Assembly: GCF_004341945.1 (NCBI RefSeq)
Contig: NZ_SMBP01000020.1
Location: 1 to 58,892, forward strand
Source of the DNA: Longicatena caecimuris
GTDB taxonomy: Bacteria > Bacillota_I > Bacilli_A > Erysipelotrichales > Erysipelotrichaceae
DNA length: 58,892 nucleotides
Direction: 5' to 3'
The notes beneath the pieces were generated by a model that was not told the origin of the DNA, searched no databases, and worked only from the letters and a program-made list of their open reading frames with translations. The position numbers and the translations under genes were made by a program. Of this stretch, positions 1-58,892 are shown piece after piece. Position 1 is the stretch's first letter; each line of letters starts with the position of its first letter.

Positions 1-204
1 TTATCTTACCAATAAACAAATAAAAATGATGCATACTCGTTAGCTATAATTTCGAGTTTACACCATTTTTTTACTTTTAACTTCTAAAGACAGGTTTTTT
101 CAAATCGCAAGTGTTTCTCGCGAAAAAGATGGTAAAATACATTAAATTTTTATAGCCATTCCCCACTTCATAATCATCATAAGAAAGGCTTATGACAGAA
201 TTCA
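1..204. other. Intergenic left edge, no feature recognised
   Basis: AT-rich stretch between the window edge and the end of the ABC permease. I see no supported gene, terminator or repeat in it. A TAAAAT hexamer near 133 could be a -10 element but has no convincing partner. Confidence 0.4.
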
Positions 205-1659
205 TTAATAATTTATCACATCATTTGAAACAGTATACGTATAGTCTACGGATGCATTGATCTTACCTTGCTTAGCCTCTTCATGATATTCATCAAATTT
301 AGGTAGGATGATTCCCTTTGTTACAGCATCTCCTATACTATAAGTTCGACTCATATATCGTCCGTTACGATACGTATATAGGAAGGTAATTTGTGTTGAG
401 CCACCCTCATGCTTATCTGTGCAGACATCTAGCACATCATTGTGCAGCTCATAGATGCTTTTATTTAACGTTTCATTCTTTGTCTTACCTACTAAGGAAA
501 GTCCATTTATAGTCGTTTTATTATGGTTAATTTCTTGGCTCATTACAACTTCTATATTTACCGAACTTATTTTTTCCAACTGTGGTAATTCTTGTACTAC
601 GCCAAAGCCATGTGTATATTGGAATGCCTGACCAAATGCTGCACTGCCAATAAGCAGACCGACAAAGACAGTAATCGTTTTTATATTTAAGACGATTTTC
701 CTTTTTGAAAAGAAAACAAGGAATAAATACATAAAGAATATAATCGTTAACCCGACAAGCAGAGAAACACCTCTCGCTGTTTGGACAGCTAGAATCATAC
801 AGAAGGTTACGATAAGAATAATGAATGAATAGCCCAACCAGAATGTTGTACGCTGCTCACTATCTTCAGCTTTTCGATTGATAAAATAGTGATAGGCGAA
901 ATAAAGAGCAATCGCACAGAGGATGATCCAATAAAAGATGGATAACCAATCTGGTGAATAATCAAAAAGGTAAGCTACATTTCGCAATGCCGCATAAGGA
1001 AGACTTAGAAACGTTAAAATAGTATCTGTATTAAAGATATATTCTATATAGTTCCCATAGCCTAGTGTGATGACATTTACCTGTTCCTTTAAGAAGATGT
1101 TCATCGAAATGTATAAGATAAAAGGTAAAATCACATAAGTTCCACTAATAAATAAAGCATCCATCATCGTGTTACATCGAATACACAAAAAGCAAATGAT
1201 AGCTTGTATACATAACATGAAGATAGCAAAGAAACCCATGACCTTGATGTTCATTAAGATTGTTGAGGATAACACATTCATGAATTGGCTGGCAATGATC
1301 GAAGTTGATAAAAAGTATACTGCAATCGGGATCAGGATAGCCAGATAGCCAAAGAGAAAGGTTGTAGAGAATAATTCCTTTTTGCGAATCGGCAAGCCGT
1401 AATATAAATCACAGCTGCGTTTCCGATAAAGGAAGCGAAAGAAATAAATTGGCACAAACATCGAAATACTAATACCACAGAACCCACTCATTGCAGTGAC
1501 AAATGCTTGTACTTCGCTGTAAGCAGTAAAATCATTTATCGTGAAAATGGTAGTAAAGAAACAGATACAAATAAATAAGATTGCCCAGATCAGAATAAGC
1601 AGGCGTCGATTACTTTTATATAAATATTTGAAATATTGTTGATTAAAGAGCTTATTCAT
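205..1659 (-). CDS. ABC-2 type transporter permease, YtrC/BcrB-like
   Basis: Integral membrane subunit of a GntR-controlled ABC exporter, 484 aa. The sequence shows many hydrophobic segments spread over residues 20-345, followed by a hydrophilic C-terminal part of about 120 residues that is probably extracytoplasmic. The start at 1659 is chosen because an AAAGGGG ribosome binding site lies about 10 nt upstream; an in-frame ATG at 1668 sits too close to it. The gene overlaps the end of the ATPase gene by 8 nt, as that gene overlaps gntR, so the three are translationally coupled. The substrate is unknown; related YtrA-type systems respond to cell-envelope antibiotics (family knowledge, not shown here). 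Confidence 0.82.
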   Translation of the reverse strand: MNKLFNQQYFKYLYKSNRRLLILIWAILFICICFFTTIFTINDFTAYSEVQAFVTAMSGFCGISISMFVPIYFFRFLYRKRSCDLYYGLPIRKKELFSTTFLFGYLAILIPIAVYFLSTSIIASQFMNVLSSTILMNIKVMGFFAIFMLCIQAIICFLCIRCNTMMDALFISGTYVILPFILYISMNIFLKEQVNVITLGYGNYIEYIFNTDTILTFLSLPYAALRNVAYLFDYSPDWLSIFYWIILCAIALYFAYHYFINRKAEDSEQRTTFWLGYSFIILIVTFCMILAVQTARGVSLLVGLTIIFFMYLFLVFFSKRKIVLNIKTITVFVGLLIGSAAFGQAFQYTHGFGVVQELPQLEKISSVNIEVVMSQEINHNKTTINGLSLVGKTKNETLNKSIYELHNDVLDVCTDKHEGGSTQITFLYTYRNGRYMSRTYSIGDAVTKGIILPKFDEYHEEAKQGKINASVDYTYTVSNDVINY

Positions 1660-2542
1660 ACAGACCATACCCCTTTCTCTCCATTTCATAAATAAAGATT
1701 TCTTCTAAATTCACCGGCAGTATTTCCATCATCAATGGATTCATGGTTTTTAAATAATTCTGAATCTTATCAATATTGCCTTTTGCGACAAGATTCACGA
1801 CTTTGGATTGAATATGAATGGATAACAGATCAAGCTGAGCAAAGTCTTCTTTCTCTTTTTCTTTTGGGAAAGCCAGTTGAATCTTATGGATATTATCCTT
1901 TGTTGTATCTAAATCACCACTGGTAGAAATGTTCCCATTTTCCAAAATACCAAAGCTATCACAAATATCCTCCATCTCTCGTAAATTGTGTGAGCTGATA
2001 ATCACGGTCATTTCTTTTTCTTCAATCATTTCCATGATAGCTCGTTTAAAGGTAAGACGCATAATAGGATCTAACCCATCAAAGGCTTCATCTAAAAATA
2101 AATATTTAGGTGCAATCGCAAGCGCAATGGCAATAAAAGCTTGTCGCTTCATACCTTTGGAGAAATCTGCCATCGGTTTTTTCTCATCTAATTTAAAGAT
2201 TGAAAGAAACTGATGATAAATACGTTCATTGAATTGCGGATACCATACTTTATAAAATTCTTTCATATCTGCTATGCTGGCATGGAAGAAATAATGTGGA
2301 TCATCACTGATCATTAGGATATTTTGTTTTACTTCAGGGTTTTCATATACATTGTTTCCATCATATAAAACCCCACCGACATCCGGTTTCACGATTCCTG
2401 ACAATATGCGCAGCAATGTAGATTTTCCGGCACCATTGGGCCCGATCAAACCAAACACACTACCATCCGGAATGTTCAGATTTACATCTGTTAACACGAT
2501 ATGAGAACCAAAATTTTTAGATAACGCTTTTATTTCAATCAT
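1652..2542 (-). CDS. ABC transporter ATP-binding protein
   Basis: Cytoplasmic nucleotide-binding subunit, 296 aa, energising the adjacent permease. Walker A GPNGAGKST lies near residue 38, the signature reads FSKGMKRQ rather than LSGGQ, Walker B is YLFLDEAFDG and the H-loop is SSHN. Such a variant signature is common in YtrB/BcrA-like ATPases. The start at 2542 has a textbook AGGAGG 6 nt upstream, inside the 3' end of gntR. The C-terminal 80 residues after the ATPase core form an accessory domain of unknown function. Confidence 0.9.
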   Translation of the reverse strand: MIEIKALSKNFGSHIVLTDVNLNIPDGSVFGLIGPNGAGKSTLLRILSGIVKPDVGGVLYDGNNVYENPEVKQNILMISDDPHYFFHASIADMKEFYKVWYPQFNERIYHQFLSIFKLDEKKPMADFSKGMKRQAFIAIALAIAPKYLFLDEAFDGLDPIMRLTFKRAIMEMIEEKEMTVIISSHNLREMEDICDSFGILENGNISTSGDLDTTKDNIHKIQLAFPKEKEKEDFAQLDLLSIHIQSKVVNLVAKGNIDKIQNYLKTMNPLMMEILPVNLEEIFIYEMERKGYGLYE

Positions 2543-2906
2543 GATATTCCTCCTCATAAACTTCATTGATTGTCTGATAAAGACCATCTTTCCCAATATG
2601 ATATTTCTTCATTTCTTTTACCTTATCTTTAAATTCCTTCATTTTTTCTAAGCGAATCTGTGCGTCTGTATCATTATCTGAGATAAAGCAGCCTTTCCCT
2701 TTCACGGTATAAATATAGCCTTGTGTTTCCAATTCCTGATATGCCTTGGCAACCGTATTGGGATTTACACCTAATTGTGATGCAAGCGAACGTACAGAGG
2801 GTAACTTGTCATTAGGTGACAAGACCTGAATGGAGATAAATTCCAATATCTGTTTTTTTAATTGTTCAAATATTGGCGTTTTACTTTGTACATCTATGAG
2901 AAACAT
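2535..2906 (-). CDS. GntR family regulator, YtrA type
   Basis: One-domain GntR regulator, 123 aa. The N-terminal winged helix contains the typical stretch LPSVRSLASQLGVNPNTVAKA and is followed by only a short C-terminal dimerisation tail, which defines the YtrA subfamily. Two consecutive ATGs exist at 2909 and 2906; the second has the better spacing (7 nt) from GGAGG. It is the first gene of the operon with the ABC ATPase and permease. An inverted repeat downstream of the -10 box suggests autorepression, with inducer binding relieving it. Confidence 0.9.
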   Translation of the reverse strand: MFLIDVQSKTPIFEQLKKQILEFISIQVLSPNDKLPSVRSLASQLGVNPNTVAKAYQELETQGYIYTVKGKGCFISDNDTDAQIRLEKMKEFKDKVKEMKKYHIGKDGLYQTINEVYEEEYHD

Positions 2907-2920
2907 CATCTCACCTCCAA

Positions 2921-2976
2921 CTGTATTACTGTATCTAGTACACTAATACAGTATACCATATTTTCATATCTGTCAA
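2921..2976 (-). promoter_or_regulatory. gntR-ABC promoter with inverted-repeat operator
   Basis: Read on the minus strand: -35 TTGACA (2976-2971) and -10 TATACT (2955-2950) with a short 15-nt spacer. The perfect 8-bp inverted repeat CTGTATTA / TAATACAG (2921-2928 and 2944-2951) touches the -10 and covers the probable start site. An inner pair, ACTGTA and TACACT, gives further dyad symmetry. Position and symmetry suit autorepression by the GntR protein. Confidence 0.7.
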
Positions 2977-3202
2977 GGATCGATATGTATTTCTTTGTAT
3001 ATTTCTCTTCAACCGGCTTTAAGCTATTCTCATTTGTAAGCCTATTTCTTACTAACAACAGATGATGAAAAGTGATAACGGAACTTAGCTAATTCACAAA
3101 TTATCAATTCTTTTTGACGGCGAAACTAAGATATTGAAATTATCGTAAGAAATAATTGTTCCTTCTACATCACAATAAGATTTTCCATAACAATTAAAAA
3201 TA

Positions 3203-3240
3203 ATAAAAAAAGAAGCACAAAGACGATCAATCTTCATGCT
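3203..3240 (-). terminator. Intrinsic terminator of the metG operon
   Basis: On the minus strand AGCATGAAGA, a 7-nt loop and TCTTTGTGCT form a 10-bp stem with two G-U pairs, followed by TCTTTTTTT. The stem overlaps the last codons of the 62-aa gene. Confidence 0.8.
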
Positions 3241-3415
3241 CCTTCATAAGTTTTTTCACCATGAGATATCTGGCAATTCCCATAGCCAATAAAATACTAC
3301 CAATCAAAAGAAATGCGATGTTACTAGAGGACAGCCCTTTTAAGAGAAAGCCACCACCGGCTATCATCAAAACAACTGCAGCGCTATACAATGCGGTTTT
3401 TTGTTTCACATCCAT
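3227..3415 (-). CDS. Small membrane protein, two predicted TM helices
   Basis: 62 aa, not recognised. Two hydrophobic segments (about residues 8-26 and 32-50) are followed by a charged tail ending KKLMKEHED. It resembles its upstream neighbour in length and layout and may be a diverged paralogue. It starts 6 nt after that gene, with AAGG just upstream of the ATG. It lies downstream of metG and ahead of the shared terminator, so it is probably co-transcribed under T-box control. No function can be assigned. Confidence 0.6.
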   Translation of the reverse strand: MDVKQKTALYSAAVVLMIAGGGFLLKGLSSSNIAFLLIGSILLAMGIARYLMVKKLMKEHED

Positions 3416-3421
3416 ATAGCC

Positions 3422-3613
3422 TTATTCATCTCCATGCTTCATAAAAGCAATTGCAAAGATAATCAGACGAATCACTGCGATAATCAATAAAACAGCCGCT
3501 ATAACGGAAAAGACGATTTGATCCGTGTGTACTCCATGATAAATAAAATAGATGGAGATAAAAATCAATAAGATATCCGTTCCCATTGACAACATCACAT
3601 ACTTGCTATCCAA
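3422..3613 (-). CDS. Small membrane protein cotranscribed with metG
   Basis: 63 aa, not recognised. Two hydrophobic segments (about residues 8-27 and 33-55). The start is a TTG placed directly against the metG stop codon, with AAGGTGAG in the metG end as ribosome binding site; the next in-frame ATG would remove most of the first helix. Its tight coupling to metG is the only clue to a role. Confidence 0.55.
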   Translation of the reverse strand: MDSKYVMLSMGTDILLIFISIYFIYHGVHTDQIVFSVIAAVLLIIAVIRLIIFAIAFMKHGDE

Positions 3614-5584
3614 TTAGCTCACCTTCGTTCCATTTGGCAAATCTTTTAGAATCGTCACAATATCTAAATCCTTATCATTGCTTGCGCAAAGAATCATGCC
3701 CTGACTCTCTACTCCACGCAATTTCACCGGTTTCAGATTGCTGACGACAACGACTTTTTTACCAATGACATCTTTTGGTTCAAATGTTTTTGCGATACCA
3801 CTGACGATCTGACGTGTTTCTGTACCCAAATCAATTTGTTCAACAAGCAAACGATCTGCTTTTGGATGTTTTTCAGCCGCAATAATCGTACCTACCTTCA
3901 ATTCAATCTTTGTGAAATCATCAATGGTGATTTCAGAAGGTTCGATTGCTTCTTTCTTTTCTGCTTTTTTACTTGCTTTAGCAGCTTCCTTTGCTTCTTT
4001 TGCTTTATCCTTTTCTAAGGTTTCCATAAATTCTTTGACATCGATACGGGCAAACAGAATTTCTGGTTTCGCATCTACTGTATGTCCACATTCCAAATTA
4101 CCGAATTCTTCCAGACTTTCAGCAGAACGCTCTGATGTACTTAATTCATCCAGAATTTTTTCAGCAGTTTCCGGCATAAAGCTGCTTAGTAAGACAGCGG
4201 CAATACGAATGCTTTCCAATAGGTTGTACAATACAGTTGCCAAGCGATCTTTCTTACTTTCATCTTTACCTAATACCCAAGGTGTTGTTTCATCAATATA
4301 TTTATTGCAGCGCTTTAATAAAGTAAAGATTTCTTCAATGGCATCACCGACATGCAATGTTTCCATTTTCTTAGCTACTCGTTTTGGTGTATCCAACGCT
4401 AAGTCCATCAGTTCCTTATCAATATCCTCGCGTTCTAATGGATTAGAAATTACACCATTAAAATATTTATTCTGCATAGAAATCGTACGGTTTACCAGAT
4501 TTCCCAAGACATTTGCTAAATCAGAATTTATTCGTTCGACCATCAAATCCCAGGTAATAGTTCCATCCTGTGCAAATGGCATCTCATGCAATACGAAATA
4601 ACGTACCGCATCCACACCAAAATAGTGGACCAATTCATCCGCATAAATGGCATTGCCTTTTGATTTTGACATCTTGCCATCGCCAACCAACAGCCAAGGA
4701 TGACCGAATACCTGTTTTGGCAGTGGTTCCCCTAAGGCCATCAGCATGATTGGCCAATATATCGTATGGAAACGAAGAATATCCTTACCTATGATATGCA
4801 CATCTGCCGGCCAATATTTCTTGTAGTTTTCGCCATGATTACCATCAGCATCATAGCCCAGAGAAGTGATATAGTTACTCAATGCATCAATCCAAACATA
4901 CACAACATGATCTGGATCAAAGTCTACCGGTATACCCCATTTAAAAGATGTACGGGAAACACATAGATCCTGTAATCCCGGTTTTAAGAAGTTATTGATC
5001 ATTTCATTCTTACGAGATTCTGGCTGAATAAATTCCGGATGTTCCTCAATATGCTTGATTAGCTTAGGTGCATATTTTTGCAAATTGAAGAAGTAAGCTT
5101 CTTCTGTTGCCTTTTGTACAGGTCTGCCACAATCCGGACACTTTCCATCAATCAATTGACTCTCGGTCCAGAAGGATTCACATGGAGTACAATACATGCC
5201 TTCATATTTTCCTTTATAGATATCGCCTTGTTCATACAGCTTTTTGAAGATTTTCTGTACTTGACGTTCATGTCCTTCATCCGTTGTACGTACAAAATAA
5301 TCATAAGAAGTATTCATCATATCAAAATTCTTACGTACGATATCGGCAACTTTATCTACGAATTCCTTTGGTGTTACACCGGCTTCTTTTGCCTTTTCTT
5401 CAATCTTTTGTCCATGTTCATCCGTTCCGGTTTGGAAGAACACATCATAGCCTTGCTGACGTTTATATCTGGCAATGGCATCGGTTAATACAATTTCATA
5501 TGTATTCCCAATGTGTGGTCTGCCGGATGTATACGTAATTGCAGTTGTGATATAATATTTACCTTTTTTACATTCTTTACACAT
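3614..5584 (-). CDS. metG: Methionyl-tRNA synthetase
   Basis: Class I aminoacyl-tRNA synthetase charging tRNA-Met, 656 aa. The catalytic core has the HIGH-type motif RPHIGN near residue 20, a zinc knuckle with two CxxC pairs (CTPC and CPDC), and KMSKS in GDGKMSKSKGN. An anticodon-binding helical domain follows. The last 110 residues are a Trbp111-like OB-fold tRNA-binding domain (IELKVGTIIAAEKHPKADRL). A charged Lys/Ala/Glu linker joins the two. The start at 5584 follows AAGGAGG. A methionine T-box leader lies directly upstream. Confidence 0.97.
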   Translation of the reverse strand: MCKECKKGKYYITTAITYTSGRPHIGNTYEIVLTDAIARYKRQQGYDVFFQTGTDEHGQKIEEKAKEAGVTPKEFVDKVADIVRKNFDMMNTSYDYFVRTTDEGHERQVQKIFKKLYEQGDIYKGKYEGMYCTPCESFWTESQLIDGKCPDCGRPVQKATEEAYFFNLQKYAPKLIKHIEEHPEFIQPESRKNEMINNFLKPGLQDLCVSRTSFKWGIPVDFDPDHVVYVWIDALSNYITSLGYDADGNHGENYKKYWPADVHIIGKDILRFHTIYWPIMLMALGEPLPKQVFGHPWLLVGDGKMSKSKGNAIYADELVHYFGVDAVRYFVLHEMPFAQDGTITWDLMVERINSDLANVLGNLVNRTISMQNKYFNGVISNPLEREDIDKELMDLALDTPKRVAKKMETLHVGDAIEEIFTLLKRCNKYIDETTPWVLGKDESKKDRLATVLYNLLESIRIAAVLLSSFMPETAEKILDELSTSERSAESLEEFGNLECGHTVDAKPEILFARIDVKEFMETLEKDKAKEAKEAAKASKKAEKKEAIEPSEITIDDFTKIELKVGTIIAAEKHPKADRLLVEQIDLGTETRQIVSGIAKTFEPKDVIGKKVVVVSNLKPVKLRGVESQGMILCASNDKDLDIVTILKDLPNGTKVS

Positions 5585-5600
5585 AACATACGCCTCCTTA

Positions 5601-5830
5601 TAAAAGAAAAACTTCCGCCAAAGGACGAAAGTTCGTGGTACCACCTTTATTTATGTACTTGCTGTACACCTTAACATCGTTAACGCCGATGCTACGTTTT
5701 TTCCTGACTATTCAGAAAAACGGTTCCAGGGCCATCTTCTTTTTATTTCACCTGTGAATTTTCACCAGCCATTCACTCTCTGTAAGGCTTTCATAAAAAT
5801 ACTCTTCCTGTCTTTACCTTTCTATCAGTT
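5601..5830 (-). promoter_or_regulatory. T-box leader, methionine specific, with terminator
   Basis: On the minus strand the leader holds the T-box core AAGGTGGTACCACGAA (about 5647-5632), which pairs with the uncharged tRNA acceptor end. It overlaps an antiterminator/terminator switch. The terminator stem is CTTTCGTC / GGCGGAAG (5631-5612), followed by TTTTTCTTTTA. Stem I contains the conserved GAGAGTGAATGG and GGTG elements. The candidate specifier codon is ATG at 5735-5733 in AAGATGGCC, i.e. methionine. Uncharged tRNA-Met should raise metG expression. Confidence 0.9.
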
Positions 5831-5833
5831 ATC

Positions 5834-5862
5834 ATTATATAGAATATTCTGCCCATTGGCAA
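5834..5862 (-). promoter_or_regulatory. Promoter of the metG T-box transcript
   Basis: -35 TTGCCA (5862-5857), 17-nt spacer and consensus -10 TATAAT (5839-5834) on the minus strand, just upstream of the T-box leader. Confidence 0.8.
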
Positions 5863-6030
5863 GGTTTTCAAAACGAAATCACGAAAAAAGATGAAGATAT
5901 AAAAGCCTTACCTGTGTGCTTATGTAGATGGCACTGCTCCTTACAAGAATATTGAAAGCTTCCTTTTTTGATAATGAGATGTAAAGTCCTCGATTTTCCT
6001 TTCTATCGCCTCATCTAAACAAATCTTATG

Positions 6031-6056
6031 AAAAAGAAGAGATTACTCTCTTCTTA
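6031..6056 (-). terminator. Terminator of the RDD-PHP gene
   Basis: Perfect 9-bp stem AAGAAGAGA / TCTCTTCTT with a 4-nt loop, followed by TTTC. It overlaps the stop codon. Confidence 0.75.
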
Positions 6057-7529
6057 CTCTTTCGCGTAAAGCAACATATCGATGAGTGGCTCTGCTTCTT
6101 TTGGACAATGACACTCTCCAATTGCTCTGCCCGTACCTTCTTTATAAAAATCACTTCCACAAGTAATCAGCAATTTTCGATCTTTCGCCAATTGCATTAA
6201 CGTTGCCATTTCTTTGCGCGTATAATCTGGACGGAATACTTCCAAACCTTCTATCCCCATCTGTAATGCAAGTATCAGGAGATTTTCATCTTTTTCAAAT
6301 AAAGGATATGGATTTGCCAGGATGGCAATACCATTACTTAAGGAAATTACATCTAAGACGTCCTGTAAAGATGGATGTTTTGCGTTTACATGACATGGTT
6401 TCCCTTGCGCAAAATAATCAGTTGCTAACTGGTGATAAGGATTTTTCATTTTCCCTAATAAATAGGGTTTTATTATCTCACAGTCTTGAAAACGCGGATG
6501 ATTTAAAACATGACGTGCAATCATTTCACCGGATATCTGTTGAAAACGGTTATTTTCCAACAAATCATCTACATGGATTTGCTTTCCAAGATATTGTTCA
6601 AATAGACGCACACGCTGTATACTAGCACGTTTTTCCGCCAATAAAGCATCATTTTCAATCGTTCTATACAATTCATTTTGATAATCTACAAAATAACCAA
6701 GCACATGTACTGTATGCCCATGCAGATCGGCTAAAATTTCCACACCATTCACATAACGTATTCCATACAATTCACTCATTCGTAAAGCGATGGCATTTGA
6801 TTTTGTTGTATTTAGATCTGTGATCGAAATGGTTTTAAGTCCTTGACGTTTTGCGCTCTGAAAAATTTCTTCGATATTATAGTCAGCACCAATACTGAAA
6901 TTGGAATGAATATGCAAATCAACGCTATTTATAGAAACGGTTTTCTGAGCAGCTGCTTCACTAATCGATGGTTGTTTTACCGTTTCTTTTACTGACTCTG
7001 CTATAAAAGTAGAACCTACGATTTTAACCACACAGGTACGTGTCAGAAAATCAATTAAGGAGCGATGTTTTTTGTCCGCTAGTACCACGATGCCATTTAA
7101 CAGCCAATATGCCATAACACCAAAAATACTAGTGAATAGCATCAACACTACAAATGGTATTGCAAAACCAATAAGATCTCGCATATACATCTGACGAATA
7201 TTCGCTTTCTTTCCACTGATGCTGATAAGCTGAAAATCATATAAATACATTCCCAGACTCTGTCCACCTGTTTTACGACAAATGATAGTATTTAAAAAGA
7301 AAATGGACCCGATCATCATGACACCGACAATCACATTCACAACTTTCACACCAGAAAAGCTCATTAAGCTTCCTAAGACGGCAAGCATGACAATATTCCA
7401 TAACATCATGGGAGATAAAGCTACACTCACATCTAACATAAAAGAAAGAAGTCTGTCACCGAAATCTTTCTTTTCAATATAACGATATTTCTGAACTGAG
7501 GTTCCTATTTTTTTCTTTACTTTCTGCAT
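6054..7529 (-). CDS. Membrane protein: RDD domain fused to degenerate PHP domain
   Basis: 491 aa. Residues about 25-145 are an RDD-type membrane domain with several TM helices (GDRLLSFMLDVSVALSP, then CRKTGGQSLGMYLYD). Residues about 195-490 are a PHP-type domain beginning VDLHIHSNFSIGADYN. Family metal ligands are partly missing: ITDHN reads ITDLN, AHP reads ANP, the P-x-H site reads PDYT and GSDFH reads GSDFY. HIH and GVEI...HTVHVLGY remain. A PHP phosphoesterase activity is therefore doubtful and a sensing or binding role is possible. Start 7529 is preferred (GGGTGA 5 nt upstream); 7559 lacks a site. It sits 4 nt behind the zinc-ribbon gene. Confidence 0.75.
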   Translation of the reverse strand: MQKVKKKIGTSVQKYRYIEKKDFGDRLLSFMLDVSVALSPMMLWNIVMLAVLGSLMSFSGVKVVNVIVGVMMIGSIFFLNTIICRKTGGQSLGMYLYDFQLISISGKKANIRQMYMRDLIGFAIPFVVLMLFTSIFGVMAYWLLNGIVVLADKKHRSLIDFLTRTCVVKIVGSTFIAESVKETVKQPSISEAAAQKTVSINSVDLHIHSNFSIGADYNIEEIFQSAKRQGLKTISITDLNTTKSNAIALRMSELYGIRYVNGVEILADLHGHTVHVLGYFVDYQNELYRTIENDALLAEKRASIQRVRLFEQYLGKQIHVDDLLENNRFQQISGEMIARHVLNHPRFQDCEIIKPYLLGKMKNPYHQLATDYFAQGKPCHVNAKHPSLQDVLDVISLSNGIAILANPYPLFEKDENLLILALQMGIEGLEVFRPDYTRKEMATLMQLAKDRKLLITCGSDFYKEGTGRAIGECHCPKEAEPLIDMLLYAKE

Positions 7530-7533
7530 AGTT

Positions 7534-7848
7534 TCACCCAATTTCTTCACTTTTTTCATAACGCAGGATACCTGCTTTTACACATAGCCATTCCATGAGT
7601 GCAGCACTCACGAAAGAAACACCTAATATATAAATAAACTTAACATCAATCGTTTTCCCCTGTAAGAGCTGTAAACTGCTACTAACAGCAATTGCCACAG
7701 ATACGAATGGTATGAGCATATATTTTTTAACACTCATCGTATTCAATTGATACTTCTGATGGCAAGATGGGCAGACGATATGCACATTCCCCTTTAGGAT
7801 ACTTAGTTTTATTGGGGCATGGCATTGTTCACAAGTATATAATTTCAT
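7534..7848 (-). CDS. Zinc-ribbon protein with two TM helices
   Basis: 104 aa. An N-terminal zinc ribbon with two CxxC pairs (CEQC and CPSC, about residues 5-28) is followed by two hydrophobic segments (about 42-60 and 68-88). The start at 7848 follows GAGGT; an upstream ATG would place that site inside the gene. It is the first gene of a two-gene unit with the RDD-PHP protein, so the two probably act together at the membrane. No named family recognised. Confidence 0.65.
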   Translation of the reverse strand: MKLYTCEQCHAPIKLSILKGNVHIVCPSCHQKYQLNTMSVKKYMLIPFVSVAIAVSSSLQLLQGKTIDVKFIYILGVSFVSAALMEWLCVKAGILRYEKSEEIG

Positions 7849-7927
7849 TATCTTAAACCTCACATGCATATTATACTACAGATTCATGATTTGTATATGC
7901 TTTAAGAAAAGTTTAAGGTTTCTTATC

Positions 7928-7956
7928 TTGCAACATCGCATAAAATCTTATATGAT
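7928..7956 (+). promoter_or_regulatory. Promoter of the VanZ-like gene
   Basis: -35 TTGCAA (7928-7933), 17-nt spacer, -10 TATGAT (7951-7956), 28 nt before the start codon. On the other strand a TATAAT near 7870 could serve the divergent zinc-ribbon gene, but its -35 is poor. Confidence 0.7.
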
Positions 7957-7983
7957 AAAGTCCTATGAAAGGAGCGGACTCTT

Positions 7984-8685
7984 ATGGTACAAAAGTATCA
8001 AAAAATAATAGATTTTCTACTGTTCGGCATCTTACCGGCCGGACTGATTCATACCTTATATCTGCTCTTGTTTAAAACACCTTTTTCCAACGATGCCATA
8101 TTGATGATTACTGGCTCTATCATCGTGTTGGGAATCCTCCCATGGATATTTTACCACACTCATGAAAACGAGGATATTCTCCATGATGCACAACATCAGA
8201 TATGGATGTTGCTGTTTCTAGTATATGTCTTCCAATTGGCTTATTTGTTATTTTTTTCAGCTGATTTTGCGCGCGATAAAGTAAATCTGTTGGATGGAAA
8301 TTATGGAACGGCCTTGCAGATACAGTGGGAAAACGGAACCAATCTTATGCCCTTTAAAACCATTAAGCAGATGATGATTATTTTCGATATACCAGCCATT
8401 TCCAATCAAATCGCTATTATCAATTTATTTGGTAATTTCATTGCATTTATGCCTTTTTCCTTCTTTTTACCAAAGTTATTTCCATGTATGAAGAAAGCCA
8501 GATGTTATCTTCCCTGTATAGCATGTATCATAATCGCAGTTGAAGTAACACAGTTTTTCACCTTAACCGGTACGATGGATATTGATGATTTCATTCTGAA
8601 TTTTGGCGGTGCCTTATTATGTTATCTTCCCTTATACAGTATCTACCATCTGCATAATCAACCATATAAAAACACATCACTTTAA
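7984..8685 (+). CDS. VanZ-like family membrane protein
   Basis: 233 aa with about five to six TM helices. The VanZ family signature is clear: NLMPFKTI, then NLFGNFIAFMPFSFFLP and IAVEVTQFFTLTGTMDIDDFILNFGG near the C terminus. VanZ-like proteins are linked to low-level teicoplanin resistance and envelope functions; the biochemical activity is not known. The start is supported by AAAGGAG. It is a single-gene unit between its own promoter and a bidirectional terminator. Confidence 0.85.
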   Translation: MVQKYQKIIDFLLFGILPAGLIHTLYLLLFKTPFSNDAILMITGSIIVLGILPWIFYHTHENEDILHDAQHQIWMLLFLVYVFQLAYLLFFSADFARDKVNLLDGNYGTALQIQWENGTNLMPFKTIKQMMIIFDIPAISNQIAIINLFGNFIAFMPFSFFLPKLFPCMKKARCYLPCIACIIIAVEVTQFFTLTGTMDIDDFILNFGGALLCYLPLYSIYHLHNQPYKNTSL

Positions 8686-8698
8686 AGGATGTGTTTTT
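8668..8698. terminator. Bidirectional terminator between vanZ-like gene and fba
   Basis: AAAAACACATC and GATGTGTTTTT pair over 11 bp around a 9-nt loop, giving a T-run on both strands. It serves the converging genes. Confidence 0.85.
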
Positions 8699-8716
8699 CA
8701 TTTTCTGATTTGTATA

Positions 8717-9586
8717 TTATTCAGCTTTACCAGCAGAACCAAATTCTTCCATCATAGCAATAACTTTTGCTTTGATTGCATCAGCACCTGGTTTTAACAA
8801 TTTACGAGGGTCATAACCTTTGCCTTCTGTGTCTTTACCAGCTTCGATGTATTCACGAGTTGCAGCTGCGAAAACCAACTGTAATTCTGTGTTAACGTTA
8901 ATCTTAGATACACCTAAAGAGATAGCTTTTGCGATCTGATCTGCAGGGATACCTGAACCCCCGTGTAATACTAATGGCTTACCATTTGTAACATTCTGGA
9001 TTTCGCCCAGACGTTCAAAGTTCAATCCAGCCCAATTTGCAGGATATTTACCATGGATATTACCGATACCAGCAGCCAAGAAATCAACGCCTAATTCAGC
9101 AATTGTCTTACATTCCTGAGGATCAGCTAATTCACCCATGGAAGTAACACCGTCTTCTTCACCACCGATGCCACCAACTTCACATTCAATAGATAAACCT
9201 TTTGAATGAGCCAGTTCGATCATTTCTTTTGATTTTTCTAAGTTTTCTTCAAATGCATAATGAGAACCATCAAACATTACTGAAGTGAAACCAGCTTCGA
9301 TACATGCTTTCGCACCATCGTAAGAACCATGATCCAAGTGCAGAGCAACTGGAACTGTAATTCCCAAATTGTCGTGGATTTCTTTTACCATAGCGACTAC
9401 GGTTTTAAATCCGCACATGTATTTAGCAGCACCTTCAGATACTCCTAACATAACTGGGGATTTTGCTTCCTCAGCTGCCAATAAGATTGCTTTTGTCCAT
9501 TCCATGTTGTTGATGTTAAATGCACCAACAGCATAATGACCTTCATGTGCTTTGTTAAGCATTTCTGTTGCAGAAACTAATGCCAT
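8717..9586 (-). CDS. fba: Fructose-1,6-bisphosphate aldolase, class II
   Basis: 289 aa cytosolic zinc enzyme of glycolysis and gluconeogenesis, splitting fructose-1,6-bisphosphate into DHAP and glyceraldehyde-3-phosphate. Visible family motifs are the zinc-binding HLDHGS near residue 82, ECEVGGIGGEEDGV near 137, HGKYP near 182 and the phosphate-binding HGGSGIP near 213. A strong AAGGAGG precedes the ATG. In Bacillus fba lies near rpoE; the same neighbourhood is kept here without pyrG and spo0F between them. Confidence 0.96.
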   Translation of the reverse strand: MALVSATEMLNKAHEGHYAVGAFNINNMEWTKAILLAAEEAKSPVMLGVSEGAAKYMCGFKTVVAMVKEIHDNLGITVPVALHLDHGSYDGAKACIEAGFTSVMFDGSHYAFEENLEKSKEMIELAHSKGLSIECEVGGIGGEEDGVTSMGELADPQECKTIAELGVDFLAAGIGNIHGKYPANWAGLNFERLGEIQNVTNGKPLVLHGGSGIPADQIAKAISLGVSKINVNTELQLVFAAATREYIEAGKDTEGKGYDPRKLLKPGADAIKAKVIAMMEEFGSAGKAE

Positions 9587-9618
9587 TTTAAATTCCTCCT
9601 TGTCAATTTTACACTCTT

Positions 9619-9647
9619 ATTCTACTTCATTTTTATCTTTTTGAAAA
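9619..9647 (-). promoter_or_regulatory. Putative fba promoter
   Basis: -35-like TTTTCA (9647-9642), 17-nt spacer, -10 TAGAAT (9624-9619) on the minus strand. The -35 is weak. Confidence 0.45.
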
Positions 9648-9684
9648 GCTTTTCTGCCATATAATTTTGAAAATGCCTATAATA

Positions 9685-9712
9685 TCAAAAGAAAGCATGG
9701 TACCCCATGCTT
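9685..9712 (-). terminator. Terminator after rpoE
   Basis: 8-bp stem AAGCATGG / CCATGCTT with a GGTA loop, followed by TCTTTT on the minus strand. It overlaps the rpoE stop codon. Confidence 0.85.
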
Positions 9713-10034
9713 AGTATTCTTCATCCGCTGTTTTCTCAGCCACAGCTTCATGTTCAAATTCTTCATCACTTTCTTCGTCAATCAGAATTTCTTCTGTATC
9801 TACAACAACTTCATGATATGTGTGACGCTCACGCAGATCCCAGCGGTTTTCACCTACGCATACAAAACGATCGTCAAGAGACAAATCACTGTAGAACTGT
9901 GCGATATTATCCTCTTCTTGTTGTTTTGTAAAACCGGCAATCTGGCAGACTTCCTCCCATATTTTTAAAAATGTAACAGCTTTTTTCTTAGTTTTCATGA
10001 GATCGAAGGCTATATCAATCATTGCTTTTTTCAT
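9711..10034 (-). CDS. rpoE: DNA-directed RNA polymerase delta subunit
   Basis: 107 aa. The N-terminal HARE-HTH fold (residues about 1-70, including FTKQQEEDNIAQFYSDLSLD and RFVCVGENRWDLRER) is followed by a very acidic tail (DEESDEEFEHEAVAEKTADEE). This is the delta subunit of Firmicutes, which promotes RNA release and recycling of RNA polymerase. The tail is shorter than in Bacillus subtilis (about 173 aa). AGGAGG lies 13 nt from the ATG, slightly long, with no better start. Third gene of a unit with the ywiB-like gene and argS. Confidence 0.93.
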   Translation of the reverse strand: MKKAMIDIAFDLMKTKKKAVTFLKIWEEVCQIAGFTKQQEEDNIAQFYSDLSLDDRFVCVGENRWDLRERHTYHEVVVDTEEILIDEESDEEFEHEAVAEKTADEEY

Positions 10035-10051
10035 AGTAAACGCTTTTCCTC

Positions 10052-11695
10052 CTACATTTTTTCAATGGCATCTACACCAATCAGAAACAGTGCATTTTTT
10101 AATGTGATTCGTGTAGCTTTTAAAAGAGCCAGACGTTGTGCGGACAACGCTTCATGCTCAGGGTCAATAACTTTACATGCATTATAGAAACTATGGAAAT
10201 GCTGGGCCAGTTTCTGTATATAGTTACATACTTTATGTGGCGCTCTTGTTTTAGCGGCATCACTTACGACATTTGTGAATTCATTGATATATTTCATCAA
10301 TGAAATTTCTTTTTCATGCGTCAGCAAATCATAGTTTGTTGCTTCCTTAAAATCAGGTGCCTGACGTAAAATAGAGCATATTCTCGCATGTGCATACTGT
10401 GCATAGTATACTGGATTGTCATTGCTTTGTTTTCTTGCCAGACCAAGGTCAAAATCCAGATGCGTATCAACGGCACGTTGTACAAAGAAATAACGGACAG
10501 CATCAACGCCTACCTCATCACAGAGTTCACGTATGGTTACCGCATTCCCTAAACGTTTACTCATTTTCACTTCTTCACCGTTTTCTACAAGTCGAACCAT
10601 CTGGATGATATCTACCTGCAATTTTTCAGGATCGTTTCCTAACGCCTGAATACTAGCCTTTAATCTTGGGATATAGCCATGATGATCAGCCCCCAGCAAA
10701 TCAACAAGTAAGTCAAAACCACGGTCTAACTTATCCTTATGATATGCAATATCAGGTACCAGATATGTATAAGAACCGTCAGATTTACGTAAAACACGAT
10801 CTTTATCATCACCAAACTGTGTTGTTTTAAACCAAAGTGCACCTTCTTCTTCATAGGTCAGCCCTTTTTCATGCAACACTTCTAAGGCTTTTTCTACTTT
10901 TCCATCATCTCTGATCTTTTGTTCACTGCTCCAAACATCAAAATGAACGCGGAAATTATCCAGATCGCACTTAATCTTATCTAATTCAAACGCGATGCCT
11001 TTTTCTTTAAAGAACCTCAAATTTTCGTCATTTTCTTCTGCATACGTCTGACCATATGCTTGCGCAAGTTTAACGGCAATCTTTCTAACATCCTCGCCAT
11101 GGTAACCATCTTCCGGTAATACAAATGGAAGACCTAAGTATTCACGGTAACGTGCCTGCAACGATTTTCCCAAGTTGACAATCTGATTACCGGCATCATT
11201 CACATAATACTCACGTGTCACATCATAACCACTTGCTTTCATTAAACGTGTAATACTGTCACCCCATGCAGCACCACGAGCATGACCAAGGTGTAAATCA
11301 CCCGTTGGGTTCGCTGAAACATATTCTACATTTACACGTTCATGATTTCCTGTTTCGTTATGTCCAAAGTTATCTTCTTGCGCCAATACGGTTTTAATAA
11401 TCTGTGCAAGAGATGTATTTTTAATTTTGAAGTTTAAAAACCCCGGCCCGGCTATTTCGCAATGTTCAATAGCAGCTGCTTCCATATCCAGGTTTTGCTG
11501 CAACGCTTCCGCAATGACACGTGGATTGTTTTTCAATAATCTTGTCAGTTGCATGGCCAGGTTTGTAGAATAATCACCATGGCTTTTGTCTTTAGGGATT
11601 TCAATTACGATCTTTTCAATTTCCACTTCTGTATCAAACGCTTTTTTAGCAGCATCTGCTAACGCCTTCTTTAAGTTTGTTTCAATCTGATTCAT
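10052..11695 (-). CDS. argS: Arginyl-tRNA synthetase
   Basis: 547 aa class I synthetase. Present are the N-terminal Arg-specific domain (Add-1), the HIGH-equivalent HLGHARGAAWGD near residue 125, KMSKR near 370, and the C-terminal DALR anticodon-binding domain. The start at 11695 follows AAGGAGG by 7 nt and overlaps the upstream gene's stop by 4 nt (ATGA), so the two are translationally coupled. rpoE follows 17 nt downstream. Confidence 0.97.
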   Translation of the reverse strand: MNQIETNLKKALADAAKKAFDTEVEIEKIVIEIPKDKSHGDYSTNLAMQLTRLLKNNPRVIAEALQQNLDMEAAAIEHCEIAGPGFLNFKIKNTSLAQIIKTVLAQEDNFGHNETGNHERVNVEYVSANPTGDLHLGHARGAAWGDSITRLMKASGYDVTREYYVNDAGNQIVNLGKSLQARYREYLGLPFVLPEDGYHGEDVRKIAVKLAQAYGQTYAEENDENLRFFKEKGIAFELDKIKCDLDNFRVHFDVWSSEQKIRDDGKVEKALEVLHEKGLTYEEEGALWFKTTQFGDDKDRVLRKSDGSYTYLVPDIAYHKDKLDRGFDLLVDLLGADHHGYIPRLKASIQALGNDPEKLQVDIIQMVRLVENGEEVKMSKRLGNAVTIRELCDEVGVDAVRYFFVQRAVDTHLDFDLGLARKQSNDNPVYYAQYAHARICSILRQAPDFKEATNYDLLTHEKEISLMKYINEFTNVVSDAAKTRAPHKVCNYIQKLAQHFHSFYNACKVIDPEHEALSAQRLALLKATRITLKNALFLIGVDAIEKM

Positions 11696-12084
11696 GCCAT
11701 AACCTCCTTCATCGTACATAAGAAACGAAAACTGTCGCTCACTTCCCCATTCACCATGACATCATATTCTACAGCGATAATATTATCCTTTTGAATATAT
11801 TTATGCGTAAATAATGTAAGTTCTATGGTTCCATATTCCGAACGGATCGTTCCTCTTGTTTTTTCATTCTCCCGAAAGCATAATTCAGTTATCATTTCGC
11901 CACTGCGTTTTAGATAAAAACTATCTTGTTCTGCACGCACTTCCACCACGGTTGTTTGATCACTCTCTATATAATGAAAAGAAATGTTGTCTTGCTCTGG
12001 CAACAGTTCTAAATAGCCTTTAAATAGAATGTTTTTCTGCTTTGTACCCAGATGTGTCTGCTTTAACGTAACGTGTTTTTTCAT
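11692..12084 (-). CDS. DUF1934 (YwiB-like) beta-barrel protein
   Basis: 130 aa, matches the DUF1934/YwiB family by overall sequence (calycin-like small beta-barrel). Function unknown. B. subtilis ywiB also lies beside argS, which supports the call. The start at 12084 has GGTG upstream; the next upstream ATG at 12108 lies inside the promoter region. It overlaps argS by 4 nt. Confidence 0.8.
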   Translation of the reverse strand: MKKHVTLKQTHLGTKQKNILFKGYLELLPEQDNISFHYIESDQTTVVEVRAEQDSFYLKRSGEMITELCFRENEKTRGTIRSEYGTIELTLFTHKYIQKDNIIAVEYDVMVNGEVSDSFRFLCTMKEVMA

Positions 12085-12106
12085 GCTTTCACCACTTATC
12101 ATGAGC

Positions 12107-12134
12107 ATTATAGCAGAAATAGGCTAAGGTGCAA
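12107..12134 (-). promoter_or_regulatory. Promoter of the ywiB-argS-rpoE unit
   Basis: -35 TTGCAC (12134-12129), 16-nt spacer ending TGC, and consensus -10 TATAAT (12112-12107) on the minus strand; an extended -10 promoter. Confidence 0.8.
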
Positions 12135-12906
12135 GCCTTTTTTATGGAAATTTAAACTTTTTTATGATTTTGTGCTTACCCTTACTTTTTTATTCAACAT
12201 GATAATCTAATTATGGAATATTATTCTATAATTGGATGTTCTATTTTTATAATATGCAGTGTAGAAAGTTTTATTAAATCTTATTTTTTTAACCTATTCC
12301 AAAACTTCGTCATCATATTTATCCAAACGAAACGAGGTATCTTCATCATTTGGATACAAGTTGAGTACTTTTTATTATGGCTTTTCCCTATCCTTATATT
12401 ATATAGCGATTATTTTTGCACGCCCTTTTTTCATATTTCTCTTCCTTATAATATATAGGACCTTCTCTTGCAAAAGTCTTCCTTATATTATATAGAGCAA
12501 TTTAGAGCAAAAACTCTTCCTTATAATATATAGGGGCATAAGAAAATCTCTTCCTTATAATATATATGTCTGTCATGCAGTTATATTGCTTGCTTTGATT
12601 CCTATATATCACATGTGGTGAATTCTTTCTAGACGAATCTATTCTTCTTCGCTATATTCCATTATTAGAATATATCCTTTTTATTGATTATAGAAAAAGA
12701 AATTAGATGCATCCTTTGCATATGTAACCTGTTTTTAAATATAAAAGCTTTACCTGCTTCTATACGCATAACTTTTCTGCACGAACGAAACAACATATAT
12801 ATTTATAATATTCTATTAATAGAATATATAGTTCTACGTCTTTCTGTATCAGTTTGTTTAAAAGACAAGGAGATGTTCAAACTAATATCGTAAAGAGGTG
12901 TCGCTT
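12135..12906. other. Long AT-rich intergenic region upstream of the class A PBP
   Basis: About 770 nt without a credible gene, between divergent units. It carries three matches to the palindrome at the padR promoter (12206-12221, 12652-12672 and 12808-12827) and a direct-repeat array at 12390-12568. Base composition is more AT-rich than the neighbouring genes. I could not find a clear -35/-10 pair for the PBP gene. Confidence 0.6.
12390..12568. repeat. Array of five CCTTATAATATATAG direct repeats
   Basis: Five copies of a 15-20 bp unit close to TCTTCCTTATAATATATAGG. The CCTTATA cores begin at 12392, 12444, 12481, 12519 and 12553, so spacing is 52, 37, 38 and 34 nt. Copies 1 and 3 read TTATATTATATAG instead of TTATAATATATAG. 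The intervening 17-19 nt are not conserved. There is no cas gene, and repeats and spacers are too short for CRISPR. Confidence 0.7.
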
Positions 12907-14772
12907 ATGAAATGGTTTCGCAGAATTATCTTTGGCAGTATCTTTTTTATTCTGACGGCTTTTATCTTGTTATACACATATGCTTTCATAGACAGATTGC
13001 CCCTGGATGAGCAAAGAAAAAATATCACGATTTATGATTGCAATGGCAATGTCATGTATGAATCCAATTTTAAAAAAAATATGCAGTGGACTTCGATTGA
13101 CGATATTCCTGAATTCATACAAGATGCCTTTATCAGTGTAGAAGATAAGCGCTTCTATTATCATGCCGGTTTTGATCCGGTTCGCATTATCAAAGCTTTA
13201 TCAACAAATCTTGTACATGGGGATATTCTGCAAGGGGGTTCTACGATTACACAACAATATGCCAAAAATCTGTTCCTGACAAATGAACAAACGGTTTCAC
13301 GCAAGATTCAAGAATTTTTCTATGCCACAAGACTGGAAATGCAATACAGTAAAAAAGATATTTTAGAAGGTTATTTAAACACGGCATACTTTGGACATGG
13401 CATTTACGGCATACAATCAGCTGCACATTATTTCTTTGATTCCGATATGAAAGATTTAAGCGTTGGGGAAACGGCCATGCTAGTAGGTATTCCAAATGGT
13501 CCCAGTATTTATTCCCCATATCTTCATAAAGAGAATGCTATTAAGCGACAACACCTCATTTTAAAACTTATGCGTGAACATGGGGTTATCACAAAAGCTG
13601 AAGAAGCACAAGCTCGCCAAGAACCTCTGGTCTTATCACAAAACCATAAAGATAGTCAAAATGGTCTGAACGAATATTACGTTGATGCCGTGATTGCAGA
13701 ACTCAACGAACTATCCATCGACTTAGATCAAGAAATCCATGTACATACAAACTATGATCCAGATGTACAAGCAGCCTTAGACAAATCCATACGGGCTCAC
13801 ATGGATATGGATGATGAACTAGAAACCGCAGGTATCATCGTTCAGCCCTTTACTGGTAATATCCTGGCAATTGCCGGAGGAAAGGATTACACCATTTCCC
13901 AATATAACCGGGCCAGCCAGTCTTCGCGTCAAGTTGCCAGCACGATTAAACCACTGTTATATTACTGTGCCTTACAACAGGGCTTTACCCCAGCCACACA
14001 ATTTACTTCACAGAAAACAACCTTTCGCCTTGCGAACAACGAAACTTATGCCCCAAGCAATTATGATGATCAATATGCCAATGCAAAAATCTCATTGATC
14101 AATGCCATTTCATTAAGTGACAACATCTATGCCGTGAAAACTCATCTGTTTTTAGGTGAAGATACCCTGCATCAAGCACTATTGGATTTTGACATTAAAC
14201 AATCACAGCCAAACCCAAGTGAAGCCTTAGGCACTGTGAATATGAATTTACTGGAGCTGTCGCGCATTTATACGACGTTTGCTTCTGAAGGGCTTTATGT
14301 TAAACCAACGATGATTTCATCTGTAACAAGCGATGATAAAGTTTTATATGAACATAAGACAACTCCTAAACGCATGCTGCAGCGAAATGAAACTTTACTG
14401 CTCTCACAATTGCTGACTTCAACTTTTGATATCCGCAATAAAGGCTATGCGTTTCCAAGTATGTATGGCTATCAGCCGAAAGTGACAATGGCTGCGAAAT
14501 CCGGAACGAGTGATTGGGATTCCTTGGTCATGGGGTACAATCCGGAATATGTCATCGGGGTATGGTGTGGCTTTGATGATAATCGCAAGCTGGCAAAACA
14601 ATATTACGCAAACAGTAAAAAGATCTTTCAGGATACAATCAACACACTGTATAAAAATCAGAAAAATATCTGGTATCAACCAAGTGATGATATCATGGAA
14701 GTACAAGTAAATCCGATTACAGGAGTACCTTCCAGTAACGGCTCTACCTACTGGTTTTTACGCAATAGCTGA
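12907..14772 (+). CDS. Class A penicillin-binding protein (GT51 + transpeptidase)
   Basis: Bifunctional peptidoglycan synthase, 621 aa. One N-terminal TM anchor (residues 8-28). The GT51 glycosyltransferase domain has catalytic Glu79 in VEDKRFYYHAG and GGSTITQQYAKNL at 110-122. The transpeptidase domain has S345-TIK, S404-DN and K531-SGT, the three penicillin-binding motifs, all intact. The C-terminal extension is short compared with PBP1a. Start 12907 is chosen over GTG 12898 because GAGGTG then lies 6 nt upstream. It acts outside the membrane on lipid II. The upstream region carries candidate PadR operators. Confidence 0.93.
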   Translation: MKWFRRIIFGSIFFILTAFILLYTYAFIDRLPLDEQRKNITIYDCNGNVMYESNFKKNMQWTSIDDIPEFIQDAFISVEDKRFYYHAGFDPVRIIKALSTNLVHGDILQGGSTITQQYAKNLFLTNEQTVSRKIQEFFYATRLEMQYSKKDILEGYLNTAYFGHGIYGIQSAAHYFFDSDMKDLSVGETAMLVGIPNGPSIYSPYLHKENAIKRQHLILKLMREHGVITKAEEAQARQEPLVLSQNHKDSQNGLNEYYVDAVIAELNELSIDLDQEIHVHTNYDPDVQAALDKSIRAHMDMDDELETAGIIVQPFTGNILAIAGGKDYTISQYNRASQSSRQVASTIKPLLYYCALQQGFTPATQFTSQKTTFRLANNETYAPSNYDDQYANAKISLINAISLSDNIYAVKTHLFLGEDTLHQALLDFDIKQSQPNPSEALGTVNMNLLELSRIYTTFASEGLYVKPTMISSVTSDDKVLYEHKTTPKRMLQRNETLLLSQLLTSTFDIRNKGYAFPSMYGYQPKVTMAAKSGTSDWDSLVMGYNPEYVIGVWCGFDDNRKLAKQYYANSKKIFQDTINTLYKNQKNIWYQPSDDIMEVQVNPITGVPSSNGSTYWFLRNS

Positions 14773-14943
14773 TAAATAGGGCTTTTTTGTCGAAAGTCAA
14801 TAAAAAACAGGCAAATTTAAAAAAAAATAAAAAAAATTTTAAGAATTTTAAAAAATGTCATTAAGCCTTTGTTCATCGGTTAAATGCGGATTTCAAATGG
14901 GGTCGGAAAGTGACAAAAACGTAAGATTTTCAAAAAATGCGGG
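14773..14943. other. A-rich spacer between PBP and NlpC/P60 genes
   Basis: Contains long A and A/T tracts (14815-14860). No convincing terminator stem for the PBP gene is visible, so some read-through into the next gene is possible. No gene seen. Confidence 0.4.
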
Positions 14944-14972
14944 TTGCACGATTAAAAAGTCTTTGTTACAAT
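14944..14972 (+). promoter_or_regulatory. Promoter of the NlpC/P60 gene
   Basis: -35 TTGCAC (14944-14949), 17-nt spacer and -10 TACAAT (14967-14972), 26 nt before the start codon. Confidence 0.85.
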
Positions 14973-14998
14973 GAGGACGTTGATGTCGAGGTGATAAC

Positions 14999-16198
14999 AT
15001 GAACTTTATCGAAAAGAACACAAAAAAAGTTGCTCTTGTCTTAGGAATTGCTACAGCGCTCTCTGCTGTTACAACAGTATATGCAGCATCCAATACAGAC
15101 GGATGGCACGATGGCGTCTACATGGTAGATGGAAAAGTTAAAACAGCTTGGCTGTTTGAAGAAACAGGTGCTGTCTACTACCTGAATGATGAAGGTAGAG
15201 CTGTTACAGGATGGAAAACAATCAACGAAAGCACTTATTATTTCAACGCAAACGGTGAACGAGTAAGTGGTGACGTGGTGATTGATGGTCACAAGTACGC
15301 TTTCCAGAAAAACGGAAAACTGTTACTTGGATGGCAAGATGAAAACACTACATACTATAACCAGTATGGTGTAAAAGTTACCGGTGAACAGAAAATTGAT
15401 GGTAAGACTTATAACTTTGATGCTAACGGCAACATCCAGAAAGGTTGGATGAAGCTGAATGGTAAAAAAGTCTACTTCAAAGAAGATGGTTCTCTGGCAA
15501 CAAGTGAAACTAAGATTGATGGTAAAAAGTATAACTTCCAGTCTAACGGTACTTTAAAATCCGGATGGACACATGAAAACGATATGATTCAGTACTATAA
15601 CAAGTATGGCTATCGTTTAAAAGGTTGGCAGACCATTAAAGGTAAGAAGTACCTTTTCAGTAAGAATGGAAATGCCTACACAGATACGAAAAAAGATGGT
15701 TACAAATTCGATAAGAAGGGTGTAGCTAAGAAAATAAAGAAGAAAGCGAAAGCTGAAACAACAACTTATGAAACAGCAGCGTCTACTTCTTATTCAGCTC
15801 CAAAAAAGAATAACAATGCAAATTTGAATCCTGCTGGTCATGCCGGTAATGGTTCTGCTGCATCAATTGCATCTTCTTATGTAGGTTATAACTACGTATG
15901 GGGTGGTGCTAGTCCTGCTGGATTCGACTGTTCAGGTTTAATTTACTATGCATACAATCAAGTCGGAGTAAGCGTACCTAGATCTGGTTATGGCCAGGCT
16001 GGTATGGGTTCTGCGGTTTCTTACAACAACATGCAGTATGGAGATGTCATCGTTTGGGATGGCGGATCTCATGTGTCTATTTACATTGGTGGTGGACAGA
16101 TGGTTCATGCAGCAAATCCTAGTATGGGTGTTATTGTAAGTGGTGTCAGTGAATGGGCTTCTTACGGACAGAGTATTACAGGAATTCGTAGAGTATAA
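14999..16198 (+). CDS. Secreted NlpC/P60 endopeptidase with cell-wall-binding repeats
   Basis: 399 aa exported peptidoglycan hydrolase. A signal peptide covers residues 1-29 with probable cleavage at VYA|ASN. Residues 31-245 hold about ten choline/glucan-binding-type repeats (patterns such as TGWKTINESTYYFNANGE and KSGWTHEND). A Lys/Thr/Ser-rich linker spans 245-285. The NlpC/P60 domain has catalytic Cys311 in FDCSGL, His358 in GSHVSIYIG and His370 as likely third residue. GAGGTG lies 6 nt from the ATG. It follows the PBP, so synthesis and cleavage of the wall are encoded together. Related proteins cut the stem peptide. Confidence 0.92.
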   Translation: MNFIEKNTKKVALVLGIATALSAVTTVYAASNTDGWHDGVYMVDGKVKTAWLFEETGAVYYLNDEGRAVTGWKTINESTYYFNANGERVSGDVVIDGHKYAFQKNGKLLLGWQDENTTYYNQYGVKVTGEQKIDGKTYNFDANGNIQKGWMKLNGKKVYFKEDGSLATSETKIDGKKYNFQSNGTLKSGWTHENDMIQYYNKYGYRLKGWQTIKGKKYLFSKNGNAYTDTKKDGYKFDKKGVAKKIKKKAKAETTTYETAASTSYSAPKKNNNANLNPAGHAGNGSAASIASSYVGYNYVWGGASPAGFDCSGLIYYAYNQVGVSVPRSGYGQAGMGSAVSYNNMQYGDVIVWDGGSHVSIYIGGGQMVHAANPSMGVIVSGVSEWASYGQSITGIRRV

Positions 16199-16203
16199 AA
16201 AAC

Positions 16204-16229
16204 AAAAAAAGAGAGTTTCTCTCTTTTTT
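16204..16229 (+). terminator. Terminator of the NlpC/P60 gene
   Basis: GAGAG, TTT loop, CTCTC, then TTTTTT, directly after the stop codon, with flanking A and T tracts extending the stem. Confidence 0.85.
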
Positions 16230-16454
16230 GCTTATTTACATTAGGTGTTGCTATCTAAAGTCTCCTAAATCGATGTTTTTAAGCGATTTAAGAGACTTTT
16301 TTTATTTTCCGCAACATCTTCCTATTGAATCTCGTTTCTCTTCTTAAAACGAATAAATCTTAATTTTTCTTAAGTAACTACTTTCATCTGCTCATCTTCA
16401 TCCACATCATCTCTCATCACAACCCTTTTTTTCCTCTTCCCCCTTCCTCATACA
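16230..16454. other. Intergenic stretch with an orphan hairpin
   Basis: Pyrimidine-rich spacer between converging units. Apart from the second terminator-like hairpin at 16258-16303 I see no gene or promoter in it. Confidence 0.4.
16258..16303 (+). terminator. Second, tandem intrinsic terminator
   Basis: AAGTCTC-C-TAAATCG pairs with CGATTTA-A-GAGACTT, giving 14 bp with one mismatch and an 11-nt loop, followed by seven T. It lies 60 nt after the NlpC/P60 terminator. It may be a back-up terminator or the end of a very short RNA. Confidence 0.75.
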
Positions 16455-16493
16455 AAATAAAAAGCATCCAAAACGTTACGTTTATCGGATGCT
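16455..16493 (-). terminator. Terminator of nagA
   Basis: On the minus strand AGCATCC pairs with GGATGCT, with an inner AAACG / CGTTT helix, followed by TTTTATTTT. Confidence 0.85.
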
Positions 16494-16509
16494 CATTATG
16501 CACCATATG

Positions 16510-17613
16510 CTATAAAACACTGCGACCGTTTATTACTACATCTAACAAATGCAATTCACTATCCAGTATGACCAGATCAATCTTATGACCTAGGCGAATA
16601 TCACTTGTATAACTCTTCACGATATGCGCCGCATTTTGCGAAGTCATCAAGATGCTTTCAGCAAGTCCATAGGCATCATATAGCTTACGAAAGATATCCA
16701 ACAGGTCTATACAGCTTCCTTTTAGAACGCCTTCTTTATAAACTGCATGATGTTGTATGTAACTGCCATCATCTAGCACATGACCTTCAGGATAGGCCAA
16801 TCCGGAGTTTATCGTACCGTCGCTGATTGCGATGACCCGTTTTGCACCCAACAGTTTAATCAGCCATTCTAACATTTTTGATTGTATATGTGCACCATCC
16901 ATAATCATTTCACAGCTGCATTGGGATAAGAGCACGGCATCAAACATCGTCGGTTCATGATGATCAATGCCAGGCATAGCATTGCATAGATGCGTCACCT
17001 GGGAGGCACCTTCTTCAAAAGCCTCCAGCATTTGCTCATACGTTGCCTTACTGTGACCGATTGATACTTGAACACCATATAGATGCAATAAATGTATCGC
17101 TTCCATGGCATTTGTCAATTCCGGGGCAATCGTCATCACACGGATATCTTCATGATATTCACTTAGAAATGTATCTAATTCATTTAAATCAATTTCTTGT
17201 AACTGATTTGCATCTAATAAACCATGCATCGCTTTTGATAAATAAGGGCCTTCCAAATGAACGCCTGCATAACGTGCTCCCATCGTATTTCCTTGAAAAG
17301 CCTTTCGATATGCTTTCAGAATTGGAATATACTCTTGTAAAGGACGTGGAGATAAGGTCGGACAAAATGTCGTTACCCCTCGTTTGGCATATGCATTGGC
17401 CAATTGACGAAGATTTTCGATATTTTCATCATCACAGCTATATCCACGAAAACCATGCGTATGAATATCGACAAAGCCTGGGATAGCGATATGTCCTTTC
17501 CCTCTAGGTGTCTTAAATTCCATGCGCTCCACAAAACCATCTTCTAAATAAAGATCACCAAAAACCATCGTGCCATCCAGCATAAAGCTTACATTTTCAA
17601 TTATCTTTTTCAT
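16510..17613 (-). CDS. nagA: N-acetylglucosamine-6-phosphate deacetylase
   Basis: 367 aa amidohydrolase removing acetate from GlcNAc-6-P in amino-sugar catabolism and wall recycling. Metal and active-site motifs: PGFVDIHTHG near residue 48, the HLEGPYLS glutamate near 117, GHSKAT near 178, THLCNAMPG near 199 and the catalytic Asp in AISDGT near 258. The start at 17613 follows GAGGTG by 7 nt; upstream in-frame ATGs overlap the promoter. nagB is not in the window. Confidence 0.95.
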   Translation of the reverse strand: MKKIIENVSFMLDGTMVFGDLYLEDGFVERMEFKTPRGKGHIAIPGFVDIHTHGFRGYSCDDENIENLRQLANAYAKRGVTTFCPTLSPRPLQEYIPILKAYRKAFQGNTMGARYAGVHLEGPYLSKAMHGLLDANQLQEIDLNELDTFLSEYHEDIRVMTIAPELTNAMEAIHLLHLYGVQVSIGHSKATYEQMLEAFEEGASQVTHLCNAMPGIDHHEPTMFDAVLLSQCSCEMIMDGAHIQSKMLEWLIKLLGAKRVIAISDGTINSGLAYPEGHVLDDGSYIQHHAVYKEGVLKGSCIDLLDIFRKLYDAYGLAESILMTSQNAAHIVKSYTSDIRLGHKIDLVILDSELHLLDVVINGRSVL

Positions 17614-17634
17614 GCTATGCACCTCACTCCTTAC

Positions 17635-17663
17635 ATTGTATTTCATAAAGGATGCTTTTACAA
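17635..17663 (-). promoter_or_regulatory. nagA promoter
   Basis: -35 TTGTAA (17663-17658), 17-nt spacer, -10 TACAAT (17640-17635) on the minus strand. The leader would be only about 15 nt long. Confidence 0.8.
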
Positions 17664-18012
17664 GGATAATTATGTACACCTAACATTTCTTTACCGCCAC
17701 ATTCTTTTTCCCATCTTATCATGCTATCAAGTATGCTGATTTAATAGCTTCTTTTTGCGTATAGTTAAAAACAGTCAAAAAGTTCATTTCATTGAACATG
17801 TTCTTTCTTCCCTTTGAAAATACCAAATCCTTATCCTTTCAAAAGACTTCAACGAAAGGAAACCTTTCATTTTACTATTTAACGTATCATGAACAAAAGC
17901 AAAGCGAGAAAATCGATGCTTGTAAACAATCATTCAAGAAACTTATAAATATCTACCGTTTATGCAAACTACTAAGCTTTCTGAACACCTATCACTATTG
18001 GTGTTGTGTATA
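17664..18012. other. Intergenic region, no gene supported
   Basis: About 350 nt between nagA and darA. An 89-codon frame on the plus strand (17792-18061) lacks a ribosome binding site and runs into the darA terminator, so it is not taken as a gene. A small hairpin, AACACC / GGTGTT, lies near 17986-18007. Confidence 0.5.
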
Positions 18013-18051
18013 CAAAAAAACCCTTATAAAGCTAAATAGCATTATAAGGGT
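18013..18051 (-). terminator. Terminator of darA
   Basis: ACCCTTATAA / TTATAAGGGT arms with an inner GC pair, followed by TTTTTTT on the minus strand. Confidence 0.88.
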
Positions 18052-18068
18052 CATTCAGTAATCACGAA

Positions 18069-18392
18069 TTATAATTTGATAAATTTCTCTACATCAATTA
18101 CGAAAATAGTAGCTCCTCCAACTTGAACCTCGACAGGGAAAGATGCATATCTTCCAATATCATAAGATGCAGTGCTCGGTACAACTTCTGTACGTCTTCT
18201 ACTGTATTCGCCAATAACTTCTATGGCACGTTCAACCTTATCATCATCCGTACCAACAATCAAGGTAGTATTTCCGGCACGCAGGAAACCTCCAGTCGTC
18301 GCAAGACGTGTTACCTGATAATTTTCCTTTGTCAACGCACTGGAAACTGCGGGACTATCATCATTTGACATGATCGCTAAAATGAGTTTCAT
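18069..18392 (-). CDS. darA: PII-like c-di-AMP receptor DarA (YaaQ/DUF970)
   Basis: 107 aa cytosolic PII-like protein. The family stretches are MKLILAIMSNDD at the start, VTRLATTGGFLRAGNTTLIVGTDDDKV in the middle, GRYASFPVEVQVGGATIFVIDVE at the end. It trims to the usual DarA length with the start at 18392, which has AAAGGAG 8 nt upstream. DarA binds the second messenger c-di-AMP; its target is still unclear. It is a single-gene unit with its own promoter and terminator. Confidence 0.92.
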   Translation of the reverse strand: MKLILAIMSNDDSPAVSSALTKENYQVTRLATTGGFLRAGNTTLIVGTDDDKVERAIEVIGEYSRRRTEVVPSTASYDIGRYASFPVEVQVGGATIFVIDVEKFIKL

Positions 18393-18424
18393 ATGCAATG
18401 CTCCTTTCTTCAATTTATATGTTT

Positions 18425-18453
18425 ATTCTAACACTTAATAGGAGGTTTTACAA
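18425..18453 (-). promoter_or_regulatory. darA promoter
   Basis: -35 TTGTAA (18453-18448), 17-nt spacer, -10 TAGAAT (18430-18425) on the minus strand. Confidence 0.8.
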
Positions 18454-18629
18454 TTAATAAATCGTGAATATGTTAAATGGTTTCACAAGTATTTTCACTT
18501 TTTTTCAATGCTTTATGCTTTTTTATGAAAAGGTGAAAAAGTATGTATTTTACATAAATTTATGAACAAATTGAAAGGTTTTTCCTATTCAAAATATGCT
18601 ATAATAGGACAGTCAAAGGAAGTGATCAT

Positions 18630-19478
18630 ATGGATAAATTAGGTTTAGTTCTTGAAGGAGGCGGCATGCGCGGGCTTTATACAGCCGGTGTGTTAGACTT
18701 TCTTATGGATCATGATATATATACAGATGGCGTCATTGGCGTCAGTGCCGGTGCCTGTCATGCGTGTAGTTATGCTTCTAAACAACGTGGACGTGCCTAT
18801 CGCACAAATACAGACTACCTGCATGATAAACGTTATATGAGCATGCAGTCTTTGCTTAAAACGGGTGATTTATTTGGAGCAGAATTCATGTATAACGAAA
18901 TTCCAAACAAATTAGACCCTTACGATTATGATGCATTTAATCGCTCTGGCATTAAATTATATGCTGTGGCAAGTAACTTGGAAACAGGAAAAGCCGAATA
19001 TTTACAATGCATTAATATGTTGCATGATGTCATCTATGTAAGAGCCAGTGCATCCTTACCGCTATTATCCCGCATTGTGGAAGTAGATGGCAAAAAGTTG
19101 CTTGACGGTGGTGCATGTGATAGCATTCCCGTAAAACAATTCCAGAAAATGGGATATCAGAAAAATATCGTAATCCTTACCCAATGCAAAGACTATCGCA
19201 AGAGAAAAAACAACCTTCTTCCTCTCATCCGTCGCAGTTATCGCAAATATCCAAAGTTTGTTGAAGCATTAGCAAATCGTCATATCAACTATAATCGCAC
19301 GTTAGATGAATTAGGGGTAATGGAAAAAGAAGGCCGTATTTTGGTTATTCGCCCTAGTTCTCCGGTTACGATTGGACGTTTAGAAAAAGATGAGAAAAAG
19401 CTGAAAGCATTATATGAGCAAGGTTATGAAGACGCTAAAAACAGCATGGAAGCATTGATGGAATTCATCAAGCGCTAA
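18630..19478 (+). CDS. Patatin-like phospholipase family protein
   Basis: 282 aa. The oxyanion-hole motif GGGMRG (residues about 10-15), nucleophile elbow GVSAG near residue 38, and DGG of the Ser-Asp dyad near 157 (LLDGGACDS) are all present, so it should be an active lipid acyl hydrolase. No signal peptide is seen, so it is probably cytosolic or membrane-associated. AAAGGAAG precedes the ATG, and an extended -10 (TGCTATAAT, about 18597) lies upstream without a clear -35. Confidence 0.9.
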   Translation: MDKLGLVLEGGGMRGLYTAGVLDFLMDHDIYTDGVIGVSAGACHACSYASKQRGRAYRTNTDYLHDKRYMSMQSLLKTGDLFGAEFMYNEIPNKLDPYDYDAFNRSGIKLYAVASNLETGKAEYLQCINMLHDVIYVRASASLPLLSRIVEVDGKKLLDGGACDSIPVKQFQKMGYQKNIVILTQCKDYRKRKNNLLPLIRRSYRKYPKFVEALANRHINYNRTLDELGVMEKEGRILVIRPSSPVTIGRLEKDEKKLKALYEQGYEDAKNSMEALMEFIKR

Positions 19479-19763
19479 TGCTGCTTTTTTTGTGCTTATA
19501 TCGTTTTCTCTTTAACATCCTCATCTGTTTGCAGTATCGTGATATTCTATTTGTCACATGCTTATTTCTTCTATTTCCTATGTCCATTCCTATTTGTCAT
19601 CTGCTCTCTCCTTTTTGTCATATGCTCATTCCTTACTGCCATATGCTTTTTTCTTCTTTTTCATACATTCTTTTAGAATATTCCATTTCGTCCACTTTTC
19701 TCACTTCTCATTTATATTCTTCCTACTTCATGGTAAAATAAGAGATATAAACGAGGTGCAAGT
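19479..19763. other. Pyrimidine-rich intergenic region with degenerate 21-bp repeats
   Basis: Copies near TTGTCATATGCTCATTCC occur at 19551, 19594, 19615 and 19636; the last three are in tandem at 21-nt steps. An open frame across it (19478-19741) overlaps the patatin stop but has no ribosome binding site. A weak -10 (TAAAAT, 19735) may serve the next gene. Confidence 0.5.
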
Positions 19764-21104
19764 ATGAAACGAACAGGATGGTTATTTTTATTAATTTTTA
19801 CTTTAATACTAAGCAGCTGCAGCTCTTCTAATGAAGAGTCGGCATCAGATACGACAAAGACACAGGATGTAACGATTACCTTAACGCAAAAAGAAACCTG
19901 TGAAAAGTTGGCAAACATCATTTGTGATGGCGATATACAAGCACTGCAAAATGACTTTACGTATTTAGATGAAATGGGAAAAGCTGTGAAGGAAAAAAAC
20001 TTTCAAACACAGATTATGAGCTTTTCAAAGAGCTGTGGCAGTGTGGTATCTTTACAGACACCTTATGCCCAGTCCTATCAAGGAAATGTTGCCGTTTTTC
20101 AACCGGTAATAACGCAAAAACAGAAATTCAATCTGCAAGTAACCTTTGCGGGTGATAAGATAGCCGGTATTTTCTTTCGCCCATATCAACTTCCTGAAGA
20201 AACGATGAAGATGGATGGCATAAAACAAAAAGAAATGGATTTAAAAATAGCAACTGGCGGTAACATAAAAGGTTATTTGTGCACGCCTGAAAAAGGTGAT
20301 AAATTTCCTGTAGTGATCCTGTTGGGAGGTTCAGGTCCCAGTGATCACAATGAAACCATCGGAAATCAGAAACCTTTTTATGAGCTTGCCAAGGAATTAG
20401 GGAAACAAGGTATTGCGACGTATCGCTTTGATAAGCGTACCTTAGAAAATACCTTTACCCAAACCGACACCATACAGCAGGAATATATAGAAGATGCCTT
20501 ATCTGCTATTCAACTGATGCAGCAGCAAAAGCAGATTGACAAACAGCGTATTTATGTGTTAGGGCATAGCCAGGGAGGTTATATTTTACCTCGCCTAAAT
20601 GAACAAACAAAGGATATAGCAGGCTATATCTTTATGGCTGCTCCTTCTCGACCAATCGAAGACAGCATGGTAGAGCAACTTACCTACTTGGCGAAGTTGG
20701 ATGGCAAAGTAGATGCTGAGGAACAAAAGCAGCTGGATGAGGCTGAAACAGTACGAAAACAGATCAAACAAATAGCTTCCAGCAAGCACGATGATACGCT
20801 TTATTTGGGTATGACACGAGCTTATCTTATGGATCTGGCCACATATGATCCAGTAAAAACAGCAGAAAAGATCCAAGTGCCGGTCCTGCTTTGTCAAGGA
20901 CTACGTGATTATCAAGTGACCAAAACGGATTTAAAGCGTTGGCAACAAGCATTTGCTGAAAAAGCGAATTGGACCATTCGTACGTATGCAACGGCAAATC
21001 ACGCAATGAGTAAAGGTAGTGAACAGCCTTCACCAAAAGATTACAACCAGGAGGCAGGATTAGATGTAACCTTTGTGAAAGACATTGTACAATTTATAAA
21101 ATAA
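19764..21104 (+). CDS. Lipoprotein: DUF3887-like domain plus alpha/beta hydrolase
   Basis: 446 aa exported protein. A signal peptide ends in lipobox LSSC (Cys19), so it is anchored to the outer face of the membrane. Residues about 40-135 match the DUF3887 type of small domain. From residue 150 on there is an alpha/beta hydrolase fold with the nucleophile in LGHSQGGY (Ser near 270), a late acid in GLRDYQ and His in NHAMSK. Substrate unknown; esterase or peptidase-like activity is likely. GAGGTG precedes the ATG. Confidence 0.87.
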   Translation: MKRTGWLFLLIFTLILSSCSSSNEESASDTTKTQDVTITLTQKETCEKLANIICDGDIQALQNDFTYLDEMGKAVKEKNFQTQIMSFSKSCGSVVSLQTPYAQSYQGNVAVFQPVITQKQKFNLQVTFAGDKIAGIFFRPYQLPEETMKMDGIKQKEMDLKIATGGNIKGYLCTPEKGDKFPVVILLGGSGPSDHNETIGNQKPFYELAKELGKQGIATYRFDKRTLENTFTQTDTIQQEYIEDALSAIQLMQQQKQIDKQRIYVLGHSQGGYILPRLNEQTKDIAGYIFMAAPSRPIEDSMVEQLTYLAKLDGKVDAEEQKQLDEAETVRKQIKQIASSKHDDTLYLGMTRAYLMDLATYDPVKTAEKIQVPVLLCQGLRDYQVTKTDLKRWQQAFAEKANWTIRTYATANHAMSKGSEQPSPKDYNQEAGLDVTFVKDIVQFIK

Positions 21105-21117
21105 AGCATAAAAAGAA

Positions 21118-21158
21118 AAGGCAAGTTTCCACATGCAGGTGGTACTTACCTTTTTTTG
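21118..21158. terminator. Bidirectional terminator between hydrolase and ychF
   Basis: AAGG, AAGT and CCAC segments pair with GTGG, ACTT and CCTT through single-base bulges. T-tracts follow on both strands. The right arm contains TACTTACCTT, a 10-mer that recurs at two other intergenic sites. Confidence 0.7.
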
Positions 21159-21212
21159 TGATACTATAAAATCCTTTGTATAACTTAAGTAGGAAACTTA
21201 CATAGCGAATAC

Positions 21213-22316
21213 TTATACATTGAAGCGGAAATGTAAGACATCACCGTCCTGCACTTCGTATTCTTTCCCTTCTAAGCGTAGTTTGCCGGCTTCTTTGATT
21301 GCCTGCTCACTGCCTAATGCATCAATATCTTCAAAGCGGTAACATTCCGCACGAATGAAGCCTTTTTCAAAGTCCGTGTGAATGACACCTGCACACTGTG
21401 GTGCCAGCATTCCTTTACGGAATGTCCAGGCACGACATTCATCTTCACCGGCAGTTAGGAATGTACAAAGATTTAAGATTTGATAAGCTGTTTTGATGAC
21501 TTTATCAAGTCCGCTTTCTGGTATACCTAATTCCTGTAAAAAAGCATTCTTTTCTTCTTTATCCAGGCCAGACAATTCCTCTTCGATCTTAGCGCATACA
21601 GGTACAACCTGATTATGTTCACTATCTGCCAGCTCTTTCACCTTCTGATAATAGGGATTATTTTCTGGCTCTGCGATTTCTTCATCTGACATATTAGCAA
21701 TGTAGATCATTGGCTTTAAGGTCAATAAATTAAATGCTTTGATAAGCAATTGTTCTTCCTTTTCCAAATCCAAGCTTCTAACAGGCTTTCCGGCTTCTAA
21801 AGCTGCTTGTAATTTTTTTAGTACATTGACTTCGGCTATCGCATCTTTATCTTTGTTTGTCATCGCCTTGCGTTCTACTTTGCTTAAGCGATTTTCGATT
21901 GTCTGTAAATCCGCCATAATCAGTTCCAGATTAATGATTTCAATATCGCGAATGGGATCCACACTGCCTTCGACATGCGTAATATCTGCATCATCAAAAC
22001 AACGGACAACATGACAAATAGCATCTGTCAAACGAATATTACTTAAAAATTGATTTCCTAAACCTTCACCCTTGCTGGCACCTTTTACTAAACCGGCAAT
22101 ATCGGTAAATTCAAAAGTTGTATAGATGGTTTTCTTTGGATGAAACAGCTCTACCAAACGATCAATACGATGATCCGGCACTTCTACGACACCAACGTTC
22201 GGTTGAATGGTCGCAAAGGGATAATTGGCTGCCTCTACCTGTGATTTTGTGATTGCGTTAAATAATGTAGACTTTCCAACATTAGGAAGCCCAACAATTC
22301 CTGCTGTTAATGGCAT
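21213..22316 (-). CDS. ychF: Redox-regulated ATPase YchF (Obg family)
   Basis: 367 aa. The P-loop is GLPNVGKSTLFNA (residues 8-20), with the Obg-type switch segment FTDIAGLVKGASKGEGLGNQFL near 67. The specificity motif is NMSDEE rather than NKxD, as expected for YchF, which prefers ATP. A coiled helical domain follows and a C-terminal TGS domain ends the protein (EGKEYEVQDGDVLHFRFNV). AGGAAGGA precedes the ATG. In Bacillus this gene is near the spo0J-soj region, as here. Confidence 0.96.
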   Translation of the reverse strand: MPLTAGIVGLPNVGKSTLFNAITKSQVEAANYPFATIQPNVGVVEVPDHRIDRLVELFHPKKTIYTTFEFTDIAGLVKGASKGEGLGNQFLSNIRLTDAICHVVRCFDDADITHVEGSVDPIRDIEIINLELIMADLQTIENRLSKVERKAMTNKDKDAIAEVNVLKKLQAALEAGKPVRSLDLEKEEQLLIKAFNLLTLKPMIYIANMSDEEIAEPENNPYYQKVKELADSEHNQVVPVCAKIEEELSGLDKEEKNAFLQELGIPESGLDKVIKTAYQILNLCTFLTAGEDECRAWTFRKGMLAPQCAGVIHTDFEKGFIRAECYRFEDIDALGSEQAIKEAGKLRLEGKEYEVQDGDVLHFRFNV

Positions 22317-22415
22317 ACTATCCTTCCTCTCAACTCTAACATTCTACCGTTTTTTTTAAGGTTATGCAACTGTTTGCGCACGTATTTGTATATACATTTT
22401 TATTGATTCGTGAAT

Positions 22416-22826
22416 TTAATTATCCCAATCTTTTTTCTTTAACCATAAGCTAATGGTGATTGCTATCATCGTAATTGTTCCAGCAAGAACTACATAATCT
22501 ATTGGCGCTTGTTCCATTCTGTGTTTTATGAATAAATCGATATCCAGAATAGATAGTACGCTAAATCCATATAGAGCTATTTTAATCGATGCAGCATTCA
22601 CTATACCCACATAAGCATCCTTCCAAATCAAAGATAGCGTCACATATAAGATGAGTATAAAAAATGTGATAAAGCCATAATCCGTAAAGCTTACGGTTTT
22701 CCCTATTTCTATGACCTTACATTCATTCAAAATGATTGCCCCACATAAAAGAATAATTGCTAAAGCAAAGGCTTTCGTCATAATCTTATTGCGTATGGCT
22801 TTTTGTCTTTCATCAAATTGTTCCAT
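22416..22826 (-). CDS. Membrane protein paired with an Xre regulator
   Basis: 136 aa with four predicted TM helices and a charged N terminus (MEQFDERQKAIRNKI). The start at 22826 has GGAGG 7 nt upstream and lies 2 nt after the regulator's stop codon. Small integral proteins coupled to a 65-aa Xre regulator are widespread in Firmicutes; their function is generally unknown. No named family is assigned. Confidence 0.7.
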   Translation of the reverse strand: MEQFDERQKAIRNKIMTKAFALAIILLCGAIILNECKVIEIGKTVSFTDYGFITFFILILYVTLSLIWKDAYVGIVNAASIKIALYGFSVLSILDIDLFIKHRMEQAPIDYVVLAGTITMIAITISLWLKKKDWDN

Positions 22827-22828
22827 GT

Positions 22829-23026
22829 TCATTCCTCCCAAAATAAATCATTCAGTGTTTTATCCAATGCTTTACATATCGCAATGCATAAACGAATACT
22901 GGGATTGTAATCTCCCTTTTCAATGGCGTTCATTGTTTGTCGCGTAACACCTACACATTCTGCCAGTTCTTTCTGTGTCATATCTTTTGCTGCTCTTGCG
23001 GCCTTTATTCGCAAATTCTTTGCCAT
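22829..23026 (-). CDS. Xre family transcriptional regulator, 65 aa
   Basis: Single helix-turn-helix domain covering nearly the whole protein (AAKDMTQKELAECVGVTRQTMNAIEKGDYNPS), ending with the family-typical KTLNDLFWEE. No sensing domain, so it probably represses its own two-gene unit. The ribosome binding site is weak (GGTG). Direct repeats in its promoter are likely operators. Confidence 0.9.
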   Translation of the reverse strand: MAKNLRIKAARAAKDMTQKELAECVGVTRQTMNAIEKGDYNPSIRLCIAICKALDKTLNDLFWEE

Positions 23027-23052
23027 AACACCACTTCTCTTTCCACCTATAT

Positions 23053-23093
23053 AGTATAACCAATATTACTTTATGTCAAGTATATATTACTTT
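23053..23093 (-). promoter_or_regulatory. xre promoter with direct-repeat operator
   Basis: -35 TTGACA (23079-23074), 15-nt spacer, -10 TATACT (23058-23053) on the minus strand. The 10-mer AAAGTAATAT occurs twice, at 23072-23063 and 23093-23084, exactly 21 bp apart (two helical turns) and flanking the -35. Confidence 0.65.
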
Positions 23094-23182
23094 TATTACG
23101 ATTTAAATTACTCTATTAAAACTAGGTGAATCTTTCTTGATGTTTCTTTTAGTTAGCAAGACACGCTGAGAAAGCATTAAAA

Positions 23183-23203
23183 AAACCGCGATAGCTGCGG
23201 TTT
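23183..23203 (-). terminator. Terminator after the DUF951 gene
   Basis: AAACCGC, 7-nt loop, GCGGTTT, then TTTT on the minus strand. Confidence 0.85.
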
Positions 23204-23412
23204 CATTCTTCCGATTTTGGTGCATGTTCAATAACACGTTTTAATTTTTTTTCAAATTCCACACGAGGAAATAACACGCTGGTACCGCAGCCCTGACATT
23301 TGATACGGATATCAGCTCCCATGCGGATAATTTTCCAGTATTTCGATTTATGACATGGATGCTCTTTCTTCATCTCTACGATGTCATTCAAATCATATTC
23401 ATGCTTTATCAT
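23203..23412 (-). CDS. DUF951 family protein (YyzM-like)
   Basis: 69 aa. The family pattern is complete: VEMKKEHPC at the start, CHKSKYWKIIRMGADIRIKCQGC in the middle and the VEFEKKLKRVI tail. Three cysteines may bind metal. Function unknown; genomically tied to ychF and parB in Firmicutes, as here. Confidence 0.85.
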   Translation of the reverse strand: MIKHEYDLNDIVEMKKEHPCHKSKYWKIIRMGADIRIKCQGCGTSVLFPRVEFEKKLKRVIEHAPKSEE

Positions 23413-23462
23413 GTGCTCATTCCCTTCTCTTTATTTAAGTTATCTTCATTGTATCATAGTTT

Positions 23463-24335
23463 TTATCGTTCGTCCCATGAAACATGCTCTCTTTGTTCAT
23501 AGGATTGCAAAGTATTTTCTAGCAACATCGCAATGGTCATAGGCCCCACCCCTTTCGGCACAGGAGTTATATAACCAGCAACCTCACTAACGTTTGCAAA
23601 ATCAACATCCCCACACAGCTTATTTTGATCATCACGGTTGATACCGACATCAATTACGACAGCACCTGGTTTTACCCAATCACGTTTTACAAGACGCGCT
23701 TTTCCAACCGATACAACTAAGATATCCGCACGTTTGGTAATACTTTTAATATCCTCTGTTTTGGAATGACAAATGGTTACCGTTGCATTATGATTTAATA
23801 AAAGTTGTGCAACCGGTTTACCAACAATATTACTACGTCCAAGAACAACAGCCTGTTTCCCGCTTAAATCTGTCATGCCGATTTCCTCTAGCATTCGTAT
23901 AATACCTTTTGGCGTGCAGGAAAGGAACGTTGGTTCTTGTAATAACATCTTCCCTACATTCACCGGATGAAAGCCATCCACATCTTTTTTTGGATCAATC
24001 GCATGTAGAATCACATGCTCATCCATATGTGCAGGCAAAGGAAGCTGTACCAAAATACCATCCACCTTGGTATCGGTGTTCAACTGATGAATGATCTGTA
24101 ACAATTCATCTTCACTTGTGGTAGCCGGCAGTAAAATGAGATCATTTTCCATGCCGATTTCATGACAAGCTTTCTCTTTCCCTTTCACATAAGATACACT
24201 GGCAGGATGTTCTCCTACCAAAACGACAACAAGCTTAGGGAGTCGTTTTTGCTCATTTTTTAACTTCATGATCCGCAAGCGCAGATCTTTTTTTACTTGC
24301 TTAGCAATATCACTGCCATATATCACATTTGCCAT
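23463..24335 (-). CDS. folD: Methylenetetrahydrofolate dehydrogenase/cyclohydrolase
   Basis: 290 aa bifunctional enzyme interconverting 5,10-methylene-THF and 10-formyl-THF. Motifs: catalytic Lys in SYVKGKEKAC near residue 50, QLPLP near 97, DPKKDVDGFHPVN near 115, Rossmann segment GRSNIVGKPVAQLL near 165, and PVPKGVGPMTIAML near the end. GGAGG precedes the ATG. It lies 12 nt after dtd. With fhs at 43-44.8 kb it gives the one-carbon pathway feeding purine synthesis. Confidence 0.96.
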   Translation of the reverse strand: MANVIYGSDIAKQVKKDLRLRIMKLKNEQKRLPKLVVVLVGEHPASVSYVKGKEKACHEIGMENDLILLPATTSEDELLQIIHQLNTDTKVDGILVQLPLPAHMDEHVILHAIDPKKDVDGFHPVNVGKMLLQEPTFLSCTPKGIIRMLEEIGMTDLSGKQAVVLGRSNIVGKPVAQLLLNHNATVTICHSKTEDIKSITKRADILVVSVGKARLVKRDWVKPGAVVIDVGINRDDQNKLCGDVDFANVSEVAGYITPVPKGVGPMTIAMLLENTLQSYEQREHVSWDER

Positions 24336-24347
24336 ACACTTAGCCTC

Positions 24348-24794
24348 CTATAATTCTGCACTGTCTAAAATGATCGTAACCGGACCATCATTCAGCAATT
24401 CTACCTTCATATCAGCACCAAACACGCCTGTTGGTACTTGCAATCCATAAGAACGTAATTCTTTATTAAAGAGCTCATAAAGCGGGTTTGCCTGTGCAGG
24501 GTGTGCCGCTTTCTCGAAACCGGGACGTCTTCCCTTCTTACAATCCGCATACAATGTAAATTGCGAAATTGAAAGAATATCTCCCTGAATATCCGATAAC
24601 CCACGATTCATCTTTCCTTGTTCATCCTCAAAGACACGCAATTCAGCACATTTTTTTGCCATTTTCTTCACAATGCCTTCATCATCACTCTGGGTAATAC
24701 CTACCAAAGCTAAAAAACCATTTTGAATGGCGCCATGCACTTGTCCATCAATTGTAACGGATGCATGCCGCACTCTTTGTAATATCACTCGCAT
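24348..24794 (-). CDS. dtd: D-aminoacyl-tRNA deacylase
   Basis: 148 aa. Signature motifs are SQFTLYAD near residue 78 and NDGPVTI near 138, the two active-site segments of DTD. The enzyme hydrolyses D-amino acids and glycine mischarged onto tRNA. First gene of a two-gene unit with folD. The ribosome binding site is AAGGA. rel, its common neighbour in Firmicutes, is not present. Confidence 0.95.
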   Translation of the reverse strand: MRVILQRVRHASVTIDGQVHGAIQNGFLALVGITQSDDEGIVKKMAKKCAELRVFEDEQGKMNRGLSDIQGDILSISQFTLYADCKKGRRPGFEKAAHPAQANPLYELFNKELRSYGLQVPTGVFGADMKVELLNDGPVTIILDSAEL

Positions 24795-24849
24795 ATCATT
24801 TTCCTTCCATTTTCCAATACTACTTGCTATAATCTTTTCCTATTTGAAA

Positions 24850-24870
24850 AACAAGGGCAACCCCCTTGTT
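24850..24870 (-). terminator. Terminator of map
   Basis: ACAAGGG, 5-nt loop, CCCTTGT, then TTTTC on the minus strand, overlapping the map stop codon. Confidence 0.82.
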
Positions 24871-25739
24871 TAATATGTCAAAATTTCAACACCTTTTTCG
24901 GTTACCAGTAAGGTATGTTCCCATTGAGCAGAAAGCTTGCCATCCGCCGTATAAGATGTCCATCCATTATCTTCATCAATATAGAGATGATAATCTCCCT
25001 CATTGATCATCGGTTCAATAGTAAACACCATACCGGGAGCCAGAATCATGCCTTTTCCCTTACGCCCTACATGTGAAACGATAGGATCCTCATGGAATGC
25101 TTTCCCAACGCCATGTCCGGCAAAATCTATCACGACACTATAACCTTTGCTCGTTGCATATTCATGAATCGCCGCTCCAATATCGCCTACATGCCCCCAA
25201 GGTTTGACAGCTTTTATACCGATTTCCAGACATTCTTTCGTCACTTGTACCAAACGCTTTGCCTCTTCACTCACTTCACCAATCATAAACATTCGCGAAG
25301 CATCGGAGTAATAACCATGAAAAATGGTGGAAACATCTACATTGACGATATCGCCTTCTTGTAAGATGATTTCATCATCCGGAATACCATGACATACCTC
25401 ATCATTAACCGATGTACAAACACTTTTAGGAAAGCCTTCATAATTCAAAGGAGCAGGTATTGCCCCATGACTTACTGTGTAATCATACACCAATCGGTCA
25501 ATATCACCGGTACTCATACCGACATGTATATGCTTTGCGACATGATCAAGTACACCGGTGTTAATAGCAGCACTCTTTTTGATACCAAGAATATCCTTTG
25601 TACTTTTGATCAAACTGCGATCTGGCACAATCTCGCCATTTCTAGCAAATTCGCGAATTTTTTCATCAAACTTTTCATGACATTGTTTATATTTTTTGCC
25701 ACTGCCACACCAGCAGCGGGAATTTCTATGCATTTCCAT
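24870..25739 (-). CDS. map: Methionine aminopeptidase type I with SEC-C zinc motif
   Basis: 289 aa. The N terminus is a SEC-C zinc finger (RNSRCWCGSGKKYKQCH, residues 5-21), a variant found in many clostridia-like Firmicutes. The catalytic pita-bread domain follows, with metal ligands in VNVDVST, YSDASRMF, GHGVGKAFHE, TIEPMI and the final glutamate of WEHTLLVTEKG. It removes the initiator Met from nascent proteins. GAGGTG lies 7 nt from the first ATG. Confidence 0.95.
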   Translation of the reverse strand: MEMHRNSRCWCGSGKKYKQCHEKFDEKIREFARNGEIVPDRSLIKSTKDILGIKKSAAINTGVLDHVAKHIHVGMSTGDIDRLVYDYTVSHGAIPAPLNYEGFPKSVCTSVNDEVCHGIPDDEIILQEGDIVNVDVSTIFHGYYSDASRMFMIGEVSEEAKRLVQVTKECLEIGIKAVKPWGHVGDIGAAIHEYATSKGYSVVIDFAGHGVGKAFHEDPIVSHVGRKGKGMILAPGMVFTIEPMINEGDYHLYIDEDNGWTSYTADGKLSAQWEHTLLVTEKGVEILTY

Positions 25740-25843
25740 ATCTTTACACCTCTTTACGTCGTATAGTATATCACGTATCTCTTAAATTTTCATACCATTT
25801 CCTAAAAAGTAATACAATTGCCATGACAAAGCCGAATTAAAGA

Positions 25844-25872
25844 TTGACTTTCCTTATATACACCGATAAAAT
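25844..25872 (+). promoter_or_regulatory. Promoter of the Na+-dependent transporter
   Basis: -35 TTGACT (25844-25849), 17-nt spacer, -10 TAAAAT (25867-25872). Confidence 0.8.
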
Positions 25873-25895
25873 TATGCATAAAAGGGTGTGAATGT

Positions 25896-27383
25896 ATGAA
25901 AACAAGAGAAAAATTCTCATCGCGCTTAGGCTTTATCCTAATCTCAGCGGGATGTGCAGTCGGACTGGGGAATGTCTGGCGGTTTCCTTATATCACCGGC
26001 CAGTATGGCGGAGCTGCCTTTGTATTGCTATATTTATTATTTCTGATGCTGTTAGGCTTACCTATCATGGTAATGGAATTTTCCGTAGGACGCGCATCTA
26101 TGAAATCGGCCGCAAAATCTTTTGATGTACTAGAGCCAAAAAAGACAAAATGGCATTTCATCAAATATGTGGCAATCGGCGGTAATTACATGCTGATGAT
26201 GTTTTATACGACCGTTGGCGGATGGATGTTGAATTACTGTTTGAAAATGATAAGTGGCACTTTTGAAAACCAGTCAACAGAAGCAGTGGGGCAGATATTT
26301 CATGATATGCTCGCAAGTCCTGCGCAGAACCTGTTTTGGATGGTCGTAATTACCATGATCGGCTTTCTCGTCTGCAGCAAGGGATTACAAAATGGGGTTG
26401 AAAAGATTTCCAAATATATGATGTCCTGTTTATTTATTGTTATGCTGATACTGGTGATACGCGCTGTCACTTTACCAGATGCTGTAGAAGGTTTAACGTT
26501 TTATTTAGTGCCTGACTTTGGTAAAATGATGGAAAACGGCTTATGGGACGCCATCTTTGCGGCAATGAGTCAAGCCTTCTTTACGCTTAGTCTGGGTATC
26601 GGAGCGTTGGCTATCTTTGGCAGCTATATCGGAAAAGATCGTTCTTTACTAGGTGAAAGTCTGAATGTCTGTATCTTAGATACTTTAGTTGCCTTTATTG
26701 CCGGTTTGATTATTTTCCCTTCCTGTTTCTCTTTTGGTGTAGATGCCGGAAGTGGCCCAGGATTGGTATTTGTGACATTGCCAAATGTCTTTAATGCCAT
26801 GGCTCAAGGACGCTTATGGGGAACCTTATTCTTCTTATTTATGTCTTTTGCAGCATTAACGACCATTATTGCCGTATTTGAAAATATCGTTGCCTTTGCT
26901 ATGGATAGCGGTTGGTCAAGAAAGAAAGCCGTATGGGTAAATTTCTTTGCCATCCTGATTTTATCACTGCCTTGTGCATTAGGATTTAATATTCTATCCT
27001 TCTTACAGCCATTAGGTGAAGGAACAACCATTCAGGACTTAGAAGATTTCATCGTTTCCAGCAATTTATTACCATTAGGTTCCTTATTATATCTATTATT
27101 CTGTACCTTCCGTTATGGTTGGGGATGGAAAAATTTCCTTGGTGAAGCAAATACAGGAAAAGGGCTAAAGTTTCCTAGCTGGATACGAGGCTACGTCAGT
27201 TTCATACTGCCTGTCATCGTCATCTTTATTTTCTTCCAAGGTTATATCGAGAAGTTCTCAACACCATGGAATGCAATCTTACCAATTGTTTTGATCCTGT
27301 TTATCATCTTTATACCGATACATGCATGGATCATACAACATAAAAAAAGCAGTAATTCAGCTAAAAATGACTCCTTGAAGTAG
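25896..27383 (+). CDS. Sodium-dependent transporter, NSS (SNF) family
   Basis: 495 aa, about 12 TM helices. The conserved TM1 reads GFILISAGCAVGLGNVWRFPYITGQYGGAAF, holding the unwound Na+/substrate site; TM6 and TM8 sites are likewise recognisable (SQAFFTLSLGIGAL, SFAALTTIIAVFENIVAF). These symporters import amino acids or amines with Na+. The substrate cannot be read from the sequence. AAAGGG precedes the ATG. Confidence 0.93.
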   Translation: MKTREKFSSRLGFILISAGCAVGLGNVWRFPYITGQYGGAAFVLLYLLFLMLLGLPIMVMEFSVGRASMKSAAKSFDVLEPKKTKWHFIKYVAIGGNYMLMMFYTTVGGWMLNYCLKMISGTFENQSTEAVGQIFHDMLASPAQNLFWMVVITMIGFLVCSKGLQNGVEKISKYMMSCLFIVMLILVIRAVTLPDAVEGLTFYLVPDFGKMMENGLWDAIFAAMSQAFFTLSLGIGALAIFGSYIGKDRSLLGESLNVCILDTLVAFIAGLIIFPSCFSFGVDAGSGPGLVFVTLPNVFNAMAQGRLWGTLFFLFMSFAALTTIIAVFENIVAFAMDSGWSRKKAVWVNFFAILILSLPCALGFNILSFLQPLGEGTTIQDLEDFIVSSNLLPLGSLLYLLFCTFRYGWGWKNFLGEANTGKGLKFPSWIRGYVSFILPVIVIFIFFQGYIEKFSTPWNAILPIVLILFIIFIPIHAWIIQHKKSSNSAKNDSLK

Positions 27384-27399
27384 TAAGGAGTCGTTTTTT
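27369..27399 (+). terminator. Terminator of the Na+-dependent transporter
   Basis: GACTCCTT, 8-nt loop, AAGGAGTC, G and then six T. The stem begins inside the last codons. Confidence 0.88.
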
Positions 27400-27406
27400 A
27401 TGGAAA

Positions 27407-27520
27407 GGTAATGGCGGTTTGTTTATGGAATGAACAAATGCAAACGAGGGAGTAAGTACCATTACCAAAGTCTTTCAAGGTATTACTTACCTTGTACTTT
27501 TAGTATAAGACAGCTTTGTG
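27407..27520. repeat. Hairpin module A (GGTAATGG...CCATTACC)
   Basis: Arms GGTAATGG (27407-27414) and CCATTACC (27459-27466). A second hairpin, CAAGGTA / TACCTTG (27476-27494), follows and leads to GTAC, TATAA and TGTGAA. Resembles module B in order and spacing. Confidence 0.55.
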
Positions 27521-27617
27521 AAAAACATATGAATTGTATTTGAATTCTGTGTTAATTTATTAAAGAGCACATACAATAAGACCTCTACGAGGGATAGAGG
27601 TCTTAAGCATGAAGGCC

Positions 27618-27755
27618 GGTAATGGAAATTATAAAATTATGTAAACATGATAGCTGTTGTTACTATTACTATAGGGATGGGGAAACGATTTCCATTACCA
27701 CACAAGCAGTAAGTCTGCCTGTACCTATACTATAACGCGCGAATGTGAAGGATAT
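27618..27755. repeat. Hairpin module B (12-bp perfect inverted repeat)
   Basis: Arms GGTAATGGAAAT (27618-27629) and ATTTCCATTACC (27688-27699) are perfectly complementary across 58 nt. A small hairpin, GCAG / CTGC with a TAAGT loop (27706-27718), follows, then GTAC, TATAA and TGTGAA as in module A. Confidence 0.6.
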
Positions 27756-27873
27756 GTGATGGTCATGCGTTTTTTTACAACTTTTTGATAATCATAAGAG
27801 AGGATATAAGACCTTCCCCATACAAATACCCATCTATGATCGATCATCATTCCACTCTTCCCTTTTTCTTTAT

Positions 27874-27902
27874 TTGTGTTAAAATACCTCTGACATTATA
27901 AA
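27874..27902 (+). promoter_or_regulatory. Promoter of the DUF5662 gene
   Basis: -35 TTGTGT (27874-27879), 17-nt spacer, -10 TATAAA (27897-27902), 23 nt before the start codon. Confidence 0.65.
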
Positions 27903-27924
27903 TTCACATAGGAAGGAGATTATT

Positions 27925-28458
27925 ATGAATCGTTTCTGGGGACATCTTTCAACGATCAATCATCATAAAATACTGGTAACTAAATTATGCTTTCGCTGCC
28001 ATTTATATAAGCAAGGAATCTTACACGATTTATCGAAATATTCACCTGTTGAATTTTGGGCAGGAGTTACCTATTATCAAGGCTTTCGCAGCCCTATTAA
28101 TCGAGAAAAAGAAGTAAAAGGGTATTCCCTTGGATGGTTGCATCATAAAGGACGGAATCGTCATCACTGGGAATACTGGTTGGACAATGGAAATGTAAAA
28201 AATGGTGTCATTGCTATTGAAATGCCTGTCAACTACGTTGTTGAGATGATTTGCGATCGTATTGCGGCATCCATGACCTATCAAAAGGAAAACTATACCG
28301 ATGCCAGTGCTTTAGAATACTTCTTAAACGGTTATGACAGAGTCATGATGCATCCTAACACAAAAGCATTGACACAGCATATATTAGAATATTTAAGAGA
28401 TCATGGTTTAGATCAGACCATTGCTTATATCCGGCATAATATTTTAAAAAACAAATAA
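27925..28458 (+). CDS. DUF5662 family protein
   Basis: 177 aa. Histidine-rich pattern: HHK near residue 13, LHDLSKYSPVEF near 34, GWLHHKGRNRHHWEYW near 70 and MPVNYVVEMICDRIAA near 94. The spaced H and D residues suggest a metal-dependent HD-like helical fold, but no activity is established for the family. AGGAAGGAG precedes the ATG. It is a single-gene unit. Confidence 0.8.
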   Translation: MNRFWGHLSTINHHKILVTKLCFRCHLYKQGILHDLSKYSPVEFWAGVTYYQGFRSPINREKEVKGYSLGWLHHKGRNRHHWEYWLDNGNVKNGVIAIEMPVNYVVEMICDRIAASMTYQKENYTDASALEYFLNGYDRVMMHPNTKALTQHILEYLRDHGLDQTIAYIRHNILKNK

Positions 28459-28474
28459 TTTTTTATACGACCTA

Positions 28475-28515
28475 AAGAATTGTGCATATGATTGTACTAT
28501 CACAATTCTTTTTTT
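28475..28515 (+). terminator. Terminator of the DUF5662 gene
   Basis: AAGAATTGTG, 16-nt loop, CACAATTCTT, then TTTTT. Confidence 0.85.
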
Positions 28516-28575
28516 ATTACTAAAAGTTATACTATAGTCCTTTCTATCGTCTTTATCACCATGAAAATTCGCAAA

Positions 28576-28601
28576 CAAAAAGACACGAATACATCGCATC
28601 T
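28576..28601 (-). terminator. Terminator of the parAB unit
   Basis: AGATGCGA pairs with TCGTGTCT (8 bp with G-U pairs) around a 5-nt loop, followed by TTTTTG on the minus strand. Confidence 0.75.
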
Positions 28602-28604
28602 TTC

Positions 28605-29492
28605 TTACATTTCTTCATCTAATCCGCCAATCATCTCAAGTACACGATTGAGGTCATCGTTGCCATGATACTTAATGACAATTTGTTTTTCATCAATTTT
28701 TACTTTTGTGCCAAAACGACTCTGTAATCGTTTCTCTACCTGATCCAGATTAACGTCTCGCTCTTTTTTCACCGGTTCCGGCTTAGGCTCATTCATATTT
28801 TTAACAAGCGTTTCCACGGCACGCACAGATAAATGCAATTGTATTGCCTTTTGCGCTACCTCTTCCATGAGTTTTGGATCTTTCAAGGATAACAGGGCGC
28901 GTACATGCCCCATGCTGAGTTCATTATTCACTACATGCTGTTGCACAGATGCAGGCAATTTTAATAATCGTAACATATTGGCAACATGTTCACGGGATTT
29001 CCCAATACGATGTGCTAATTCTTCCTGTTTATATCCTAGTTTCTTAATCAGCTTTTCATAGCCTTGCGCCTCTTCAATAGCATTCAGATCTTCACGCTGA
29101 ATGTTTTCCAATAAGGCAATCTCCATCATCTGCTGATCATCAAAATCCATCAGGATGGCCGGAATACGCTTTAACCCAGCTAGCTTGCTGGCACGTAAAC
29201 GACGCTCACCGGTAATTAGTTCATAACCTTTGACTGCTTTTTTAACTAAGATTGGTGTAAACACACCATGTAATTTAATCGAATCTGCCAATTCCTGAAT
29301 CTTATCATCATCAAAGTGTTTTCTTGGCTGATAAGGATTTGGTTTTACATCCTTAACATCCACCTCAAACTTGCTGTCTTCATGAACCTCGCTTTTCCCT
29401 TGCTGAATGTCTTCTAAAACATTGCTGACATCTTCACCAAAGATAGCCGATAGTCCTTTGCCCAGTCTGGCATTGTTCTCTTTTTTTGCCAT
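28605..29492 (-). CDS. parB: Chromosome partitioning protein ParB (Spo0J)
   Basis: 295 aa CTPase clamp that loads at parS and spreads. The N-terminal region has RLGKGLSAIFG for ParA contact. The CTP-binding ParB/Srx motif is ITGERRLRASKLAG near residue 95; the helix-turn-helix follows (QEELAHRIGKSREHVANMLRLLKLP). A C-terminal dimerisation domain ends the protein. AGGAGG lies 11 nt from the ATG. It is the last gene of the rsmG-noc-parA-parB unit, 15 nt after parA. Confidence 0.95.
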   Translation of the reverse strand: MAKKENNARLGKGLSAIFGEDVSNVLEDIQQGKSEVHEDSKFEVDVKDVKPNPYQPRKHFDDDKIQELADSIKLHGVFTPILVKKAVKGYELITGERRLRASKLAGLKRIPAILMDFDDQQMMEIALLENIQREDLNAIEEAQGYEKLIKKLGYKQEELAHRIGKSREHVANMLRLLKLPASVQQHVVNNELSMGHVRALLSLKDPKLMEEVAQKAIQLHLSVRAVETLVKNMNEPKPEPVKKERDVNLDQVEKRLQSRFGTKVKIDEKQIVIKYHGNDDLNRVLEMIGGLDEEM

Positions 29493-29507
29493 ATTGACGC
29501 TTACCTC

Positions 29508-30290
29508 CTATCTGGCCTTCGCCTTCTTATTCATGCGGACAACCTCATTCGCTAATCCGGCATATGCTTTTGCTCCTTCACAACGTACATCATATTCAAA
29601 AATCGACATACCGCGTGATGGTGCCTCGCTTAATTTTACATTTCGAGGTATATAGGTTTTATATACACGATCTTTGAAATGCTGACGAACTTCCTGTTGC
29701 ACTTCTACGCTTAATTTCGTACGTCCATCATACATCGTTAAGATCACACCTTCAATCATCAGATTCTTATTAAACAGCTGCTGTACCAGACGAATCGTTA
29801 ATAAAAGTTGTGTCACACCTTCCAACGCATAATATTCACACTGTACTGGAATAATAACCGAATCTGCCGCCGTTAAGGCATTGGTATTCAACAAGCCTAA
29901 AGAAGGCGGACAGTCAATGATAATAAAATCGTATTCATCCTTAATCGGTTCTAATTTGTTTTTTAATAATTCTTCTTTTCCAACCTCAAATTTTACCATC
30001 TGCAAATCGGCACCTGCTAAAGATATATTAGCTGGTATGATATCTATCGGAGGTGATGATAACTTTTTACGAATGTCTCTCACCTCATAATGTTCCATAA
30101 TCAAATTGTATACAGAAAGTTTATCTTCACCTACTTCAGCACCGACTCCCTGTGTTGCGTTGCCCTGTGGATCAAAGTCTACCAACAGAACCTTGTTACC
30201 TAAATATCCTAACCCTGCCGCTAAATTAATCGAAGTGGTCGTTTTACCAACGCCCCCCTTTTGATTTGAAACAGCAATAATTTTTCCCAT
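29508..30290 (-). CDS. parA: Chromosome partitioning ATPase ParA (Soj)
   Basis: 260 aa deviant-Walker ATPase. Walker A is KGGVGKTTTS (residues 10-19) with the signature lysine, Walker A' is DFDPQGN near 40, Walker B is DFIIIDCPPSLG near 120. It binds DNA as an ATP dimer and is stimulated by ParB. No membrane-targeting extension as in MinD. It lies between noc and parB. Confidence 0.96.
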   Translation of the reverse strand: MGKIIAVSNQKGGVGKTTTSINLAAGLGYLGNKVLLVDFDPQGNATQGVGAEVGEDKLSVYNLIMEHYEVRDIRKKLSSPPIDIIPANISLAGADLQMVKFEVGKEELLKNKLEPIKDEYDFIIIDCPPSLGLLNTNALTAADSVIIPVQCEYYALEGVTQLLLTIRLVQQLFNKNLMIEGVILTMYDGRTKLSVEVQQEVRQHFKDRVYKTYIPRNVKLSEAPSRGMSIFEYDVRCEGAKAYAGLANEVVRMNKKAKAR

Positions 30291-30306
30291 ATGTAACCAG
30301 ACCTTT

Positions 30307-31071
30307 CTATTTCGGAATGCGTATGGTTATGATGACATCATCCTCACGTTCTTCTTCCTGCATGAGTGCCTCACAGCCTGCCCGATTCACCATGCTTACC
30401 GCTTGATGAATGGTATTTAAAGCAATACGTATACTCTTACTAATGCCTTTCAGCATAACTTTTTTCTTTGGTTTTGGCCCTTGTGCCTCTTCCTTTAATA
30501 ATTTTTCTGTCTGTGCAACGGTCAGACCTCTTTTTTCTATTTTCTGCAATGTCTGTTTCTGTTTTTCTTCATCTAAGCCTAACAAAGCACGGGCATGACG
30601 TTCACTGATACGGCGTGCACTGACTGCCTCCTGTACTTCCTCATCCAGATTTAACAAGCGAATTTTATTGGCAATAGAGCTTTGTGATTTACCTACACGT
30701 AAAGCCAGCTGCGATTGATTAATGCCAGCATATTTCATGATTTCCACATACGATTTGGCTTCTTCTATGGCACTTAAATTCTCTCTTTGAATATTTTCAA
30801 CCAATGCCATTTCTGCCATCTGTACTTCATCAGCATCCATAATATTTGCCGGTACTTCCACAGCACCATTTAAACGTAATGCACGGAATCGACGTTCACC
30901 GGCGATGATTTGATATTTATCATTAACCTTTCGTACGGTGATTGGCTGAATCAAACCATTTTCACGAATTGATTGTGCCAGATCCATTAGCGCGTCTTGA
31001 TCAAATTCCAAGCGTGGCTGATATGGATTCGGTTCAATCAAATCGATTGCTATCATCTTTGTATCTTCCAT
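30307..31071 (-). CDS. noc: Nucleoid occlusion protein Noc (ParB paralogue)
   Basis: 254 aa. CTP-binding motif IAGERRFRALRLNGAVEVP near residue 56 and HTH SQLALRVGKSQSSIANKIRLLNLD near 120 place it in the ParB/Noc family. Position between rsmG and parA matches noc in Bacillus. Noc lacks the ParA-stimulating N terminus, and here the protein begins directly with MEDTKMIAIDLIEPNPYQP. A membrane-binding amphipathic N terminus, as in Bacillus Noc, is not obvious. The start at 31071 follows GAGGAGG. If it is not Noc it is a second ParB. Confidence 0.85.
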   Translation of the reverse strand: MEDTKMIAIDLIEPNPYQPRLEFDQDALMDLAQSIRENGLIQPITVRKVNDKYQIIAGERRFRALRLNGAVEVPANIMDADEVQMAEMALVENIQRENLSAIEEAKSYVEIMKYAGINQSQLALRVGKSQSSIANKIRLLNLDEEVQEAVSARRISERHARALLGLDEEKQKQTLQKIEKRGLTVAQTEKLLKEEAQGPKPKKKVMLKGISKSIRIALNTIHQAVSMVNRAGCEALMQEEEREDDVIITIRIPK

Positions 31072-31082
31072 TCTATTCCTCC

Positions 31083-31793
31083 TCAAAGGGGATTTTTCTT
31101 TATTTGCGCAAATGCTCTTGGATATTTCAATGGGGTTTTCTTTACCTTTTCAAAGACAAAATTGACCCTTTTGGAACCATCCGACAGCACTTTTTCATCC
31201 CTGCGTTTCTCCTCACATCCAAGAAGGCGAATTGCTTTTTCAGCCAACGCATACTCCTCTTGCGCATTGGCACCCTTTAATGCCAAAAACATACCGCCTA
31301 CCTTTACCAACGGAATGCATAATTCTGAAAGCATTGTTAAGTTTGCAACCGCTCTTGCGCTGACGATATCAAAGCTTTCCCGATGTTCTTTCGCATAATC
31401 TTCAGCTCTTGCATGTACACAATGCACATTGTTTAACTTCAGCTGATGACACAGAGCTTCTAAAAAAGTAATTCGTTTTCCTAATGTTTCTACAATCGTA
31501 ATTTCTAAGTCAGGGTAAACGATTTTCAAAGGGATGCTAGGAAACCCAGCACCTGCCCCAACATCACAGAAAGTACCCTTCAGTTTTACATCAAAGGAGG
31601 GCAATATAGAATCCAGAAAATGTTTTTCATAGATTTCATCCATATCCGTAATCGCCGTCAAATTCATTTTTTGATTCCATTCAAGGAGCATAGCAGCATA
31701 CATGGCAAATTGTTGCAGCTGCGTATCCTGCAAAGTTATGCCATATGATTTTACAACATGAAAAAAATCTTCTTTATGAAATGTATTGGACAT
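31083..31793 (-). CDS. rsmG: 16S rRNA (guanine527-N7)-methyltransferase
   Basis: 236 aa SAM-dependent methyltransferase acting on G527 of 16S rRNA. The SAM-binding motif is FCDVGAGAGFPSIPLKI (near residue 75); VSARAVANLTMLSELCIPLVKVGG lies near 150. The ribosome binding site is GGAGGG. Usual upstream partners mnmE and mnmG are absent; a PTS operon lies there instead. Confidence 0.96.
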   Translation of the reverse strand: MSNTFHKEDFFHVVKSYGITLQDTQLQQFAMYAAMLLEWNQKMNLTAITDMDEIYEKHFLDSILPSFDVKLKGTFCDVGAGAGFPSIPLKIVYPDLEITIVETLGKRITFLEALCHQLKLNNVHCVHARAEDYAKEHRESFDIVSARAVANLTMLSELCIPLVKVGGMFLALKGANAQEEYALAEKAIRLLGCEEKRRDEKVLSDGSKRVNFVFEKVKKTPLKYPRAFAQIKKNPL

Positions 31794-31813
31794 AGTATCC
31801 CTCCAGCATCTAC

Positions 31814-31842
31814 TATTATAACAAACTTACCGTATGAACAAA
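31814..31842 (-). promoter_or_regulatory. Probable promoter of rsmG-noc-parAB
   Basis: A consensus -10 TATAAT lies at 31819-31814 on the minus strand. Two -35 options exist: TTTTGT at 17 nt or TTGTTC at 15 nt. Confidence 0.55.
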
Positions 31843-31875
31843 ACATTAAGTTTATGATTTTCAATGATGGGCATC

Positions 31876-31905
31876 ATAAAAAGAAGCAATCTTTGAAAGA
31901 ATTGC
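31876..31905 (-). terminator. Terminator of the PTS operon
   Basis: GCAAT / ATTGC extended by TTT/AAA pairs, followed by TTCTTTTT on the minus strand. Confidence 0.65.
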
Positions 31906-31961
31906 CATGAAGTTTTCTGTATCTTTCTATACGTTGCATGGCTTCCCCGTCGTTTAACTGA

Positions 31962-33386
31962 TTACAATTGATAATTTTTTAATACATCCATGATAGCATC
32001 CACATGCGCACCATACACAATCTGAATTTCTTCTTTTGTCTTTAAATAACCGGCAGCACCATTTTGACGAATGCGCTTAAAAACAAACTTATCCTGATCT
32101 TTTAATGTGATATGAAGACGTGTGATACAGGAATGAATCGCAATGATATTTTCTGCCCCGCCACAGCCTTCAATGATGACTTTTGCCATCTCATTCAAAT
32201 CTTCAGCAGCAATACTTCCTTCTTGAAACGGCTCATTTTGATCATTCTCTCTTCCCGGAGTACAAAGATCAAATTTCTTGATCATTAATCGAAATAGCAC
32301 ATAATATATCACAAAGAAAAGCCCACCTTGAACGAATAGCATATATGGTTTTACTGCCATAGGGAGCGAACTCGCCAATACAAAGTCAATAGCCCCGGCA
32401 CTAAAGCTAAAGCCTGCAATATATTGTAAGCTGGCTGCCATAAACACCGAAATACCAGTCAGTAAAGCATGCATCACATAGAGCAATGGAGATAAGAACA
32501 TAAAGGAGAATTCTAATGGCTCCGTAACACCGGTGAGAAACGACGCAATAGCAGAGGATACAAAAAACGGCTTCATCTTCTTTTTCCGCGTAATAAAACA
32601 GCATTGATACATCGCCAAAGCCATGGCTACCACACCAAACATCATGATTGGATAATACCCTGCCTGATACATGCCCGTGACTCCGCGTATTCCCGTGCCT
32701 GCCCAATAATTGCCAATATCATTAATACCGATCACATCAAACCAAAAGATAGAATTTAACATATGGTGTAATCCCAATGGAACCAACAGGCGATTTAAAA
32801 ACGCATAAATACCTGCGCCCAAAGGTCCCATATCCTTGATCATGGTGCCAATGGAAATAAGCAATGTAAAAATGAGAGGCCAGACGATATATAAAACGAT
32901 GGAACAAAGCATAGCAAAGATGGAGGTATAAACCAAGACCCTAAAATCAGCAGGTAAATAGTTTGTAGAAACATGTTTACGACGATAACTAAATGCAGCT
33001 AACAGACCACTTAAAATCCCAATGAACTGATTATTAATATTGCCAAAAGCTTCATCTACCCGAAAGCGCAAGGTATCTTCTAAAAAAGAGACATTCGATA
33101 CCGAAAGCAAACTGGTGATAATAAGAAAACATAATAATCCATTACAGGCAGCTAAACCACTTTTATCATCACTTAGTTCATAAGCTACACCGATCGCAAA
33201 AATCATTGGCATCTGGGAGATGATAACATTTCCTGTTTTCTGCAAGATCATTGCCATAAAATATAGATTTTCCATACCACTTTCTTCTAATGCATAGCCA
33301 ATCCCCATAAGCAATGCCGCAGCCGGGAAGACGGCGATTGGCAACATGAGGGCTCTTCCTAATTTCTGTAGTTTCATCTTAATCAA
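31962..33386 (-). CDS. PTS EIICB component, glucose/GlcNAc family
   Basis: 474 aa membrane permease that imports and phosphorylates a sugar. EIIC spans about residues 1-370 with ten or so TM segments, GLHHMLNSIFWF near 210 and the substrate motif FLTGVTEPLEF near 292. EIIB follows at about 395-474 with phosphoacceptor Cys420 in IHSCITRLHITLKD. No EIIA domain is attached, so EIIA must come from elsewhere. A TTG start at 33386 (GGAAAG upstream, 8-nt overlap with the antiterminator) is slightly preferred over ATG 33377. Exact sugar unknown. Confidence 0.92.
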   Translation of the reverse strand: MIKMKLQKLGRALMLPIAVFPAAALLMGIGYALEESGMENLYFMAMILQKTGNVIISQMPMIFAIGVAYELSDDKSGLAACNGLLCFLIITSLLSVSNVSFLEDTLRFRVDEAFGNINNQFIGILSGLLAAFSYRRKHVSTNYLPADFRVLVYTSIFAMLCSIVLYIVWPLIFTLLISIGTMIKDMGPLGAGIYAFLNRLLVPLGLHHMLNSIFWFDVIGINDIGNYWAGTGIRGVTGMYQAGYYPIMMFGVVAMALAMYQCCFITRKKKMKPFFVSSAIASFLTGVTEPLEFSFMFLSPLLYVMHALLTGISVFMAASLQYIAGFSFSAGAIDFVLASSLPMAVKPYMLFVQGGLFFVIYYVLFRLMIKKFDLCTPGRENDQNEPFQEGSIAAEDLNEMAKVIIEGCGGAENIIAIHSCITRLHITLKDQDKFVFKRIRQNGAAGYLKTKEEIQIVYGAHVDAIMDVLKNYQL

Positions 33387-34209
33387 TCAGCTTTCCAATA
33401 TGGATCATCAGATACACCTGTTCATTTTCCTGTAGCTCATAATGATATTTTTCTTTGATCGTTTCTCTGATCTGATGAATACAATGTTCCATTTTATCAT
33501 TGCGTTTTATCAAAAAGGCATACAAATCGCCAAGCTCTTCTTTTTTCGTCTTTTGATTTGAAAACATATGCTGTCCCAAAAATTTTAAATGCGTAATAAA
33601 ACGTGAAAAGTTAAGTTCATTCTCATCAAGATGAACCTGATACGTTTCCTCAACGATTCGCTGTACATCTTTAATGAAACGTAAGATTTTTGATACATTA
33701 CTGCTACGCCCACCATTGTTTAATGTGGCATTGACGATATGCATGGCAATATAACCAGCCTCATCCTCTGGGAAACTGATTTCCGTATTTGCCTGAATGA
33801 GCTTTAACGCCCACAGACCCACTTTAAATTCTCTTTTATACAATGTTTTGATTTCATTTAACATGAAATTAGGGACATTGATATTCTGTTTCTTACGTTC
33901 TGCCGCATAATGGATGTGATCACTCAATGAGATCAATAGCTGTGGGCTCACTTCTATTTTTAAAGTCTCGCATACCTTACGGGCTATGACTTCAGCAATT
34001 CGAAAATACAAAATAGGTGTACGTTCCAACAGCATATGCAGCTGTTTTTTCTGTTCATCTTCAAAGGTATATGTCTTTTCAATGCGTTTTTCATCTACCG
34101 TATCGCCGGGCCGTTTATGAAAGCCGATTCCTGCTCCGACAATGATCATTTCCTGTTTGCCTCTAATTGCCGAAACAATATTGTTGTTGTAAACATGTAT
34201 GATTTGCAT
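33379..34209 (-). CDS. BglG/GlcT-family transcriptional antiterminator
   Basis: 276 aa. The N-terminal CAT RNA-binding domain (residues 1-55) reads MQIIHVYNNNIVSAI, then MIIVGAGIGFHKRPGD. PRD1 (about 65-170) has His in SLSDHIHYAAER. PRD2 (about 172-276) has EAGYIAMHIVNA, FLGQHMF and YLMIHIGK. These histidines are phosphorylated by PTS proteins to set activity. A RAT of GlcT type is found divergently at 35638-35667. The start at 34209 follows AAAGGAGGG. It sits between the pseudo-permease and the EIICB gene. GlcT is likelier than LicT because of that RAT and the glucose-family EIICB. Confidence 0.9.
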   Translation of the reverse strand: MQIIHVYNNNIVSAIRGKQEMIIVGAGIGFHKRPGDTVDEKRIEKTYTFEDEQKKQLHMLLERTPILYFRIAEVIARKVCETLKIEVSPQLLISLSDHIHYAAERKKQNINVPNFMLNEIKTLYKREFKVGLWALKLIQANTEISFPEDEAGYIAMHIVNATLNNGGRSSNVSKILRFIKDVQRIVEETYQVHLDENELNFSRFITHLKFLGQHMFSNQKTKKEELGDLYAFLIKRNDKMEHCIHQIRETIKEKYHYELQENEQVYLMIHIGKLID

Positions 34210-34222
34210 GATGTCCCTCCTT

Positions 34223-35482
34223 TTACAACAGCAATTGCTGTAATTCTTTTTCCTGTAACCTTTGCAACGCTTGCTGCAAAGCAAATGCCTGGTTACCTGC
34301 CGCCAATTCATAGCAGTATTCATCCTTTGCAAGATGATAAGCGCACAGCTTTAGTAATCGTTGTTCATCTACAAAATCCATGTCATACACAGTGATAAAT
34401 AAGCTGCGATCCATCACTTTCATCACTCTTATATTCTCCATGCCGCCAAAAACTTCTAACAGTTCTACGACATATTCATCATGGATAGCACCACGCTCTT
34501 CCTGGGGTAAATAAAGCCACTGTCTTTTATAAGAAAGCCATAGCAAGCTGATATAGATACTACCAAAAACGACCGTCAGCAATCCACCTGAAACAGAAAA
34601 GTAAGCCAAATAAAATATACAGCCACTCCCTATGCAATATACAAGCCATAATAGCGGTGCGCTGATAAACAAATACAACACAAAAGCGTCACTAGCCTGT
34701 GATAAGAGGCATTGTAACAGACACAAACTCACAAAAATAGCCATGGGATATCGTTTCTTATGAAGAAGGAATACCATCCAGGAAAGCATAAATGCAGGCA
34801 TTACACCATATTGCATGACGGTAATGCCCTTCTGAAAACCGGGAAGGATATAAAAACCATCACTGATATCACGTAAACCAACAATCACAAGTCCACTATT
34901 CAGTACTTTACTAATGCTTGCCCCAACTATTCCATGCTCATATAATACAGCTGTTAAAGAGAACAATTGACGTATTGTAAATGTCCAGATAAAGTAATAC
35001 GGAACAGCCAATCCCAACATGATGAAAATAGTTAATATCGGGACCAAACGACGTCCACTGAAAAAAGCCAGACTTTTGGGTAACTGTACTTGTGAAAACC
35101 GCTCAAATAGCTTTGCCGCAACCAATCCGCATAAGATGGCAGTCAATGGATTTTGAATATAATCTACAGCCACATCTACATGCCATTGATAAGCAAAAGC
35201 CTCATTCAAAACCTCACTTTGTAAAACACTGATGATGAGTAAATAAGCAATCATTGCGGATAAGACAACACTGCCATCCTTATGTCTACAAAACTGATAA
35301 GATACAAAGCCTGCCAGTAAGAAAGGCAGCGCCTTAGCATACAAGGCATCCAGACGAACAAATAGTGTCATAAAAGGAAGGATTTCAGCTAGTAGCTGAC
35401 TGATACTAGCCACGATGGAAACTATAGGAAGAAACAACAAAAGAGGCATACAGGCAACCCATAATTTTCGATACCAAGTCAT
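34223..35482 (-). CDS. PTS EIICB-like pseudo-permease lacking the phosphocysteine
   Basis: 419 aa with about ten TM segments and a C-terminal EIIB-like domain. Alignment by eye with the neighbouring EIICB over the GGxENI segment puts Met where the EIIB Cys should be (KVMDRSLFITVYD against IHSCITRLHITLKD). The Thr-Arg pair after the Cys is also lost. The EIIC substrate motif (GVTEPLEF) is replaced by LSQASDAFV. It therefore cannot carry out PTS phosphotransfer by the known route. It is the first gene of the operon; a sensor role for the antiterminator is an inference. Start 35482 has AAGGAAG 7 nt upstream. Confidence 0.75.
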   Translation of the reverse strand: MTWYRKLWVACMPLLLFLPIVSIVASISQLLAEILPFMTLFVRLDALYAKALPFLLAGFVSYQFCRHKDGSVVLSAMIAYLLIISVLQSEVLNEAFAYQWHVDVAVDYIQNPLTAILCGLVAAKLFERFSQVQLPKSLAFFSGRRLVPILTIFIMLGLAVPYYFIWTFTIRQLFSLTAVLYEHGIVGASISKVLNSGLVIVGLRDISDGFYILPGFQKGITVMQYGVMPAFMLSWMVFLLHKKRYPMAIFVSLCLLQCLLSQASDAFVLYLFISAPLLWLVYCIGSGCIFYLAYFSVSGGLLTVVFGSIYISLLWLSYKRQWLYLPQEERGAIHDEYVVELLEVFGGMENIRVMKVMDRSLFITVYDMDFVDEQRLLKLCAYHLAKDEYCYELAAGNQAFALQQALQRLQEKELQQLLL

Positions 35483-35503
35483 GAAACCACTTCCTTTTCT
35501 AGA

Positions 35504-35520
35504 ATTATAAAACGTTTTCA
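35504..35520 (-). promoter_or_regulatory. -10 box and cre-like site of the PTS operon
   Basis: TATAAT (35509-35504, minus strand) is the likely -10; the -35 is poor. Overlapping it on the plus strand, TATAAAACGTTTTCA (35506-35520) matches a catabolite-responsive element at 13 of 15 positions, the first TG being lost. CcpA control is possible but unproven. Confidence 0.4.
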
Positions 35521-35579
35521 TGATAACATTTTTTCACAAATTGTAAATATCGCAAATAAAAATTTTTTAAAAAAAGGGA

Positions 35580-35608
35580 TTGACAAACGAAATGTAAACG
35601 CTTATCAT
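35580..35608 (+). promoter_or_regulatory. Promoter of the RAT-controlled lipoprotein gene
   Basis: -35 TTGACA (35580-35585), 17-nt spacer, -10 TATCAT (35603-35608). The transcript would start near 35615 and run into the RAT. Confidence 0.8.
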
Positions 35609-35637
35609 TTGTGTGTAAAAGTTAGAAGCGAAATGAT

Positions 35638-35696
35638 AAAACGTGTTACTGTTCAATCAGGCATGAGTTTTTGGGGAAAAACTTATGCCTTTTTTT
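35638..35696 (+). promoter_or_regulatory. GlcT-type RAT antiterminator overlapping an intrinsic terminator
   Basis: The RAT reads ACGTGTTACTG, 5-6 nt, CAGGCATGAG (about 35641-35667), like the GlcT-bound RAT of Bacillus ptsG. Its 3' half is the 5' arm of a 14-bp terminator (35659-35672 with 35677-35690, GGGG loop, six T). Binding of the antiterminator protein would prevent termination and allow expression of the gene at 35770. Confidence 0.85.
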
Positions 35697-35769
35697 GTAG
35701 TTTCATGTAGATATCGTTCTGCTCTGGATCCAGCTTTACATGTTTATGTTCGTAAAACAGGAGGAAACT

Positions 35770-36675
35770 ATGAAAAAATTATTATGTGCTTTATGTGCCA
35801 TGACTTTATTAGCAACTGCAACAGGATGTTCTAACAACAATGCCGACAAGGACAAAAAGGAAACAAGCGGCAATACACTGGTTGTCGCATCAAACAACAT
35901 TGACGCAAAATCACAGCCAGATGTAGATGCACAGCGTAAATTATTGGAAGAAAACGGTGTTGAGATTTTCGGACTTCAAGAAGTCGATAACATGACAAGA
36001 CGTAATCACTATGATGTAGTCAGCAAATTCAAAGTTGATCCTTACAAGGATGCATTCTTCTCAAATGCCATCGCTTTCTCCGGTGGTGAATATGGTATTG
36101 CGACAGTATCGAAATATGAATTCAAGAGCAAAGATGCTACTAAATTGTATAGCGATTTATTTGCTGGTAAAGAAATCGCACAGGAATTGGCGGATGCTTA
36201 CAAAGACTATGATCCAGACAATAAAGAATCCGAAGCAAAGATGGATGCTGTATCCGCAAAGAATCCTATTGAACCACGTTTATATCAGCGTGTCGTGATT
36301 GAAAAAGACGGCAAAGAAATCGCCTTCTATAACACTCATTTAAGCTATGAAGATCAGAAATTGCGCAAACAGCAGATGGAAACCTTAATGAAAGCCATGG
36401 ACAGCGATACTTGCAAATATGTAATTGCAGTTGGTGATTTTAATGCCGATCAGTCCACAAAAGAATTTGATGCATTTAAAGAAAAATATCATATTGCCAA
36501 TGGTTTAGATGGCAAATGGTTAGATACGTATAATGGCGTTGATGATACTATGAAAGTAAACAGTGTCGACAACATCATTGTGTCAAAAAACATCACGATC
36601 AAAGAAGTTAAAATGATTCCTTCTAAATTGTCTGACCACAATCCTCTAGTAGCTACATTAGAGCTAGGAGAATAG
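35770..36675 (+). CDS. Exported lipoprotein, endonuclease/exonuclease/phosphatase fold
   Basis: 301 aa. The signal peptide ends ATATGC; Cys20 is the probable lipidation site (the -3 residue is Ala rather than Leu). The mature part has the DNase I-like fold motifs in order: IFGLQEVD near residue 66, FYNTHLSYED near 190, GDFNAD near 220, VDNIIVS near 263 and SDHNPLVATLE near 285. Metal-binding Glu, Asp and His are all present, so it should be an active Mg2+ phosphoesterase. The target could be DNA, phospholipid or a sugar phosphate. AGGAGG precedes the ATG. Expression depends on the RAT upstream. Confidence 0.88.
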   Translation: MKKLLCALCAMTLLATATGCSNNNADKDKKETSGNTLVVASNNIDAKSQPDVDAQRKLLEENGVEIFGLQEVDNMTRRNHYDVVSKFKVDPYKDAFFSNAIAFSGGEYGIATVSKYEFKSKDATKLYSDLFAGKEIAQELADAYKDYDPDNKESEAKMDAVSAKNPIEPRLYQRVVIEKDGKEIAFYNTHLSYEDQKLRKQQMETLMKAMDSDTCKYVIAVGDFNADQSTKEFDAFKEKYHIANGLDGKWLDTYNGVDDTMKVNSVDNIIVSKNITIKEVKMIPSKLSDHNPLVATLELGE

Positions 36676-36706
36676 TTTCATAACATTACCCTTCATTTCC
36701 TATTAT

Positions 36707-36737
36707 GAGAACTGTTAAGCGTTACAGTTCTCTTTTT
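36707..36737 (+). terminator. Terminator of the lipoprotein gene
   Basis: GAGAACTGT, 8-nt loop, ACAGTTCTC, then TTTTT. Confidence 0.88.
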
Positions 36738-36810
36738 ATGATTATCAATTTACATCTTTAACATAAATGATATTCGAATATTCAGAATCATTAGGAGTCA
36801 ATCTGTCACT

Positions 36811-36850
36811 AAAAAAAGCCTTCTATCTCAATTCACTTGTATAGAAGGCT
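36811..36850 (-). terminator. Terminator of the candidate large RNA
   Basis: Perfect 10-bp stem AGCCTTCTAT / ATAGAAGGCT with a 14-nt loop, followed by a run of T on the minus strand. Confidence 0.88.
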
Positions 36851-37635
36851 CTACTATTTATTTGTATGTTTATCACGACCATTCTCTTTCATGTCTTTGT
36901 ATAAGATATTCATCTTTTTACTTCGCGATTTCCATCAAATTACAATACATCAATCAAGAATAGCGCTACGTATCTGTTTCATTATGTCCACATAGGTCTT
37001 TTCCTATTTCCTTATCTAGCGCAGTTATTTCACCTTACTGCATTCTTATTGCCTATGTTTCACATTTTCACTTACGCTTTTGATTTCTCCTGACTTTGCT
37101 TGAATTCCAATGACGCTGCTCAAATCTCATCAGTATACTTAACGTTTGTGAATATCATGTTACCCTTTCATTGTTTGATACACTTACGTAATTACTACTA
37201 TTTACACAACCAATATGTGAAACACTTTCTTACGGTTCTCTTTACAACGAAATTATCTTAACATGATTTATATAATTTATCTTCTCACCACCCTTATACA
37301 TCTATTGTTATTACGAAGTAGTTTCTTGATAAATTCTATAATCCTAATGGAACAATACTATGGAGTTTCCTCATATCCCTATGAGTGATAACATCACTGT
37401 TATCGTTTCCTGATACCTTGTCTGCTGTCACCAGTACTTCTTCAGGCTTTAACTTCCGATGATCCTCACCGTATTTTCCTAAATTATGTTGAGATTATGA
37501 TATTGAAATAACTTTCCTCTGATGGAATACCTCTACAAGATACCCTTTCACGCATCAGCCTTGGACAAGTTCCATAATTCAACGATCAAACGTTCCCATC
37601 TTCTCACCGCTTTCTTTTGTTTTCTTTTTCTTTAC
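36811..37635 (-). ncRNA. Candidate large structured noncoding RNA, about 825 nt
   Basis: Bounded by a good promoter and a strong terminator on the minus strand, with no open frame that has a start codon and ribosome binding site. The transcript strand is purine-rich with many GGAAA and GAAAG-like joints. Compact hairpins (plus coordinates): 37581-37594, 37562-37574, 37519-37558, 37409-37446 with an inner GUGA tetraloop at 37425-37434, 37387-37404, 37370-37385 with a GGGA loop, 37205-37219, 37021-37041, a long-range GCGCTA / TAGCGC pair (37017-37022 with 36963-36968) enclosing 36992-37007, and 36903-36916. The 11-mer GGTGAGAAGAT occurs twice (37608-37598 and 37289-37279). Known giant RNAs of similar size include OLE, GOLLD and ROOL; I cannot assign a family. 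Confidence 0.65.
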
Positions 37636-37641
37636 ACTTTC

Positions 37642-37669
37642 ATTATATTCGTCAATCTGATTATGTAAA
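37642..37669 (-). promoter_or_regulatory. Promoter of the candidate large RNA
   Basis: -35 TTTACA (37669-37664), 16-nt spacer, consensus -10 TATAAT (37647-37642) on the minus strand, in the gap after the LytTR gene. Confidence 0.75.
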
Positions 37670-37712
37670 GAGAAGTGGAAAATCTGGCGTTTTTTTGGAA
37701 TAATCTGTTACT

Positions 37713-38399
37713 TTATGTATGCTTAGTGAAATCTCTTACTTTGGCAATGACTTCCGGTCGTCTAGCTCTTGCAAAAGGTAATTCTATTTTCTGCAAAAAT
37801 ACACTTTCTGTTTCAAATCGCGTTACATATTGCAAATTAACCAAAAAACTGGAATGAATCCGTAAAAAGTGATATTTTTCAAAATACTTTTCAGCATCTT
37901 TAATACTCTTGCGTTCACTGAATTCTCCTCGTTTTGTATGATAAACAAGGTTTTTATTGTCTTTTTCAATGTAATAAATATCACTGATTTTCAAAGGTAC
38001 ACTGATATGGTTATAAGAGAAAAAATATTCTTCCTGATTGGCTAATAAATTTCGCACAAAAGGATCAATACGCTGTAATTCATGTCGTAATCGTCTACGA
38101 TCGATATATAAAATACGTTCAAAGTTGCCAACTTCATGTTCATAACGTTTTTCTTCTACCGTTGTAAATATGACAACACGTTCCGGATAAGGTTGAATAA
38201 AGGTGCCGGCAATTCTTTGCGTGTCAAATTTATCTTGAAGAATAAGAATCTGATATTCTTTCTGCTGTTGGGCTTTCACAAATTGTGACAACTTTGCGAA
38301 ATACTGAAAGGTCCAATCTTCATCCTTTAAAATATCCCCTAAAATGAATAAGATATTTTTTACCATTTCTTCACTTTCTAAAATTGCCACCCTTAACAT
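37713..38399 (-). CDS. LytTR-domain response regulator with degenerate receiver
   Basis: 228 aa. The C-terminal LytTR DNA-binding domain spans about residues 125-228 (SVPLKISDIYYIEKDNKNLVYHT, then FLRIHSSFLVNLQYV). The N-terminal 115 residues resemble a CheY-like receiver in length, but the acidic pocket is altered (VAILESEE) and the phosphoacceptor strand reads LILQDKF, so phosphorylation is uncertain. The start at 38399 follows GAGGTGAGG. It lies 20 nt after the YdjC gene. No histidine kinase is nearby. Confidence 0.85.
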   Translation of the reverse strand: MLRVAILESEEMVKNILFILGDILKDEDWTFQYFAKLSQFVKAQQQKEYQILILQDKFDTQRIAGTFIQPYPERVVIFTTVEEKRYEHEVGNFERILYIDRRRLRHELQRIDPFVRNLLANQEEYFFSYNHISVPLKISDIYYIEKDNKNLVYHTKRGEFSERKSIKDAEKYFEKYHFLRIHSSFLVNLQYVTRFETESVFLQKIELPFARARRPEVIAKVRDFTKHT

Positions 38400-38419
38400 G
38401 ACCCTCACCTCATCTTTTC

Positions 38420-39139
38420 TTATAAATCACTATAACGCAATCGTTGTATTCCTTTTGCTTGTAAATACTCTTTTAAATCCTTATTACATAATATGTCCAA
38501 TTCATTTATACGTTGTATATTATAGGAAGTTGTTTGTTGTAAAAACATATCGAGATAAGCCGGATGACACATTAAATCATAGCAGTTTGCTTCCTCTAAA
38601 GAATCCACAATTTGTTTCAGATTTGAAATTGTTGCACCATCTGCATAAAACTGATCAAGCAAGAGTGCATGTGGCATCATTGTTTCGTATTGAAACCCAC
38701 CACGCACCGGCAGATCATATTCCTTTTGCAGCCGCTCAAATACTCCTTGCACATGAGGAAAGGTATGGATATGATGATGAGAATCTAAATGATCAGGATG
38801 CAAACCGGATGCCAACACTTTTTCAATTTGGAGCTTTAGTTCTTCATACATTTCCTCTTCGTCAAATTCATTGATATCCCCTTGTTTTTTAAAGGAACCA
38901 TCCCTTCTTGTTAAGCTCTTATACCCCTTACCTAACGGATAGTAACAGGTTAAGGTTAAATGGACACCGATACCTAAATCGCGATGCTGCTTTGCCAATG
39001 TGACCGCATGCGCAAATCCGGGCATATTTGCCATCATAGATGTTGATGTAACAATGCCTTCCTGATAGCCTTTCAGGATGCCATAGTTTACTGCCTCATC
39101 GAAACCGAAATCATCGGCATTAACGATTAATCGCTTCAT
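38420..39139 (-). CDS. ChbG/YdjC family carbohydrate deacetylase
   Basis: 239 aa. YdjC family motifs: IVNADDFG at the start, GVHLTL near residue 59, HLDSHHHIHTFPHV near 115 and CHPAYLD near 195, giving the Asp and His metal ligands. Such enzymes remove an acetyl group from N-acetylated oligosaccharides such as diacetylchitobiose. Start 39139 follows AAAGGAGGAG. Co-transcribed with the LytTR regulator. With nagA at 17 kb it suggests use of amino-sugar oligomers. Confidence 0.88.
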   Translation of the reverse strand: MKRLIVNADDFGFDEAVNYGILKGYQEGIVTSTSMMANMPGFAHAVTLAKQHRDLGIGVHLTLTCYYPLGKGYKSLTRRDGSFKKQGDINEFDEEEMYEELKLQIEKVLASGLHPDHLDSHHHIHTFPHVQGVFERLQKEYDLPVRGGFQYETMMPHALLLDQFYADGATISNLKQIVDSLEEANCYDLMCHPAYLDMFLQQTTSYNIQRINELDILCNKDLKEYLQAKGIQRLRYSDL

Positions 39140-39238
39140 TTCAATGCTCCTCCTTTGACATATCGTCATCTTCATTATACTCCTTTTTTCCTCTCCTGCT
39201 TAGGAAGGTTCGAAATAAAGCAATCCTTTCGCTATTAG

Positions 39239-39262
39239 AAAAGCAGGCTTTTACCTGCTCTA
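39239..39262 (-). terminator. Terminator of murA
   Basis: AGCAGG, 6-nt loop, CCTGCT, then TTTCT on the minus strand. Confidence 0.7.
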
Positions 39263-39264
39263 TT

Positions 39265-40530
39265 TTACTCTATCGTTTCTCTCCAAATCTTAGCACCTAA
39301 AGCACTCAGTTTTTCATCAATGTGTTCATAACCTCTTTCAATATGATAAATATTACGAATGGTTGTCGTTCCTTCCGCAATCAATCCGGCAATGACAAGG
39401 CATGCTCCACAACGCAAATCGGTTGCAGACACTTCAGCACCGGATAATGGTGTCGGTCCATTGATGAATGAGCTTGGTATCATCACATTAATATTAGCCC
39501 CCATCTTTGCTAACTCCTGACAATGTTTAAAACGCTCTGTATAGATCGTTTCCGTCACAATAGACTGTCCATGTGCTTGTGTCAGTAATGCCGTTAACGG
39601 TTGCTGGATATCTGTCGCGAAGCCAGGATATGGGAGTGTTTTGATATCTGTTGCTTTTAAATTTCCCGTATTCCCTTTTATAATTAGGCGATCTACATCT
39701 ACCTTAATATCAACACCGATTTCATGCAGCTTGCTTAATAAGGACTCTAAATGCTGTGGAATGACGTTTTCCACAACAACCTCATCGGCCGCTGCTGCTG
39801 CTAATACGATATATGTCGCTGCTTCAATACGATCAGGTATAATTTCATGGAAACAGCCGCCTAATGCCTCAACACCATCAATCGTGATGACATTCGTTCC
39901 TGCTCCACGTATCTTTGCGCCCATCTTATTTAATAACGTAGCCACATCAATGATCTCAGGTTCTTTTGCGGCATTTTCAATGGTTGTTCTGCCTTGTGCA
40001 TGAACAGCAGCCATCATGATATTGATCGTAGCCCCGACACTGGCAATATCCAAGAAAATTTTATTCCCGATCAATTGTGGTGCATCTAAGATATATGCTC
40101 CATGATCATAATGAATGGTCGCTCCTAATGCTTCAAATCCTTTTAAATGTAAATCAATCGGACGAGGGCCTAAGTAACAACCGCCGGGCATCCGAATTTC
40201 CGCATGGCCATATTTACCTAATAATGCCCCCATAAAATAATAGGATGCTCTTAATTTATTTACCGCTTCATGGATCAAAGGTTTATTTTCCATCTGTGTC
40301 GGATCAATGACAATGCTGTCAGAGGAACGTATATCGACAACAACCCCAAGATCACGAAGGAGTACAGATAAAGATTCTACATCGGATATACTTGGTACCC
40401 CACATATCGTAACCGGTCCGTTTGCTAATATTGCTGCTGGTATAAGTGCTACCGTCGCATTTTTTGATCCGCTGATGCGCACGGTACCATTCAATTTATG
40501 TCCACCTTCTATTTTGATAACTTCTTCCAT
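39265..40530 (-). CDS. murA: UDP-N-acetylglucosamine 1-carboxyvinyltransferase
   Basis: 421 aa. It catalyses the first committed step of peptidoglycan synthesis, adding enolpyruvate from PEP to UDP-GlcNAc, in the cytosol. Key residues are Lys23-Asn24 in SGSKNA, catalytic Cys118 in [13 protein letters not shown] (the fosfomycin target) and the late [13 protein letters not shown] segment. AAGGAG precedes the ATG. Many Firmicutes have two MurA copies; which one this is cannot be told here. Confidence 0.95.
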
Positions 40531-41251
40531 GTTTATCTCCTTCCAGTATTACTATTTTATTATGAAATCTATCACTCGTGATAGTTGCGTGTAAAAAAGT
40601 GCATTCTTATTATAAAACATTTTATCCCGTATAGCTATGAGAAAATAGACAAATTCACATTTCCCTATGAAGCACAATGAAAAGCGGTAATTGCCTATAC
40701 ATAATTATAACATAGCTTTTTAAAGAAAAGCGATTTTCCATATATTGTTATACATCCTTAAATTATAACTCTTTTTGCTTTCTCGCTTGATTCCATATCG
40801 TCATGCTTTCCTAAGAAATTACTTACATAGCTATTGGACATATAGGTAGCAAACACCTATTTCACATTGGATAAGTTAAAACGAATGGCAATTATTGTAT
40901 TCATGAATATCATCATCAATCATACTGTAGAAACGGTCCATAAAGTATACACTTATTGGCTTTTAAATACCGTATACACTTATTGACTTTTCAAATACAC
41001 TATGAAAAGATACCCTGTAACAGCATAATATCTTTGTTTGCGAATAGCCTATTCCTACTTTAGTTATCCTTACCCTGCCTGTTTTTCTTTTTTACATATT
41101 GCATGCAAAAGGAGTATTCATCATAATCTTTCGCAAACATATTGAAATTATATAAACCCATTCTATTCGCCTAATTCTTCCTATCTAAAATCCTTTGTTA
41201 GAATTTTCTTATTTCTTGCTATTTTAATTAGTAAATATACAATTATTTTGC
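40531..41251. other. Intergenic region between murA and the DUF1846 gene
   Basis: About 720 nt of AT-rich DNA with no gene. It holds a perfect dyad in the murA leader, CTATCAC-TC-GTGATAG (40569-40584), a short hairpin ATAGGT / ACCTAT (40841-40860), a 27-bp tandem duplication (40945-40998) and the start of the next promoter. Confidence 0.55.
40945..40998. repeat. 27-bp tandem duplication
   Basis: Two adjacent copies beginning GTATACACTTATTG at 40945 and 40972. They differ at about three of 27 positions. Confidence 0.75.
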
Positions 41252-41257
41252 TATAAT
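41252..41257 (+). promoter_or_regulatory. Extended -10 promoter of the DUF1846 gene
   Basis: TTTTGCTATAAT gives a TGn-extended consensus -10 (41252-41257), 40 nt before the start codon. The -35 is weak. Confidence 0.6.
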
Positions 41258-41297
41258 AAGACTTAGTGATTTAAACGATTTAAAGGAGAGTGGAACG

Positions 41298-42782
41298 ATG
41301 AAAGAAATCGCTTTTGATAACGACAAATATCTAAAACTGCAATCAAAGCATATCTTAGATAGAATTTCTAAATTTGACAATAAGCTATATCTGGAATTCG
41401 GCGGCAAGCTGTTCGATGATCATCATGCTGCACGTGTCCTTCCGGGATTTCAGCCGGATAGTAAATTAAAAATGTTGTTAGAACTGAAAGAAGAAGTAGA
41501 AATTGTTATCGCTGTTTGCGCAAGTGATATAGAGAAAAATAAAATTCGCAGCGACATGGGAATCACCTATGATGTAGAAGTACTGCGTTTGATTGATGCC
41601 TTCCGTGATACCGGTTTATATGTGGGTAGTGTCGTCATTACCCAATATGCGAACCAGGCATCCGCTGATACATTTAAAAAACACCTGGAACATTTAGGTA
41701 TTCGCGTTTTCCTGCATTATCAGATTGCCGGTTATCCTAACAACATTCCGCTGATTGTTTCTGATGAAGGTTATGGAAAGAATGAATACATAGAAACCAC
41801 GAAACCATTAATCGTGGTGACAGCTCCGGGTCCGGGTTCCGGTAAGATGGCTACCTGTTTGTCACAGCTTTACCACGAACATAAGCGTGGTGTAAAAGCC
41901 GGTTATGCGAAATTTGAGACTTTCCCTATCTGGAATCTTCCTCTAAAACATCCGGTAAATCTTGCTTATGAAGCTGCGACAGCTGATTTAAATGATATTA
42001 ATATGATTGATCCTTTCCATTTAGAGGCTTATGGTGAAACAACGGTAAATTATAATCGTGATGTGGAAATATTCCCTGTTTTAAATACGATGTTTGAAAA
42101 GATTCTAGGCGTAAGCCCTTATAAATCACCAACGGATATGGGTGTTAACATGGTTGGTTATTGCATATGCGATGATGAAGCAGCACGCAAAGCAAGTACT
42201 GAGGAAATTATTCGCCGTTACTATAAAGCGAAGGTAGACTTCAAAAAAGGGCATACCAATGAAGACACAATCAAAAAAATAGAAATTATCATGTCTCAGG
42301 CAAATATCATACCGGAAGAACGTGCTTGTGTAAAACCGGCACTTGCCAAAGCGGAAGAGACGAATGCACCGGCTGTTGCCATTGAATTACCGGATGGCAC
42401 CATTGTCACAGGAAAAACAACATCTTTATTAGGTGCCAGTTCGGCAGCATTATTAAATGCCTTAAAGAAATTAGGCAATATCAATGATATCATTCCTTTA
42501 ATATCACCGAATATCATTGAACCAATCCAGAAATTAAAAGTGGGGTCATTAGGCAATCACAATCCTCGTTTACATACCGATGAAGTTCTAATCGCCCTTG
42601 CTATCAGTGCTACGACCAATCCGGTATCACATTTGGCATTGCAGCAGCTTGATAAATTAAAGAATTGTGAAGCCCATAGTACTGTTATCCTATCACAAGT
42701 AGATGCAGGAACCTTCCGTAAGCTGAAGGTCAATCTGACTTGTGAGGATCAGTATCAGACCAAAAAATTATATCATCGTTAA
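41298..42782 (+). CDS. DUF1846 family protein
   Basis: 494 aa cytosolic protein matching the DUF1846 family in length and order: an N-terminal domain with [22 protein letters not shown], then [24 protein letters not shown] with a P-loop-like GPGSGK near residue 180, and a late [22 protein letters not shown] structure is known from Streptococcus pneumoniae, but the activity is not established. A nucleotide-dependent function is plausible from the GPGSGK motif. AAAGGAG precedes the ATG. Confidence 0.88.
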
Positions 42783-43016
42783 TTAGATCACTCTTGAACT
42801 ATCGTAAGGTTTGCTGTCTTGAAAGTAGCAAACCTTTTATTATCCCCTATCGGATACAATAATCTTTCTAAACATAAAAGATACGATAAAATAAGTAGGA
42901 ATTGTTGCATACCAAAAGTCAAAACAGCATTATAAAAAAGAAGGTAAGTATGCCCCTTTTCTTAATCTTAATGATATACACTTTTAGAATTATGGTACAA
43001 AACAAAAAAGCAACCT
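42783..43016. other. Intergenic region between convergent DUF1846 and fhs
   Basis: Holds the DUF1846 terminator and, on the minus strand, TACTTACCTT (42950-42941) followed by CTTTTT and TATAA. This pattern also follows the genes ending at 21104 and 27383. No gene seen. Confidence 0.45.
42806..42841 (+). terminator. Terminator of the DUF1846 gene
   Basis: AAGGTTTGCT, 11-nt loop, AGCAAACCTT, then TTATT. Confidence 0.85.
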
Positions 43017-43066
43017 AAAAGAAGAAATCTAATATCACTTACACAAGGATATGATTTCTTCTTTTT
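43017..43066 (-). terminator. Terminator of the purD-fhs unit
   Basis: AAAAGAAGAAATC / GATTTCTTCTTTT arms with a 23-nt loop; the 3' arm on the minus strand ends in T-rich sequence. Confidence 0.75.
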
Positions 43067-43093
43067 CAATCACTATAGTTTAACTTGTTTCTA

Positions 43094-44764
43094 TTAGAAT
43101 AACCCTACGATATGTCCTTCTTCATTGATGTCCATATCTAAGGCTGCCGGATGTTTTGGTAAACCTGGCATGGTCAAAACTTTACCGGTTAATGCAACGA
43201 TAAAGCCGGCACCTAAGGATGGATTTAATTCACGTACCGTAATACGGAAACCTTTTGGTGCACCATAAACCTTCGCATCATCGCTTAAAGACATCTGTGT
43301 TTTGGCCATACAGATTGGCATCTTATTCCAGCCAAGTGCATTATACAGAGCAATCTGGGCTTTGGCCTCTTCGGTAAAATCAACACCATCAGCGCCATAT
43401 ACCTTCGTTGCGATTGCCTGAATCTTATCTTCAATGCTGTCTTCTACAGCATATAAAGGTGCGTAGTTATTCTCTTGATCACATAAAGCAACCAGTTGCT
43501 GAGCTAAGTCAATAGCCCCTTCGCCACCTTTTGCCCATACCTGAGATAAAGACATTGGATGTTGATGCTCTTTACACCAATTTTCTAAAGCTGTCACTTC
43601 TTTTGGCGTATCGCTAGCAAATTCATTGATAGCCACGATATAAGGAAGACCGAATTGTTTTACGGTATCAATGTGTTTTGCCAAGTTTTCACAACCGGCT
43701 AACATAGCTTCGACATTTTCTTCTTTTAAATCTTCATAAGCGACATTTCCATGCTGCTTCAAAGCACGAATCGTTGCCACGATAACCACTGCATTTGGTT
43801 TTAAACCACCAAAGCGACATTTGATATCTAAGAATTTTTCAGCTCCTAAATCTGCGCCAAAACCAGCTTCCGTAACCGTATAATCCGCCAGTTTTAGACA
43901 AGTCTTAGTTGCTAAAATAGAGTTACAGCCATGAGCGATATTCGCAAAAGGACCACCATGGATCAAGACCGGATTATGTTCCAATGTCTGCACCATATTT
44001 GGTTTGATGGCATCCTTCAATACCATAGCCAGCGCACCTTCAATGCCTAAGTCTTTTACATAAATAGGTTCCTTTTTCGTATTATAAGCAACCAACATAC
44101 GACCTAAGCGCTCTTTTAGATCCATGAGGGATGTAGCTAAGCACAACACCGCCATAACTTCGGATGCGACCGTGATGTTAAAGCCATCCTTACGCTCTAC
44201 ACCATTGGCTTTTGCGCCTTGTCCGATATTGATATTGCGCAGCGTGCGATCATTCATATCCAGACAACGTTTCCAAGTTACATGTTCAATATCAATATCC
44301 AGTTCATTGCCCTGATGAATATGATTGTCTAAACAAGCACTGATTAAATTATTGGCCGTTGTGATGGCATGCATGTCACCGGTGAAATGCAGATTGATAT
44401 CTTCCATTGGCACAACTTGTGCATAGCCGCCTCCGGCTGCCCCACCTTTTAAACCGAAGACCGGTCCTAAAGATGGTTCACGTAATGCAATCATCGTCTT
44501 TTTACCAATACGGTTTAAGGCATCTCCCAATCCAACAGTTGTCGTTGATTTTCCTTCACCGGCTTTTGTTGGATTGATGGCAGTCACCAGAATCAGTTTA
44601 CCATCCGCTTTATCCTGATTGCGGTTTAATAAATCCAGGGATACCTTTGCCTTATAGTTGCCATAGTATTCCAAGTCACTTTCCTCAACACCAATTTTAG
44701 CCGCTACATCGCGAATATGCTCCAATGTGCATTCTTGTGCAATTTCCAAATCTGTTTTAAACAT
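43094..44764 (-). CDS. fhs: Formate-tetrahydrofolate ligase
   Basis: 556 aa ATP-dependent enzyme making 10-formyl-THF from formate. The P-loop reads [20 protein letters not shown]-like (here [14 protein letters not shown] near residue 65), followed by [25 protein letters not shown]. The end is [19 protein letters not shown]. The start at 44764 follows AAGGAGGAG. It lies 27 nt after purD under the guanine riboswitch and supplies the formyl groups for purine rings. Confidence 0.97.
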
Positions 44765-44791
44765 GACGCTCCTCCTTCTGATCGTAATCAA

Positions 44792-46024
44792 TTACATATC
44801 TTTTTTGCCAATATCATGGCGATGGAACAACTTCTCACACTGAATTTTTGCTACTTCATGATAAGCTTTATCAAATGCAGCCTGTAAGGTATCTTCCTGT
44901 GCCACAACGATCATGACACGTCCACCGGCGGTTACTAACTTACCATCTTTTTTTGCCGTTCCCATGTGATAAACAAGGGCATCTACTTCATCACAGCCTG
45001 TAATCACAGCATCCTTAGTACTTCCCGCAGGATAGCCTTCACTTGCTAAGACAACACCAAGCGTTACCTTATCATCCCATGTTAATTCCATAGCCTCATG
45101 GTTCATCACATGCAAAATGACGTCAACGAAATCACTTTTTAAGCGTGGCAAGATTACTTCTGCTTCAGGATCACCAAAACGGGCATTGAACTCAATAGTT
45201 TTAATACCTTTATCCGTTAACATTAAACCGCCATATAAGAAACCGGTAAATGGATGTCCTTCTTTTACCATTGCTTTGGCCATTGGCACCATGATGGTAT
45301 CCATTGCCTCTTGAATAATTTCTGGTGTAATTTTCTTAACCGGTGAATAGCATCCCATACCACCGGTATTAGGACCTTTATCTCCATCATACGCGCATTT
45401 ATGATCTTGTGCCACCTGCATAGGCACAACGATATCATCACATACAAAGCAAATTAAAGAGAACTCAAAACCTACCAGACATTCCTCAATTACAACCTTA
45501 TTACCGGGAATGCTGAAGGCAATATGTATTGCCTCTAACGCTTCTTCTTCACTCTGGGCAACGGTAACACCTTTTCCGGCTTTTAAACCATCTTCTTTAA
45601 TAACGATAGGAGCACCTTGTGCCTTCACATAGGCAACTGCGGCATCTTCTTTATCAAAGGTCGCATAAGCAGCGGTTGGCACATCGTATTTCACCATGAT
45701 CTGCTTAGCGAAATCCTTACTGGATTCAATTTGTGCCGCATCTTTTGTAGGCCCGAAAATCTTTAAGCCAGCCTGTTGGAATGCATCGACAACACCAAGG
45801 GATAGACTAGCCTCAGGTCCGACGATTGTCAAATCTATCTGTTCTTTTTTCGCAAATGCAACCAAACCATCCACATCGCTGTCACTGATGTCTACACAGG
45901 TCGCAAACTGTGCCATGCCGGGATTTCCCGGTGCAGCATAAACTTCATCTACCAAAGCACTTTTATGTGCTGCAAGTGCAAGAGCATGCTCTCTTCCACC
46001 CTTTCCAATTACCAATACCTTCAT
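44792..46024 (-). CDS. purD: Phosphoribosylamine-glycine ligase
   Basis: 410 aa ATP-grasp enzyme for step two of de novo purine synthesis. The N-terminal domain has VLVIGKGGREHALA and GPEASLSLGVVDAF. The ATP-grasp core has VIKEDGLKAGKGVTVA near residue 142, DGDKGPNTGGMGCYSPV near 215 and EFNARFGDPEAEVILPRL near 280. AAAGGA precedes the ATG. Other pur genes are not in the window. Controlled by the guanine riboswitch upstream. Confidence 0.97.
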   Translation of the reverse strand: MKVLVIGKGGREHALALAAHKSALVDEVYAAPGNPGMAQFATCVDISDSDVDGLVAFAKKEQIDLTIVGPEASLSLGVVDAFQQAGLKIFGPTKDAAQIESSKDFAKQIMVKYDVPTAAYATFDKEDAAVAYVKAQGAPIVIKEDGLKAGKGVTVAQSEEEALEAIHIAFSIPGNKVVIEECLVGFEFSLICFVCDDIVVPMQVAQDHKCAYDGDKGPNTGGMGCYSPVKKITPEIIQEAMDTIMVPMAKAMVKEGHPFTGFLYGGLMLTDKGIKTIEFNARFGDPEAEVILPRLKSDFVDVILHVMNHEAMELTWDDKVTLGVVLASEGYPAGSTKDAVITGCDEVDALVYHMGTAKKDGKLVTAGGRVMIVVAQEDTLQAAFDKAYHEVAKIQCEKLFHRHDIGKKDM

Positions 46025-46049
46025 TTTTCTTTTCCTTTCTGTTATCTAA

Positions 46050-46168
46050 AATAAAAAAACATGAAAAGTTCACAAGAAACCTTCATGACCATGTCAAAAG
46101 ATTCCTTGTAGTCCACCGATTAGGTCAGCGGGTAGAAACTATCAACCAAATTATGATACTATACAAGG
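46050..46168 (-). promoter_or_regulatory. Guanine riboswitch with terminator platform
   Basis: Minus strand. P1 CCTTG / CAAGG closes the aptamer (46168-46104). J1/2 TATAGT, P2 TATCA / TGATA with a loop ending GG, J2/3 GTTTCTACC, P3 CCGCTG / CGGTGG with a loop holding CC, and J3/1 ACTA complete it. The residue equivalent to C74 is C, so guanine or hypoxanthine is expected rather than adenine. Downstream, CATGAA / TTCATG (46088-46060) with seven T is the terminator. ACAAGGAA in the P1 3' side can pair with TTTCTTGT in the terminator as antiterminator. Confidence 0.88.
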
Positions 46169-46181
46169 TTTTACCACATTT

Positions 46182-46210
46182 ATTTTACTTTATTTCATGT
46201 ACTTTTACAA
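46182..46210 (-). promoter_or_regulatory. purD promoter
   Basis: -35 TTGTAA (46210-46205), 17-nt spacer, -10 TAAAAT (46187-46182) on the minus strand, just ahead of the aptamer. Confidence 0.78.
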
Positions 46211-46452
46211 TCCTAATTATGTCTACCTTCTATGATTTCATTGGTTTTATTTATCAATATGAAACCCTTTTTAAATCCACTGCCATATTTCTTTTCCGTT
46301 TGTTATTAACAGGCGATTTCCTTATTGTTCATTTTTTCCTGTCCTTTCCTAAGGATATGAACATCTTGTCATCTTTTCTAATCCTTACGCATGATTTCTT
46401 TCGATTTTATCAGCCACTTTCCTTACCTATCTTAGCTAATTAAAAGGCAAAA
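46211..46452. other. T-rich intergenic spacer, no gene
   Basis: About 240 nt of pyrimidine-rich sequence upstream of the purD promoter. An open frame on the plus strand (45910-46443) runs antisense through purD and its riboswitch without a ribosome binding site and is not taken as a gene. Confidence 0.5.
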
Positions 46453-46475
46453 GAAAAGATGTCCTTAGGACATCT
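46453..46475 (-). terminator. Terminator of the LytTR membrane operon
   Basis: GATGTCC / GGACATC with a 3-nt loop, followed by TTTTCTTTT on the minus strand; overlaps the end of the last gene. Confidence 0.8.
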
Positions 46476-47232
46476 CATCTGTTAAGAAGGCATTACCTCC
46501 GATATTATTGGCATGAAAGATACTTCCATCCGCTTTTAAATAAAAGATTGCCTGCCCGTTATAGACGACTTCTTTACCATCTTGTAAATAATAATAGCGA
46601 AGATTGGTAGCATAATAATCATATCCTTTATCTTTCATTTGAAAAGTTAACTCATAACCGACATTCTTCTCTTCAACGTTTGACTTTCCTTGTTTCCATT
46701 TGACACTGACATGTGGATTCACACACTCGATACGTTGCAGTTTTCCTTTCGTTTTCTTATGCATTTCAAGGTCTAACACTTTTGGTTTTCCTTCAACTCG
46801 CATCGCAAGGGATTCTCCTTCATCAAAATCAAATGTATTTACCCTCCGGTTTTGTAAATGCACTTCGCCGATTGACACAGCTTTTTGCTTATCCTTTTCC
46901 TGATATATAAGTTCGCTAAAATGCACATCACTATTTTCCAAAAGGTGCATGATTACAGAGAATGTTTGCCAAGTACCTTCTCTTATGATATTCGTAGGCT
47001 GTATTTTATAAGGTGGATCCATCTTTTTAGTACACTGATAATCGCGAATATCCACAAATTTTCCACTTCCCTGATAGAGATAATCAACCTGCCAGAAATG
47101 TGCATTATCCATTTCATAATAGTAACTGATTTTAGGCAATATGGTTTCCTTTTTCGGTGTCGCATTGCAAACGGCATAACCACCAAGTACTAGAATAACC
47201 AATACAACAATAACGATTATTTTCTTTTTCAT
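46465..47232 (-). CDS. Exported or membrane-anchored protein of unknown function
   Basis: 255 aa, not recognised. One N-terminal hydrophobic segment (residues 5-22) without a lipobox is followed by an all-beta-looking, Tyr- and Lys-rich extracytoplasmic part. The stop/start overlap with the upstream gene is ATGA (4 nt), so the two are translationally coupled. Last gene of the LytTR operon. Confidence 0.65.
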   Translation of the reverse strand: MKKKIIVIVVLVILVLGGYAVCNATPKKETILPKISYYYEMDNAHFWQVDYLYQGSGKFVDIRDYQCTKKMDPPYKIQPTNIIREGTWQTFSVIMHLLENSDVHFSELIYQEKDKQKAVSIGEVHLQNRRVNTFDFDEGESLAMRVEGKPKVLDLEMHKKTKGKLQRIECVNPHVSVKWKQGKSNVEEKNVGYELTFQMKDKGYDYYATNLRYYYLQDGKEVVYNGQAIFYLKADGSIFHANNIGGNAFLTDEMS

Positions 47233-47945
47233 TTTGTTTCAATACCTCCCTTCTCAATACGGAAATGTTGTTTTAAATCTAGCGGATGCTTATTTTCACC
47301 TTCGGTAAAGTTATAGATTTCCAAATCATACTCAACAATCGGACAATTTTTCTTTCTATGCTGCCCTACGATCATTCCGATTAGCTCATTCTCACCTTTT
47401 ACTCTTTCTTGATAAAAGCTAGCGCCTATTCCTGACTTATTTACCGATACATGAAAGAACTCACGATTTTCTAAAGGATACGTGTAAGGATATACGATAG
47501 CATAAATATAGGATTTCCCATCTACTTCCGCATAAATGCTTGTCGTGCCATCTTTATTCTTTTTCTCTTGATGAATAAAGGAGGTTTTTGCCTGCTTATG
47601 CAGCTCTTGAATCTTTTTCTCTACACCTTCTCTTGTGTTCCCAAAGTCAACATAGCCATTTTCTACATTACACGTTTCTTCTACAATTTGCTGGTTTGGT
47701 AATGCATAGACATTTCCCATATACACTAATACGCTAATCACACTTGCGATAAAGTATAGGATCATGATTGCTTCCAAAGAAAGGATACGCACCTTTTTCC
47801 CTGTCAACACTTGATTGATTCGCTTTTCATAAAATTTTCGATAACCTGCATACAACAATACTCCTAATAAGATTATAATACCTAGCATGCATAGAAACCC
47901 TTCCGTACTCTGCGGCGCAAAAATTTTTTCTAATTGTTCTTTCAT
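47229..47945 (-). CDS. Membrane protein of unknown function, two TM helices
   Basis: 238 aa, not recognised. TM helices lie at about residues 15-34 and 53-78, followed by a soluble outer domain of about 150 residues. The C-terminal part is similar in character to that of the next gene product but clear homology is not visible. The start at 47945 has AGGAGG 8 nt upstream; a GTG at 47954 would lie within that site. Middle gene of the LytTR operon. Confidence 0.68.
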   Translation of the reverse strand: MKEQLEKIFAPQSTEGFLCMLGIIILLGVLLYAGYRKFYEKRINQVLTGKKVRILSLEAIMILYFIASVISVLVYMGNVYALPNQQIVEETCNVENGYVDFGNTREGVEKKIQELHKQAKTSFIHQEKKNKDGTTSIYAEVDGKSYIYAIVYPYTYPLENREFFHVSVNKSGIGASFYQERVKGENELIGMIVGQHRKKNCPIVEYDLEIYNFTEGENKHPLDLKQHFRIEKGGIETK

Positions 47946-47957
47946 CTTGTTCACCTC

Positions 47958-48404
47958 CTAGAAACCCATCTCTTCTTTGAAACGGTAATAATAGCTTCGT
48001 GATACTTCAATTTCTTCTTGGTTATCCAAAACTAGTGTGAATTTCATATAAAGATTGGTACGAATCCTACGAATAGCTTTTTTATTAACGATATATGCTT
48101 TATGAACACGCAGAAAACCTTTTTCATACAAGCCTGCTTCTAATTGATACATCGTATTCTTACTACGATAACAGCCACTTTTTGCATGGACAAGTATTTC
48201 CTGGGAAATGCTTTCAATATACAAGATCTCATCCACTGCCAAGCGCATATGCTCTTCGCCATCTTTTACCAACAGGTAATCATACTCATGGTTAATTTCA
48301 TATAAGACCATACTCGCATGATCATCAAATTGTACATCACCCTTTTGGATAGCCGTCTTTACTTTTTCCACTGTTTCTTTTCTACACAGCAACCTTATTT
48401 TCAT
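47958..48404 (-). CDS. LytTR DNA-binding domain protein without receiver
   Basis: 148 aa. The C-terminal LytTR domain (about residues 45-146) contains MRLAVDEILYIESISQEILVHA and GFLRVHKAYIVNKKAIRRI. The N-terminal 40 residues are short and not a receiver. Related stand-alone LytTR regulators are commonly encoded with a small membrane protein that controls them; here two membrane or exported proteins follow instead. First gene of the unit, 12 nt before the next. Confidence 0.88.
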   Translation of the reverse strand: MKIRLLCRKETVEKVKTAIQKGDVQFDDHASMVLYEINHEYDYLLVKDGEEHMRLAVDEILYIESISQEILVHAKSGCYRSKNTMYQLEAGLYEKGFLRVHKAYIVNKKAIRRIRTNLYMKFTLVLDNQEEIEVSRSYYYRFKEEMGF

Positions 48405-48427
48405 GATCTTTCCCTCTCTTCACTTTT

Positions 48428-48455
48428 AGTTTAACGAATTCACGCTTTAAGACAA
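48428..48455 (-). promoter_or_regulatory. Promoter of the LytTR membrane operon
   Basis: -35 TTGTCT (48455-48450), 16-nt spacer, -10 TAAACT (48433-48428) on the minus strand. Confidence 0.6.
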
Positions 48456-48672
48456 GCTAATTTCTATAACCTGCATTTTATGGGGATAAGTTGCACTGCA
48501 AAAGCCGATAAAGCAATCTTCTTTACCAACAAGAAAGCATTTACTTATCCAACACCATACCATAAAAGAATGGCAAGAATATCTACCCTTACGATAACAA
48601 GAATTCATTTTTATTGTGTTAAAACCCATCTTTTCTTTTTAAGAATATCATATTTGAATATCTGCGTATATA

Positions 48673-48700
48673 AAAAGCGCCCTACTGAAAGGACACTTTA
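48673..48700 (-). terminator. Terminator of the HAD hydrolase gene
   Basis: AAGTGTCCT / AGGGCGCTT, 9 bp with G-U pairs, 6-nt loop, then TTT on the minus strand. Confidence 0.75.
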
Positions 48701-48710
48701 CGATTGCTCT

Positions 48711-49496
48711 TTATAATAATTGAAAAGCATTGACAGCTTCCATTAAACCATCATGATCTACATCACTGCATACATGCATGACTTCCTCATGGAGATGCTC
48801 ATTGGCATTGCCTAACAAAGCACTGTTTTCCACAAAACGAAACATTGCTAAATCATTGTTGCTATCACCGAACACATAACAGTTTTCAATATCAATATTC
48901 AATTTATCCATAATAAATTGAATCCCGGTTGCCTTAGAATGACCTTTTAAGATCAACTCTGCACAATGCTGCCCACGGTCGATATATTCAAAGTTTTGGA
49001 TGATGAAATCATGAAATTCCTGTTCCTTATCCAAATCCTGATAACTGACAAACATCTTCACAAAATCATCTTCCAAATCATCTACGGACTTCATCACCAT
49101 ATTGGCATCATGATAACGCTCCAACAAATTTAATAATCTAGGTGATTGAATGCCATGTGTCATATATAAAGCATGCGTTCCCTCAAAGAAGGCATCGACA
49201 TGACACTCTGCAACCTTTTGGATAATTGCCTCATATAATTGCTTATCAACATCCACATCATACAGCACTTTATCATGGTATTCGATATAACTACCGCAAC
49301 CTAAGATTTGTCCGTCAAAATCCAATTCAGATATGATTGGGTCAAGGATTGCTTTTGTTCTTCCGGTGTTCAAAAACAATAAATATCCTTTATCTTTCAA
49401 TTTATTCAATACTTTGCGTGCACTCTTGGGTATCGTATGTGTTTCATCAGAAATGAGTGTACCATCATAATCAAAAAATAGCGCTTTTTTCTTCAT
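48711..49496 (-). CDS. HAD superfamily hydrolase, Cof type
   Basis: 261 aa. HAD motif I is FFDYDGTL (residues 6-13), motif II is FLNTGRT near 41, motif III Lys is in LKGHSKATG near 189 and motif IV is FGDSNNDLAMF near 212. The Cof/YbjI-type C2 cap lies between motifs II and III. A sugar-phosphate or flavin-phosphate phosphatase is likely. Start 49496 is supported by AGGAG; the longer frame upstream has no ribosome binding site. Confidence 0.9.
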   Translation of the reverse strand: MKKKALFFDYDGTLISDETHTIPKSARKVLNKLKDKGYLLFLNTGRTKAILDPIISELDFDGQILGCGSYIEYHDKVLYDVDVDKQLYEAIIQKVAECHVDAFFEGTHALYMTHGIQSPRLLNLLERYHDANMVMKSVDDLEDDFVKMFVSYQDLDKEQEFHDFIIQNFEYIDRGQHCAELILKGHSKATGIQFIMDKLNIDIENCYVFGDSNNDLAMFRFVENSALLGNANEHLHEEVMHVCSDVDHDGLMEAVNAFQLL

Positions 49497-49633
49497 TACA
49501 TATCTCCTGTTATTTCCTGAGAGCATTTTAACACAGACCTTTCGCTTTCTCAAGTGTTGAGGGAACGCTGTTGAAAACCTTTTGTGAGGCAAAAGGCATA
49601 AACACTTGATAACCGTACCATAAATAGTAAGAA

Positions 49634-49672
49634 TAAAAAAACAGAAGCAGCACACCTATCTACTTCTGTATG
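49634..49672 (-). terminator. Terminator of the EIIA gene
   Basis: CAGAAG / CTTCTG outer stem with further pairs inside, followed by TTTTTTT on the minus strand. Confidence 0.75.
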
Positions 49673-49712
49673 TTTACTATCATCCTAGCTTCTAAACAAG
49701 GCTTTTAACGAT

Positions 49713-50051
49713 TTATCTTTCACGATGAATTTGTGTTTCTAATTCATCGAGACGACGATAGGTATCCACAAATTCATCACAGAGAATCTTAAAGCTCTCT
49801 GCACTCATAAGCTGGTCTTGCGCATGGGTCAGTAATAAATTTACCTCTACATGGTTGCCCCCGGCTTCCTCTTGGATCATGAGCTGATGAATCCGATGAC
49901 CTTTCGCATACATTTCATTTCCTTTGCGCACAAGCTCATTGCATCCCTCATAATTTTTACTTTTTGCTTCCTGAATAGCCTCAATGTAAAAACTTCGTGC
50001 CTGTCCTACAGATGAAATGATTTCCAGGATATCTAATTCAGATGGTTGCAT
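49713..50051 (-). CDS. PTS EIIA, lactose/cellobiose family
   Basis: 112 aa cytosolic phosphocarrier, all-helical. The active-site His is in LLTHAQDQLM near residue 76, and the helix with ARSFYIEAIQEAKSKNYE is typical. No EIIB or EIIC of the lactose/cellobiose type is nearby, so it is an orphan. The start at 50051 has GGAG 9 nt upstream; three in-frame ATGs compete. Confidence 0.9.
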   Translation of the reverse strand: MQPSELDILEIISSVGQARSFYIEAIQEAKSKNYEGCNELVRKGNEMYAKGHRIHQLMIQEEAGGNHVEVNLLLTHAQDQLMSAESFKILCDEFVDTYRRLDELETQIHRER

Positions 50052-50168
50052 CGCATTCATCTCCATTCATGTTTTCTGTTCATTCATTGTACCATATCCC
50101 TTATCTGAATTCACTAGAAAATCGTAAAATTGCTAAATTTGTAACCGTTATCTTGTAAGAGCCACACC

Positions 50169-51464
50169 TTATTCTGATAATTGCCAGATGGTCGATTCCT
50201 TATAATCTTTGTGTGTTTTCGTCTTAATACGAACATCTTCATTGGCTAAATGTTCAATCGGATAATAAATTTTGTGTTCTTCCTTTAAATCAGCTCTTGT
50301 TAAAGCTTTGACGATTTCACTTGCTTCACTCAATTCTTTAATACTGCCATCTTCTTGTAACACTAAAATATTATGAGGATTATCCTGAATAGAATAAGGT
50401 GAGTAAGGGCGCTGAGATACTGCATCGCGATATACATAATAAGTAGGATCATATCCCATTGCCGCTACTTTATCACAGATTGCTGTATAATCCTTTTCAC
50501 TTTCAATTGTTTTATAAGCGAATAATTTACGATTCAAGATACGATATGCAATGTCACACAAAATTTCATCACCGCAATACAATAAACGGGAAAAGCCATA
50601 AAAGGCAGCTGGCTCATCCATCTGGTAGAGATCTTCAATATCAGGTTCTTTTTTAAACAAAAAGGGATGAAACATCGAAACTTCACGCAAAACATCCGGA
50701 TCTTTTTTAGCAACATCCTTCATCCTTTGAAACATGATTGATAATAATGCCTCATAACTGCGTGCCACCGGATGTAAATATACTTGCCAATACATATGAT
50801 AACGTGCCATGATATAATCTTCCACACTGTGGATACCACTTTGTTTTACCACAATACGTTCATCCTTTAAACGAATGGTTCTAAGAATGCGCTCTAAATC
50901 AAATTTCCCATAACTTGTCCCTGTAAAGTAAGCATCTCGTAATAAGTAATCCATACGATCCGCATCCAGTTGTCCACTGACAATTTGATTTAGACATTCT
51001 TTGGGGTTCTCATACCGAATGATGCTGGCAACATCATTCGGTAATTCGGGATCACAATTGGCTAAAATGCGATGAATTTCACTGTCTTCTAAAATGATCT
51101 TAACCGTATATTCCTCATGCTTAAGGGGAGAAATATCCTCAAAGGCATGAGAAAATGGGCCATGACCGATATCATGCAACAAACCGGCCAGCATAACAAC
51201 TGCTTTGCCATAATCACTTAAAGATTCTGCAATGCTGTCAATTTCATACACCATTCTTCGAACGATTTCATATACCCCCAAAGAGTGTGAAAAACGGGAA
51301 TGTTCTGCAGTATGATAAACCTGAAAATCACCGCCAAGTTGATGAATACGGCGTAAGCGCTGCATTTCTCTGGCATTGATACAATCCCATACGACTTGTA
51401 GATCCACATGGATATAGCCATGAACCGGATCACGCAAGACCTTTGTTTCAGATGTTTTTTGCAT
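50169..51464 (-). CDS. HD-domain phosphohydrolase, YwfO/dNTPase-like
   Basis: 431 aa. The HD site is formed by the His in RFSHSLGVYE near residue 60 and LLHDIGHGPFSHAFE near 94, with the Asp in GQLDADRMDYLLRDA near 165. This layout is that of SAMHD1/YwfO-type deoxynucleotide triphosphohydrolases. The N terminus LRDPVHGYI is typical of the group. GAGGG precedes the ATG. No terminator is evident downstream. Confidence 0.9.
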   Translation of the reverse strand: MQKTSETKVLRDPVHGYIHVDLQVVWDCINAREMQRLRRIHQLGGDFQVYHTAEHSRFSHSLGVYEIVRRMVYEIDSIAESLSDYGKAVVMLAGLLHDIGHGPFSHAFEDISPLKHEEYTVKIILEDSEIHRILANCDPELPNDVASIIRYENPKECLNQIVSGQLDADRMDYLLRDAYFTGTSYGKFDLERILRTIRLKDERIVVKQSGIHSVEDYIMARYHMYWQVYLHPVARSYEALLSIMFQRMKDVAKKDPDVLREVSMFHPFLFKKEPDIEDLYQMDEPAAFYGFSRLLYCGDEILCDIAYRILNRKLFAYKTIESEKDYTAICDKVAAMGYDPTYYVYRDAVSQRPYSPYSIQDNPHNILVLQEDGSIKELSEASEIVKALTRADLKEEHKIYYPIEHLANEDVRIKTKTHKDYKESTIWQLSE

Positions 51465-51639
51465 ACGGTTCCCTCTTTTCTATGATTATGTATATTATAC
51501 TATATTCTAATGCATATGGAGGAGATGTTTTATTATTTAGATGCTGCATAAAACTATTGGCTAGCTTTATCTTTTCTTTTTTTAATGATACACTATAACT
51601 ATTATATCACGATCTTCTTTATATATAGGAGGCAGTATT

Positions 51640-52371
51640 ATGAAACAAATTTTGAAGAAAGAAAAGAGCGTCTTTATTTTTTGTCTTATGTACATCGGTT
51701 GGCTTACCGCTTTCCGTTATCTGTTTATCGATACCACATCGCAATCTTTATTCGCGTCATTCGGTATTTCTTTAATTTCTTATCTGCCTATTCTTTTACT
51801 GGCTTTTACTTGTTATCGTAAGGAAATGAAACAATGGCTGAATTTACATATGCTCTGGCCCCCTATTATTGGACTTATCGTGTATATTGCAGTTTCTATA
51901 TTTATCTATTTTCTGCTAGCAAGCGATCTAACCATAGATTCTGCAAGCTTTATTTATACCGTTGTCGAGTATCTACTTATGACTGGGGTATGGGAAGAAA
52001 TCATGTATCGCGGTATTGTGTATACAACCTTTAAAACAAAGCGCGGTAAGGGTTTTGCTGGGCTTATGAGTTGTATCTTATTTACTGCTGCACACCTTCC
52101 TGTGCTTATGAGCGGCCATACAAATGACATCTTTGGGTTTGTGGTGTTAAGCATTCTAATTTCCGTTATTTTCATATGCTTATTTGAAAGAACACATTCT
52201 TTATGGCTCGCTATTTTCTGCCATGCTTTATGGAATCTAAACAATACGATTGCATTCCCTCTTTTCATTTACCTGGCTGTAGTGATGTTAATCGAACAGC
52301 TTATAAAATACAGAAAACGAAAGAAGACAATGAAAAAAACAAAACTATCTTCCTCCTATGAGGAAAGCTGA
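51640..52371 (+). CDS. CPBP family intramembrane metalloprotease (CAAX/Abi)
   Basis: 243 aa with about seven TM helices. Motif 1 EEIMYRG near residue 118, motif 2 HLPV near 147 and motif 3 CHALWN near 190 provide the Glu and His metal ligands. Members are linked to prenyl-protein processing in eukaryotes and to bacteriocin self-immunity or maturation in Gram-positives; no bacteriocin gene is seen beside it. AGGAGG precedes the ATG. Confidence 0.9.
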   Translation: MKQILKKEKSVFIFCLMYIGWLTAFRYLFIDTTSQSLFASFGISLISYLPILLLAFTCYRKEMKQWLNLHMLWPPIIGLIVYIAVSIFIYFLLASDLTIDSASFIYTVVEYLLMTGVWEEIMYRGIVYTTFKTKRGKGFAGLMSCILFTAAHLPVLMSGHTNDIFGFVVLSILISVIFICLFERTHSLWLAIFCHALWNLNNTIAFPLFIYLAVVMLIEQLIKYRKRKKTMKKTKLSSSYEES

Positions 52372-52394
52372 AAGCATTTCTTCTTTCATCAAAG

Positions 52395-52424
52395 ATTCCT
52401 TGCGAAATGTAAGGAATTTTTTAT
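52395..52424 (+). terminator. Terminator of the CPBP gene
   Basis: ATTCCTT, 9-nt loop, AAGGAAT, then TTTTTAT. Confidence 0.82.
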
Positions 52425-52440
52425 ACACGTTTCATTAAGC

Positions 52441-52471
52441 AAAAGAAAAGAACTGATAGATTATACAGTTC
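52441..52471 (-). terminator. Terminator of the Nudix gene
   Basis: GAACTG, 10-nt loop, CAGTTC, then TTTTCTTTT on the minus strand. Confidence 0.7.
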
Positions 52472-52502
52472 ACTTATATCTTCAATACTTGATACACTAG
52501 CT

Positions 52503-52901
52503 TTACAGGTGCTTGTGTTCGTACGCTTTTAAAGCTTCCAAAATAGGGGTGTCAGCTTTTTCAAATGGATATGCAGATATCTCATCTAAGGCAACCTTAC
52601 GCACCTCATGATGTGCACTTAGCTTCATTTCCCCACATATTGCCTTACAAACATAAGCATGCACATGCAATATGACATCTTCACGCACATCCTCAATACT
52701 TGTCAAATAGCAAATTATCTGACAGGTTAAATTCAACTCTTCTTTTAACTCTCGCAGAATAGCTTCTTCCTTTGTTTCGCCGCTTTCAACCTTACCACCG
52801 GGAAACTCCCAGATATTTTCATGTATGCCTTTTCCTCTACGTGCTATCAAATATCCTTCTTGATCATGAAGGATGCCGCATACGATTTCCATTGTTTTCA
52901 T
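52503..52901 (-). CDS. Nudix hydrolase, MutT-like
   Basis: 132 aa. The Nudix box is intact: GGKVESGETKEEAILRELKEEL (residues about 34-55). The preceding GILHDQEGYLIARR and ENIWEFPGG resemble MutT/NudG, so an 8-oxo-dGTP or CTP pyrophosphatase is likely. The start at 52901 follows GAGGAG. It overlaps the upstream gene by 38 nt in another frame, so the two are translationally coupled. Confidence 0.92.
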   Translation of the reverse strand: MKTMEIVCGILHDQEGYLIARRGKGIHENIWEFPGGKVESGETKEEAILRELKEELNLTCQIICYLTSIEDVREDVILHVHAYVCKAICGEMKLSAHHEVRKVALDEISAYPFEKADTPILEALKAYEHKHL

Positions 52902-53640
52902 TGCCAATCTCCTCACTGAAATTCACAAAGTCTTGAATGTTCATCTCATCTTTTTGACGCACTTCATCTAAGTAAAATTCATCCTCTTTTCGTATCAGCT
53001 TCCAAAACTCGATAAAGCTTTGTGCTTGTTTATTACCATCTAGCATGGTCCCATCATCCTCGTTGATCGTATAATCAATCATCTTTCCTTCTATATAAAA
53101 CCATGCCATATCTTTACTGTCATCCAAAGCATCATAGATTCCAACTAATGAACGTGATAATAGTTGAATGTTTTCCAAAACATTACGTTCCTTGCGAATA
53201 TCCATCCAGTCAATCTTGGCTTTCCAATTTTCCATAAGCCGATCACTTAAATATGGCTGAAGGTCTTCCAGACTTTTCATCGTCCAAGCATTCTGTACTG
53301 CATAAAAAATTTCTTCTACTCGTGTGTAAATATGATCTTCATCCCAAACAGCATCTAAATCATCTATTTCTTTTAACAATTTTTTGCTTTGTCTGCTCTT
53401 CTTATATACCTTGCCTCGATAAACTAAATATGCACTGCTGCTTAACACTAACAAGGCAATTGCTTCCAGTATACCGACATTGCTATTACCATCACTTGTA
53501 TGATTGGTATGTGTGCCACCGGAAGAGCCACCTCCCCCACTTGCACCACCGCTTCCTCCACCACCAGCTCTGGCATAAACAGGAAGTGACATCACCATAA
53601 CAAGCAACAGACAAAAAAGTACCGTAAATGCTTTTTTCAT
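52864..53640 (-). CDS. Membrane protein with Gly/Ser-rich linker and Tim44-like domain
   Basis: 258 aa. A signal peptide or first TM covers residues 1-24. A very Gly/Ser-rich stretch (about 26-44) and a short polar part follow, then a second TM at about 55-73. The rest, from residue 90 on, looks like a Tim44-type domain (YTRVEEIFYAVQNAWTMKSLEDLQPYLSD) facing the cytosol. Such proteins are common in Firmicutes with unknown function. GAGGAG lies 11 nt from the ATG. Translationally coupled to the Nudix gene. Confidence 0.78.
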   Translation of the reverse strand: MKKAFTVLFCLLLVMVMSLPVYARAGGGGSGGASGGGGSSGGTHTNHTSDGNSNVGILEAIALLVLSSSAYLVYRGKVYKKSRQSKKLLKEIDDLDAVWDEDHIYTRVEEIFYAVQNAWTMKSLEDLQPYLSDRLMENWKAKIDWMDIRKERNVLENIQLLSRSLVGIYDALDDSKDMAWFYIEGKMIDYTINEDDGTMLDGNKQAQSFIEFWKLIRKEDEFYLDEVRQKDEMNIQDFVNFSEEIGNENNGNRMRHPS

Positions 53641-53662
53641 ATCCGTTTTTCTCCTCATCTAC

Positions 53663-53690
53663 ATTATACAAAAATCATCACCAATTACAA
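53663..53690 (-). promoter_or_regulatory. Promoter of the Tim44-like/Nudix unit
   Basis: -35 TTGTAA (53690-53685), 16-nt spacer, -10 TATAAT (53668-53663) on the minus strand. Confidence 0.78.
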
Positions 53691-53764
53691 CAAAATATGT
53701 ACTGTCCATTCATTATCCTTCTGGTTTATGATATATTTATATTATACAAAGAGGAGGATTCATC

Positions 53765-54748
53765 ATGAAAGTAGCTACAATTGGTACCGGATTCATCGTT
53801 GACTGGTTTTTGGATGCGGTAAAACAAAATGAAGATGTGGAATGTGTTGCCATGTATACCCGGAAGAAAGAGCATGCACAAAACCTAGCAGATAAGTATG
53901 GCATCAAAGACATCTATGAAGATTTAGAAGCAATGTTAAATCGTGAGGATATTGATTTTGTTTATGTAGCTTCACCAAACAGCTTACATTTTCAATATAG
54001 CTTACAGGCGATGCAACATGGTAAACATGTCATTTGTGAAAAACCATTTACTTCTAATTGCCGAGAATTTCAAATCTTAGATACCTATGCAAGAGAACAT
54101 CACTTATTTTTATTCGAGGCAATCGTAACTTCTCATATGCCAAACTATCTGACGCTGAAAGAGAAATTACCTGAGCTGGGAACCATTCGCATGGTACAGT
54201 GTAATTTTTCTCAATATTCCAGTCGTTATGATAAGTTTTTGGCTGGTGAGACTCCAAATGTCTTTAGCCCAGCCTTTTCAGGCGGTGCTTTATCCGATAT
54301 TAATATTTATAATCTGCATTTTACGATTGGTTTATTTGGCAAACCTAACGCCGTACAGTATCTCCCAACTATCCAGCGTGGAATTGACACCAGTGGGGTA
54401 GCAATTTTAAAATATGATGGCTTTACATCTGTATGCGTTGGGGCAAAAGATACTAGAAGTCGCTGCATGGCGCAGATTCAAGGAGAAAAGGGCTATGCTG
54501 TTGTAGAATCAGAAACAAGTAAATGTGCGGTATTAAAAATTTATAAGGATGGCAAAGAAGAAAATCTGACATTGCCGCAAAACGATATCGCATTGTACTA
54601 TGAGGTAAAAGAATTCAATCGCCTTTTTACGGAACAGGATTATACTACCTGTTACCAAAAGCTGGAGTATTCCCGAACGGTAATGGAAGTTTATGAAGCA
54701 GCACGTAAGGATGGCGGCATCATATTTGATGCGGATCATATCGCATGA
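53765..54748 (+). CDS. Gfo/Idh/MocA family NAD(P)-dependent oxidoreductase
   Basis: 327 aa. The N-terminal Rossmann fold has IGTGFIVDWFLDAV and VYVASPNSLHF; the family's active-site EKP appears as CEKPF near residue 93. The C-terminal alpha/beta domain carries GGALSDINIYNLHF near 178. The substrate, usually a sugar or inositol derivative, cannot be read from the sequence. AGAGGAGG precedes the ATG. The downstream gene overlaps by 4 nt. Confidence 0.92.
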   Translation: MKVATIGTGFIVDWFLDAVKQNEDVECVAMYTRKKEHAQNLADKYGIKDIYEDLEAMLNREDIDFVYVASPNSLHFQYSLQAMQHGKHVICEKPFTSNCREFQILDTYAREHHLFLFEAIVTSHMPNYLTLKEKLPELGTIRMVQCNFSQYSSRYDKFLAGETPNVFSPAFSGGALSDINIYNLHFTIGLFGKPNAVQYLPTIQRGIDTSGVAILKYDGFTSVCVGAKDTRSRCMAQIQGEKGYAVVESETSKCAVLKIYKDGKEENLTLPQNDIALYYEVKEFNRLFTEQDYTTCYQKLEYSRTVMEVYEAARKDGGIIFDADHIA

Positions 54749-55110
54749 GTGTCTTTGAAAACGATTGGATGATGCGGCAAATCTCTTCCATGACAAAAAT
54801 GCTTCGCATGATGTTTTTCCACAAGGCCTCTGAAGAAATCACGGTCGAAGAAGAATTAAAGGACGAAGAGACAAAAGTTTATTATCATACTATTTACCAG
54901 CTCATCCAAGAAGACAATTATGCCCAAGCCATGAACTATTTAGTTGAGCATTTCACAGATAAGAATCTGGAATATTTGAAAACAGCCTTGGCTTTCTTTG
55001 ATTATTTAAACGCAAAAGAAGACAGTGAACTGCGTGCACATGGCTATTCCAAAGATCAGCTATATAGCGATTTGAACTTTATTACTAAGCAATATGGGAT
55101 AGAACTGTAA
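54745..55110 (+). CDS. Small helical protein coupled to the oxidoreductase
   Basis: 121 aa, possibly of the DUF6483 type but not firmly recognised. Met-rich N terminus (NDWMMRQISSMTKMLRMMFF), then acidic and helical with a TPR-like stretch (YYHTIYQLIQEDNYAQAMNYLVEHF). The start overlaps the oxidoreductase stop by 4 nt (ATGA). No TM or signal peptide. Confidence 0.75.
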   Translation: MSVFENDWMMRQISSMTKMLRMMFFHKASEEITVEEELKDEETKVYYHTIYQLIQEDNYAQAMNYLVEHFTDKNLEYLKTALAFFDYLNAKEDSELRAHGYSKDQLYSDLNFITKQYGIEL

Positions 55111-55202
55111 CTGCCATGATCTAAGCAAAGTTTATATACCATCTACCCTCATGTATCATGATATCCATGATCATTACATTTAATTAATTATCAACAGATA
55201 AA

Positions 55203-55238
55203 CAAAAGCATGCTGTTTCCCACAACATGCTTTTGTTT
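55203..55238. terminator. Bidirectional terminator between the oxidoreductase unit and luxS
   Basis: CAAAAGCATG / CATGCTTTTG, 10 bp, 13-nt loop, with T-rich flanks on both strands. Confidence 0.82.
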
Positions 55239-55240
55239 GA

Positions 55241-55705
55241 TTATTGAGGATATGCTAACTGCTCGATGTGCCAATCCTTAATTACTTCTAAATACTCCTT
55301 TGCAATCGTTTTAGCTTTCGTTAAATCATGATCCAAATAGTTTCCACACTCTTTTGATTCTTGAGCTCCCGGAATAGCTCCTTCATAATTACTGATGAAT
55401 TGCATGGTCTTTTGAACAAGGGCAATCGCTTCTGCCTTCGTCATTTTATCACGTACTAAAAAATAAAATCCGGTACGACACCCCATTGGTCCAGCATAGA
55501 TAATTTCATCTGCATATGCACTGTTACGTACATAAGTCGCAAATAAATGCTCAAAGGTATGTAAACCGTCATTCTCCAAATATATTCCACCATTAGGGAC
55601 AACCATTCGCAAATCATAGGTGATGATATCCCCATCGACACGTGAAATATACATGCCTTTTGGCAATATATCATGATTTACACAGAAACTTGTTATTTTT
55701 TCCAT
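55241..55705 (-). CDS. luxS: S-ribosylhomocysteine lyase LuxS
   Basis: 154 aa metalloenzyme of the activated methyl cycle, cleaving S-ribosylhomocysteine to homocysteine and the AI-2 precursor DPD. Metal ligands are His49 and His53 in HTFEHLFATYVRN and Cys120 in ECGNYLDHDL; catalytic Cys76 is in GPMGCRTGFYF. All are present. AAGGA lies upstream of the ATG. A terminator-like hairpin sits directly in front of its ribosome binding site. Confidence 0.97.
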   Translation of the reverse strand: MEKITSFCVNHDILPKGMYISRVDGDIITYDLRMVVPNGGIYLENDGLHTFEHLFATYVRNSAYADEIIYAGPMGCRTGFYFLVRDKMTKAEAIALVQKTMQFISNYEGAIPGAQESKECGNYLDHDLTKAKTIAKEYLEVIKDWHIEQLAYPQ

Positions 55706-55723
55706 ATCTATCCTTATCTCCTT

Positions 55724-55753
55724 TAAAAAGAAAGCTGCAGAACAGCTTTCTTT
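55724..55753 (-). terminator. Hairpin between the 99-aa gene and luxS
   Basis: Perfect 11-bp stem AAAGAAAGCTG / CAGCTTTCTTT with a 5-nt loop, then TT, only about 20 nt before the luxS start codon. It may be a terminator that leaks or an attenuator for luxS. Confidence 0.7.
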
Positions 55754-55757
55754 ACTC

Positions 55758-56057
55758 TTAATTTACTTCAGAATACTTACGTCTTTCAGGACTCAGATTA
55801 TCAACGTAATAGCGAATGGTCAGACTTGCCGCACATTTACTTTTATTTTTTGGCTCTACGATAAAGCCATCACCCTCTAACATGCTTTCCAGCATTGCTT
55901 TACAGCAAACATTCTGATTTTTCATGCCCGGTTCACATTCTTCTAGTAAATCTTTTGCGTTAACTTCGATATATAACCACTGCTTGTTATGTGCTTCCCA
56001 TTTTTTATCTTGAAGTACATCTAAGTATTGTTGTTTTTCCCACTTCTTCGTTTCCAT
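55758..56057 (-). CDS. Conserved-looking hypothetical protein upstream of luxS
   Basis: 99 aa, not recognised. Charged, no TM or signal peptide, with a CC pair and two further cysteines (CEPGMKNQNVCCKAMLESML and KCAASL). AAAGGAG precedes the ATG and a strong promoter lies upstream. It is transcribed towards luxS with only the hairpin between them. Confidence 0.65.
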   Translation of the reverse strand: METKKWEKQQYLDVLQDKKWEAHNKQWLYIEVNAKDLLEECEPGMKNQNVCCKAMLESMLEGDGFIVEPKNKSKCAASLTIRYYVDNLSPERRKYSEVN

Positions 56058-56112
56058 ATTTCCACGCTCCTTTGCCTTCGTATCTTTGTTTTCATATGGT
56101 AATTACAAGGCT

Positions 56113-56140
56113 ATTATAGCACGTTTTCACGCTGTGTCAA
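56113..56140 (-). promoter_or_regulatory. Strong promoter upstream of the 99-aa gene and luxS
   Basis: -35 TTGACA (56140-56135), 16-nt spacer ending TGC, -10 TATAAT (56118-56113) on the minus strand; both hexamers match consensus. Confidence 0.88.
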
Positions 56141-56195
56141 AAATTCTTTGAAATTCAAGGATTTGCTTTCTATGCATGTGCATGCACCACTTTGA

Positions 56196-56750
56196 TCAAG
56201 AAATCTTTTCTTTTAATTTATCAATACACCAATTCGCCCACTTAATTTCATTCTGATAATACATAAATCCATAGGTCATAGTCATTCCCCAATAAAAAGA
56301 TTCGTTATCTTTATGAATCTGTGCCTCAAAATCAGGTATCTTATTTAAATCCTCATTCATATGATCAATGACCTCTGAGCATTCACGTATATATTTTTCA
56401 AGTAAACGCATGGTCTGGTCAATATCAATCTCACTGGAAAAGAAGATTTTAATCAATAAAGGGTTTTTATATTTCATAATATCAGATAGCTCTGCATCTG
56501 CCAGCCAGCGATGCAATTCGAGTTTTCCTTCCTCCGTGATATGAAACACCTTCTTATTCGGTTTATCACTCTGATACACGATATCTGAGTCTACCCAATT
56601 CTTATCTGTTAATGTCGTCAGCTCTTTATAAATCTGTGAGGTCTGCGCATGCCAAAAAAAGGCAATGCTGGATTTAAAATAACGATCAATGTCATACCCT
56701 GTCATATCCGCATAATTCAACAAACCTAAGATTGCATGTTTTAAAGGCAT
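56196..56750 (-). CDS. PadR family transcriptional regulator
   Basis: 184 aa. The N-terminal winged helix reads MPLKHAILGLLNYADMTGYDIDRYF, followed by SQIYKELTTLTDKNWVDSD and KKVFHITEEGKLEL. The C-terminal helical dimerisation domain (Vir_act_alpha_C type) covers about residues 95-180. AAGGA precedes the ATG. A palindrome overlaps its own -10 box, so it is probably autoregulated, and the same site occurs upstream of the class A PBP gene. Confidence 0.92.
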   Translation of the reverse strand: MPLKHAILGLLNYADMTGYDIDRYFKSSIAFFWHAQTSQIYKELTTLTDKNWVDSDIVYQSDKPNKKVFHITEEGKLELHRWLADAELSDIMKYKNPLLIKIFFSSEIDIDQTMRLLEKYIRECSEVIDHMNEDLNKIPDFEAQIHKDNESFYWGMTMTYGFMYYQNEIKWANWCIDKLKEKIS

Positions 56751-56773
56751 TGTATTCCTTCTTTCTGATGTCT

Positions 56774-56817
56774 ATATTCCATAATTAGAATACTATACTT
56801 TCAGTCACTTTGCAAGT
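56774..56817 (-). promoter_or_regulatory. padR promoter with palindromic operator
   Basis: -35 TTGCAA (56817-56812), 17-nt spacer, -10 TATTCT (56794-56789) on the minus strand; the -35 lies inside the end of the upstream gene. The dyad TATTC-N8-GAATA (56777-56794) covers the -10. Confidence 0.72.
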
Positions 56818-58120
56818 CTTCCTCTTTCTCGTTTTGTTCTTTTATTTCTTGTGCGGAACGATTGCGGATAGAGCGCATCGCTTGGAGAATACGCTCATTA
56901 TTTTGTGTCAGCAGATCCTGTAAGTTTTGTGTTGTCTTATTCATCAAAAGCTCATAATTATGAATAAACCCTTGGGTTATCTGAGAAATATCTAGCTCAT
57001 TTAGCTTATTGATCGCTGATAAATTTCCTACTACATCATAAGCCTTACGCAAAGCATCTTTCGGCTGTAATCCTTTTACTTTTTCTAACAACTGCTTAGT
57101 TTTTCTACGCTCGATTAAATCTTGAAAAGTAATCGTCTTTATTTCCTCATAATCGATATCTTCGAATAAAGATGTATATTTACTGATATGATAGATCAAT
57201 ACACGATACAATTCTGACATGGATAAACCACTTTCAAAATAATCATCCATTCTGGCAACTAATTTCTGCAAACGCTCTTCTTTCAAATTCACAAAAAAAT
57301 CATTCACAAAATGATAGACAACTTTAGGAACTGCCGTTTTCTTTTCGGCCAACAGAAATGCATTATGACGAAATTCCTGCATAGCATAAAGATTATGATT
57401 ATGATATAGTTCTTCCATCGTCCCACAAGGAAATGTAGAACGTATATAATATGGTTCTTTCATATGTTCAAAGAAAGATGATATACAATCATTTTCATTT
57501 TCAAATATTAATAATTTTCTTTGAAACTCACTATCTTCAATACGCTCCTGATACAGGTTAAAAATATCTTTCGTGATACCCGGTGCATTAAAGCTGACAA
57601 CGCCTAATAACAACTCTTGTAAATCTTGACGCATCGTCAATGCACAATATAAGGCAAGATTCCCTCCTTTGGAGTGACCGCACAGATAAAATGGCTTTGT
57701 GATTTGTGTCGTATGCAAACAATGAAGTGTAAAGATTTGTTGATACGTTGGTTCCTTTAAAAACATGCGAAAATTGTCCATCCAATCCTGCCAACCGGTT
57801 TCATGACGAATATCGTCAAAAGCCTCACTGCCGCGAAAAGCAAAGATTAGTTCTTCATCCGTTTCAAAGATATAATAGACAACACCACTGTTCGCATTAT
57901 CATCAAAATATTCCCGTACCCGCATCGTTTCATAATGTTCTAAGGAAATACTTTTTAATAATGCTAGATTTAAACGAAAATCAGCTAAATGTCCATAATC
58001 TTCTACAAGTGATGTATCCGCTAAAATCCTACGTATCATATCCGCAACACGAATACCTGTACCATAGCTATTAAAATAGGATAATAATGATAAATCAAAA
58101 AACACTTCTTCCTGCAGCAT
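56801..58120 (-). CDS. DUF2974 alpha/beta hydrolase family protein
   Basis: 439 aa. The lipase-type elbow is FYLCGHSKGGNLALY (nucleophile Ser near residue 155), preceded by LIFAFRGSEAFDD, which supplies the oxyanion segment. The last 140 residues are charged and helical, ending with a coiled Glu/Lys-rich tail. No signal peptide or TM is seen. The start at 58120 follows GGGGTG; a TTG two codons upstream is less likely. It lies upstream of padR but padR has its own promoter. Confidence 0.85.
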   Translation of the reverse strand: MLQEEVFFDLSLLSYFNSYGTGIRVADMIRRILADTSLVEDYGHLADFRLNLALLKSISLEHYETMRVREYFDDNANSGVVYYIFETDEELIFAFRGSEAFDDIRHETGWQDWMDNFRMFLKEPTYQQIFTLHCLHTTQITKPFYLCGHSKGGNLALYCALTMRQDLQELLLGVVSFNAPGITKDIFNLYQERIEDSEFQRKLLIFENENDCISSFFEHMKEPYYIRSTFPCGTMEELYHNHNLYAMQEFRHNAFLLAEKKTAVPKVVYHFVNDFFVNLKEERLQKLVARMDDYFESGLSMSELYRVLIYHISKYTSLFEDIDYEEIKTITFQDLIERRKTKQLLEKVKGLQPKDALRKAYDVVGNLSAINKLNELDISQITQGFIHNYELLMNKTTQNLQDLLTQNNERILQAMRSIRNRSAQEIKEQNEKEEDLQSD

Positions 58121-58219
58121 GAGCAATCACCCCTTTCAGGTTTTCTTTATTATAAAGGTTTTCCTTTTAAATGCAAGTGCGTACCTATCTGGTTTATGAT
58201 ATACTACTGATAATTTTTC

Positions 58220-58247
58220 TTGACGTTTTGCCAAGGTCAGCTAAAAT
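58220..58247 (+). promoter_or_regulatory. Promoter of the right-edge HAD gene
   Basis: -35 TTGACG (58220-58225), 16-nt spacer, -10 TAAAAT (58242-58247). Confidence 0.78.
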
Positions 58248-58272
58248 AAAAGGGAAAGAGAGAGGATAGTAC

Positions 58273-58892
58273 ATGATAAAGGGAATATTATTTGATTTTA
58301 ACGGAACAATGTTTTTTGATGGCCCCATGCATAAAAAAGCATGGAACACCTTTTCCTTAAAATATCGCAATAAACCGATTACGGACGATGAATTGGATCA
58401 CATGCACGGACAGACAAATAAACGTATTATTGAAATGTTAATGGGAGATCATTTAAGTGAAGAAGAGAGTAAAAACCTCTCGCTTTCCAAGGAAGCCCTG
58501 TATCGTGAGGTATGCCGTAATGATCCAGCTACCTTTCATTTGGTAGACGGTTTAGAGGAAGTACTAGACACCTTAAAACAAAGGCACATACCAATGACGA
58601 TCTGCAGTGCCTCAATTAAAGATAATATCGATTTCTTTATTTCCAGTTTCCACTTAGATAGCTGGTTTGATGTAGATAAGATTGTATATGATGATGGTTT
58701 ACATACAAATAAAATTACAATGTTTCAAGATGGTGCATCCCGCATTGATGTGCCCATTGAAGAATGTCTCGTTTTTGAAGATTCCTTAAGCGGTATAGAC
58801 TTTGCATATCGCTGTCATGTCGCAAAAATTATCGCTATTACCACTTCGGATAAAGTGGCGGAATACAAACAGTTACCAGGAGTAAATACGGT
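58273..58892 (+). CDS. HAD family hydrolase, beta-phosphoglucomutase-like (partial)
   Basis: Open reading frame running off the window (206 codons visible), starting at an ATG after GAGAGGA. HAD motif I reads FDFNGTMFFDG, with Asn at the position of the second, acid/base Asp of DxDGT. Motif II is TICSAS, followed by the helical C1 cap with LDHMHGQTNKRI, and motif IV is FEDSLSGI. The Asn variant suggests altered or weak phosphatase chemistry. The C terminus is outside the window. Confidence 0.82.
   Translation, partial: MIKGILFDFNGTMFFDGPMHKKAWNTFSLKYRNKPITDDELDHMHGQTNKRIIEMLMGDHLSEEESKNLSLSKEALYREVCRNDPATFHLVDGLEEVLDTLKQRHIPMTICSASIKDNIDFFISSFHLDSWFDVDKIVYDDGLHTNKITMFQDGASRIDVPIEECLVFEDSLSGIDFAYRCHVAKIIAITTSDKVAEYKQLPGVNT

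Follow-up and report, generated by a model that had tools for sequence, protein, structure and literature searches.

A conserved structured RNA with a 5′-proximal mini-ORF, linked to a LytTR-family regulator gene in Longicatena caecimuris and related Erysipelotrichaceae

The 58,892-nt stretch of Longicatena caecimuris DNA analysed here (the window) contains, on its minus strand, about 825 nt (36811–37635) with a promoter and a terminator of their own and no ordinary gene between them, which raises the question of what kind of transcript this locus would produce. All features of the locus described below lie on the minus strand. The promoter (TTTACA-16-TATAAT, 37642–37669) comprises a −35 element TTTACA (37669–37664), a 16-nt spacer and a −10 element TATAAT (37647–37642), and is conserved in homologues; we infer the RNA 5′ end to lie ~7 nt past the −10. 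The intrinsic terminator (36811–36850) consists of a 10-bp stem followed by T7. For both signals the letters are exactly those given in the initial annotation, which had proposed a giant structured RNA of unclear role and had found no start codon with a ribosome-binding site (RBS) in the interval. The latter statement holds for ordinary genes, but a mini-ORF at 37579–37599 possesses both a start codon and a Shine-Dalgarno-like site. Together, the mini-ORF, a neighbouring LytTR gene and repeats in the promoter region shift the picture to a regulator-driven RNA.

The transcript strand is purine-rich, as had been claimed: at 62.4% purine it exceeds each of the 1162 stretches of 825 nt taken from the two strands of the window. 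The minimum free energy of the 825 nt (−177.9) is well below that of 20 dinucleotide shuffles (−152.9 ± 5.5; z −4.56), so that the RNA folds more stably than its shuffled versions, consistent with a structured RNA. A startless frame of 52 codons (37494–37336), previously listed as a weakness of the noncoding reading, is not supported as coding sequence: when the first 380 nt were aligned in pairs with three homologues, 15 gaps had lengths not divisible by 3, and no frame was long in every relative. Because of these frameshifting gaps and the lack of a long common frame, the alignments support the view that the interval is not a protein gene.

The RNA resembles OLE, GOLLD and ROOL in size class and dense structure; however, neither the L. 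caecimuris window nor 20 homologous loci matched the covariance models of these three families, and the earlier idea of a diverged member of one of them is thus not borne out. The RNAIII model (RF00503) was likewise unmatched, and no relevant Rfam 15 family was detected in the RNA interval at gathering or permissive thresholds, or in the 20 homologous loci at gathering thresholds. Several observations support the proposal of a stand-alone structured RNA outside Rfam: the sequence is conserved, helices covary, the promoter is likewise kept, and homologues possess terminator-like hairpins. The titles and abstracts listed in searches of the open-access literature, only partly aimed at this taxon, contained no description of this RNA, and the main texts of two structured-RNA surveys mention Erysipelotrichia once each and LytTR never. 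Regulatory RNAs driven by LytTR proteins are a known kind; the present RNA family and its mini-ORF design appear to be new.

A DNA search of 272 genomes of the family Erysipelotrichaceae recovered homologues of the RNA, including one in G006. The 5′ half is matched at 70–82% identity over ~300 nt in three genomes (G175, G200 and G007), two of which also match the 3′ part, and about ten further genomes have matches of roughly 50–75 nt spanning the promoter and leader. Nearly all matches share a common layout, namely the promoter, a AAAGTGTAAA-like leader, the block AGAGAGCGGTGRGAARATG and ~200–900 nt of noncoding sequence, and nearly all homologous loci end in a terminator-like hairpin; the span from mini-ORF to terminator ranges from ~215 to 900 nt. 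Towards the 3′ end, a module at 36892–36998 carries the blocks CCUAUGUGG, GAUGUAUUGUAAU and AUACAAAGACA, conserved in two homologous loci (L021 and L022) and partly in two others (L020 and L066). A long-range helix previously proposed between GCGCTA and TAGCGC (37017–37022 with 36963–36968) is lost in L021, the closest full homologue (GTAGCGATATGG), and is therefore unsupported. A 26-nt match elsewhere in the L. caecimuris genome (C2:148234) covers the leader stretch only, with no repeats and no −10, and was set aside as chance or a remnant.

The relatives form two groups, a long group of ten sequences that includes the L. caecimuris RNA, and a short group from which a covariance model (R1) was built. 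R1 was run against 315 genomes of the order and 296 sampled from the class and matched Erysipelotrichaceae only, and it recovered the L. caecimuris RNA only at E 0.04. The tie between the groups rests mainly on the 5′ block, the promoter and the gene order, and less on the covariance model.

Orthologues of the LytTR protein (E < 1e-30) were identified in 43 of the 272 genomes, and in 26 of these 43 the RNA lies downstream of the orthologue, either directly or ~0.5–1.4 kb apart (G175, G007 and genus g8). The count comprises 24 genomes with the exact 5′ motif described below, together with L. caecimuris and G099, whose motifs are off at one or a few positions. The RNA adjoins the likely regulator in, for example, Amedibacillus dolichus, where its predicted length is ~640 nt, Faecalitalea cylindroides and Faecalicoccus pleomorphus. 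In the other 17 genomes that have the LytTR gene, it is either not recognisable or strongly altered. Three Merdibacter genomes possess a second, shorter copy of the RNA, which in the one genome examined sits beyond an asparaginase-like gene.

The RNA opens with the conserved block GAGAGCGGUGRGAARAUG. The Shine-Dalgarno-like sequence GCGGTGAGAAG (37600–37610) lies within the most conserved motif, RAGAGNGGTGRGAANATGRNA, which occurs exactly in 25 of the 272 genomes. Of these, 24 encode a LytTR orthologue, so that the motif is found in 24/43 genomes with the orthologue vs 1/229 without it (Fisher p ~1e-21); the letters of the 25th match (G250) look like an ordinary gene start, and it was rejected as an RNA locus. 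The initial annotation had drawn attention to a repeated GGTGAGAAGAT. Both copies are present (37598–37608 and 37279–37289), but conservation was seen only for the first, which forms the mini-ORF start, and the second was discarded as a conserved element. A leader and start site resembling those of the RNA (TATAATGAAATTGTAAAAAG...AAAGCGGTGATAATCATGGGAACT) also precede a longer frame in another genome (G157, L030, ~3125–3060, minus strand), where no obvious repeats are evident.

The mini-ORF (ATG GGA ACG TTT GAT CGT TGA; MGTFDR*) has six codons in L. caecimuris, and an in-frame stop follows after 3–12 codons in all 29 copies compared (after no more than 6 in 26 of them). Those of the MG type have their stop at codon 7 in 11/11 cases, with TGA, TAA and TAG interchangeable, and within each of the MTIH, MTIQ and MTRDL types the copies differ only at silent or stop positions. 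Since the peptide is not conserved overall among the 29 copies, the selected feature is likely to be the act of starting and ending translation at this site. In the long group the stop codon lies inside a helix, P2, which begins two nucleotides ahead of it, and in the short group P2 begins right after the stop.

P2 pairs 37573–37583, the arm that holds the stop codon, with 37488–37499. For the first 7–10 pairs of the helix, all 96 cells in the ten long-group sequences hold standard pairs, and several of the pairs show two-sided changes; one bulged C was taken out by hand from the L. caecimuris sequence for this comparison. Across 25 sequences, native arms average −12.1 kcal/mol vs −6.5 kcal/mol for swapped arms, a difference reached in 0 of 20000 permutations. 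Further downstream, hairpin P3 (CGGUG/CAUCG, 37457–37471), in the conserved AUACGG motif, has an equivalent in nearly all sequences; in alignment A2 its five pairs are 100% kept and one shows a two-sided change, so that P3 covaries weakly. The P4 region (GCCUGA...UCAGG around CUGGUGACAGCAG, 37406–37449) has two-sided changes at all five pairs in the short group (A2; 0/20000 permutations). For P3 and P4 combined, 92% of short-group cells are paired, with 22 two-sided changes vs 6.7 in shuffles; nearly all of these are in P4, and far fewer arise when the partners are slid.

The two adjacent hairpins of the initial annotation are both present, and both covary in homologues. P5 (37387–37404; loop AGUGAU) shows the two-sided changes GATAAC/GTTATC, GATAGA/TCTATC, GAAAGT/ACTTTC and GGAAAT/GTTTCC (2/20000 permutations), and the arms of P6 (37370–37385; loop GGGA) differ among homologues and are paired in all of them, with native energy reached in 151/20000 permutations. 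MAFFT failed to align P2, P5 and P6 across groups, and their arms were therefore chosen and compared by hand. The permutations take no account of relatedness, and the choice of several arms was made by eye; these tests are therefore strong but not formal evidence that P2, P4, P5 and P6 covary.

Upstream of the RNA, the neighbouring gene (37713–38408) encodes a 231-aa LytTR-family regulator with an N-terminal receiver-like domain, the closest named relative of which (63% identity) is from a Longicatena MAG. The protein matches Pfam LytTR (1.9e-15), and its AlphaFold model, for which 26 relatives were used (pLDDT 85), shows an N-terminal domain of alternating beta and alpha elements and, after it, the LytTR domain; the best solved Foldseek matches are full-length ComE (4cbv) and LytTR domains, AgrA's among them. 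Position 58, located after strand 3 of the model and the presumed phosphate acceptor, is Q in L. caecimuris and D, H or N in the other orthologues, and the conserved acceptor Asp of a canonical response regulator was thus not found at this position. Because the presumed acceptor is not conserved, phosphorylation of the regulator is doubtful, at least in L. caecimuris. No kinase gene lies beside the regulator gene at this locus, and the protein had no match in viral contigs.

Between the regulator gene and the −35 element are two LytTR-type boxes, ACAGATTATTCCA (37696–37708) and GCCAGATTTTCCA (37676–37688), 20 bp apart, with the second ending 6 bp before the −35. Across 29 homologous promoters, a direct repeat upstream of the −35 has its best period at 21 bp (z 9.0), followed by 20 bp (z 3.1) and 22 bp (z 2.4), all other periods scoring no more than 1.6; the 20-bp spacing in L. 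caecimuris contrasts with 21 bp in most of the 29. From their position, repeat layout and linkage, the boxes are predicted to be bound by the neighbouring regulator.

Allowing two mismatches, the box pattern recurs at two more loci in the same genome, both of which lack the mini-ORF motif. At C1:84442 (L178, 1501–1990) the boxes are followed by TTTACA, a −10-like TATAGT and ~400 nt of purine-rich sequence that includes a terminator-like hairpin and is flanked by two genes. A relative in G175 (L210; 76% over 78 nt) lies between different genes; it too has a promoter, a terminator and a similar RNA, and its repeats fit the box pattern with three mismatches. At C16:46348 (L182, 1501–1840) the boxes precede ~265 nt of noncoding sequence with hairpins and a terminator; no comparable relative was found, matches elsewhere being short. 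In G169 and G170 (L187 and L188), the pattern stands ~130 nt before a gene whose product is predicted to be a small membrane or secreted protein (MKKLGYLAGASLLFVPMPLYAAG...). Most of the three-mismatch matches inspected fall inside genes and were set aside. A small regulon consisting mostly of RNAs is reasonably inferred from these loci.

Large regulatory RNAs under the control of LytTR regulators have been described in a few pathogens; the locus described here points to the same logic in gut Erysipelotrichaceae, with a conserved and uncatalogued RNA family. In Staphylococcus aureus, the LytTR regulator AgrA is paired with RNAIII, a large structured RNA with an ORF near its 5′ end. The AgrA LytTR domain is among the top structural matches of the L. 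caecimuris regulator, although the gene for the latter has no adjoining kinase gene. Unlike RNAIII, the L. caecimuris RNA has no hld-like (delta-haemolysin) frame near its 5′ end, where only the six-codon MGTFDR* with its Shine-Dalgarno-like site is found, and RNAIII-type C-rich loops for target Shine-Dalgarno sequences were not found in the 825 nt, which contain no CCC and no CCUCC.

The layout of the repeats is that of VirR and RgaR sites. In Clostridioides difficile, the VirR-like regulator RgaR activates the regulatory RNA SpoZ via two direct repeats, with key G residues at −51 and −72 of the spoZ promoter, 21 bp apart (PMC10602386). SpoZ differs in being a small RNA, and RgaR in having a kinase partner, RgaS; the likeness is one of description and not of sequence comparison, and the portions of that paper available here do not mention a mini-ORF for SpoZ (PMC10602386). 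VirR of Clostridium perfringens similarly acts at paired repeats next to the −35 and has several regulatory RNAs (VR-RNA, VirT and VirU), which are likened here by description; in contrast to the L. caecimuris protein, VirR has a partner kinase and protein-gene targets (PMC2838878, PMC10602386).

We therefore weigh several readings of the locus. The one that we favour, with a probability of about 0.58, is a LytTR-activated, stand-alone, trans-acting regulatory RNA in the manner of RNAIII, VR-RNA and SpoZ, to which it is likened by mode of action and not by sequence. It builds on the conserved RNA and its structure, the repeats, the LytTR linkage and the mini-ORF, all of which are established by the genome comparisons. 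The product of the adjacent gene would bind the pair of direct repeats that lies shortly before the −35 and so activate the purine-rich structured RNA of ~825 nt, which would in turn regulate targets in trans; a ribosome at the mini-ORF would protect the RNA against decay from the 5′ end and, while present, open P2. In Bacillus, an RBS near the 5′ end stabilises a long downstream RNA (PMC3997798), and stabilisation is for this reason the simplest role for the RBS of the mini-ORF. STAB-SD and ermC-type stabilisers likewise place an RBS close to the 5′ end of a long Firmicute RNA that is largely untranslated (PMC3997798), but in the present RNA the RBS leads a conserved start codon and, soon after it, a stop codon connected with a helix. 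This contact between stop codon and P2 leaves room for a switch.

Such a switch, in which translation of the mini-ORF is itself the signal and the RNA reports on translation, is a distinctly less probable reading. Initiation and termination would open P2 and permit another fold, and without ribosomes P2 would close together with a pairing between GAUGA of the AUG region and a conserved UCRUC that lies ~250 alignment columns from it in the short group. The position of the stop inside P2 (long group) or just before it (short group) and the retention of the act of translation with a varying peptide would fit this reading, as would the capacity for the AUG pairing; however, that pairing is tentative, showing one-sided changes only, failing in L095 and not being found in the long group. 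In addition, no downstream gene is controlled, and a 5′ RBS serving stability accounts for the same features. A broader version, at similarly long odds, would be a new class of LytTR-driven RNAs with fold, and hence activity, set by a ribosome that translates an ORF of 3–12 codons whose stop lies in or beside the central helix, with several RNAs in one regulon per genome. The size, many helices, purine-richness and several conserved blocks could also suit a scaffold that binds protein in a ribonucleoprotein particle of the OLE, GOLLD or ROOL style, with LytTR setting its amount only. We consider this somewhat less probable again, given that none of those models is matched and that a mini-ORF-to-terminator span of ~215 to 900 nt is unusual for a fixed particle.

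Improbable in our view is that the transcript serves as mRNA for a micropeptide (MGTFDR and relatives) with a signalling or regulatory role, the remainder being a long 3′ UTR. This reading would account for the conserved RBS, start and stop, and for a 12-codon version in the three Merdibacter second copies that has one amino-acid and one silent difference; yet the peptide is reduced to 3 residues in some species, differs freely and is too short for an export signal, and conserved structure runs on for hundreds of nucleotides. Short open frames do occur on both strands, but a decayed protein gene or a set of chance hairpins is scarcely credible in light of the covariation, the conserved promoter and ends, the frameshifting gaps and the absence of a frame common to the relatives. 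The mini-ORF, whose stop codon falls within a covarying helix, offers a direct test of ribosome control over the fold or lifetime of a long noncoding RNA.

Elsewhere on the minus strand of the window, a T-box leader (RF00230, 125.8 bits) was identified at 5618–5823 and a purine riboswitch aptamer (RF00167, 57.8 bits) at 46089–46186, and the region at 31962–35521 encodes a BglG/LicT-type antiterminator (CAT_RBD and PRD domains) flanked on both sides by PTS permease genes.
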